A stretch of 34,753 nt of DNA. Source: Levilinea saccharolytica (GTDB taxonomy: Bacteria; Chloroflexota; Anaerolineae; Anaerolineales; Anaerolineaceae). Every line of letters begins with the position of its first letter. The first letter of the stretch is position 1. Positions 1-34,753 of the stretch are shown piece by piece. The notes below the pieces were generated by a model. The model was not told the DNA's origin and ran no database searches. It saw nothing but the letters and a program-made list of their open reading frames with translations. A program made the translations under genes and the position numbers. The stretch lies in NCBI RefSeq assembly GCF_001306035.1, contig NZ_LGCM01000011.1:1-34753 (forward strand), in the 5' to 3' direction.

Positions 1-126
1 GATCGTCGTGATCTGAGTATCTTTCAAATTGGATTGCGTTATATTGATCGTCAACTTCTCAACTCGCTTCCATTTCGGATTTTGCTATGTTCTTACTGTT
101 GATTTTTCAAACTGTCAGGTGGCTAG
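1..126. other. AT-rich left end, no gene recognised
   Basis: This stretch is clearly richer in A and T than the rest of the window and has no coding frame that I can support. The solute-binding-protein frame to its right is closed by TAG at 124-126, and recognisable homology resumes with the next codon. The abrupt change in composition exactly where homology begins suggests a junction, either an assembly chimera or a real rearrangement. No inverted repeat or transposase is visible. Confidence 0.5.
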
Positions 127-861
127 ATTAAATTGAACCTCCAGGAATGGGCTGCCTTCCTGCCCCGCGTTCGCGCTGGTGAAGAAGCCCTCTATTTCCT
201 CGGCTGGTCCGAAGACTTCCCGGATGCCACCAACTGGTATGATGTGTTCCTGATGGGTTCCTCGCCCAGCTTCGGCGCGCCCTTCCCCGAAATTATGGAA
301 CAAATCAAGATCGGCGCCACCACGGCTGATGTGAAAGTCCGCCAGGAAGCCTATGACAAGGTCAACAAGCTCGTGGATGAGCTGGTTCCCACCATCGTCA
401 TCGCCAACGGCGCCACCTCGCTGGCCTTCCAGAAGAATATCGGCAATGTCGTTGTGGGTCCCTACAACGAAAACTTCACCGAAATGACCAGCGAATCGGG
501 CACGATCATCTTCTCGCAAGACGGTGAGCCGGTCTCCCTGATGTGCCTGGACGAAACCGACGGTTCTTCCTTCCGCGCCTGCTTGCAGATCTTCGACACC
601 CTCTACGAATTCAAGTATGGTACCGCTGACCTGCAGCCCGCTGCCGCGGAGAAATGCGAAGCCAACACCGACGGTACCGAATGGACCTGCACCATGCGCA
701 AGGGCGTCAAGTTCTCCAACGGCGCCGCCCTGGATGCCAATGATGTCGTGGCCTCCTTCGGCATGGGTTGGGACATGAAGGATGTGAACCGCAAGGGTAA
801 CACCGGCGTGTTCCAGTACTTCAAGGACTTCTTCGGCCCCAAGTCCCTCAACGAAGAGTAA
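127..861 (+). pseudogene. Peptide ABC transporter substrate-binding protein (SBP_bac_5 type), 5' part missing
   Basis: Extracellular solute-binding protein of the DppA/OppA type, lacking its signal peptide and most of its first lobe. The frame opens after TAG at 124-126; a TTG at 133 is the first possible start, but there is no ribosome site and the truncation is more likely. Residues 1-120 (from 133) match the C-terminal lobe: RVRAGEEALYFLGWSEDFPD resembles the RxKAGEH...MGWTGDNGDPD region of DppA. Unexpectedly, residues 123-242 then resemble the N-terminus of the same family (IFDTLYEFKYGT, LRKGVKF-like MRKGVKFSNG, DANDVVASF). The order is therefore C-lobe followed by N-lobe start, which a simple gene would not have. 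It precedes two permease genes, so a role in peptide uptake is likely. Assignment to the family is firm; whether the gene is intact upstream cannot be seen. Confidence 0.75.
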
Positions 862-878
862 TCCGCTTTTGCACTTCC

Positions 879-913
879 GCCTGGTTGGGGTGGGTTTTCC
901 GCCCCAACCAGGC
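879..913 (+). terminator. Intercistronic hairpin between binding-protein and permease genes
   Basis: A perfect 12-bp inverted repeat (GCCTGGTTGGGG at 879-890 and CCCCAACCAGGC at 902-913) with an 11-nt loop lies 18 nt after the binding-protein stop codon. It is followed by a pyrimidine-rich tract with few consecutive T residues. Such hairpins commonly stabilise the abundant binding-protein message or partly terminate before the permease genes. I infer partial termination or 3'-end protection. Confidence 0.6.
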
Positions 914-1015
914 TCTTCCTCTCATCATTTTTAACCCTGTGTCGTCTCTCCGCCCGCACCTGGGCGTATTGGTTTTTTCTATCCCGCTAACTCTGAGATC
1001 TGGCCATAGACCATT

Positions 1016-2092
1016 ATGCTCCAATTCATCACCCGCCGTCTACTCATGCTCATCCCGGTCCTCATCGGGATTGTCCTGGTCACTTTTGTCATCGTCCGGC
1101 TGATCCCCGGCGATCCCTGTTATGTGATGCTCGGGGAAAAAGCGACCGCTGAAAAATGCGACGAGTTCAAAGCCCGTTACGGACTCGATGACAGCATCCC
1201 TGAACAGTTTATCCGCTATATGGGCAACCTGCTCCAGGGTGACTTCGGCACCACCATCCGCGACCGCCGCCCAGTGATTGATGTGGTTGCCGAACGGCTG
1301 CCCCTCACCATGGAACTCACCTTCATGGCCATCCTCTTTGCGTCGGTGGTCGGCGTCACCTTCGGCGTGATCGCCGCCCTCAACCGCAACAGCTTTTTGG
1401 ATGTGGCCACCATGATCATCGCCAATATCGGTGTGTCCATGCCGGTCTTTTGGCTGGGGCTGCTGCTGGCCTACCTCTTTGCCCTGATCCTAAAAGACAC
1501 CCCCTTCTATATCCCCCCTTCTGGGCGGCTCTCTTCGGGCATCTCTCTGGTGCCCCTGGCCAAAACCTGGGGACTGGAAGATTGGACCGGTGTGCCGCGT
1601 TTCCTGCTTTCGCTCATCTCCAATTCCGCCATCCTCAACGGCATCCTCACCGGTAATTTCAAGCTGGTCAAAGATGCCATCTGGCATCTGATCTTACCGG
1701 CCACCGCCGTTGGCACCATCTCCATGGCCATCGTGGCCCGCATGACCCGTTCCAGCCTGTTGGAGACCCTTGGCCAGGATTACATCCGCACCGCACGCGC
1801 CAAAGGGTTGATCGAACGCCTGGTCATCATCCGCCACGCTCTGCGCAACGCCCTCATCCCCATTGTCACCATCATCGGTCTCCAGATCGGCGGCCTGCTT
1901 TCGGGCGCTGTTCTCACCGAAACCATCTTTGCTCTCCCCGGGGTCGGCTCGCGCATGGTGGAGGCCATCCTCTCCCGCGATTATCCGGTCGTCCAGGGCT
2001 TTTCCCTCCTGGTCGCCTTTGTCTTCGTCTTCACCAATTTGTTGGTGGATGTCTCCTACGCCTATCTGGATCCCCGCATCCGTCTGGAATGA
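1016..2092 (+). CDS. ABC transporter permease, DppB type
   Basis: Inner-membrane permease of the binding-protein-dependent peptide/nickel transport family (BPD_transp_1). The 358-residue protein starts with a membrane segment (about residues 9-30), followed by the periplasmic GDPC...EFKARYGLDDSIPEQF region typical of the DppB branch, and has further hydrophobic segments in the C-terminal half. The cytoplasmic EAA loop is visible at about residues 258-285 (TARAKGLIERLVIIRHALRN). It is slightly longer than usual because of extra sequence at about 160-225 between membrane segments. ATG 1016 was chosen because the family N-terminus MLQFITRRLL starts there; the ribosome site is weak. It lies 154 nt downstream of the binding-protein gene and 3 nt before the second permease gene. 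The substrate (peptide or other) cannot be read from the sequence. Confidence 0.93.
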   Translation: MLQFITRRLLMLIPVLIGIVLVTFVIVRLIPGDPCYVMLGEKATAEKCDEFKARYGLDDSIPEQFIRYMGNLLQGDFGTTIRDRRPVIDVVAERLPLTMELTFMAILFASVVGVTFGVIAALNRNSFLDVATMIIANIGVSMPVFWLGLLLAYLFALILKDTPFYIPPSGRLSSGISLVPLAKTWGLEDWTGVPRFLLSLISNSAILNGILTGNFKLVKDAIWHLILPATAVGTISMAIVARMTRSSLLETLGQDYIRTARAKGLIERLVIIRHALRNALIPIVTIIGLQIGGLLSGAVLTETIFALPGVGSRMVEAILSRDYPVVQGFSLLVAFVFVFTNLLVDVSYAYLDPRIRLE

Positions 2093-2095
2093 CCC

Positions 2096-3022
2096 ATGAG
2101 CCAGGAAAATAACATCGCTACCATAACCAAAGAACCGCAGAATTCTCCAGCCCGCGAATCGCTCCGGCGTTTGCTGCGGCACCGCTCCGCGCAGATCGGC
2201 ATGTTCATCCTCGCCGTGCTCATCCTCACCGCCATCTTCGCCGAACAAATCGCCCCCTTTGACCCAATTAAGCCGCTCAAGAACGTCAAACGGCGCGATA
2301 CCCCCTGCGTGCACCTCCTGGGCTGCCCCAAAGATGCCCAACAGCATTTGATGGGCATTGACGGCAACAGCCGCGATCTCTTCTCCCGCATCGTCTTTGG
2401 GTCGCGCCTTTCCCTGCAAATCGGCATTTCCACCATCAGCTTCGCCATCCTCATCGGCGGCCTGTTGGGAGCCGTGGCTGGTTTCCTGGGCGGGTGGATT
2501 GACGACGTGATCATGCGCTCAATGGACGTGCTCATGGCCTTTCCAGCCTTGCTGCTGGCCATTGCCATCGTTTCCGTGCTGGGCACCGGTCTGATCAACG
2601 CGCTCATCGCTATTGCCATTGTGTCCATCCCGCGCTATGCCCGCGTGGTGCGCGCCAGCGTCATCTCGGTCAAAGACCTGGATTTCGTCAACGCCTCGCG
2701 CGCTCTGGGGGCTTCGAACCTGCGCCTGCTCTTCACCCGCATCCTCCCCAACGCCCTCACCCCCCTCATCGTTCAAGGCACGCTGGGCATTGCCGAAGCC
2801 ATCCTCGAAGCCGCAGCCCTTTCCTTCCTGGGCCTGGGTGCCGAATTCCCCACCCCCGAATGGGGCCTGATGCTCGGCGAAGAGCGCAACAGCGTCTTCA
2901 ACGCCCCGCACCTGGTGTTCTTCCCTGGCCTGGCCATCATGCTCACCGTGTTATCCTTCAACCTGTTTGGCGACGGTCTGCGCGACGCCCTCGACCCGCG
3001 CTTACGCGGCGGGGCAGTATAA
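2096..3022 (+). CDS. ABC transporter permease, DppC type
   Basis: Second membrane permease of the peptide-type transporter, expected to pair with the preceding DppB-like protein. The 308-residue protein has an N-terminal cytoplasmic segment, a first membrane helix at about residues 36-56, the family signature LMGIDGNSRDLFSRIVFGSR and an EAA loop at about 200-226 (ASRALGASNLRLLFTRILPN). The start ATG follows the DppB stop by 3 nt, which suggests translational coupling. The C-terminus DALDPRLRGG is typical of DppC. No ATPase genes (DppD/DppF) follow; the operon closes with a hairpin terminator at 3056. The ATPases must be encoded elsewhere or be shared with another transporter. Confidence 0.93.
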   Translation: MSQENNIATITKEPQNSPARESLRRLLRHRSAQIGMFILAVLILTAIFAEQIAPFDPIKPLKNVKRRDTPCVHLLGCPKDAQQHLMGIDGNSRDLFSRIVFGSRLSLQIGISTISFAILIGGLLGAVAGFLGGWIDDVIMRSMDVLMAFPALLLAIAIVSVLGTGLINALIAIAIVSIPRYARVVRASVISVKDLDFVNASRALGASNLRLLFTRILPNALTPLIVQGTLGIAEAILEAAALSFLGLGAEFPTPEWGLMLGEERNSVFNAPHLVFFPGLAIMLTVLSFNLFGDGLRDALDPRLRGGAV

Positions 3023-3055
3023 GTGCTTTGGTTGTACAGACGGCAAGATGATTTT

Positions 3056-3091
3056 CGACCGGCGGCTGATCACCGCCGGTCGCTTGTTTCT
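3056..3091 (+). terminator. Terminator after the permease operon
   Basis: Perfect 10-bp stem (CGACCGGCGG at 3056-3065, CCGCCGGTCG at 3073-3082) with a 7-nt loop, followed by CTTGTTTCT. It lies 34 nt after the DppC stop. The T tract is interrupted, so termination strength is uncertain. Confidence 0.65.
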
Positions 3092-3111
3092 CTCGCACCC
3101 CTGGCTATAAT
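3084..3111 (+). promoter_or_regulatory. Predicted promoter of the macroglobulin gene
   Basis: A perfect -10 box TATAAT at 3106-3111 is preceded by TTGTTT at 3084-3089 with a 16-nt spacer. It lies directly after the permease terminator and about 100 nt before the macroglobulin start, so that gene is probably transcribed on its own. Confidence 0.55.
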
Positions 3112-3220
3112 AAAAGTAAGCTTTGGGAACCCTTTTCCCTGCGGCAGCGTCCTAGTTCCAACCCCCATTCTTCGGGGCATCTTTTTCTGCCTGCATGGCA
3201 GCAAGATCATGAGGAGCACC

Positions 3221-6200
3221 ATGAAACCCTCCCCCTTCTCCCGCCCAACCCGCGCCTGGGCTGCCTTCTTCTCCATTTTTGTCATCATCAGCCTGGCTTG
3301 CGCTTTGCCCGGCTTCTCCCGCCCCACACCCACCCCCGCGCCAGCCGCCCAGGCCCCCGCGGCGGCCCCCACAGCGCTCCCCACCGCCGCGCCGCAGGCC
3401 TCACCCACCCCTCTGCCGCCCATGCCGCCGGTCGTGGCCGAAATTGTGCCTTCCCCTTCGGATGCGCTGCCCCTCAAATCCGCCCTGACCCTGTATTTCA
3501 GCCAGGACATGCAGCCCGAATCCGTGCTTTCCGCAGTGACCCTCGACCCGCCCATCACCGGCAAATTTGAATGGCTCGACCCGGCCACCCTCAGCTTTAT
3601 CCCCGCCGAGGCCCTGCCCCCCTTCACCTCCCTCACCCTCACCGTGGCCGCCGGGGCACAGGCCGCCAACGGCCTCAGCCTGCAGGAGCCTTTCTCCGCC
3701 GCCTACCGAACCACCGAGCCGCTGAAAGTGGTGCAGCAGCTGCCCCCGCCTTACAGCACGGGCATCAGCCCCCAATCCGCCGTCTCCATCACCTTCAGTC
3801 AGCCCATTGTGCCCCTGGGCCAACCCACCGAAGACCTGCCGCCCGCCTTCACCCTCTCCCCCGCGGTGGAAGGCCGCGGCGAATGGCTGAACACGGATAC
3901 TTACGTGTTTTACCCCAACCCGGCTCTCTCCGGCGGGGTGCAGTACACCGCCACCCTCACCCCCCAGTTCGCTGCTTTGGCGGGTGTACCCATTTCCGCG
4001 GATGCAACCCAATGGAATTTCACCGCCGCCCCGCCCAAGCTCATGCAAACCGCACCCACTTCCTCCAGCCTGCTCTTCCTGGACCAAATCTTCACCCTGG
4101 GTTTCAACCAGCCCATGAATCCATCTAGCCTGGAAGAGAAAGTGTCTCTGCGCGGCCCCGATGGAAGCGCCTTCCCGCTGAAATTCACCTGGAGCGAAAA
4201 CAACTCGCGCGTCGAGATCCAGCCCACCGTGCTGCTGCCGCGCAGCACGGTGATCACCTTCGCCCTGGAACCCGGCGCGCTCTCGGCCGGGGGCGTGGAG
4301 TTGGCAGATTCCTTCTCCCAACCTTACACCTCCTCAGGTAACCTGACCTTCTCGCTGGGCAGCCCGCGCGCCGGGGAACGCCTGATGCTCTACGGCGGCT
4401 ATTCCTCCGTCAACATTCAGGCCAACCTGCCGCTGGCCCGCCAGGAGATTGATTCCAAAATCACCATCCAACCTGCCATTGACGGCCTCAATCTCAACCT
4501 CTATAACCAGCGCCAAACCATCTCCCTCAGCGGGTATTTCCAGCCGCAGACCAATTACACCATCACCTTCGATGCCTCGCTGCGCGACGCTTACGATCAG
4601 CCCCTCGGCCAGAACCAGACCATCACCTTCTCCACCGCGCCCGTTTCGCCTACCCTACGCATCCCTTCTATCTATTTGGGCAGCGGAGTCCTCTTCTTGC
4701 CAGCAGACCAAAAAACCCTGGCCGTGGAAGCCGTCAACCTGAAAAACGCTGCTGTCTCTGTGACCCCCATCACCCTGGGCGAGATGATCAATCTCACGCT
4801 GCGCCACACCCCCGGCCAGCAGATGAACTTATCGGCCCCCGCCACCACCTGGGCCAGCCCCATCAACGCCCCCGCCGACCGCTACCAGATGTTTGACCTG
4901 CCTCTGACCCCCACCGGGGACGCCCTGAGCACCGGCTTATATTGGCTGGATCTGGGTTCGCCGGAGTTGGGTGAGAACGCAGGCTTCGTGCACCCCGTGG
5001 CCCTGGCCGTTTCTAACGTACACCTCACCCTCAAACGCAGCGCCACCCAGGTCACCGTTTGGGCCACCGACCTGACCACCAACACCCCCATCCCCAACCT
5101 CAACGTGCAGTTGTGGGACTACAACGTGCAGAACCTCGGCTACGCCGTCACCGACGCCCAGGGCATCGCCAAATGGGATGTCCCCGTCACTTCGGCCATC
5201 GATTCAACCCTCTTTGCGCTCTCCGGTGCGCCCGGCGCCGCCGATTTTGGCATCGCCTATTCCGGTTGGTCCTACGGCATCAGCGGCTGGCAGTTCGGCT
5301 ATGAAAACACGCTGGAAAAAACCGGCCTGAGCGCCTACCTCTACACCGACCGTCCCATCTACCGCCCTGGTCAGCAGGTTTTCTTCCGTTCCATCTTCTA
5401 CCGCAAAGATAACGGCCGCTATACCCCGCCCGACATCCCTTCCGCCACCCTTTCCATCCTGCGCGGCGATTATTATGACTACGACCAGCCCGATGCTCAG
5501 CTGGCCTCCATCCCCATCCCCCTGGATTCGTTTGGGGCCGGCAGCGCCGCCTACACCCTGCCCAAAGACCTTCAGCCCGGCCGCTACACCCTCTCCATCA
5601 CCAGCCCGGAAGAGGTCAACAGCAGCCTGGTCATCACCGTGGCCGAGTACCGCAAGCCCGAAGTGGAATTGACCGCCGCTTTCGCCTCACCCGACCTGAC
5701 CGCCGGGCAGCCCCTGCAAGCCGAGGTCAAGCTGCGCTACTACTTTGGCACACCCGCCGCGGGGGTCAACGTCAACTGGTCTCTGTATGCCCAGCGTGAT
5801 CATTTTGCCCTGCCGGGCGGCTATGTCACCGGCAAAACCTACCGCGGGGTCAGCGCCTTTGACGCTGCCCCCTACTCCCCGCTGGGGAGTTACCTCACCT
5901 CCGGCGCAGGCCTCACAGACCCCGAAGGTCTGCTGAAGGTGGAGCTATCCCCTGAGGAGCTGGCGGATCTGCTCGACTCCGAAATGCGCTATATCCTCAC
6001 CCTCGAAGCCACCATCGCGGACGAGAGCAACTTGCCCGTCAGCACCCGCGCCCAGGTCACCCACCACCCCCAGACCGTGTACGCTTCCGTGCGCCCCGAT
6101 GCCTGGAATGCAGTTGCGGGCCAGGAAAGCGGCTTTTCCGTCCTGACGGTGGACCTCAAAGGGCAGCCAGCCGGTAATCGCAAATTACAGGCCGTCTTCA

Positions 6201-9200
6201 GCCCGGCCCGCTGGGAATACGGCCAATCTCCCGACCAGGATTGGCAGTTGGTCGTTGCCCCCGCCGTCAGCACCGCCGATTTTGTCACCGATTCAGCCGG
6301 ACGCGCCCGTTTGGCCTTCACCCCGCCCACCCCGGGTACGTATTTGCTGCAAATCCGCGGTGAGGCCGCTCCCGTGGATGTGTTCCAATGGGTGGTGGGC
6401 GGCAGCGGTGCGCTTTGGCCGCGCCTGCCCGATCAGCGCCTGGAACTGCGCAGCGACGCTGAAACCTATACCTCCGGCCAGAGCGCCCGCGTGCTCATCC
6501 CCAACCCCTTCAACGGCCCCGCCCTGGCCTGGGTGACGGTGGAGCGCGCCAAAATCATGCGCTCGCAGGTCATCACCATCGAAGGCGCCAGCCAGGAATT
6601 CACCCTGACCCTGACGCCCGAGGACGCGCCGAATATCTATGTCGCCGTCACCCTCCTGGGGCGCGATTCCAGCGGCCTGCTGGATTTCCGCCAGGGGCTC
6701 ATCGAACTGCGCGTGGATCCCAAAGACCTGCTGCTCTCCCTCACCCTCACTGCCGACCCTCCTCGCGCAGCCCCCGGCAGCCCGGTGAACCTCTCGCTGA
6801 AGGCTGTGGATTCCCAGGGTCAGCCGGTGCAGGGTGAATTTTCCATCGCCGTGGTGGATAAGGCCGTCCTGGCCCTGGCCGAGCCTAACGCACAGCCCAT
6901 CCCGCAGGCCTTTTATAAGCCTCAGCCCCTGGGCGTGCTCACCAGCATCCCCCTCACCGCCTACGCCAACCGCTTCAAGCCCGTCGCCTTAGGCCGCGGC
7001 GGCGGCGGAGGCGCCGGGGATATGGGCCCGGGCAGCGTCCGCGAAAAATTCCAGGATACCGCCCTGTGGGAAGGCAGCCTGCGCACCGACGCTTCCGGAC
7101 AGGCCTCCCTGCGCCTGACCCTGCCCGATAACCTCACCACCTGGGTAGTCACCGCCCGCGGCCTGGACGCTGCTCACCGCGTGGGTGAGAGCGAAACGGA
7201 AATTGTCACCTCCAAAGATCTGCTCATCCGCCCCGTCTTGCCCCGCTTTGTGATTGCGGGCGACCATCTGGAACTGGCCGCCGTGGTGCATAACAACACC
7301 AATCGCGAACTGGCCCCCGAAGTCTCGTTGACCGCCGCCGGCTTCACCCTGGACGATCCCGCCCAGGCCTCGCGCCGCGTACAGATTGGCCCCGGTGAGC
7401 GCCTGCGCCTGGCCTGGTGGGGCACGGTGCAGGATGTGACCGAGTTGGATCTGCTCTTCAGCGCTGCCGCCGAAAACCTCTCCGATTCCGTGCGGCCTGA
7501 ATCCGGCACCCTGCCGGTGAACCAGTACACCGCCAGCCAGACCTTTGCCGCCGCCGGAACCCTGGCCGAGGCGGGCGAACGCGTGGAGACGCTTTCTCTG
7601 CCCCGCTCCTTCAACGTCACCAGCGGCGAGCTGCGTCTGGAGCTGACCCCCTCGCTGGTTTCGGCCCTGCTCAGCAGCCTGGATGTGCTCACCAACCAGA
7701 CTCTCCCCGGCGACAACCCCGAAATGGTCCTATCGCGCCTGCTGCCCAACCTGGTCACCTATCAAACCCTCTCCACAATGGGTCTGGATATGGCCAGTTT
7801 GCAGCGCAGGCTGCAAAACCAGCTGCGCCCCGACCTGAACCGTCTGCTGGATCATCAGAACCCCGACGGCGGATGGGATTGGTCGGGCGACCGCGATGAA
7901 TCGGATCCCTTCCTGTCGGCCTACGCCTATTACACCCTCACCCAGGCCCAATCTGCCGGTTTCACCACCCCCAGCTACAACCTGGACAACGCCTACGCCT
8001 ACATCAGCGGTGTATCGCAGCGGCCGCTGCCCGAAATCACCGAACGGAATACCGTTCAAGAAGAGCTGCATGTCTTCTTGAACTTTGTGCTGTGGGAAAC
8101 CCGCGGCGAAGTCTCGCCTCATCTGGATGCGTTGGTCGAGCGCCGCGCAAACCTGGCGCCCTGGGCGCAGGCCATGCTCGTCCCCTGCCTGGTTCTGCCC
8201 GAACAAAACGACCAGCGCCTGACCCTGCTCTCCGATCTGGAGACCCTGGCCGTGCGCTCGGCCACCGGCGCCCATTGGGAAGCCCCCGCGCCCAACGGCT
8301 GGGCCCTCACCTCGCCCCACTTTAACACCGCCCTGGCCGTCTATGCCCTCTCCCGCTTCAAATCCGACTCGGTCGTTCTGGAAGACGCCGTCCGCTATCT
8401 GGTGGCTAACCGCAGCCCGCAGGGCATCTGGTCTTCTCAATACGAAACCGCCTGGATCCTCCTGGCGCTGAACCAGTACGTGCTGGCCACCAATGACGTC
8501 AACGCCGAATTTGCCTTCTCCGCGGCCTTCAACCAGACCCCAATTCTGACCGGGCAGGCCGCCGCGGGCCAAATTCCCGCCCCGGTGTCTGCCAACCTGC
8601 CTCTCAGTCAAATCAGCGCCAACTCCTCCAACCAGCTCACCATCCAGCGCCAGGCGGGCACAGGGCGGTTGTATTACCGCGCCTATCTGCAGGTCAACCG
8701 CCCTGCCGCCGAGGTTCCCCCCATCCGCCGCGGGCTGAGCATCTCGCGCCAGTTCTTCCTGACGGGCCAGGACTGCCGCACATCGGCCTGCCAGCCGGTC
8801 ACCTCGGTGATCATCGGCCCGCAGCCGTCCACCATCTACGTGCGCCTCACTCTCACCCTGCCCCACGAGATGAATTACCTGGTGGTGGAAGATTTCGCCC
8901 CCGCCGGAGCGGAGATCGTCAACCCGGCGCTGAAAACCACCCAGCAAGGCGTCACCCCCACCTACACGCAGAACCCTCCCAGCCTGGAAGAAGGTTGGGG
9001 CTGGTGGTGGTTCAGCCGTCCACAGGTGTACGACAACCGCATCCGCTGGACGGCGCGCCAACTGCCCCCCGGCACCTACCAGCTCACCTACCGCCTGTCC
9101 CCCTACCTGCCGGGTGAGTTCCGCGTGCTGCCCGCCCACGCCTACCAGCTGTACTTCCCCGAAATCCAGGCCTCTTCCGGCGGCAGCATCTTAGAAATCA

Positions 9201-9208
9201 AGCCGTAA
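3221..9208 (+). CDS. Alpha-2-macroglobulin-like lipoprotein without thioester
   Basis: A giant surface or periplasm-side protein (1995 residues) of the bacterial alpha-2-macroglobulin family, which traps proteases. ATG 3221 was chosen because GAGGAG lies 4 nt upstream and a signal peptide follows (MKPSPFSRPTRAWAAFF...ISLAC, lipobox cysteine near residue 28); an in-frame ATG also exists at 3209. Then come a Pro/Ala/Thr linker (about 32-75), three Ig-like (Big_5-type) repeats (about 75-365), the MG2 hallmark TDRPIYRPGQQVFF (about 709), a Gly-rich stretch (about 1257) and the central A2M block LWEGSLRTDASGQASLRLTL (about 1282). In thioester members the sequence CxEQ precedes VSRLLPNL; here the aligned residues are N1499-P-E-M1502 before VLSRLLPNL, so no thioester can form. 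The alpha-helical toroid domain continues to about 1800 and a receptor-like domain ends the protein. It has its own promoter and terminator. Confidence 0.9.
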   Translation: MKPSPFSRPTRAWAAFFSIFVIISLACALPGFSRPTPTPAPAAQAPAAAPTALPTAAPQASPTPLPPMPPVVAEIVPSPSDALPLKSALTLYFSQDMQPESVLSAVTLDPPITGKFEWLDPATLSFIPAEALPPFTSLTLTVAAGAQAANGLSLQEPFSAAYRTTEPLKVVQQLPPPYSTGISPQSAVSITFSQPIVPLGQPTEDLPPAFTLSPAVEGRGEWLNTDTYVFYPNPALSGGVQYTATLTPQFAALAGVPISADATQWNFTAAPPKLMQTAPTSSSLLFLDQIFTLGFNQPMNPSSLEEKVSLRGPDGSAFPLKFTWSENNSRVEIQPTVLLPRSTVITFALEPGALSAGGVELADSFSQPYTSSGNLTFSLGSPRAGERLMLYGGYSSVNIQANLPLARQEIDSKITIQPAIDGLNLNLYNQRQTISLSGYFQPQTNYTITFDASLRDAYDQPLGQNQTITFSTAPVSPTLRIPSIYLGSGVLFLPADQKTLAVEAVNLKNAAVSVTPITLGEMINLTLRHTPGQQMNLSAPATTWASPINAPADRYQMFDLPLTPTGDALSTGLYWLDLGSPELGENAGFVHPVALAVSNVHLTLKRSATQVTVWATDLTTNTPIPNLNVQLWDYNVQNLGYAVTDAQGIAKWDVPVTSAIDSTLFALSGAPGAADFGIAYSGWSYGISGWQFGYENTLEKTGLSAYLYTDRPIYRPGQQVFFRSIFYRKDNGRYTPPDIPSATLSILRGDYYDYDQPDAQLASIPIPLDSFGAGSAAYTLPKDLQPGRYTLSITSPEEVNSSLVITVAEYRKPEVELTAAFASPDLTAGQPLQAEVKLRYYFGTPAAGVNVNWSLYAQRDHFALPGGYVTGKTYRGVSAFDAAPYSPLGSYLTSGAGLTDPEGLLKVELSPEELADLLDSEMRYILTLEATIADESNLPVSTRAQVTHHPQTVYASVRPDAWNAVAGQESGFSVLTVDLKGQPAGNRKLQAVFSPARWEYGQSPDQDWQLVVAPAVSTADFVTDSAGRARLAFTPPTPGTYLLQIRGEAAPVDVFQWVVGGSGALWPRLPDQRLELRSDAETYTSGQSARVLIPNPFNGPALAWVTVERAKIMRSQVITIEGASQEFTLTLTPEDAPNIYVAVTLLGRDSSGLLDFRQGLIELRVDPKDLLLSLTLTADPPRAAPGSPVNLSLKAVDSQGQPVQGEFSIAVVDKAVLALAEPNAQPIPQAFYKPQPLGVLTSIPLTAYANRFKPVALGRGGGGGAGDMGPGSVREKFQDTALWEGSLRTDASGQASLRLTLPDNLTTWVVTARGLDAAHRVGESETEIVTSKDLLIRPVLPRFVIAGDHLELAAVVHNNTNRELAPEVSLTAAGFTLDDPAQASRRVQIGPGERLRLAWWGTVQDVTELDLLFSAAAENLSDSVRPESGTLPVNQYTASQTFAAAGTLAEAGERVETLSLPRSFNVTSGELRLELTPSLVSALLSSLDVLTNQTLPGDNPEMVLSRLLPNLVTYQTLSTMGLDMASLQRRLQNQLRPDLNRLLDHQNPDGGWDWSGDRDESDPFLSAYAYYTLTQAQSAGFTTPSYNLDNAYAYISGVSQRPLPEITERNTVQEELHVFLNFVLWETRGEVSPHLDALVERRANLAPWAQAMLVPCLVLPEQNDQRLTLLSDLETLAVRSATGAHWEAPAPNGWALTSPHFNTALAVYALSRFKSDSVVLEDAVRYLVANRSPQGIWSSQYETAWILLALNQYVLATNDVNAEFAFSAAFNQTPILTGQAAAGQIPAPVSANLPLSQISANSSNQLTIQRQAGTGRLYYRAYLQVNRPAAEVPPIRRGLSISRQFFLTGQDCRTSACQPVTSVIIGPQPSTIYVRLTLTLPHEMNYLVVEDFAPAGAEIVNPALKTTQQGVTPTYTQNPPSLEEGWGWWWFSRPQVYDNRIRWTARQLPPGTYQLTYRLSPYLPGEFRVLPAHAYQLYFPEIQASSGGSILEIKP

Positions 9209-9232
9209 ACGGGTATGCGCTAAGGTCAGCTG

Positions 9233-9269
9233 ACGCGGGCGTCCAAAGTACTGGACGCCCGCGTTTTTT
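9233..9269 (+). terminator. Strong intrinsic terminator
   Basis: Perfect 12-bp stem (ACGCGGGCGTCC at 9233-9244, GGACGCCCGCGT at 9253-9264), 8-nt loop, then six T residues at 9264-9269. It follows the macroglobulin stop codon by 24 nt. Confidence 0.93.
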
Positions 9270-9295
9270 ACCGCCAGAGGTGACAAACATCAGGC

Positions 9296-9334
9296 TTGAT
9301 TCGCTCATTTCCTTGTAATATACTAGTGATATAT
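9296..9334 (+). promoter_or_regulatory. Predicted promoter and possible operator of the GntR gene
   Basis: TTGATT at 9296-9301, a 17-nt spacer and TATACT at 9319-9324 form a good sigma-70-type promoter. Overlapping and following the -10 box is an AT-rich near-palindrome centred on ACTAGT (9322-9327), with ATAT on both sides. GntR/FCD repressors usually bind such short palindromes over their own promoter, so autoregulation is a reasonable inference. Confidence 0.55.
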
Positions 9335-9350
9335 CAGAAGAACACACCCA

Positions 9351-10061
9351 TTGAATCCCATGCCCTCTAACCGCGACCCCCTCCTTTCTGCCCAGGCCTA
9401 CCAGTGCATCAAAACCGCTGTGGTCACCTGTGAGCTCGACCCCGGGCAGCACATTGTCCAGGCCGATCTGGCCCAGCGCTTTCAATTGGGCATCACCCCT
9501 ATCCGCGAAGCCCTGCGTCAGCTGGCCCAGGAGGGCTTTGTTCAGCCTGTCCCCCGCCTGGGCTACATCGTGGCCCCCATCACCGCCCAGGATGTGCTTG
9601 AAATTTACGAAATGCGCCTGATTTTAGAAAGCGCTGCTGTGCGCCTGGCCGCCCTGCGCGCCGCCCCCGCCGCCCTGGATGAAATTTCACAATCGGCCCA
9701 CTTCACCTACACCTTTAAAGACCGCCAATCCTATTCTGACTTTCTGCAGCGCAACGCCGAGTTCCACCATGCCATCGCCGCCGCCGCGGGCAACCTGCGT
9801 CTGGCCGAACAGGTGGGCCGCACATTGGACGCGCTCAACCGCGTCTTTCACCTGGGCCTCGACCTGCGCGACAGCGCCGAAGAAATGCGCAGCGACCATA
9901 TCGCCCTGGCCCAGGCCCTTTTGCAGCGCGACGCGGACCAGGCCGTCCGCCACATCCAATCCGAAATCGAACGCTCGCAGGTGCGCGTCCTCGAAGCCCT
10001 GCGCCGCGGCCCCACCGCCGCCCTGATCGCTAACCACCATCTGCTTTCCCCCCACGCTTAG
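9351..10061 (+). CDS. GntR family transcriptional regulator with FCD domain
   Basis: DNA-binding regulator of 236 residues. An N-terminal winged helix-turn-helix covers about residues 10-75, with the recognition region LAQRFQLGITPIREALRQLA and the wing EGFVQPVPRLGYIVAPIT. A C-terminal all-helical FCD ligand-binding domain covers about 85-225, starting IYEMRLILESAAVRLAA and containing EFHHAIAAAAGN, the usual place for a metal-binding histidine. TTG 9351 has AGAAG about 9 nt upstream; an in-frame ATG lies at 9360 and either could be used. Its stop codon overlaps the ribosome site of the downstream PLP enzyme gene, so the two form an operon and the regulator probably responds to a small acid or to the product of that enzyme. 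The ligand is unknown. Confidence 0.92.
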   Translation: MNPMPSNRDPLLSAQAYQCIKTAVVTCELDPGQHIVQADLAQRFQLGITPIREALRQLAQEGFVQPVPRLGYIVAPITAQDVLEIYEMRLILESAAVRLAALRAAPAALDEISQSAHFTYTFKDRQSYSDFLQRNAEFHHAIAAAAGNLRLAEQVGRTLDALNRVFHLGLDLRDSAEEMRSDHIALAQALLQRDADQAVRHIQSEIERSQVRVLEALRRGPTAALIANHHLLSPHA

Positions 10062-10072
10062 GAGCCTTGCCC

Positions 10073-11524
10073 ATGACCTCCTCCTCCGATTGTCAATCCA
10101 GCTTATCTGTCGAAGCCTGTTCCCAGGCTAAAGCCGAATTCCTGCGGGACTTCCCCCAGTTTGCCAGCACCCATGTGCTGGATGAGCTGCGCGCCGTGGA
10201 ATACGCGCGCCTCGACCGTTTGGGACATATCTATCTGGATTACACCGGCGGCGGCCTGTATGCCGATTCACAGGTGCAGGCCCACAAAGACTTGCTCCTC
10301 AGCCATGTCTTCGGCAACCCCCATTCCTCCAACCCCACCTCGCTCTCCATGACCCACCATGTGGAGCAGGCGCGCGCCTACGTGCTGGAGTTCTTTAACG
10401 CCGATCCCCAGGAATATGTGTGCATCTTCACTCAAAACGCCAGCGGCGCCCTGCGCATTGTGGGCGAATCTTACCCCTTTGCCCCCGGCGGCCATTACAT
10501 GCTCAGCTTCGACAATCACAACTCGGTCAACGGCATCCGCGAATTTGCCCGCACCAAGGGCGCCCAGGTCACCTACATCCCCGTTCTGCCCCCCGATCTG
10601 CGCATGGATGAGCAGCGCCTCCTCGAAGGGTTGGAGATGCCCGGCGGTGAAGGCCGCCGCCTGCTGGCCTATCCGGCCCAATCCAACTTCTCCGGCGTCC
10701 AGCACCCCCTGGAATGGATCGCGCTGGCCCAATCCAAAGGTTGGGATGTCCTCCTGGACGCGGCGGCTTTTGTCCCCTCCAACCGCCTGGATCTCTCGCA
10801 GGTACACCCCGATTTTGTGAGCATGTCTTTTTACAAGGTCTTTGGCTACCCCACCGGCGTCGGCGCGCTCATAGCCCGCCGCCAGGCCCTCACCAAGCTG
10901 CATCGGCCCTGGTTTGCGGGCGGCACCATCACCGTGGCTTCGGTACAGGGCGACCGTTTCTTCTTACATGAAGGCGCTGAGGCCTTCGAAGACGGCACGC
11001 TAGATTACCTCAGCCTGCCCGCCGTTGAAATTGGCCTGCGCCACATCGCCTCCATCGGTTACGACACCATTCACACCCGTGTAGCCTGCCTGACCCAATG
11101 GCTGCTCCAGCAGCTGACCGCCCTGCGCCACTCCAATGGAACCCCTATGGTCAAAATCTACGGGCCGGTGGCTGGTGAGCAGCGCGGCGGGACCATCGCT
11201 CTGAATTTCTTCGACCCCTGCGGCCATTTTGTGGATCACCGCCGCGTGGAAGCCTGCGCCAACCAGGTCAACATCTCCCTGCGCACGGGCTGCTTCTGCA
11301 ACCCCGGCGGGGGTGAGGTGGCTTTGGGCCTTTCAGCCAACGAACTGACCACCTGCTTCACCGGCCATCAGCGCATGACCATTGACGATTTCCGCCGCTG
11401 CATTGACGATCACAGCACCGGCGCGGTGCGCGTGTCGGTTGGCCTGGCCTCCACCTTTGAGGATGTCTATGCCCTGATCGCCTTCGCCCGCGGGCTCACA
11501 GACCGCACCGCCGACTGCGTTTAG
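10073..11524 (+). CDS. PLP-dependent aminotransferase class V, molybdenum cofactor sulfurase-like
   Basis: A 483-residue fold-type I PLP enzyme related to cysteine desulfurases and most similar in motif style to the N-terminal domain of eukaryotic molybdenum cofactor sulfurase. Seen in sequence: YLDYTGGGLY (about 54-63), GNPHSSNPTS (81-90), cofactor-binding D229 in LLDAAAF, the predicted Schiff-base lysine K255 in MSFYKVFGYPTG, and RTGCFCNPGG (404-413) with a Cys-x-Cys pair, where sulfurases carry the persulfide cysteine. No MOSC domain follows, unlike the full eukaryotic protein. ATG 10073 was preferred over TTG 10067 because AGGAG lies at 10060-10064, 8 nt upstream. It is co-transcribed with the GntR gene. 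The gene overlaps the convergent PhaR-like gene by 4 nt at its 3' end. Actual sulfur acceptor unknown. Confidence 0.85.
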   Translation: MTSSSDCQSSLSVEACSQAKAEFLRDFPQFASTHVLDELRAVEYARLDRLGHIYLDYTGGGLYADSQVQAHKDLLLSHVFGNPHSSNPTSLSMTHHVEQARAYVLEFFNADPQEYVCIFTQNASGALRIVGESYPFAPGGHYMLSFDNHNSVNGIREFARTKGAQVTYIPVLPPDLRMDEQRLLEGLEMPGGEGRRLLAYPAQSNFSGVQHPLEWIALAQSKGWDVLLDAAAFVPSNRLDLSQVHPDFVSMSFYKVFGYPTGVGALIARRQALTKLHRPWFAGGTITVASVQGDRFFLHEGAEAFEDGTLDYLSLPAVEIGLRHIASIGYDTIHTRVACLTQWLLQQLTALRHSNGTPMVKIYGPVAGEQRGGTIALNFFDPCGHFVDHRRVEACANQVNISLRTGCFCNPGGGEVALGLSANELTTCFTGHQRMTIDDFRRCIDDHSTGAVRVSVGLASTFEDVYALIAFARGLTDRTADCV

Positions 11525-12036
11525 CCTTCGGCCGCCCCCGCCGAGCGGGTGCGCAGCGCCTCCAATTCCTTTTGCAGGGCTTCCACCTGCGCAGCCAGAT
11601 CGGCCACTTCTTGCGGAGCGGCTGACTCTGGCTTTTCTTCTTTCGCCAGCAGCAGCGCCTCCAGCCGCTCGCGTTCCGCTGGGCTGATCTGTCCCTGCGC
11701 TTCCAGCGCCGCCAGCCGCCGCCGGATTTCACCCTCGGCGTGTTCCACCGGCGCACCAAAAGCGCGCAGTCCTTCTTTGATCTCAGAGATCGTGCGGCTG
11801 CCCACTCGGATCATGCGCTCCAGCGCCGCGGGTGAAAAGATCCCCCCGCTTTGCTTTTCCTGTTCAAACAGGATTTGCAGCAGGGTCAGCGTGGTCAGGT
11901 CAGCCCCGCTGGCGTGATCCACCACCTGCACCTCTTCACCCGCGCGGATCATGGCCTGCAGAGCTTCCAGGGTCACATAGGCGTTGTCCTGGGTGTCGTA
12001 GAGCTTACGGTTGGCATATCGTTTAATCACGCGCAT
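11521..12036 (-). CDS. phaR: PhaR-like polyhydroxyalkanoate synthesis regulator
   Basis: A 171-residue protein with the PHB/PHA accumulation regulator DNA-binding domain at residues 2-62 (MRVIKRYANRKLYDTQDNAY, followed by VTLEALQAMI, EVQVVDHASGADLT and LLQILFEQE). This family represses phasin and PHA synthesis genes and senses PHA granules in proteobacteria. The C-terminal half (about 95-168) is charged and predicted to form coiled coils. The gene follows the phasin-like gene with a 6-nt gap on the minus strand, so they form one operon. Its stop codon overlaps the stop of the convergent PLP enzyme gene by 4 nt. No PHA synthase is in the window. The DNA-binding domain call is firm; the PHA role in this organism is inferred from the family and neighbour. 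Confidence 0.85.
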   Translation of the reverse strand: MRVIKRYANRKLYDTQDNAYVTLEALQAMIRAGEEVQVVDHASGADLTTLTLLQILFEQEKQSGGIFSPAALERMIRVGSRTISEIKEGLRAFGAPVEHAEGEIRRRLAALEAQGQISPAERERLEALLLAKEEKPESAAPQEVADLAAQVEALQKELEALRTRSAGAAEG

Positions 12037-12042
12037 CGCGGC

Positions 12043-12417
12043 TCACTCGCCCTTGCCCTGAGCCGCTTTCAGCGCCTCAATCTGGCGGGTCAGCTCGGCC
12101 ACCTTCGCCTGCAACTCAGCCAAATCCGCCGAGCTGGCAGCAGCGGTCTTGTCTTTGTGCTCCGCAGCTTCGCGGCGCTCGCGCAGAATCTTTTCACGCC
12201 GTTCCAGCACCTCGCGCATCAGCCTGCGCGCGTCTTTCTCGGCCATTTCCCCGCGCTCGATCATGCGGCCCATAAAAGAAGTGATCTCCTCTTCAGCTAC
12301 GGCCGCCGCTCCCACGGAGGCCAGCAAAATCTTGCGGGAAAGCTCCCAGAAGGTCTTGGCACTTTCGCCCGACTTCCCTTCCGCCGATTCAGCGGTCTTT
12401 TCTTGAGTCTCGTTCAT
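12043..12417 (-). CDS. Phasin-like PHA granule-associated protein
   Basis: A small helical protein of 124 residues resembling the PhaF/phasin family (polyhydroxyalkanoate synthesis regulator phasin). Residues 20-42 (AKTFWELSRKILLASVGAAAV) form the amphipathic start typical of granule-associated proteins, followed by EEEITSFMGRMIERGEMAEKD and a long charged coiled coil to the C-terminus (ELQAKVAELTRQIEALKAA). AAGGAG at 12425-12430 lies 7 nt before the start ATG (12415-12417). It is the first gene of a two-gene operon with the PhaR-like gene. A 5-bp hairpin (12431-12446) directly abuts the ribosome site. Phasins coat PHA granules in the cytoplasm; the role here is inferred. Confidence 0.75.
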   Translation of the reverse strand: MNETQEKTAESAEGKSGESAKTFWELSRKILLASVGAAAVAEEEITSFMGRMIERGEMAEKDARRLMREVLERREKILRERREAAEHKDKTAAASSADLAELQAKVAELTRQIEALKAAQGKGE

Positions 12418-12430
12418 TTTAAAGCTCCTT

Positions 12431-12446
12431 CTGCCGTTTCAGGCAG
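12431..12446 (-). promoter_or_regulatory. Small hairpin next to the phasin ribosome site
   Basis: CTGCC and GGCAG separated by 6 nt form a 5-bp inverted repeat immediately upstream of the AAGGAG ribosome site. It resembles the TGC-rich palindromes (CTGC...GCAG) reported as PhaR targets in Paracoccus, so it may be an operator and not an RNA structure. Confidence 0.35.
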
Positions 12447-12463
12447 TCTCACAGGATATCATA

Positions 12464-12501
12464 ACGCAGCGCGTCATCATGATCATCATAACGCGCTGCG
12501 T
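12464..12501 (-). promoter_or_regulatory. Inverted repeat flanking the phasin -10 box, likely operator
   Basis: ACGCAGCGCGT at 12464-12474 and ACGCGCTGCGT at 12491-12501 are exact reverse complements separated by 16 nt. Each arm is itself nearly palindromic (ACGC...GCGT). One arm fills the promoter spacer and the other lies near the expected transcription start, the classical layout of a repressor site. The adjacent PhaR-like protein is the obvious candidate binder. Confidence 0.65.
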
Positions 12502-12513
12502 CAAAGATGTCAA
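12485..12513 (-). promoter_or_regulatory. Promoter of the phasin/phaR operon
   Basis: On the minus strand a consensus -35 box TTGACA (12508-12513), a 17-nt spacer and TATGAT (12485-12490) form a near-ideal sigma-70-type promoter about 68 nt upstream of the phasin start codon. Confidence 0.8.
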
Positions 12514-12602
12514 TCCCCTTTTCCGTGTCTCCCTGGCCCATCATGCAGGAGAATTGTCATGGTTTTAGGAAAAAGTACTGTTGATCTTAGGATGGTTTAC
12601 AC

Positions 12603-12631
12603 ATGACAAATGTCCCTTCGTGTTGTATAAG
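12603..12631 (+). promoter_or_regulatory. Promoter of the hydrogenase operon
   Basis: ATGACA (12603-12608), a 17-nt spacer and TATAAG (12626-12631) form a good promoter 48 nt upstream of the first subunit gene. The -10 box is framed by a perfect inverted repeat, TGTTG (12621-12625) and CAACA (12632-12636), and more widely by TCCCTT (12613-12618) and AAGGGA (12645-12650). This nested symmetry suggests an operator. It is not a clear Rex or FNR site. Confidence 0.65.
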
Positions 12632-12678
12632 CAACATAGGTTTCAAGGGAATCCCATCATCCACCAAGGAGGCCTTCC

Positions 12679-13173
12679 ATGATGTATTTATTGATCGTGG
12701 CAGGACTTTTGGTGTGCGCCATTCAGGCGGTTCGCTCAGCTCGTTTGCTCTCCTCAGCCTTATGGCTGGCGGGGGCCAGCGCCCTGACGGCCCTTTTCAT
12801 GTATTTGCTTGGCGCCCCCGAAGTCGCTGTCATCGAACTGAGCGTTGGCGCAGGTCTGGTCACCGTCCTCTTTGTCTTCGCCATCAACATCGCTGGTGAA
12901 GAAGAGGGTCTGTCCGGCTCCCCCCTGCCCGCCCCGCTCACCATTGCCCTCATTTTGATTGTCGTTGTTTCGATCGGCTGGCTCGCTCTTCCCGCTCTCA
13001 ACATCGAACTGCCCATGCTGATCCCCATGAATCTCTCTTCCATCCTCTGGGGCAGCCGTGCCATTGACGTCCTCTTGCAGATCGTCCTCATCTTCGCTGG
13101 CACGCTCGGCATGCTTGGTATGTTAGGCGAATCCAAACCCGCCAAGCCGCATCACAAGGAGGCCCAGGAATGA
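12679..13173 (+). CDS. Hydrogenase membrane subunit, MbhD/NuoJ-like (DUF4040 type)
   Basis: First gene of the hydrogenase operon, 164 residues with about five membrane helices. Residues 47-70 (EVAVIELSVGAGLVTVLFVF) match the conserved core of MbhD/MrpA-C-terminal and NuoJ-related proteins, with a buried Glu pair and a glycine-rich bend. Hydrophobic stretches also lie at about 3-20, 24-45, 83-105 and 124-150. An ideal AAGGAGG precedes ATG 12679. The next gene starts within its last codon (ATGA overlap at 13170). In complex I-type machines this subunit forms part of the central hydrophilic axis of the membrane arm. Assigning it to MbhD rather than NuoJ is uncertain. Confidence 0.8.
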   Translation: MMYLLIVAGLLVCAIQAVRSARLLSSALWLAGASALTALFMYLLGAPEVAVIELSVGAGLVTVLFVFAINIAGEEEGLSGSPLPAPLTIALILIVVVSIGWLALPALNIELPMLIPMNLSSILWGSRAIDVLLQIVLIFAGTLGMLGMLGESKPAKPHHKEAQE

Positions 13174-13481
13174 ACCTCTCTCCCTCCATGTTGGCGGTCA
13201 TCGCCATTTTAGGCCTTTTGGGTGTTGGTTTCTACGCCCTGCTCGCCTCCCGCAATCTGATCAAAGTCATTGTGGGCCTCCAGATCCTGGTCAAAGGTTC
13301 CATGCTGGCCTTTGTCCTGGCGGGGCGCCTGGTGGGCAATGTCACCCTCGGCCAGAGCCTGGCCCTCACGGTCATCGTGGTGGATACCATCGTCGCCGTG
13401 ATCGGCCTGGCCATCTCCGTTCAGATCCGCCGCCATTTTGGCACCCTGGACGTTAAAGCCCTCACCACCCTGCGGAGATAA
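13170..13481 (+). CDS. NuoK/MrpC-like membrane subunit
   Basis: A 103-residue protein with three membrane helices, matching the NuoK/MrpC/MbhG-type small subunit. Helices lie at about 5-25, 31-52 and 62-85. In NuoK a key glutamate sits in helix 2 (GLEL); here the equivalent segment reads VGLQILVKGSML with Q38 and K42, and helix 3 has D72 in VIVVDTIVAVIGLAI, where related proteins carry an acid. The proton-path residues therefore differ from those of standard NuoK and are closer to antiporter or hydrogenase relatives. AAGGAGG lies 8 nt upstream of the start. It overlaps the previous gene by 4 nt and is 2 nt from the next. Confidence 0.85.
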   Translation: MNLSPSMLAVIAILGLLGVGFYALLASRNLIKVIVGLQILVKGSMLAFVLAGRLVGNVTLGQSLALTVIVVDTIVAVIGLAISVQIRRHFGTLDVKALTTLRR

Positions 13482-13483
13482 CC

Positions 13484-15232
13484 ATGGCGGCCACTTTCAT
13501 TCTTCTTTCCATTGGCATTCCCTGGCTGGGTGCTTTGCTGGTCTGGTGGGTCGGTGACCAGCACCCCAAACTCCAGCACACCCTGGCGGTGGTCTTCTCG
13601 GTTTTGGCGGGTGCTGCGGCCCTGGCCCTCATCCCCAACGCCGCTACTGCCGCCGCCGTCACCTTCCCGGTGGGCGGGTTGTTCGGCGATTTCACCTTCA
13701 TCCCCGACGGCCTGGGCGTCTTTTTGGCCGCCGTGGCCACGGTGGTCGGCTCGCTGGCTGTGATCTTCTCGGTCAATTACATGCACGGCGAACACCAGTT
13801 GGGCCGCTACTACGCCATGGTGCTCTTCTTCATCGGCGCCATGGTCGGTCTGGTGCTCACCAGCAATTTGCTGCTCGTCTTCGTCTTCTGGGAAATCACC
13901 GCGCTGTGCTCTTACGCTCTCATCTCCTTCCACAACGATGATCCCAAGGCGGTCAAAGGCGGCATCAAAGCCCTCATCATCACCCAAATCGGCGGTGTGG
14001 GCCTGCTGGCAGGCGCGCTGCTGGTCTACAGCTATTTCGGCACCTACGACCTGAACTATTTCATCGCCAACGCAGGCTCCTTGCCCGCGGGCGTGCTGGC
14101 CGCCGCTGCTTTCGGCTTCCTCATCGCCGCCGCTGCCAAATCGGCTCAGTTCCCCTTCCAAACCTGGCTTCCCGACGCGATGGAAGCCCCCACCCCCATC
14201 AGCGCCCTCATCCATGCGGCCACCATGGTCAACGCCGGTGTCTATCTGCTGGCGCGTTTTTACCCGGCCTTTAAGGATGTCCCCGGCTGGACCACCGCCG
14301 TGGTGATCGTGGGCATGCTCTCCGCCCTCCTGGCGGCGCTCATGGCCTGCGTGGCCACCGATCTGAAGCGCGTTCTGGCCTACTCCACCGTCTCTCAGCT
14401 GGGCTACATGGTCTATGCCATCGGCGCAGGCGGTGTGTTTGCCAGCCAGTTCCACCTCTTCAGCCACTCGGTCTTCAAAGCCCTGCTCTTCCTGGCTGCG
14501 GGCGCCGTCATCCACGCCGTGGGCACGCGCGATATGCGCCAGATGGGCGCGCTGGGCAAGCAAATGCCCTTCGTACGCGCCGTGTTCGTCATCGGCGCCC
14601 TGGCGTTGGCCGGTTTGCCCATTCTCAACGGCTTCTGGAGCAAAGAGCTGGTGCTGGAAGCTGGTCTGCACGGCGGCCCCATCTGGGCCTTCGTGGTGAT
14701 GGTCTTTGTCGCTGGCCTCACCGCCTTCTACACCTTCCGCTGCGTCTACCTGGTCTTCTACGGTGAAGCCCGCTCGCACCTGCACGGGCACGACGCCCAA
14801 ACCGCCATGAAGGTCTCCCTGGGTCTGCTGGCCCTGGGAACCCTGACCACCTGGCTGCTGGTGGGTCCCTTTGGCAAGCTGCTGCACGACACATTGCCCG
14901 CCCATGAAATTCACGCCCTGCCGCTGGGCGAGGTAGCCCTGGAGATCTTCACCGCCCCGGCCACCTACATCGCTCTGGCGGTCATCGCCGTGGGTCTGCT
15001 GTGCTGGTGGATGCGCGACCGCCTGGCCGGGTTAGCCTCGGCGCTGACGGGCCTCTCCCGCGCGGCTGCGGATTCCTTCGGCTTCGAAGCCGTCAACCGC
15101 GGCATCGTTTCCGCCACCCAAAACTCCGCCGAAGCCCTGCGCGTCACCCAGACCGGTCTTCTCAACTGGAACGTCCTGGGCATCCTGGCCGGACTGGTCA
15201 TCGTCATCGCCATTCTGGCCTTTGGAGCGTAA
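13484..15232 (+). CDS. NuoL/MrpA/HyfB-like antiporter-type subunit
   Basis: A 582-residue ion-translocating membrane subunit of the Mrp antiporter/complex I family. The proton-path residues are intact: E137 in VFVFWEITALCSYALISF, K219 in AAAKSAQFPFQTWLPDAMEA, H244 in PISALIHAATMVNAG, and later lysines in LKRVLAYSTVSQLGYMV and HLFSHSVFKALLFLAAGA. An N-terminal NADH-Ubiquinone_oxidored N domain (about 65-115) precedes the Proton_antipo_M core (about 125-420). A C-terminal extension to 582 suggests the lateral helix typical of NuoL. GGAGAT precedes ATG 13484. It pumps ions when the hydrogenase module is driven by ferredoxin oxidation (inference from relatives). Confidence 0.95.
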   Translation: MAATFILLSIGIPWLGALLVWWVGDQHPKLQHTLAVVFSVLAGAAALALIPNAATAAAVTFPVGGLFGDFTFIPDGLGVFLAAVATVVGSLAVIFSVNYMHGEHQLGRYYAMVLFFIGAMVGLVLTSNLLLVFVFWEITALCSYALISFHNDDPKAVKGGIKALIITQIGGVGLLAGALLVYSYFGTYDLNYFIANAGSLPAGVLAAAAFGFLIAAAAKSAQFPFQTWLPDAMEAPTPISALIHAATMVNAGVYLLARFYPAFKDVPGWTTAVVIVGMLSALLAALMACVATDLKRVLAYSTVSQLGYMVYAIGAGGVFASQFHLFSHSVFKALLFLAAGAVIHAVGTRDMRQMGALGKQMPFVRAVFVIGALALAGLPILNGFWSKELVLEAGLHGGPIWAFVVMVFVAGLTAFYTFRCVYLVFYGEARSHLHGHDAQTAMKVSLGLLALGTLTTWLLVGPFGKLLHDTLPAHEIHALPLGEVALEIFTAPATYIALAVIAVGLLCWWMRDRLAGLASALTGLSRAAADSFGFEAVNRGIVSATQNSAEALRVTQTGLLNWNVLGILAGLVIVIAILAFGA

Positions 15233-15235
15233 TCC

Positions 15236-16756
15236 ATGAACCCAACGACTGCTTTCCCCTGGATGATTGCGCTGCCCCTCGTGGCCGCTCCCATCATTTA
15301 TCTGATTGGCCGCCTCTCCGTCCGCAGCCGCGCCCAAAGCGCCGCTCCGGCCCGCTGGATGGCCATTGTGGTGCTCCTGGTGACCGCTGTGCTGGCGTTC
15401 TTCGCAGCTCAGCCGATTCTCCAGGGCAAAACCCTCACCCTCACCTTCTATGCCATCTCCCTGCGCCTGGATGGGGTCGCCCTGCTCCTCGGCGCCACGG
15501 TTACCTTCCTCGGCTTGATGGTGGCCATCTTCTCCCTGCGCTACATGCACGGCGACGAAGGCGAAGAGAAATACTACGCTCTGCTCGTCGCTATGGTCGG
15601 CAGCATCATCGGCCTGGGCTGCGCGGCGGATCTCTTCAACCTGTGGGTCTGGTTCGAGGTCATGGCTATCAGCTCGTTCATGCTGGTCGCCTTCTACCGC
15701 GATCAGCCCGCCTCGCTGGAAGCCGGTCTGAAATACCTGGTGCAGAGTGCCGCCGGTTCGGTTCTGATCCTGCTGGGCATCGCCCTGGTCTTCGCCTCCA
15801 CCGGCATGTTAGACCTGGCTGCCATCCGCAGCGTGGTCAACGGCCCCGCCCCCATCCTCATCGCCGCGGGCGCCCTCTTCATCATCGGTTTCGGTGTCAA
15901 GGCCGCCTTCGTGCCCCTGCACACCTGGCTGCCCGATGCCCATTCCCAGGCCCCCTCCGGCATCTCCGCCATGCTGTCCGGCATCGTCATCGAAGCCGGT
16001 CTGGTGGCCATGCTGCGCGCCCTGGGAGCTTTGGCCGCCGTCTCTTCGCTGTGGGGCGTGCTGCTGCTGATCTTCGGCGCCTTCAACATGCTGGTCGGCA
16101 ACCTCATGGCCCTGCGCCAGGAACAGGTCAAGCGTCTGCTGGCCTACTCCTCCGTCAGCCACCTGGGTTACATGCTGGTGGGTCTGGGTGCTTCCATCAC
16201 CTTCCCTCTGATGGTGGGAACCAACGGGGCCGAAGGGGCTTTCTTCCACCTCTTCAACCACGCCACCATGAAGGGTCTGGCCTTCCTTTCCGTCGGCGCT
16301 CTACTGTACGCCCTGCACATCGCCCGCGGCGACCACGGCCCGCTGGTGCTCTCAGACCTGGATGGAGCCTCGCGCCGCTATCCGGCGGTGGCCTTCTCGC
16401 TGGCGGTAGCGGTCTTGGCCCTGGGCGGGCTGCCCCCGCTCTCGGGCTTCATGTCCAAATGGATGATCTTCGTAGCCGGCTTCCAGTCGCAGAACGGCTG
16501 GATGATCGCCCTGGTCATCTTCATGGCCCTCAACTCCGTCCTCTCCCTGGGTTACTACGCCCCCCTGGTGAACCGCATGTTCCGCCACACCCCCGCGCCC
16601 ATCGTTGAAAACGGCGCGCGCGTGTCGGTCTCCATGCGCGTGCCTCTGGCGCTGCTCACCCTGCTGACTGTGGTGCTGGGCTTTTGGCCCACCCTGCTCT
16701 CCTGGCTAACGGCCCCCGCCGCTGCGGCCCTCATGGCCTGGTTTGGCGTTCAATAG
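15236..16756 (+). CDS. NuoM/NuoN/MrpD-like antiporter-type subunit
   Basis: Second antiporter-like subunit, 506 residues and about 14 membrane helices. Key residues: E141 in LFNLWVWFEVMAISSFMLV, K222 in VKAAFVPLHTWLPDAHSQAP, a lysine in VKRLLAYSSVSHLGYML and another in FHLFNHATMKGLAFLSVGA. It resembles the MrpD/NuoN-type subunits of group 4 hydrogenases. It starts 3 nt after the NuoL-like stop and is followed after 13 nt by the NuoA-like gene. With this gene the operon has two antiporter-like subunits, whereas respiratory complex I has three. Confidence 0.94.
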   Translation: MNPTTAFPWMIALPLVAAPIIYLIGRLSVRSRAQSAAPARWMAIVVLLVTAVLAFFAAQPILQGKTLTLTFYAISLRLDGVALLLGATVTFLGLMVAIFSLRYMHGDEGEEKYYALLVAMVGSIIGLGCAADLFNLWVWFEVMAISSFMLVAFYRDQPASLEAGLKYLVQSAAGSVLILLGIALVFASTGMLDLAAIRSVVNGPAPILIAAGALFIIGFGVKAAFVPLHTWLPDAHSQAPSGISAMLSGIVIEAGLVAMLRALGALAAVSSLWGVLLLIFGAFNMLVGNLMALRQEQVKRLLAYSSVSHLGYMLVGLGASITFPLMVGTNGAEGAFFHLFNHATMKGLAFLSVGALLYALHIARGDHGPLVLSDLDGASRRYPAVAFSLAVAVLALGGLPPLSGFMSKWMIFVAGFQSQNGWMIALVIFMALNSVLSLGYYAPLVNRMFRHTPAPIVENGARVSVSMRVPLALLTLLTVVLGFWPTLLSWLTAPAAAALMAWFGVQ

Positions 16757-16769
16757 GAGGTGAATCAAC

Positions 16770-17081
16770 ATGGAAATTCTGCTCTCCCCCCCCATTGCCT
16801 TCCTGCTCTACATCCCCCTGGTGCTCGTCATCACCCAGGTTGGCAAAACCCTGGCTGGGCCTGAACACCCCAACGAGATGAAATCCAGCGTGTACGGCAG
16901 CGGTGAAGAAGCCCAAACCTACCTGGCTGCCCCGGGCTACAAGCCCTTCTTCCTCATCGCTTTCTTCTTCGCCATCCTCCACCTGGGGATGCTCGTACTG
17001 GGCACTGGCCAACTTAACCTCACCACCGGGGCCTTCCTGGTGGGCCTCATCATGGCGCTTCTGGCGCTGGTGCTCGGTTAA
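16770..17081 (+). CDS. NuoA-like small membrane subunit, divergent
   Basis: A 103-residue protein with three predicted helices (about 5-25, 52-74 and 80-102), in the position and of the size expected for NuoA. The loop KSSVYGSGEE resembles the KxxPYECG loop of NuoA, and PFFLIAFFFAILHLGMLVL aligns with the FFLVAILFLIFDLEIAFLL helix; however, the FDxE acids of NuoA are replaced by LHLG. It could therefore have lost the acidic proton-path residues, or be a group 4 hydrogenase subunit only distantly related to NuoA. An excellent ribosome site AGGAGGTGA lies upstream. NuoA homology is an inference from pattern and order. Confidence 0.7.
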   Translation: MEILLSPPIAFLLYIPLVLVITQVGKTLAGPEHPNEMKSSVYGSGEEAQTYLAAPGYKPFFLIAFFFAILHLGMLVLGTGQLNLTTGAFLVGLIMALLALVLG

Positions 17082-17116
17082 GCCCTTACCGGTAACCACC
17101 GAGAAAGAGAACCTCT

Positions 17117-17581
17117 ATGGAAACCAAACTTCCGTCAACCTGGGAAAAAGCCCTGGACAGCATTCGAACCTGGGCGCGCGTGAACTCCCCGTGGGTCATC
17201 CACTTCAACAGCGGCTCCTGCAACGGCTGTGACATTGAAATTCTGGCCACGCTGACCCCCCGCTACGATCTGGAACGCTTCGGCGTCAAACTCCAGGGAT
17301 CGCCGCGCCATGCCGACGTGCTCATCTGCACCGGCCCCGTCACCCGCAACGCCCGCGACCGTCTGGTGCGCATTTACAACCAGATGCCCGACCCCAAATT
17401 CGTGGTCGTCGTTGGCTCCTGCGGCCTTTCTGGCGGCGTTTTTCACGGCTCCTACAACGTGATGGGCGGCGTGGATGAAGTCATCCCCGTGGACGCTTAC
17501 GTTCCCGGCTGCCCGCCCCGCCCCGAAGCCATCATCCACGGCGTTGTAGCCCTGCTCGACAGCCTTAAGAAGAAGCCCTAA
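17117..17581 (+). CDS. [NiFe] hydrogenase small subunit, NuoB/MbhJ-like
   Basis: A 154-residue cytoplasm-facing electron-transfer subunit of group 4 hydrogenases and complex I (Oxidored_q6). The four cysteines of the proximal [4Fe-4S] cluster are C35 and C38 (SGSCNGCDIE), C102 (VVGSCGLSGG) and C132 (VPGCPPRPE). There is no Tat signal and no extra cluster domain, as expected for a group 4 enzyme. The start follows a weak AGAAAGAGA ribosome site. It lies between the membrane genes and the NuoC-like gene. It passes electrons from the ferredoxin-like subunit to the nickel-iron site of the large subunit. Confidence 0.95.
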   Translation: METKLPSTWEKALDSIRTWARVNSPWVIHFNSGSCNGCDIEILATLTPRYDLERFGVKLQGSPRHADVLICTGPVTRNARDRLVRIYNQMPDPKFVVVVGSCGLSGGVFHGSYNVMGGVDEVIPVDAYVPGCPPRPEAIIHGVVALLDSLKKKP

Positions 17582-17590
17582 GGAGAACTT

Positions 17591-18082
17591 ATGGATACGA
17601 CGACCGCACTTGAAACCGCACAGTCTTTGCTCCAACCCTGGGCACAGACTGTCACCCAGCCCGAACCTCACCGCAGCGACTTTGTGGTCGCCCCTGCGGA
17701 CTTGCTGGCCGCAGTGCAGGCTCTGATGGATGCCCGCTGGGGCTATCTGGGCGCCATCACCGGCGTTGATCTGCCCGCCCCAGCTCCGGCCGAAGGGCAG
17801 CCCCCCGCCGAATCCCACCTCGCGGCTCTTTATCAGTTCTTTAACGGCGCGGCGGTGGCTACCTTGCGGGTCACGGTGACTCATGCACAGCCGGTTCTGC
17901 CCTCCATCTGTGATATCATCCCCTCTGCGACTATCTACGAACGCGAATTGATCGAGATGTTCGGCTTTGACATCGAAAACACCCCCGTCACCGACCATCT
18001 CCTCTTGCCGGATGACTGGCCGCAGAATGTTTATCCCTTGCGGAAATCATTTACCGGTTTTGGCGGCGCCGAAAGCGCGTAG
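17591..18082 (+). CDS. NuoC-like hydrogenase subunit
   Basis: A 163-residue homologue of the 30-kDa subunit of complex I and of the N-terminal part of HycE. The family signature is residues 114-127 (TIYERELIEMFGFD), followed by LLLPDDWPQNVYPLRKSF (137-154). The segment LPAPAPAEGQPPAES (61-75) is a Pro/Ala-rich insertion in a surface loop. AAGGAGAA lies just before ATG 17591 and the gene follows the small-subunit gene after 9 nt. It is a structural bridge between NuoB-like and NuoD-like subunits and carries no cofactor. Confidence 0.92.
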   Translation: MDTTTALETAQSLLQPWAQTVTQPEPHRSDFVVAPADLLAAVQALMDARWGYLGAITGVDLPAPAPAEGQPPAESHLAALYQFFNGAAVATLRVTVTHAQPVLPSICDIIPSATIYERELIEMFGFDIENTPVTDHLLLPDDWPQNVYPLRKSFTGFGGAESA

Positions 18083-18097
18083 AAAGGATACCGAACT

Positions 18098-19279
18098 ATG
18101 ACCAATCAAAGCCAACCCCAAAAGTTCATCGTCCCCATCGGCCCGCAGCATCCCGCCCTCAAAGAACCCGGCCATTTTGAATTCGGCGTAGACGGCGAAA
18201 TTGTCACCTCCGCCACCATTCGCCTCGGTTTTGTCCACCGCGGCATTGAAAAAGCCACCGAAGACCGCACCTGGGTGCAGAACCTGTACCTGCTGGAGCG
18301 CATCTGCGGCATCTGCTCCAACATTCACGGAACCGTGTATGCCATCGGCGTGGAAAAGCTGGCCGGGGTCGAAATTCCTCCCCGCGCCAAGTACATCCGC
18401 ACCATCGTGGCCGAGCTGGAGCGCGTGCACAGCCACCTGCTTTGGCTGGGCGTGGCCGCCCATGAAGGCGGTTTTGACACCCTCTTCATGTACTCCTGGC
18501 GCGACCGCGAAACCGTCATGGATCTGCTGGAAGGCCTCTCCGGCAACCGCGTCAACTACTCCACCAATCTCATCGGCGGCGTCAAGTTCGACATCAACGA
18601 AAAACAGGCCGATGAAATCCGCCGCGGGCTGGATTTCTTGGAAGAACGCACCCATTACTACATGAAGGTTGTCACCACCGACGAGACCTTCTTGGGCCGC
18701 ACCCGCGACATCGGCACCATGACCCGCGAACAGGCCGAGCTGCTGGGCGCTGTCGGCCCCACCGCCCGCGCCTCCGGCGTGCCCCGCGATGTGCGTTCCG
18801 AAAGCCCCTATCTGGCTTACAACGAACACCCCATTCAGCTTCAGGTACATGACGGCGGCGATCTGCTGGCGCGTTTCATTGTGCGCCTCAACGAATTGTT
18901 CGACACCTACCGTCTGATCCGCGAGCTGCTCGACCACATGCCTGCCGGTGACCTGACCGTGCGCGTTCCCCGCCGCATCCCCGAAGGGGAAGTCCTCATC
19001 CGCGGCGAGGCCCCTCGCGGCGAGTTGGTCTATTACCTCAAGAGCAGCGGCAGCGACAAGCCCGACCGCATCAAAGTCCGCACCCCCTCGCTGTGCAACT
19101 GGGGCACCATCTCACACGTGGCCGTGGGGCACAAGCTGGCCGATATGCCCATGCTGCTGGTCGGCATTGACCCGTGCTTCTCGTGCAACGACCGCCTGGT
19201 CACGGTCAACAACACCCAAAACTCCCAGGACCTCACCTGGGATGCCCTCCGCCGTTACGGGATCGAGTACTACAAATGA
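18098..19279 (+). CDS. [NiFe] hydrogenase large subunit, group 4 (NuoD/MbhL/HycE-like)
   Basis: The 393-residue catalytic subunit. Both nickel-iron ligand motifs are intact: C70 and C73 in LERICGICSNIHG, and C361 and C364 in DPCFSCNDR. Complex I NuoD lacks these cysteines, so this is a hydrogenase and not a dehydrogenase. After R367 a tail of 26 residues follows, matching the situation in HycE, whose tail is cut off after the arginine by HycI once nickel is inserted; a HycI-like gene lies downstream. Other conserved features are HPALKEPGHF near the N-terminus and ELERVHSHLLWLG (about 107-119). The stop codon overlaps the ATG of the NuoH-like gene (ATGA, 19276-19279). Reaction: reversible 2H+ + 2e- to H2. 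Confidence 0.97.
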   Translation: MTNQSQPQKFIVPIGPQHPALKEPGHFEFGVDGEIVTSATIRLGFVHRGIEKATEDRTWVQNLYLLERICGICSNIHGTVYAIGVEKLAGVEIPPRAKYIRTIVAELERVHSHLLWLGVAAHEGGFDTLFMYSWRDRETVMDLLEGLSGNRVNYSTNLIGGVKFDINEKQADEIRRGLDFLEERTHYYMKVVTTDETFLGRTRDIGTMTREQAELLGAVGPTARASGVPRDVRSESPYLAYNEHPIQLQVHDGGDLLARFIVRLNELFDTYRLIRELLDHMPAGDLTVRVPRRIPEGEVLIRGEAPRGELVYYLKSSGSDKPDRIKVRTPSLCNWGTISHVAVGHKLADMPMLLVGIDPCFSCNDRLVTVNNTQNSQDLTWDALRRYGIEYYK

Positions 19280-20199
19280 ACAACATCTTCCCTCTCATCG
19301 CTCTGCTGATTTTCCCTGGCGGGCTGTTCCTCATGGCCAGCGGCCTGGTGTATGAATGGGTGGACCGCAAACTCATCGCCCGCTATCAAAACCGTGTCGG
19401 CCCGCGCTGGTTCCAGCCGCTGGCGGATGTGGTCAAACTCCTGGCCAAAGAAGAGATCATCCCCACCGGCGTCAGCCGCGGCCTGTTCGTGGCCCTGCCC
19501 GTCATCGGCATGGCTGGGGCCCTCACCGCTGCCCTCTACGTCCCCATCGCCGGGTTTGCCCCCTCCTTCAGCTTCGCCGGAGACCTGGTCGTCACCCTTT
19601 ACCTGCTCAGCATGATGACCCTCTGCCTGGGCCTGGCGGGCGCCAACACCACCGACCGTTTCTCCCTCATCGGTGCCACCCGCACCCTGACGCAGCTTTT
19701 CTCCTACGAAGCCCCCTTCCTGCTGGCTCTCCTGGGGCCTGCCATCGTGGCCGGAACCTGGAACATCGCCGAAATCAATAACTTTGCTGGCCAGAACATC
19801 TGGCTGGTCGTCACCCAGCTCATGGGCTTTCTGGTGGCCCTGGTGGGCTTGCTGGGCAAGCTGGAAATGCCCCCCTTCGACGCTCCCGAAGCCGAGACGG
19901 AAATTGTCTCCGGCGCGCTCACCGAATATTCCGGCCGCGGGCTGGCCCTCTTCCGCCTGGGCAAAGATGTTGAACTGGTGGTCGGCCTCACCCTGGTGGC
20001 CTCCTTCTACCTGGGCGGCATCGCCAATCCTCTGGAATTCCTTTTGAAGACTCTGGGCCTCTTGATCGTCATGGCGGGTATGCAGTCGCTCTTCGCCCGC
20101 CTGCGCATTGACCAAACCGTCGGCCTGTGGTGGCGCATCGGCGCCCTGCTGGCCCTGGTCCAGTTATTGGTTCTGATTGTAGTGAGGGTACTGCGATGA
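19276..20199 (+). CDS. NuoH/MbhM-like membrane subunit
   Basis: A 307-residue membrane protein linking the hydrogenase module to the pumping arm. It has about eight helices and the strongly conserved loop PPFDAPEAETEIVSGALTEY (about 198-217) followed by SGRGLALFRLGKD, the hallmark of NuoH. N-terminal YEWVDRKLIARYQNRVGP also matches (ERK...R.GP). ATG 19276 overlaps the large-subunit stop; an upstream in-frame extension lies inside the large-subunit gene and shows no homology. The stop overlaps the ATG of the ferredoxin-like gene by 4 nt. Acidic residues in the loop are expected to couple electron transfer to ion movement. Confidence 0.94.
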   Translation: MNNIFPLIALLIFPGGLFLMASGLVYEWVDRKLIARYQNRVGPRWFQPLADVVKLLAKEEIIPTGVSRGLFVALPVIGMAGALTAALYVPIAGFAPSFSFAGDLVVTLYLLSMMTLCLGLAGANTTDRFSLIGATRTLTQLFSYEAPFLLALLGPAIVAGTWNIAEINNFAGQNIWLVVTQLMGFLVALVGLLGKLEMPPFDAPEAETEIVSGALTEYSGRGLALFRLGKDVELVVGLTLVASFYLGGIANPLEFLLKTLGLLIVMAGMQSLFARLRIDQTVGLWWRIGALLALVQLLVLIVVRVLR

Positions 20200-20639
20200 C
20201 CATAGGATCCATGTTCGGAAACATCCTGCGCTCGCTTTTCAAAAAGCCAGCCACCGAAAACTACCCCTTCGTGCGCAAAGACGCGCCCGCGGCCCTGCGC
20301 GGCAAGCTGTTCTATGATCCTGAAAAATGCACCGGCTGCCAGCTGTGCATTAAGGACTGTCCCGCCGATGCCATCGAGCTGATCGTGGTGGACAAGGTCA
20401 ACAAGCGTTTTGTCATGCGCTACCACATGGACCGCTGCACCTTCTGCGATCAATGCGTGCAAAGCTGCCGCTTCAACTGCCTCAACCTCTCGGATGAACA
20501 GTGGGAGATGGCCTCCCTGTCGCGCACACCCATGGAAGTCTATTACGGTCGGGATGAAGACATCAAGTTCCTCCTGGAAAAAGCAGCTCAGCCAGGCGCT
20601 GACGACTCTTGCGGCCCAGCGCCCGCCGAGCAAGCCTGA
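20196..20639 (+). CDS. Ferredoxin-like subunit with two [4Fe-4S] clusters (NuoI/HycF/MbhN-like)
   Basis: A 147-residue electron-entry subunit. Two complete CxxCxxCxxxC motifs are present: C45, C48, C51, C55 (CTGCQLCIKDC) and C81, C84, C87, C91 (CTFCDQCVQSC), the second followed by FNC at C95. The C-terminal 40 residues are an acidic, flexible tail. ATG 20196 overlaps the NuoH-like stop (ATGA); another in-frame ATG at 20211 is less likely. It should carry electrons from soluble ferredoxin to the small subunit, as in Mbh and Ech. No NuoE, NuoF or NuoG genes follow, so NADH is not the expected donor. Confidence 0.95.
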   Translation: MTIGSMFGNILRSLFKKPATENYPFVRKDAPAALRGKLFYDPEKCTGCQLCIKDCPADAIELIVVDKVNKRFVMRYHMDRCTFCDQCVQSCRFNCLNLSDEQWEMASLSRTPMEVYYGRDEDIKFLLEKAAQPGADDSCGPAPAEQA

Positions 20640-20652
20640 CCTTGCCAGTCAA

Positions 20653-20685
20653 AACCAGCGCCAGCCCTTGCGGCTGGCGCTGGTT
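20653..20685 (+). other. Perfect 14-bp hairpin at the ferredoxin/hycI junction
   Basis: AACCAGCGCCAGCC (20653-20666) and GGCTGGCGCTGGTT (20672-20685) are exact reverse complements with a 5-nt loop, CTTGC, that contains the likely TTG start codon of the next gene. No T tract follows, so it is not a standard terminator. It may slow translation initiation of hycI, protect the upstream message or couple hycI translation to the preceding gene. Confidence 0.8.
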
Positions 20686-21117
20686 GGCCTGGGCAACGAA
20701 CTCGACGGAGACGACGCCGCCGGGGTTCTGGTGGCGCGCCGCCTGATGCCCCTGGCCGCCCCTCACCGCCTCATCCTGGATGTCGGCCCCGCCCCCGAAA
20801 ACTTCACCGGCCCCCTGCGCCGCTTTGCCCCCGATTTCGTCCTGCTGGTCGACGCCGCCCATCTGAATCAACCCCCCGGTACCATCGCCTATGTGGATTG
20901 GCAGGATGTGGACGGCCTCTCCGCCTCCACCCATTCCCTGCCGCCTTCCGTTTTTGCCAATTTTCTCATCAGCCAGCTCAACTGTCAGGTGGGCCTGCTT
21001 GTCATTCAGGCCGGCCATCTGCAATTTGACCAGCCCCCCTCACCCGCCGTGCAGCGCGCCGTGAAGCGCATCACCGCCGGGCTGAGCGAGCTGCTCACCC
21101 AAATTCCCGCTGCCTGA
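20668..21117 (+). CDS. hycI: [NiFe] hydrogenase maturation protease, HycI-like
   Basis: Endopeptidase that removes the C-terminal tail of the hydrogenase large subunit after nickel insertion. The family signature GLGNELDGDDAAG is at the N-terminus. With TTG 20668 as start (149 residues), the predicted nickel-sensing residues are D16, D62 and H89, almost the same numbering as in E. coli HycI, which supports this start. An alternative ATG at 20554 would add 38 residues inside the ferredoxin-like gene. The start lies in the loop of a 14-bp hairpin and has no clear ribosome site, so coupling to upstream translation is likely. Its substrate should be the DPCFSCNDR tail of the large subunit in the same operon. 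Confidence 0.88.
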   Translation: MRLALVGLGNELDGDDAAGVLVARRLMPLAAPHRLILDVGPAPENFTGPLRRFAPDFVLLVDAAHLNQPPGTIAYVDWQDVDGLSASTHSLPPSVFANFLISQLNCQVGLLVIQAGHLQFDQPPSPAVQRAVKRITAGLSELLTQIPAA

Positions 21118-21169
21118 CCGCCGCATCACAACCGCCGTTTTCCGCTCACAATCCCATTGGAGGCTTATG

Positions 21170-22102
21170 ATGAACGCCTCAGCCGCCCCCTTGCCGCCGC
21201 TGCAATTGGCCGCTTATGTGGCCCCTGGTCTGCTGGAGCGCCAGGGTATCTTCCTGGCTGCCAGCCTGCGCGCCTTTGGCCAGCACCTGGCGGGGCTGCC
21301 CCTGCGCTTCTACTGCCCCTGCCCCCCGGCCGATTTTGCCCCCCAGGCCCTGCGCATCTTTCAGGACTGCGGGGTGACGCTCTGCCCGCTGTCCATCCCC
21401 ACCGCCCTGCTGGAATTTCCCTACGCCGCCAAAGTCTTTGCCGCCGCCCAGGCTGAGGCGGACGTGCTGCAGGCTGCCGATCCGCCCACTCTCGTCTGGC
21501 TGGACCCCGACACCTTCTTCCAAAAAGCCCCCCTGGCTTTTGCGCTGCCGCCCTCAGCGGCCCTGGCTTACCGCCCCGTCATGCACAACGTCATCGGCCC
21601 GCTGTACGGCCAGCCCCTGGACGCATTTTGGGAGACGATCTTTTCCGCCTGCGGCGTCCCCCACCAGCGGCTTTTCCCCATGCAGACCGTCATTGACCAG
21701 GTGCAGCTTTACCCCTATTTCAACGACGGGCTGTTGGTGCTGCGTCCGCAGTTGGGCCTGCTGCACGCCTGGCTTCAGGAATTCACCCGCCTCTACCAAC
21801 ACCCCGATCTACTGCCGCTGTACGCGCACAAACGCCTGTACGCCATTTTCGTCCATCAGGCCGTCTTGGCCGGTGTTCTCCTCGCGCGGTTAGCGCCGGA
21901 ACAAATGCTGCTGCTCCCGCCGGACCATAACTACCCACTGAACCTGTACGCGCGCGACCAAACCCCCAACCGCCCCGCACGCCTGGAACCCCTCACCACC
22001 TTCCGCTTCGAGGACGTGTTCGAAAATCCCGCCTGGGAAGAGGGCTTCCCCGCGGGGGCCGAGCTGCGCGCCTGGATCCGCCAATGGATCTTTTGGCATT
22101 AA
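21170..22102 (+). CDS. Glycosyltransferase-like protein of unknown substrate
   Basis: A 310-residue soluble protein starting at ATG 21170, 6 nt after GGAGG (21159-21163); ATG 21167 is an alternative. Weak marks of a GT-A nucleotide-sugar transferase: LVWLDPDTFF (about 108-117), resembling a DxD metal motif, and YFNDGLLVLRP (about 184-194), resembling the GT8 family. The protein is rich in Pro and Leu and has no signal peptide or membrane helix. It lies 52 nt after hycI, on the same strand and with no terminator between, so it may be transcribed with the hydrogenase operon, but a functional link is not evident. Confidence 0.55.
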   Translation: MNASAAPLPPLQLAAYVAPGLLERQGIFLAASLRAFGQHLAGLPLRFYCPCPPADFAPQALRIFQDCGVTLCPLSIPTALLEFPYAAKVFAAAQAEADVLQAADPPTLVWLDPDTFFQKAPLAFALPPSAALAYRPVMHNVIGPLYGQPLDAFWETIFSACGVPHQRLFPMQTVIDQVQLYPYFNDGLLVLRPQLGLLHAWLQEFTRLYQHPDLLPLYAHKRLYAIFVHQAVLAGVLLARLAPEQMLLLPPDHNYPLNLYARDQTPNRPARLEPLTTFRFEDVFENPAWEEGFPAGAELRAWIRQWIFWH

Positions 22103-22134
22103 AAAGGGAGCACGAGCGGCTTGCCCGTGCTCCC
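22101..22134 (-). terminator. Terminator of the dehydrogenase gene, shared end with the GT-like gene
   Basis: A 9-bp stem (GGGAGCACG at 22106-22114, CGTGCTCCC at 22126-22134) with an 11-nt loop. Read on the minus strand it is followed by TTTTT (22105-22101), so it is a standard terminator for the minus-strand gene. It also ends the plus-strand gene but without a good T tract on that side. Confidence 0.8.
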
Positions 22135-22153
22135 CAATCCTATGCTTTCGTGC

Positions 22154-23050
22154 TTACTCAGCCTTGGCGTCCAGCTGAATCCCTGCCAACTGCTCAATCA
22201 TAGCGATCACCGCCGAATTATCCTGACCGCCCAGCCCCGTCTGCACCATGGCGTTAAACAGCTGCGCGTCCAACGCCAAGGAAGGCAGCGGCACGCCGTA
22301 TTCCCGCGCGGTTTCCATGACGATATTCAGATCTTTGGCCTGCATGTGCGCCTTAAACCCGGGGGCGCGGTTGCCGCTGAACAGGCGCGGCGGCTTCACA
22401 TCCAGCGTCCAGCACTGCGCCGCCCCGCCGCGGATGGCTTCCACCACCTTGCGCGGGTCCGCCCCGGCCTTCTGCGCAAACACCAGCAGTTCGCCCATCG
22501 CCACCATCTGCGCAGCCACCATGATCTGGTTGCAGGCCTTGGCAATCTGCCCCGCCCCGCAGCCCCCCACATGAGTGATGGTTTTTCCCATCGCCTTAAA
22601 CACCGGCCGCACCGTCTCCAGCGCCTCCGCCGGCCCGCCCACCATGATAGCCAGCGTGCCCTGCCGCGCGCCGATATCCCCGCCGCTCACCGGTGCGTCC
22701 AGGCTGGCCACCCCCACTTTAGCCAATTCATCGGCGATCCTGCGCGCCGTGGCGGGCTTAATCGTGGAATTGTCCACAAAGATCAGCCCGGCGTGCGCCC
22801 CTTCCACCACACCCCCCGCGCCCAAAGCCACTTTCTCCACGTCCGGCGAATCGGGTAAGTTGGTGAACACCACATCCACCTGGGCAGCCACTTCCGCCGC
22901 CGAAAAGGCCTGCGAGGCGCCTTCCTGCACCAGTTCATCCACAGCCGCGCGGCTGCGGTTGTGCACCACCAGCGGAAAACCAGCCTTCAAAATGTTCCGA
23001 GCGATGGACTTGCCCATCAATCCCAACCCGATATAACCCACACGCAGCAT
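22154..23050 (-). CDS. Beta-hydroxyacid dehydrogenase, 3-hydroxyisobutyrate/tartronate-semialdehyde reductase family
   Basis: A 298-residue NAD(P)-dependent oxidoreductase. N-terminal Rossmann signature GYIGLGLMGKSIARNILKAG (5-24), substrate motif LDAPVSGGDIGARQGTL (117-133), and catalytic lysine K171 in GAGQIAKACNQ. Ribosome site AGGAGG on the minus strand precedes ATG 23048-23050. The family covers 3-hydroxyisobutyrate dehydrogenase, GarR/GlxR tartronate semialdehyde reductase and glyoxylate/succinic semialdehyde reductase; sequence alone does not decide among them. It is divergent from the small membrane protein gene and has its own terminator. Confidence 0.92.
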   Translation of the reverse strand: MLRVGYIGLGLMGKSIARNILKAGFPLVVHNRSRAAVDELVQEGASQAFSAAEVAAQVDVVFTNLPDSPDVEKVALGAGGVVEGAHAGLIFVDNSTIKPATARRIADELAKVGVASLDAPVSGGDIGARQGTLAIMVGGPAEALETVRPVFKAMGKTITHVGGCGAGQIAKACNQIMVAAQMVAMGELLVFAQKAGADPRKVVEAIRGGAAQCWTLDVKPPRLFSGNRAPGFKAHMQAKDLNIVMETAREYGVPLPSLALDAQLFNAMVQTGLGGQDNSAVIAMIEQLAGIQLDAKAE

Positions 23051-23106
23051 GTCTGCCTCCTGATGATTTGGCTAGAGTTTGAACCCACCATCCCCCAACC
23101 CTATCC

Positions 23107-23137
23107 ATTATACTCGACCGCTTCCATTGCGTTTCAA
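23107..23137 (-). promoter_or_regulatory. Predicted promoter of the dehydrogenase gene
   Basis: On the minus strand, TTGAAA (23132-23137) and a perfect TATAAT (23107-23112), with a spacer of 19 nt, slightly longer than ideal. The start codon is 57 nt downstream. Confidence 0.5.
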
Positions 23138-23140
23138 GAA

Positions 23141-23149
23141 TGTTATACT
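23141..23149 (+). promoter_or_regulatory. Extended -10 promoter of the small membrane protein gene
   Basis: TGTTATACT at 23141-23149 is a TGn plus TATACT extended -10 element. No clear -35 box precedes it. It is back-to-back with the dehydrogenase promoter, so the two genes diverge from a compact region. Confidence 0.45.
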
Positions 23150-23194
23150 ACAAGCAAGCTGTTATTCACCCCTGCCGTACGATGAGGAACTCCT

Positions 23195-23539
23195 ATGGCA
23201 TCTCTGCTGCTCACCAATTTGCTGCTGTCCGCCCCTTTCCTGGCCCTGTGGAGCATCGGCGGAATCATGGCTGTTCTGTGGCGCAAGCGCCTGACCAAAG
23301 CCGTCTTCCTGTTAGCCCTCATCGGCTGCGCCCTGCACCTCCTCCACACCCTCACCTTTGGCCTCTTCGGCAGTGCGTTGCCCATGATGATGATGCAGGG
23401 CCGTTCACCCACATCCCAAATCACTATGGTTTCCGCCGGGGTAGGGATGATCGGCCAATTGCTGAATCTCATCGCCAGCGCCCTGCTCGTGGCGGCCATC
23501 TTTGCCGGGCGCAACGCAGCAGTCTTCGCTCAGGATTGA
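23195..23539 (+). CDS. Small membrane protein of unknown function
   Basis: A 114-residue protein with about three hydrophobic helices (about 3-27, 33-62 and 83-107). Basic RKRLTK follows the first helix. The loop LPMMMMQGRSPTSQ has four consecutive methionines. No family is recognised. GAGGA lies 7 nt before ATG 23195. The M1 peptidase gene starts 3 nt after its stop, so they are probably co-transcribed, and it could act in the same membrane context, but nothing shows what it does. Confidence 0.7.
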   Translation: MASLLLTNLLLSAPFLALWSIGGIMAVLWRKRLTKAVFLLALIGCALHLLHTLTFGLFGSALPMMMMQGRSPTSQITMVSAGVGMIGQLLNLIASALLVAAIFAGRNAAVFAQD

Positions 23540-23542
23540 TGT

Positions 23543-25039
23543 ATGAACATGCGCAAATCACCCACCCTTTTGGCGTTGACCGCAGCTCTGATTTTCAGCC
23601 TGGCCTGCACCTGCAGCCTGCCCGGCTTCCTGCCCGGCCGCCCCACCCCTACCCCGCGGCCCACCCTGCCGTCTGAGCCTCCCACCCCGCGCCCCACTGT
23701 GTCAGACGCGGGCAGCACGCCCACCCCAGGCCCCGCCCTGGACCCCGCCACAGCCCCCCTGCGCACCATCGGCGACCCTTACGCCCCCCACCTCGGCAAT
23801 TCCGGCTATGATGTCCAATCCTACCGCCTGGAATTCACCCTGGATCCCCCCGCCCGCTTGCTGCGCGCCGCCGTTACCATCGAAGCGCTCAGCACCTTCA
23901 GCTCCCTGGATGAAGTCTGGCTGGATTTTATCGGCTTTGACCTGCAATCTGTGCAGATGGACGGCCAGGAGCTTCCCTACACCCGCGCCGAAGATAAGCT
24001 TGGCGTCACTCTTCCCCGCCCCATCCCCTCCGGCCAACCCTTCACGCTCACCTTCCGCTACACGGGCACGCCCGAACAGCGCCGCTCGCCCTACATCCCC
24101 TTTGCCCCCGCCCTGGGGATGCTCTTCAGCCCCTCCAACGATGTCTTTGTGGCCTCCGAGCCAGACGGCGCGCGTTTTCTGTTCCCCTGCAACGATCACC
24201 CCCGCGACAAGGCTGCCTACGTTTTTGATCTCACTGTCCCGCCCAACACCCTGGCCGCCGCCAACGGCAAACGCACCCTGGCCGCCGAACCGGTGTACGG
24301 CGGGCTGCGCTTCGTGTGGGAGCATCCCCAGCCCCTGGCCACCTCCATGGTCACCATCGTGGTCGGTAATTACACTCTGATTGAATCCACCTCCCCCGCG
24401 GGCGTGCCCATCCGCTCCTATATCTTCCCCGAACTGGAAGACACCTTCCGGCGCGAATCCGCCACCAGCGGCGAAATGTTGGATTGGATGAGCGAAAAAT
24501 TCGGCGATTACCCCTTTGACGAATTCGGCTATGCCACCATCCGCGGCCTGAACGCCTCGCTGGAGACTCAAACCCTGATCCTCATGGAAGAGCAGATGCT
24601 GTCCGAAGAGGTGATGAGCCATGAGATGGCCCACATGTGGTTTGGCGATTGGGTCAGCCCGGCCTCCTGGGGAGAAATCTGGCGCAATGAGGGCTTTGCC
24701 ACCTACTTCAGCCAGGTGTGGATGGTCAAAGACGACCCCGAGGATCTGCAGGCCGTGATGGACGCCTATCAAGAGGCAGTCCAGTCCAACCCGGCCTCTT
24801 ATCCGCTCAATAATCCGCCCCCTGGTGAGATGTTTGGCATGAACAGCTATTTGAAAGGCGCCCTTCTGGTGCATGATCTGCGCAAAACCCTAGGCGACGA
24901 GGATTTTTACGCCGGGCTGCGCCTGTATTTTGAGCGCTACGGCGGCGGCTCGGCCAGCGACGCCCAATTCCAGGAGGTGATGGAAGAGGTCTCTGGGCAG
25001 GATCTGGACGCCTTCTTTGCCCGCTGGTTCAGCCCGTGA
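23543..25039 (+). CDS. M1 family zinc metallopeptidase, lipoprotein
   Basis: A 498-residue surface aminopeptidase-like enzyme of the gluzincin (M1) family. Signal peptide with lipobox-like SLACTCSLPG near residues 20-29, then a Pro/Thr-rich linker (about 30-70) as in the macroglobulin of this window. The N-terminal beta domain includes LEFTLDPPARLLRAAVTIEA (about 94-113). The catalytic site is complete: H360-E361-x-x-H364, then E383 in NEGFATYF, exactly 18 residues after the second histidine, as required for M1. The GAMEN-type exopeptidase motif is not clearly present (LETQTLILMEE). There is no C-terminal helical domain, so it is shorter than classical aminopeptidase N. It starts 3 nt after the small membrane protein gene. 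Confidence 0.9.
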   Translation: MNMRKSPTLLALTAALIFSLACTCSLPGFLPGRPTPTPRPTLPSEPPTPRPTVSDAGSTPTPGPALDPATAPLRTIGDPYAPHLGNSGYDVQSYRLEFTLDPPARLLRAAVTIEALSTFSSLDEVWLDFIGFDLQSVQMDGQELPYTRAEDKLGVTLPRPIPSGQPFTLTFRYTGTPEQRRSPYIPFAPALGMLFSPSNDVFVASEPDGARFLFPCNDHPRDKAAYVFDLTVPPNTLAAANGKRTLAAEPVYGGLRFVWEHPQPLATSMVTIVVGNYTLIESTSPAGVPIRSYIFPELEDTFRRESATSGEMLDWMSEKFGDYPFDEFGYATIRGLNASLETQTLILMEEQMLSEEVMSHEMAHMWFGDWVSPASWGEIWRNEGFATYFSQVWMVKDDPEDLQAVMDAYQEAVQSNPASYPLNNPPPGEMFGMNSYLKGALLVHDLRKTLGDEDFYAGLRLYFERYGGGSASDAQFQEVMEEVSGQDLDAFFARWFSP

Positions 25040-25080
25040 GCCTACCCCACGCTCCTGCAAGGTGCAGCCGCGCGCAATCG

Positions 25081-25089
25081 TGATAGAAT
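25081..25089 (+). promoter_or_regulatory. Possible extended -10 promoter before the papain-like gene
   Basis: TGATAGAAT at 25081-25089 fits a TGn plus TAGAAT extended -10 element, 44 nt before the start codon. No good -35 box is visible. Confidence 0.35.
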
Positions 25090-25132
25090 TTAAGCAGACG
25101 TTCGCCCATCTGCAAGTTTTAAGAGGTGAATC

Positions 25133-25924
25133 ATGCCCCGTGCTCGTAAATATACCAACCGCGTACTGAACTGCGTCCCCTCGCGGGACACCGAGATGGA
25201 TTGGGATATTCAAAATGCGATTGACGCTGATCTGATCACTGCACCCCCTCAGATGCCGACTGAAGTGGATCTGCGCGAAGCCTGGTGGACGGTGGGCGAC
25301 CAGGGCAGTACCGGCTCTTGCGTGGGCTGGGCCTGCGCCGATTCCGTGCTGCGCTGGCACTTCGTGAAGACCGGGCGGCTGGCCGAAAATGAAGCCCTTT
25401 CCGTGCGCTACCTGTGGATGGCCGCCAAAGAAACCGACCAGTTTGTCTCTCGCCCCACTACCTTCATCGAGCTGGAGGGCACCAGCCTCAAATCCGCTCT
25501 GGATATCGCCCGCCGCTTTGGGGTGGTCACCGATAAGGTGCTGCCCTTCGGCACCGGCAAACTCTACCCCAAAGAGGCCGCCACCTTTTACGCTCTGGCC
25601 GCCCAACTGCGCATCTCCAGTTATTTCAACCTCGACCGCAGCCCAGAGCGCTGGCGCGATTGGCTGGCCATGCAAGGCCCCATCCTCACCCGCCTGTCGG
25701 TGGATGAGACCTGGGACAATGCCACCCCCAACCACGGCGTGCTGGAAACCTACCTGCCCGACACCGCCCGCGGCGGGCATGCCGTGGCCATTGTCGGCTA
25801 CACGCAGGACGGTTTCATCGTGCGCAATTCCTGGGGCGCTGCCTGGGGCGACGGCGGTTTTGCCTATGCCTCCAACGCCTATGCCCAGGAAGCCTTCACC
25901 GAGGCCTATGGGGTTATGGTGTAA
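25133..25924 (+). CDS. Papain-like (C1 family) cysteine peptidase without signal peptide
   Basis: A 263-residue protein with the full papain catalytic set: Q57 and C63 in GDQGSTGSCVGWACAD, H216 in RGGHAVAIVGYT, and N232 in FIVRNSWGAAWGDGGFAY. The usual inhibitory prodomain is missing; the catalytic domain begins about 45 residues from the start, and there is no signal peptide or membrane helix, so it should act inside the cell or leave it by another route. AGAGGTGA lies 5 nt before ATG 25133. It is downstream of the M1 lipoprotein gene with a 93-nt gap. Whether it is a protease or an inactive binding domain cannot be told, but the catalytic residues are intact. Confidence 0.9.
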   Translation: MPRARKYTNRVLNCVPSRDTEMDWDIQNAIDADLITAPPQMPTEVDLREAWWTVGDQGSTGSCVGWACADSVLRWHFVKTGRLAENEALSVRYLWMAAKETDQFVSRPTTFIELEGTSLKSALDIARRFGVVTDKVLPFGTGKLYPKEAATFYALAAQLRISSYFNLDRSPERWRDWLAMQGPILTRLSVDETWDNATPNHGVLETYLPDTARGGHAVAIVGYTQDGFIVRNSWGAAWGDGGFAYASNAYAQEAFTEAYGVMV

Positions 25925-25946
25925 CCCCATCTTCTTGCAGTCGTCT

Positions 25947-25985
25947 CACAGGCGCGGCTCTGCTTCCGCGCCTGTGTTCGTTCTG
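25947..25985 (+). terminator. Hairpin after the papain-like gene
   Basis: A perfect 11-bp stem (CACAGGCGCGG at 25947-25957, CCGCGCCTGTG at 25966-25976) with an 8-nt loop, followed by TTCGTTCTG. It lies 22 nt after the stop codon. The T tract is weak. Confidence 0.65.
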
Positions 25986-26036
25986 CCGCTGTTTTTCCGG
26001 TACAATTAACCCATCTTCGCCTGTTCAGGAGCCAGT

Positions 26037-27746
26037 ATGGAACGCACCGTCCCGACCACCGCATCGGAAGAAATCGAACTCTATATCCGCACCATCTACT
26101 CCCTCCTCCGTTCCACCGCCGAGGTGCAAATTCGCACCCTCGAAGAAACCCACGCTGGCACCAACTCTTCCCTGCACCCCGAAGCCCGCAGCCTGAAGCT
26201 CGACACCTCCGCCTTCATCTACTCCGCCCTGCGCCTGCCCGACTGCCTGCCCCAGGTGCATTCCATCATTCTGGGGCAGTCTGCCAGCGTGTTTGCCCAG
26301 CACGGTTATGAAAACATCGAAGCCTGGCAAGAAGTCAGCGCCCGCGCCCGCCGCCGCCGCTGCTTTTTTAACCGCAAAGACACCCTGGCCTGCTTCATCG
26401 CCTCCGGCTCCGATATCGAAGATATCCTCCCCGCGGTGACAGCTTATCAGATCGAATGGAACAAGCTCCACCTGCTCTTACAGCGTGTTCCGGCCGCCCT
26501 GCTGGAAAGCGCCTGCCAAAATGCGGATTCCCAGGCGCGCCAATCGGTCTGCGAACTGCTGGGGGTCTCCAGCGATGATTTTGAGCGTCTGCGCATGGTC
26601 TTCGCCCCCGATTTCACCGCCGCCCTGCGTGAAATTGCCTCGCGCCGCTGCCATTTTGGCCTGCGCCTGCTGGACGGCTCCCTCATCGAATATTGGCGCG
26701 CCACCCGCGCCTGGATGGAAAACATCCTGCGCGCCTGCCCCCACCTCACCGAGCGCCCCGTCTATTTCGTCTCCTCCAACACCCACGCCATCCCCAACCT
26801 CATCACCGGTTTCGCCTTCCGCGTGCAAGAGGAATTGATCGCCTATTTAGAAAAAGAGGGCGACCCCGCCCTGCTGGAGGAGTGGGAACGCATCCGCTCC
26901 GGGCAATTTGCGGACGGACGCGGCAATTTCCTCTATTACCTGCTGAAGAAATATCAGGCCACCCCCCAGGGGCGCAAGCTGATTGAGGCCCAATTGGCCG
27001 CCGAACGCGACTGCGGCATCACTCGCATCCGCTCCACCCACTCATTCGACGTGGACGCCCAGGTGATTGACCTGGCACGCGTCAAACCCCAGTGGCTGGA
27101 TCCGCGCCTGGCCACGGATGACTCGCTCTACCTGCTGGCCTCCAACGCGCTGATCCTCAACATTGATTACCCCCTGGGTCTGGCCGCTTATAACATCCTC
27201 TCCAAGGTGGCCGAAGCCGCCGGGGATGTGCTGGGGGTGTACATCATGGGCAAAGCTGCCTCCCTCAACGGCGTGCGCGGCGATGTGATGATCCCCAATG
27301 TGGTGCAGGACGAACACTCACGCAACAGCTACCTGTTCCAAAACGCCTTCTCCGCCGCGGATGTGACCCCCTTCCTCCAATACGGAACCGTGCTCGACAA
27401 CCAGAAAGCCGTCACGGTGCGCGGCACCTTCCTGCAGAACGCGCGCATCATGGATATCTTCTACCGCGAAGGCTACACCGACCTGGAGATGGAAGCCGGG
27501 CCTTACCTTTCAGCCGTGTATGAAATGTACCGTCCCAAACGCCACCCGGTGAACGAAATTGTCAACCTGTACGGTGTCCCCTTTGATATGGGCATCCTGC
27601 ACTACGCATCCGATACGCCCATGAGCAAAGGCAAAAATCTGGGGGCCGGAACCCTTTCGTACCTCGGCATGGATTCCACCTACGCCACCAGCATCGCCAT
27701 TCTGCGCCGCGTCTTCCAACAGGAACGCCGCCGCGTCAGCGCCTGA
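26037..27746 (+). CDS. Uncharacterised protein with nucleoside-phosphorylase-like C-terminal part
   Basis: A 569-residue protein I do not recognise as a named family. The N-terminal part (about 1-200) is mostly helical and unlike anything obvious; a mid section includes PVYFVSSNTHAIPNLITGFA (about 240-259). The C-terminal part carries features of PNP/AMP-nucleosidase folds: YIMGKAASLNGVRGDVMIPN (about 402-421) with VVQDEHS next to it, then TDLEMEAGPYLSAVYEMY (about 480-497), resembling the D/E-M-E-A ribose-binding motif of nucleoside phosphorylases. TVLDNQKAVTVRGTFLQNAR (about 460) is also striking. No signal peptide or membrane helix. AGGAG lies 5 nt before ATG 26037. It is a single gene with a strong terminator. 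A nucleoside- or nucleotide-cleaving role is a guess. Confidence 0.8.
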   Translation: MERTVPTTASEEIELYIRTIYSLLRSTAEVQIRTLEETHAGTNSSLHPEARSLKLDTSAFIYSALRLPDCLPQVHSIILGQSASVFAQHGYENIEAWQEVSARARRRRCFFNRKDTLACFIASGSDIEDILPAVTAYQIEWNKLHLLLQRVPAALLESACQNADSQARQSVCELLGVSSDDFERLRMVFAPDFTAALREIASRRCHFGLRLLDGSLIEYWRATRAWMENILRACPHLTERPVYFVSSNTHAIPNLITGFAFRVQEELIAYLEKEGDPALLEEWERIRSGQFADGRGNFLYYLLKKYQATPQGRKLIEAQLAAERDCGITRIRSTHSFDVDAQVIDLARVKPQWLDPRLATDDSLYLLASNALILNIDYPLGLAAYNILSKVAEAAGDVLGVYIMGKAASLNGVRGDVMIPNVVQDEHSRNSYLFQNAFSAADVTPFLQYGTVLDNQKAVTVRGTFLQNARIMDIFYREGYTDLEMEAGPYLSAVYEMYRPKRHPVNEIVNLYGVPFDMGILHYASDTPMSKGKNLGAGTLSYLGMDSTYATSIAILRRVFQQERRRVSA

Positions 27747-27772
27747 ACCTTCCCCCCACCCCGCAGCATATC

Positions 27773-27810
27773 AAAGCCCCAGCCGGTGTTTCGCCGACTG
27801 GGGCTTTTTT
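27773..27810 (+). terminator. Strong intrinsic terminator
   Basis: AAAGCCCCAG (27773-27782) and CTGGGGCTTT (27798-27807) form a 10-bp stem around a GC-rich inner loop, ending with six T residues at 27805-27810. It lies 26 nt after the preceding stop codon and 22 nt before the end of the convergent minus-strand gene. Confidence 0.92.
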
Positions 27811-27831
27811 GTTATCTATCCGCCTGGGCTA

Positions 27832-28034
27832 CTACAGCCAGGCCAGCAGTGAGGCGATCACAACCACCACGCTCAGCCCCACCAGCACCCACACCCAAAC
27901 CGGAATCTTGCTGCTCCGCCGGGTGACGTCGGGGCGTTCGGGGCGCGCCACCAGTTCGCGGGTGCAGTACCAGCAAAAGGTGGCCTCTTCGGGAATGTCA
28001 CGGCCGCAATAGCGGCACTTCTTCATCTTCTCGC

Positions 28035-28038
<4 letters not shown>
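27832..28038 (-). CDS. Small zinc-ribbon membrane protein
   Basis: A 68-residue protein with an N-terminal zinc ribbon (CRYCGRDIPEEATFCWYC, residues 8-25, two CxxC pairs) and one C-terminal membrane helix (VWVWVLVGLSVVVVIASLLA, about 47-66). The start overlaps the valS stop by 4 nt; an in-frame ATG at 28025 gives a protein starting MKKCRYCG. It is co-transcribed with valS and its function is unknown. Short ribbon-plus-helix proteins are common in Chloroflexota, but I know of no assigned role. Confidence 0.8.
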
Positions 28039-30737
<2,699 letters not shown>

Positions 30738-30780
30738 CTCACACCTCATTCATCGAAAATAGAAAATTCCAAAGCGGTTA

Positions 30781-30816
30781 AAAACAAAACAACCTCCCAT
30801 CCCTGAGGACGAAAGG
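30781..30816 (-). terminator. T-box leader terminator
   Basis: On the minus strand, CCTTTCGTCC and GGATGGGAGG (plus coordinates 30807-30816 and 30793-30802) form a 10-bp stem with three G-U pairs and a TCAG loop, followed by TTGTTTTGTTTT. It lies directly after the T-box motif and is the terminator that the antiterminator competes with. Confidence 0.8.
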
Positions 30817-31062
30817 CTGCCTTCCGCGGTACCACCTCATTTCGCCAGCACGCACACTGGCGCTCTCTGCCCAGGACCATCATCCCGGCCTCGCGCTAAC
30901 GGGCTCACCCGTGCCGTTCTACTCACCGCGGGGCGGTTTTCTTCGGCAGTCCTCGCCAGACGACTTCAGCGCGGCGTTCCCTGTGGAGGCTCACAGCCCA
31001 AGACCTCCTTCTCTGACAGGTCGCCCGCGGCCTACTCCTTCTGGCCTATGGGGTATTGAATT
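30781..31062 (-). promoter_or_regulatory. T-box riboswitch controlling valS
   Basis: The minus-strand leader between the promoter and valS carries the T-box signature GAGGTGGTACCGCGG (plus 30824-30838), which pairs with the uncharged tRNA acceptor end. A terminator hairpin follows. Upstream are long stem-loops forming stem I (about 30950-31055). The likely specifier is GUC (valine), read in GAAGTCG at plus 30961-30967, in the position expected on the 3' side of stem I. When uncharged tRNA-Val accumulates the leader should antiterminate and raise valS and the small ribbon gene. The motif is seen; the specifier is inferred. Confidence 0.9.
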
Positions 31063-31068
31063 GCAGTC

Positions 31069-31096
31069 ATTATATCACGGAATCCGCGGATTTCAA
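31069..31096 (-). promoter_or_regulatory. Promoter of the valS leader
   Basis: On the minus strand, TTGAAA (31091-31096), a 16-nt spacer and TATAAT (31069-31074) preceded by TGA, giving an extended -10. It overlaps the stop codon of the truncated upstream reading frame. Confidence 0.75.
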
Positions 31097-31221
31097 GCAC
31101 GCCCCGGCGTGCCCTGGGCTTCGTCCTGATCCAGCTCATTGGGGATGGGGTCGGCCAGCCACACCGCCTTGATCTTCGCCTGGAGGTAGGTTTTCAGGAA
31201 CTCGGTGATCGAGCCTTCCAC
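31093..31221 (-). pseudogene. 3' remnant of an unidentified gene
   Basis: A 42-residue reading frame (starting as VEGSITEFLKTYLQAKIKAV) reads like the C-terminal end of a real protein: normal codon use, a helix ending in TEFLKTYLQAKIKAVWL, then DPIPNELDQDE and a stop. It has no good start codon or ribosome site (GTG at 31219-31221 is only the first possible one) and its upstream side ends against the repeat cluster, 7 nt from the 46-bp repeat copy. I do not recognise the parent family. The simplest reading is a gene cut by repeat-mediated deletion. Confidence 0.55.
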
Positions 31222-31228
31222 GTGTCCC

Positions 31229-31274
31229 CTCTCCCCTCCGGCAGATGCCATGTGAGGGGTGAATTCCTCTCCCC
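31229..31274. repeat. 46-bp direct repeat, copy 1
   Basis: Identical over 46 bp to 32247-32292. It contains CTCTCCCCTCCGGCAGATG and TGAGGGGTGAATTCCTC. The two copies flank the ASCH gene and lie about 1.02 kb apart in the same orientation, so recombination between them could delete or duplicate that gene. Confidence 0.9.
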
Positions 31275-31545
31275 CACAGCTAGACGCCGGGTGAGGGCGG
31301 GTTTCCTCTCCCCTCCGGGGAGAGGCTAGGTGAGGGGCAGCGCTCCTCTCCCCTCCGGGGAGAGGCCAGGTGAGGGGGCTCCCCTCCGGGCAGACGCCGA
31401 GTGAGGGCGGGTTTCCTCTCCCCTCCGGGGAGAGGCTAGGTGAGGGGCAGCGCTCCTTTCCCCCCTGGGGAGAGGCTAGGTGAGGGGCAGTGCTCCTTTC
31501 CCCTCCGGGGAGAGGCTAGGTGAGGGGCAGCCGGGTGAGGGGGCC
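31229..31545. repeat. Cluster of about eight palindromic repeats, 36-40 bp period
   Basis: Tandem units beginning near 31229, 31265, 31305, 31345, 31379, 31415, 31455 and 31495. The core is CCTCTCCCC, three bases, then GGGGAGAGG, followed by CTAGGTGAGGGG; the best units (31305, 31345, 31415, 31455, 31495) match almost perfectly with 40-bp spacing. A second subtype carries GCAGACGCCG in place of the second arm. Such REP-like units are frequent in Chloroflexota, but several in strict tandem are unusual. The inter-core segments are short and not variable, so it is not a CRISPR array. Confidence 0.9.
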
Positions 31546-31579
31546 ATTCTCGTCTAGCGCGACATCAAGAAATCTGGTA

Positions 31580-31963
31580 TTACTGATCTGCCTCCTCCAC
31601 CTCAAACAAGTTCAGCCGTCCTGGCATAGGCCGAAATGGCAAAGCTACAGGATTCCGCAGAACAAACCCATAACATCCAGGCTCGTGCCAACCCTCAGGG
31701 TCATCTGGCTCCATCGTACAATCCACCAGATCCACCATACCAACGATACCTCCCAGCGGCAAGTCTTCTGGAATATCAATACCCGCCTCACTCGCCATAA
31801 TTGAGCGATACTCCTTCATATCCTGAGCGTTAAAATCGAGTTTCCCACTCGCGTGTATCAATAATTTACCGCGGTAACTTGTTTTCCAGGTGCGATTTTC
31901 AATATCTTTATAGCCATTCACAATCAACCACGCCCACGGCTGACGTATGCTAATCGCTTTCAT
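31580..31963 (-). CDS. ASCH domain protein
   Basis: A 127-residue protein with the ASCH fold, an RNA-binding relative of PUA domains. The N-terminal signature MKAISIRQPWAWLIVNGYKD is followed by IENRTWKTSYRGKLLIHASG, and the C-terminal half includes GGIVGMVDLVDC and a conserved-looking GCYGFVLRNP. ATG 31961-31963 has AGGAGC 7 nt upstream; an upstream in-frame extension to 32041 has no homology. Its base composition is visibly AT-richer than that of all its neighbours and it is bracketed by repeat clusters, both signs of transfer. ASCH proteins bind RNA or modified nucleosides; the exact role is unknown. Confidence 0.88.
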   Translation of the reverse strand: MKAISIRQPWAWLIVNGYKDIENRTWKTSYRGKLLIHASGKLDFNAQDMKEYRSIMASEAGIDIPEDLPLGGIVGMVDLVDCTMEPDDPEGWHEPGCYGFVLRNPVALPFRPMPGRLNLFEVEEADQ

Positions 31964-32246
31964 TTTTTTGCTCCTATGTATGAAATGCTTCAAATTTTCT
32001 AGTACAAACAACAGAAAAATTGGGGGTTGATTTTCTGACATTCCTCCCTAACGATAATTATACAGCGTTCTGTTTTTTTCCGCCCGCACAAGCAATGATC
32101 AAGAATCCTATACAGGCTTGGCAAGATTCACGCACCCCCTCTCCCAACCTCTCCCCTACGGGGAGAGGAGTTCAGTCCCGCCTACACAGCGCGCCCCCAC
32201 TGAAGAGACCTCAAAAGAACGATGTACAGGGCGATTCAGACCACTT
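31964..32246. other. AT-rich upstream region of the ASCH gene
   Basis: No gene is seen here. On the minus strand TATAAT lies at 32057-32062 but without a good -35. A single palindromic unit sits at 32148-32168 (CCTCTCCCC, three bases, GGGGAGAGG). The rest is AT-rich without clear structure. Confidence 0.6.
32148..32168. repeat. Single palindromic repeat unit
   Basis: Isolated copy of the CCTCTCCCC...GGGGAGAGG core between the ASCH gene and the second repeat cluster. Confidence 0.8.
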
Positions 32247-32382
32247 CTCTCCCCTCCGGCAGATGCCATGTGAGGGGTGAATTCCTCTCCCCTCTGGGGA
32301 GAGGTTAGGTGAGGGGGCTCCCCCACGGGGAGCGGGTGAGTGGGAATTCCTCTCCCCTATGGGGAGAGGCCAGGAGAGGGGC
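32247..32382. repeat. Second repeat cluster, about four units; includes 46-bp repeat copy 2
   Basis: Units begin near 32247 (46-bp copy 2, 32247-32292), 32284, 32320 (degenerate) and 32349. The last unit runs into the 3' end of the lipoprotein gene and supplies its final codons and stop (32357-32382). Confidence 0.85.
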
Positions 32383-33751
32383 CCCGCACCCCCCACACCG
32401 TGATGCTCCCATCCTCACCGCCCACCAACAGCACGCGTCCCCCCAACCCAAACGCCGCGCTGGTCACCGCCCCCTGCCCCCCCGCCAGCGCCGTGCGCTC
32501 CCCTGTGTCCACGGCAAACAGCGCCAGCCCCCCCTCCGGCGTCACCACCGCCAGCAGCGACCCATCCGCGCTGAAGACCAGCCCGCCCGGCGCGTTCGGG
32601 AGAAAAGGCAGCAAAGGATCAGCCCCCGGCTGCGAGAACACATCCTCGCGCGTATACGGCTCCGCCGTCCACAGCAAGGAGTGGTCGCTGAGGTCGTACA
32701 GCTCCAGCCGATTGCCCCAGCGCAGCACCGCCAGGCGCTGCCCGGCCGGGTCGGGCACGGCCGTGATCACATTCCCGCGCCAATCCGCCAACAGCCAATC
32801 ATCTATCAGGCTGCCGTCCTGCGCCCGCCGCAGCTCCACGTGAATTTTCGGCAAGGTCGGCACGCTGTTCTCCTGCACGGGCGGCGCCGTCCCCGCTGCC
32901 GCCTGCTCCTGCCACACCAGCCCGGCCGTCTCCCCGTCCGCCAGCAAAAACACCTGCGCACCGCGGGGCGCTTCCCAACCGGCCATCTGCTGCGTGCCGC
33001 GGAACAGCCCCACCCAGCCCTTGCGCTCGGATGTCTCCGCCGCCGCAAAGAACACGCCCCCCTGCGGCGCGTAGCCCACCTGGGTCACCGTGCCGGGTAT
33101 ATCCAACGCCTGCGGCTGCCAATCCGGCCCGCCGCGCCAGATGAAAGCTCGCCCCGCCGAAGCGCTCACCCACTCCTCGCCGCGCGCATCCACCCCCAGG
33201 TGCTGCGCCCCCCAGCCCGCCCCCATCTGCGGGATCTCCGGCGCCGGGTAACAGGTGGTCACAGGCGGCGGCTGCGGCAGCGGCTTGGGCGCGCTGAACT
33301 GCACAGTGATGCAGCGCGGCGTAGATGTCGGCACAGGCGGCAGGGCCAGCACCACGCGCACCTGCCCGTCGCGCACCGCCCCCACGCGGATATCCCCATC
33401 CGCCTCCAGCGCCAGGTAATCCTCCCCGCCGGGCGCCGTCCCCAACCCCCGCACCTCCTCGCCGCCCTGCCACACCGCCAAAACCGCCAGGCGTGCGGCG
33501 TTTTCCGCCGAGATGACTTCCTGGGGCAGCTCCAACCAGTCTCCCATCGCCAATGGGGTGGGCGTGGGGGTCTGGCTGGGGGTCAGGCTGGGCTCTGGGG
33601 TGGGGGTGGGAGTAGGAGTCTGGCTGGGAGTCAGGCTGGGTTGGGGGGTAGGCGTGGGCGTGGGGGTGGGATCGGGCCGCAGCGCCGGCAGTCCGCAGGC
33701 CGCGGACACCAGCCACAAAAAGATCACCGCCCAGCGCCAACCCGTTTTCAT
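32357..33751 (-). CDS. Beta-propeller-like lipoprotein, 3' end provided by a repeat
   Basis: A 464-residue surface lipoprotein. Signal peptide MKTGWRWAVIFLWLVSAAC with lipobox cysteine at residue 19, then a Pro/Thr/Ser-rich linker (about 27-67) containing two near-identical PSLTPSQTPTPTP blocks. The rest is made of WD40-like or YVTN-like blades, for example HSLLWTAEP, GLVFSADGSLLAVVTPEGGLAL (split here by one blade) and TSAAFGLGGRVLLVGG, ending DGSITVWGV. ATG 33749-33751 has GGGAGGG upstream; an upstream in-frame start at 33787 would hide the signal peptide. The last residues GPSPGLSP and the stop are encoded by a repeat unit. No partner is evident. The fold is inferred from motifs. Confidence 0.8.
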   Translation of the reverse strand: MKTGWRWAVIFLWLVSAACGLPALRPDPTPTPTPTPQPSLTPSQTPTPTPTPEPSLTPSQTPTPTPLAMGDWLELPQEVISAENAARLAVLAVWQGGEEVRGLGTAPGGEDYLALEADGDIRVGAVRDGQVRVVLALPPVPTSTPRCITVQFSAPKPLPQPPPVTTCYPAPEIPQMGAGWGAQHLGVDARGEEWVSASAGRAFIWRGGPDWQPQALDIPGTVTQVGYAPQGGVFFAAAETSERKGWVGLFRGTQQMAGWEAPRGAQVFLLADGETAGLVWQEQAAAGTAPPVQENSVPTLPKIHVELRRAQDGSLIDDWLLADWRGNVITAVPDPAGQRLAVLRWGNRLELYDLSDHSLLWTAEPYTREDVFSQPGADPLLPFLPNAPGGLVFSADGSLLAVVTPEGGLALFAVDTGERTALAGGQGAVTSAAFGLGGRVLLVGGEDGSITVWGVRGPSPGLSP

Positions 33752-33859
33752 CGGCCCTCCCCGCCTCCGGTGGGTTTGAATTCCCATTTCATCCTAGCAC
33801 ATTTCCACGCCGGAACAAAGCACCTTTTGCCGTCAGGAGGCAGAGGCCCGCGCGCTTTG

Positions 33860-33868
33860 TGTTATCAT
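33860..33868 (+). promoter_or_regulatory. Extended -10 promoter of the NUDIX gene
   Basis: TGTTATCAT at 33860-33868 fits a TGn plus TATCAT extended -10, 31 nt before the start codon. No -35 box is convincing. The lipoprotein gene diverges on the other side of the 147-nt gap. Confidence 0.5.
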
Positions 33869-33898
33869 ATCCATCAACCTGCGAACAAGGAGGTGTGC

Positions 33899-34519
33899 AT
33901 GTCTCAACCCCAATGGCTCACCTGGGCGCAATCCCTGCAATCCATCGCCCAAGCCGGCCTCACCTATGCCCAAAATCCTTTCGACCTGGAGCGCTACGCC
34001 GCCCTGCGCGACCTGGCCGCCGAGATCGTTGCCCATCAGGCCGAAGTTGACCCAACTCAGATGCACGAGATCTTCCTGCACGAGGCCGGGTACCCCACCC
34101 CCAAGGTGGATGTACGCGGGGTTGTGATTCAAGACGGCCAGATCCTGCTGGTGAAAGAGCTTTCCGACGGCGGCTGGACTCTGCCCGGCGGCTGGGTGGA
34201 TGTGAACGAGCCGCCCTCGCGCGCCGTGGAACGCGAGGTGTGGGAAGAATCCGGCTACCAGGTGCGCGCCGCCCGCCTGCTGGCTCTCTACGACCGCAAC
34301 CTCCACGGTCACCCGGCGCACATCTTCCACATCTACAAGCTCTTTTTCCTGTGCGAGCTCACCGGCGGCGCCCCGGCCGACAGCATCGAAACCGCGGGAG
34401 CCAGCTTCTTCTCCCCCCAGGCCTTACCGCCCCTCTCGCTGGGCCGCACCACCCCCGAAGAGATTGAGCGCATGTTCGTGCTCCATCAAAACCCCGCCTG
34501 GCCTACCGATTTTGATTAA
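33899..34519 (+). CDS. NUDIX hydrolase with N-terminal accessory domain
   Basis: A 206-residue hydrolase of nucleoside diphosphate derivatives. The full NUDIX box is seen at about residues 98-120: GGWVDVNEPPSRAVEREVWE followed by ESGY, fitting GX5EX7REUXEEXGU. Residues 1-65 match the helical N-terminal domain (Nudix_N type, ADP-ribose pyrophosphatase YjhB group) that often precedes such enzymes. ATG 33899 has AAGGAGG 5 nt upstream. A much longer open frame reaches back over the lipoprotein gene to about 32309, but only the part from 33899 has homology. Substrate not determined; ADP-ribose is typical of relatives. Confidence 0.93.
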   Translation: MSQPQWLTWAQSLQSIAQAGLTYAQNPFDLERYAALRDLAAEIVAHQAEVDPTQMHEIFLHEAGYPTPKVDVRGVVIQDGQILLVKELSDGGWTLPGGWVDVNEPPSRAVEREVWEESGYQVRAARLLALYDRNLHGHPAHIFHIYKLFFLCELTGGAPADSIETAGASFFSPQALPPLSLGRTTPEEIERMFVLHQNPAWPTDFD

Positions 34520-34545
34520 GACGAGAAAGTGACTGCCACCCCCCT

Positions 34546-34659
34546 ATGAAAACGTTCTCCCCCCACCAGCCCGCCCTCCTCGCCTTGCTGCTGCTGGCGC
34601 TGCTCCTCTCCGCCTGTCAACCCGCGAGACTTTCCACGTATTTCAATCTGGCATTATAG
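34546..34659 (+). pseudogene. Lipoprotein gene cut off near the window end
   Basis: Starts as a typical lipoprotein: MKTFSPHQPALLALLLLALL followed by LSACQPA, with lipobox cysteine at residue 24. After about residue 27 (near 34625) the sequence turns AT-rich and the frame ends at TAG 34657-34659, so the mature protein is missing. It begins 26 nt after the NUDIX gene and would have been co-transcribed. Confidence 0.6.
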
Positions 34660-34753
34660 CAAGGAATTATAAGAATTTCAATAACAAATGGAGGGATTTA
34701 CCCTTTACTTTCCTCCTGTCCCGCCGAAAGCAGCCCGCGCTGAATGGCCGTGC
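34625..34753. other. AT-rich right end, no gene recognised
   Basis: The lipoprotein frame is lost here and the sequence becomes AT-rich, with no recognisable gene, repeat or RNA. The abrupt change mirrors the left end and may be an assembly junction or real rearrangement. Confidence 0.5.

Follow-up and report, generated by a model that had tools for sequence, protein, structure and literature searches.

The window, that is, the whole stretch of DNA that was analysed, is the entire 34,753-bp contig C27 of the draft genome of Levilinea saccharolytica (G000; 4.23 Mb, 65 contigs, contamination 4.94%). In the region studied, valS, the gene of an essential tRNA-charging enzyme, and its T-box leader (together 28035-31058) are followed by two repeat clusters with an ASCH-domain gene between them, and then by a WD40-like gene (32357-33787) and a Nudix hydrolase gene (Table 1). 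The Rfam search gave no match at the gathering threshold, and the T-box appears only below it. The sole same-genus genome among the 147 family genomes, G068 (estimated contamination 8%), carries a valS that is 97% identical and a WD40-like gene that is 85% identical to that of the window. Close to where the next gene begins, the final 117 bases of the contig (34637-34753) diverge from G068; they are partly AT-rich and may belong to the end of an insertion sequence.

Table 1. Features of the valS-Nudix region, with positions in the window
Feature	Position	Strand	Basis or remark
valS	28035-30749	-	left anchor
T-box leader of valS	30802-31058	-	RF00230, 72.8 bits, E 2.1e-15, under the gathering score of 93
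Shortened ORF, 52 codons (G068: 108)	31093-31251	-	
Left repeat cluster	31223-31544	+	~40-bp units plus 110-bp higher-order duplication
46-bp direct repeat, copy 1	31229-31274	+	exact match to 32247-32292
Triplex-motif unit (stem, stem, third strand)	31305-31336	+	motif scan
Triplex-motif unit	31345-31376	+	motif scan
Triplex-motif unit	31415-31446	+	motif scan
25-bp marker, also adjoining the left unit in G068	31545-31569	.	local alignment; blastn
Block without counterpart in G068	31570-32246	.	677 bp; GC 47.5% (GC and searches on 31571-32246)
ASCH-domain gene, 127 aa, phage-type	31580-31963	-	PF04266; phrog_3193
Triplex-motif unit, inverted orientation, within the ASCH block	32137-32168	-	motif scan
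Right repeat cluster	32247-32382	+	
46-bp direct repeat, copy 2	32247-32292	+	exact match to 31229-31274
Triplex-motif unit	32284-32315	+	motif scan
Triplex-motif unit overlapping the 3' end of the WD40-like gene	32349-32380	+	motif scan
WD40-like gene, lipoprotein-like start	32357-33787	-	right anchor; WD40 models, all under their cut-offs
Nudix hydrolase gene	33899-34519	+	

The preliminary description had pointed to a 46-bp direct repeat, and its two copies are indeed identical and in the same orientation. They are one pair among about a dozen related units, if degenerate ones are counted. A longer exact repeat, the longest of all at 57 bp (31291-31347 and 31401-31457), lies within the left cluster, where tandem periodicities of about 40 bp and 110 bp are seen together with a higher-order duplication of 110 bp (31269-31377 versus 31379-31487, 91% identical). 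All exact direct 25-mer repeats of the 34.7-kb window fall inside 31200-32400, and none was found outside this interval. The canonical unit follows the pattern CCTCTCCCC-nnn-GGGGAGAGG-nnn-GGTGAGGGG, which reads CCTCTCCCC-TCC-GGGGAGAGG-CTA-GGTGAGGGG in the window, and is built as a hairpin with a third stretch behind it, a mirror image of the purine arm. When folded as single-stranded DNA, the left cluster does no better than its shuffles (z -0.98), 17 of 100 of which did as well.

A 70-base query containing the 46 bp was matched at full length on this contig only. The strict core of the repeat occurs at seven places in its own genome, six of them in this window, and in 11 of the 147 family genomes, its own included. 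A looser palindrome core is present in 144 of 301 genomes sampled from the phylum, with 1 to 796 copies, and the reversed control pattern reaches at most 8 copies in the same sample. The maximum of 796 belongs to a genome of about 4.5 Mb (G428), and the runner-up among the 301 has 241. In another motif-rich genome, of the same order (G171:C1; L261, L262, L263), the palindrome sits in a longer unit, both flanks of which are alike in four of the six listed copies; this unit looks like a larger repeat element.

Judged by its letters, the window repeat is of a known type. Holder et al. (2015) described a bacterial G/C-rich intrastrand-triplex motif (TM, TMECO; earlier PIT motif) and linked it to genome instability (PMC4666352); our literature search retrieved no second paper on such a motif. 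The motif is defined by three successive stretches that can combine into class II triplets, with stems of 6-15 nt and loops of 1-6 nt, and the window units contain three stretches that would form such triplets. Our scan, which used an 8-nt stem and thus counted the ninth pair as loop, found six motifs with 0 bad triplets in 8 (five on the plus and one on the minus strand), and none in 20 mononucleotide shuffles of the window. The exact E. coli consensus CCCTCNCCCN3-6GGGNGAGGGN3GGGNGAGGG, which describes an E. coli subset, has no match in the window; elsewhere in the same genome it occurs once on contig C9 and four times on contig C13.

The window units share with the motifs of Holder et al. 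the order of pyrimidine stem, purine stem and third purine-rich strand and the same GGTGAGGGG end (PMC4666352). Like those motifs, the window units are mostly intergenic and their site varies between close relatives, but the motif loci of this genome, taken together, give a mixed picture on both points. According to that paper, the motifs of E. coli K-12 are always intergenic. In the window they are intergenic, except that the last one runs into the end of the WD40-like gene, and on C13 they lie in frame within a DNA methylase gene. They differ in having nine triplets, versus ten in most E. coli units of Table 1 of Holder et al., and in forming tandem clusters with 40- and 110-bp periods. In addition, a phage-type gene stands between the units here, whereas Holder et al. 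report no mobility genes, phages or plasmids at their motifs (PMC4666352). They found nothing in favour of a stable triplex inside living cells; their comparative part is built on E. coli strains, with the mechanism left open, and the main text does not contain the string 'chloroflex'.

The occurrence of short palindromic units in clusters is also a feature of REP and BIME sequences (PMC3733652), and mobilisation of REP elements by a REP-associated tyrosine transposase (RAYT) was considered, all the more as two Y1_Tnp matches over the cut-off exist in the same genome. PMC3733652 describes RAYT-associated REP elements as palindromes tagged at one end with GTAG or CGTC; the canonical units of the window have no such tag at their ends, and the only occurrences of its letters are CTAC, in the loop of one hairpin (32156), and GACG, in two degenerate units (31283, 31393). 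Moreover, no triplex motif was found around either Y1_Tnp gene (L001, L002, L228). With the tag missing from the unit ends and the units not near Y1_Tnp genes, we rejected this origin, which appears highly improbable.

The gene between the clusters is, as had been noted before, AT-richer than its surroundings: its GC content is 48.4%, versus 62.1% in the window and 62.9% in valS, and its third-position GC is 49% versus 82% in valS. The start codon is preceded by AGGAG. The ASCH domain (PF04266) was recognised with an E value of 9.2e-6 and 26.7 bits against a Pfam cut-off of 21.2, the gene having been scanned as a 153-aa frame (31580-32041), and residues 1-124 of the 127 match the phage family phrog_3193 (E 8.2e-47); the NCBIfam search gave the protein no name. 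Homologues are rare in the family, being present in eight of 101 genomes, its own included, and the three best full-length matches in the others are 48-52% identical. The database relatives among the matches listed are 41-58% identical and come from many phyla, with Chloroflexi MAGs among the better hits, and frequently from viral contigs, and 145 of 50,697 phage records contain a match, all under 60% identity. In contrast to the ASCH proteins of phages, this one is encoded by a lone gene on the chromosome, with valS on one side and the WD40-like gene on the other. No phage genes were recognised among its tested neighbours, and it is the sole ORF of the block recognised as a gene.

The preliminary description had proposed, as an alternative to an insertion hot spot, that a small element was moved by recombination between the repeats. 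A mobile unit of this kind, in which the flanking repeats allow the ASCH gene to travel by recombination or transposition, would account for a block that is present here and absent in G068 and for the 46 bp common to the clusters on both sides. However, neither G000 nor G068 contains a second copy of the block, where only matches of 40 bp or less were seen. The ends of the block have no terminal inverted repeat beyond that of shuffles and share at most a 4-nt match. The block thus shows neither the terminal inverted repeats nor the further copies, and no target duplication, by which a transposable element is recognised, and it offers ASCH as its only recognised gene. The repeat was also sought, by its exact pattern, at 167 ASCH loci elsewhere, namely seven in the family (L052-L058), 80 in genome contigs (the best 80 of 121 matches) and 80 in viral sequences (the best 80 of 326), and was found at none; because the exact pattern was used, degenerate units would be missed. 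On these counts we rejected ASCH plus repeat as a travelling module, and the mobile-element explanation as a whole is very unlikely.

The corresponding site in G068 (L059) has its flanks in common with the window up to 31222 on the left and from 32349 on the right, and G068 has no ASCH homologue. Between the flanks lie a unit at about 7497-7535, the marker stretch, an 87-bp spacer (7560-7646) and a second unit at about 7647-7682, that is, one unit on the left and one on the right, versus the expanded clusters of the window. The local alignment that reveals the shared marker covers 31529-31569, including the end of the unit, and blastn gives the same range at 87.8%; the MAFFT alignment of the junction misplaced the middle part. 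Because the site has two units and a spacer of its own, it does not look like the product expected of recombination between the 46-bp copies.

About 125 bp to the left of the first unit of G068 are missing from the window, as a result of which a small ORF is shortened. It has 108 codons in G068 (L059 7243-7569), and the window frame starts inside the repeats. The 'truncated gene' seen earlier beside the repeats is thus indeed shorter than its counterpart, but since the frame occurs only in G068 among 32 valS loci of relatives, it is uncertain whether 31093-31251 is a gene at all. On the other side, the WD40-like protein extends eight residues (GPSPGLSP) beyond the end of the G068 protein, at the place where the last triplex unit overlaps its gene.

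These 32 valS loci (L022-L050, L061-L063) include three genomes twice, and many are cut by contig ends and have mostly 1.5 kb of flank; no ASCH match was found at any of them. Besides G068, six other genomes of the family have a Nudix gene near valS, all of them without ASCH there; Nudix would be the ancestral neighbour of valS. For G101, G108, G069 and G051 the match covers most of the Nudix protein; the matches in G057 and G062 are partial and lie at the locus boundary. The four genomes with the fuller match have divergent valS and Nudix genes, separated by about 0.4-0.5 kb with neither the WD40-like gene nor ASCH in between; from the edge matches only, the spacing is similar in G057 and about 1.4 kb in G062. 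The same interval measures 2.3 kb in G068 and 3.15 kb in the window. The scan detected no triplex motifs at the loci of G108 (L267), G101 (L268) and G069 (L269), and the exact pattern detected no repeat at that of G051 (L028). Since ASCH is missing from G068 and from the six further valS-Nudix genomes, it was probably gained rather than lost, and a gain would also make the shorter history. The comparison with relatives for which the preliminary description had called accordingly speaks for the insertion hot spot proposed there: the ASCH gene is neither present at the same place in all relatives nor of ordinary composition.

The opposite course, in which an ancestral ASCH gene was lost from G068 by deletion between its repeat units, is unlikely. 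The direct units that flank the G068 site are an arrangement able to delete DNA, but a deletion would leave one unit, and G068 has two together with the spacer; the six further genomes without ASCH beside valS argue against it as well. Nor does the spacer match the block convincingly: its score on one strand was reached by 40 of 200 shuffles, and an 18-column gapped match on the other strand by 2 of 200, so that homology of the two, on present alignments, is not convincing. An assembly artefact, in which the repeats joined unrelated DNA, would be conceivable in a draft of this contig number and contamination, and the right junction does fall at a repeat. However, the left junction falls within unique sequence, 25 bp past the repeat and behind the marker that also adjoins the left unit of G068, which leaves this explanation extremely improbable.

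The evidence on the repeat as a cause of variation is mixed. Among the four motif loci of the genome that were compared, the window and C13 differ from G068, C9 shows no change across 5 kb at 97%, and on C12 the two motifs start about 370 bp past the end of synteny. On C12 they form a pair in opposite orientations (L060, G000:C12:238000-243000, 2278-2446), where G068 has a different AT-rich stretch. The C13 units are tandem within the DNA methylase gene, as three copies of 36 bp and three of 39 bp with diverged neighbours, versus none and one in G068. Within that gene (PF01555, E 6.8e-31; L227, G000:C13:65000-71000, 1496-4630, minus strand) the units are in frame and give tandem peptides of 12 and 13 residues, PLTPPLSQGERE and SPQPSPTGRGSDG, the copy numbers of which differ in G068. 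This suggests that the motif also alters proteins.

Along the contig, synteny with G068 is interrupted three times in 34.5 kb, and no other indels of 20 bp or more were found inside the aligned blocks. Two of the three interruptions (21096-22101 and 23245-23576) carry no motif; the motif is therefore not needed for variation here. The first of them holds a 311-codon ORF (21167-22102) with a GC content of 65%, where G068 has about 130 bp, and would be a second gene gain or loss on the contig.

We interpret the locus, with a probability of about 0.68, as a rearrangement hot spot of TM/PIT repeats, at which the clusters expanded and an AT-rich block that carries the phage-type ASCH gene replaced the spacer between two units. 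The common ancestor with G068, the relative without the block, would already have had a pair of units in the interval from valS to the WD40-like gene. In the lineage of the window, the left unit would then have grown into the tandem cluster, and further units, the 46-bp copy among them, would have been added on the right, to give the difference in copy number between the two genomes. The block of deviating composition, the gene of which is absent beside valS in the outgroups with Nudix, would have taken the place of the spacer. As for the mechanism, repeats of the type recognised here may stall replication or break, slippage or template switching could have produced the copies, and break repair could have admitted the foreign DNA. 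As the evidence on the repeat as cause is mixed, the step from repeat to insertion is one that we infer.

The locus exemplifies a known class of unstable repeat site rather than a new mobile element; its graded series is unusually clear, and it includes an added gene of phage type. A wider idea, that pairs of triplex repeats serve as landing places where breaks are repaired by capture of phage-derived genes, so that they would feed new genes into chromosomes beyond deleting or mutating their flanks, is doubtful at this stage. The series itself, from outgroups without repeats through G068 with two units to this genome with clusters and a gene, extends such observations outside E. coli; it separates the steps from one another, and gene capture at triplex repeats thereby becomes testable.
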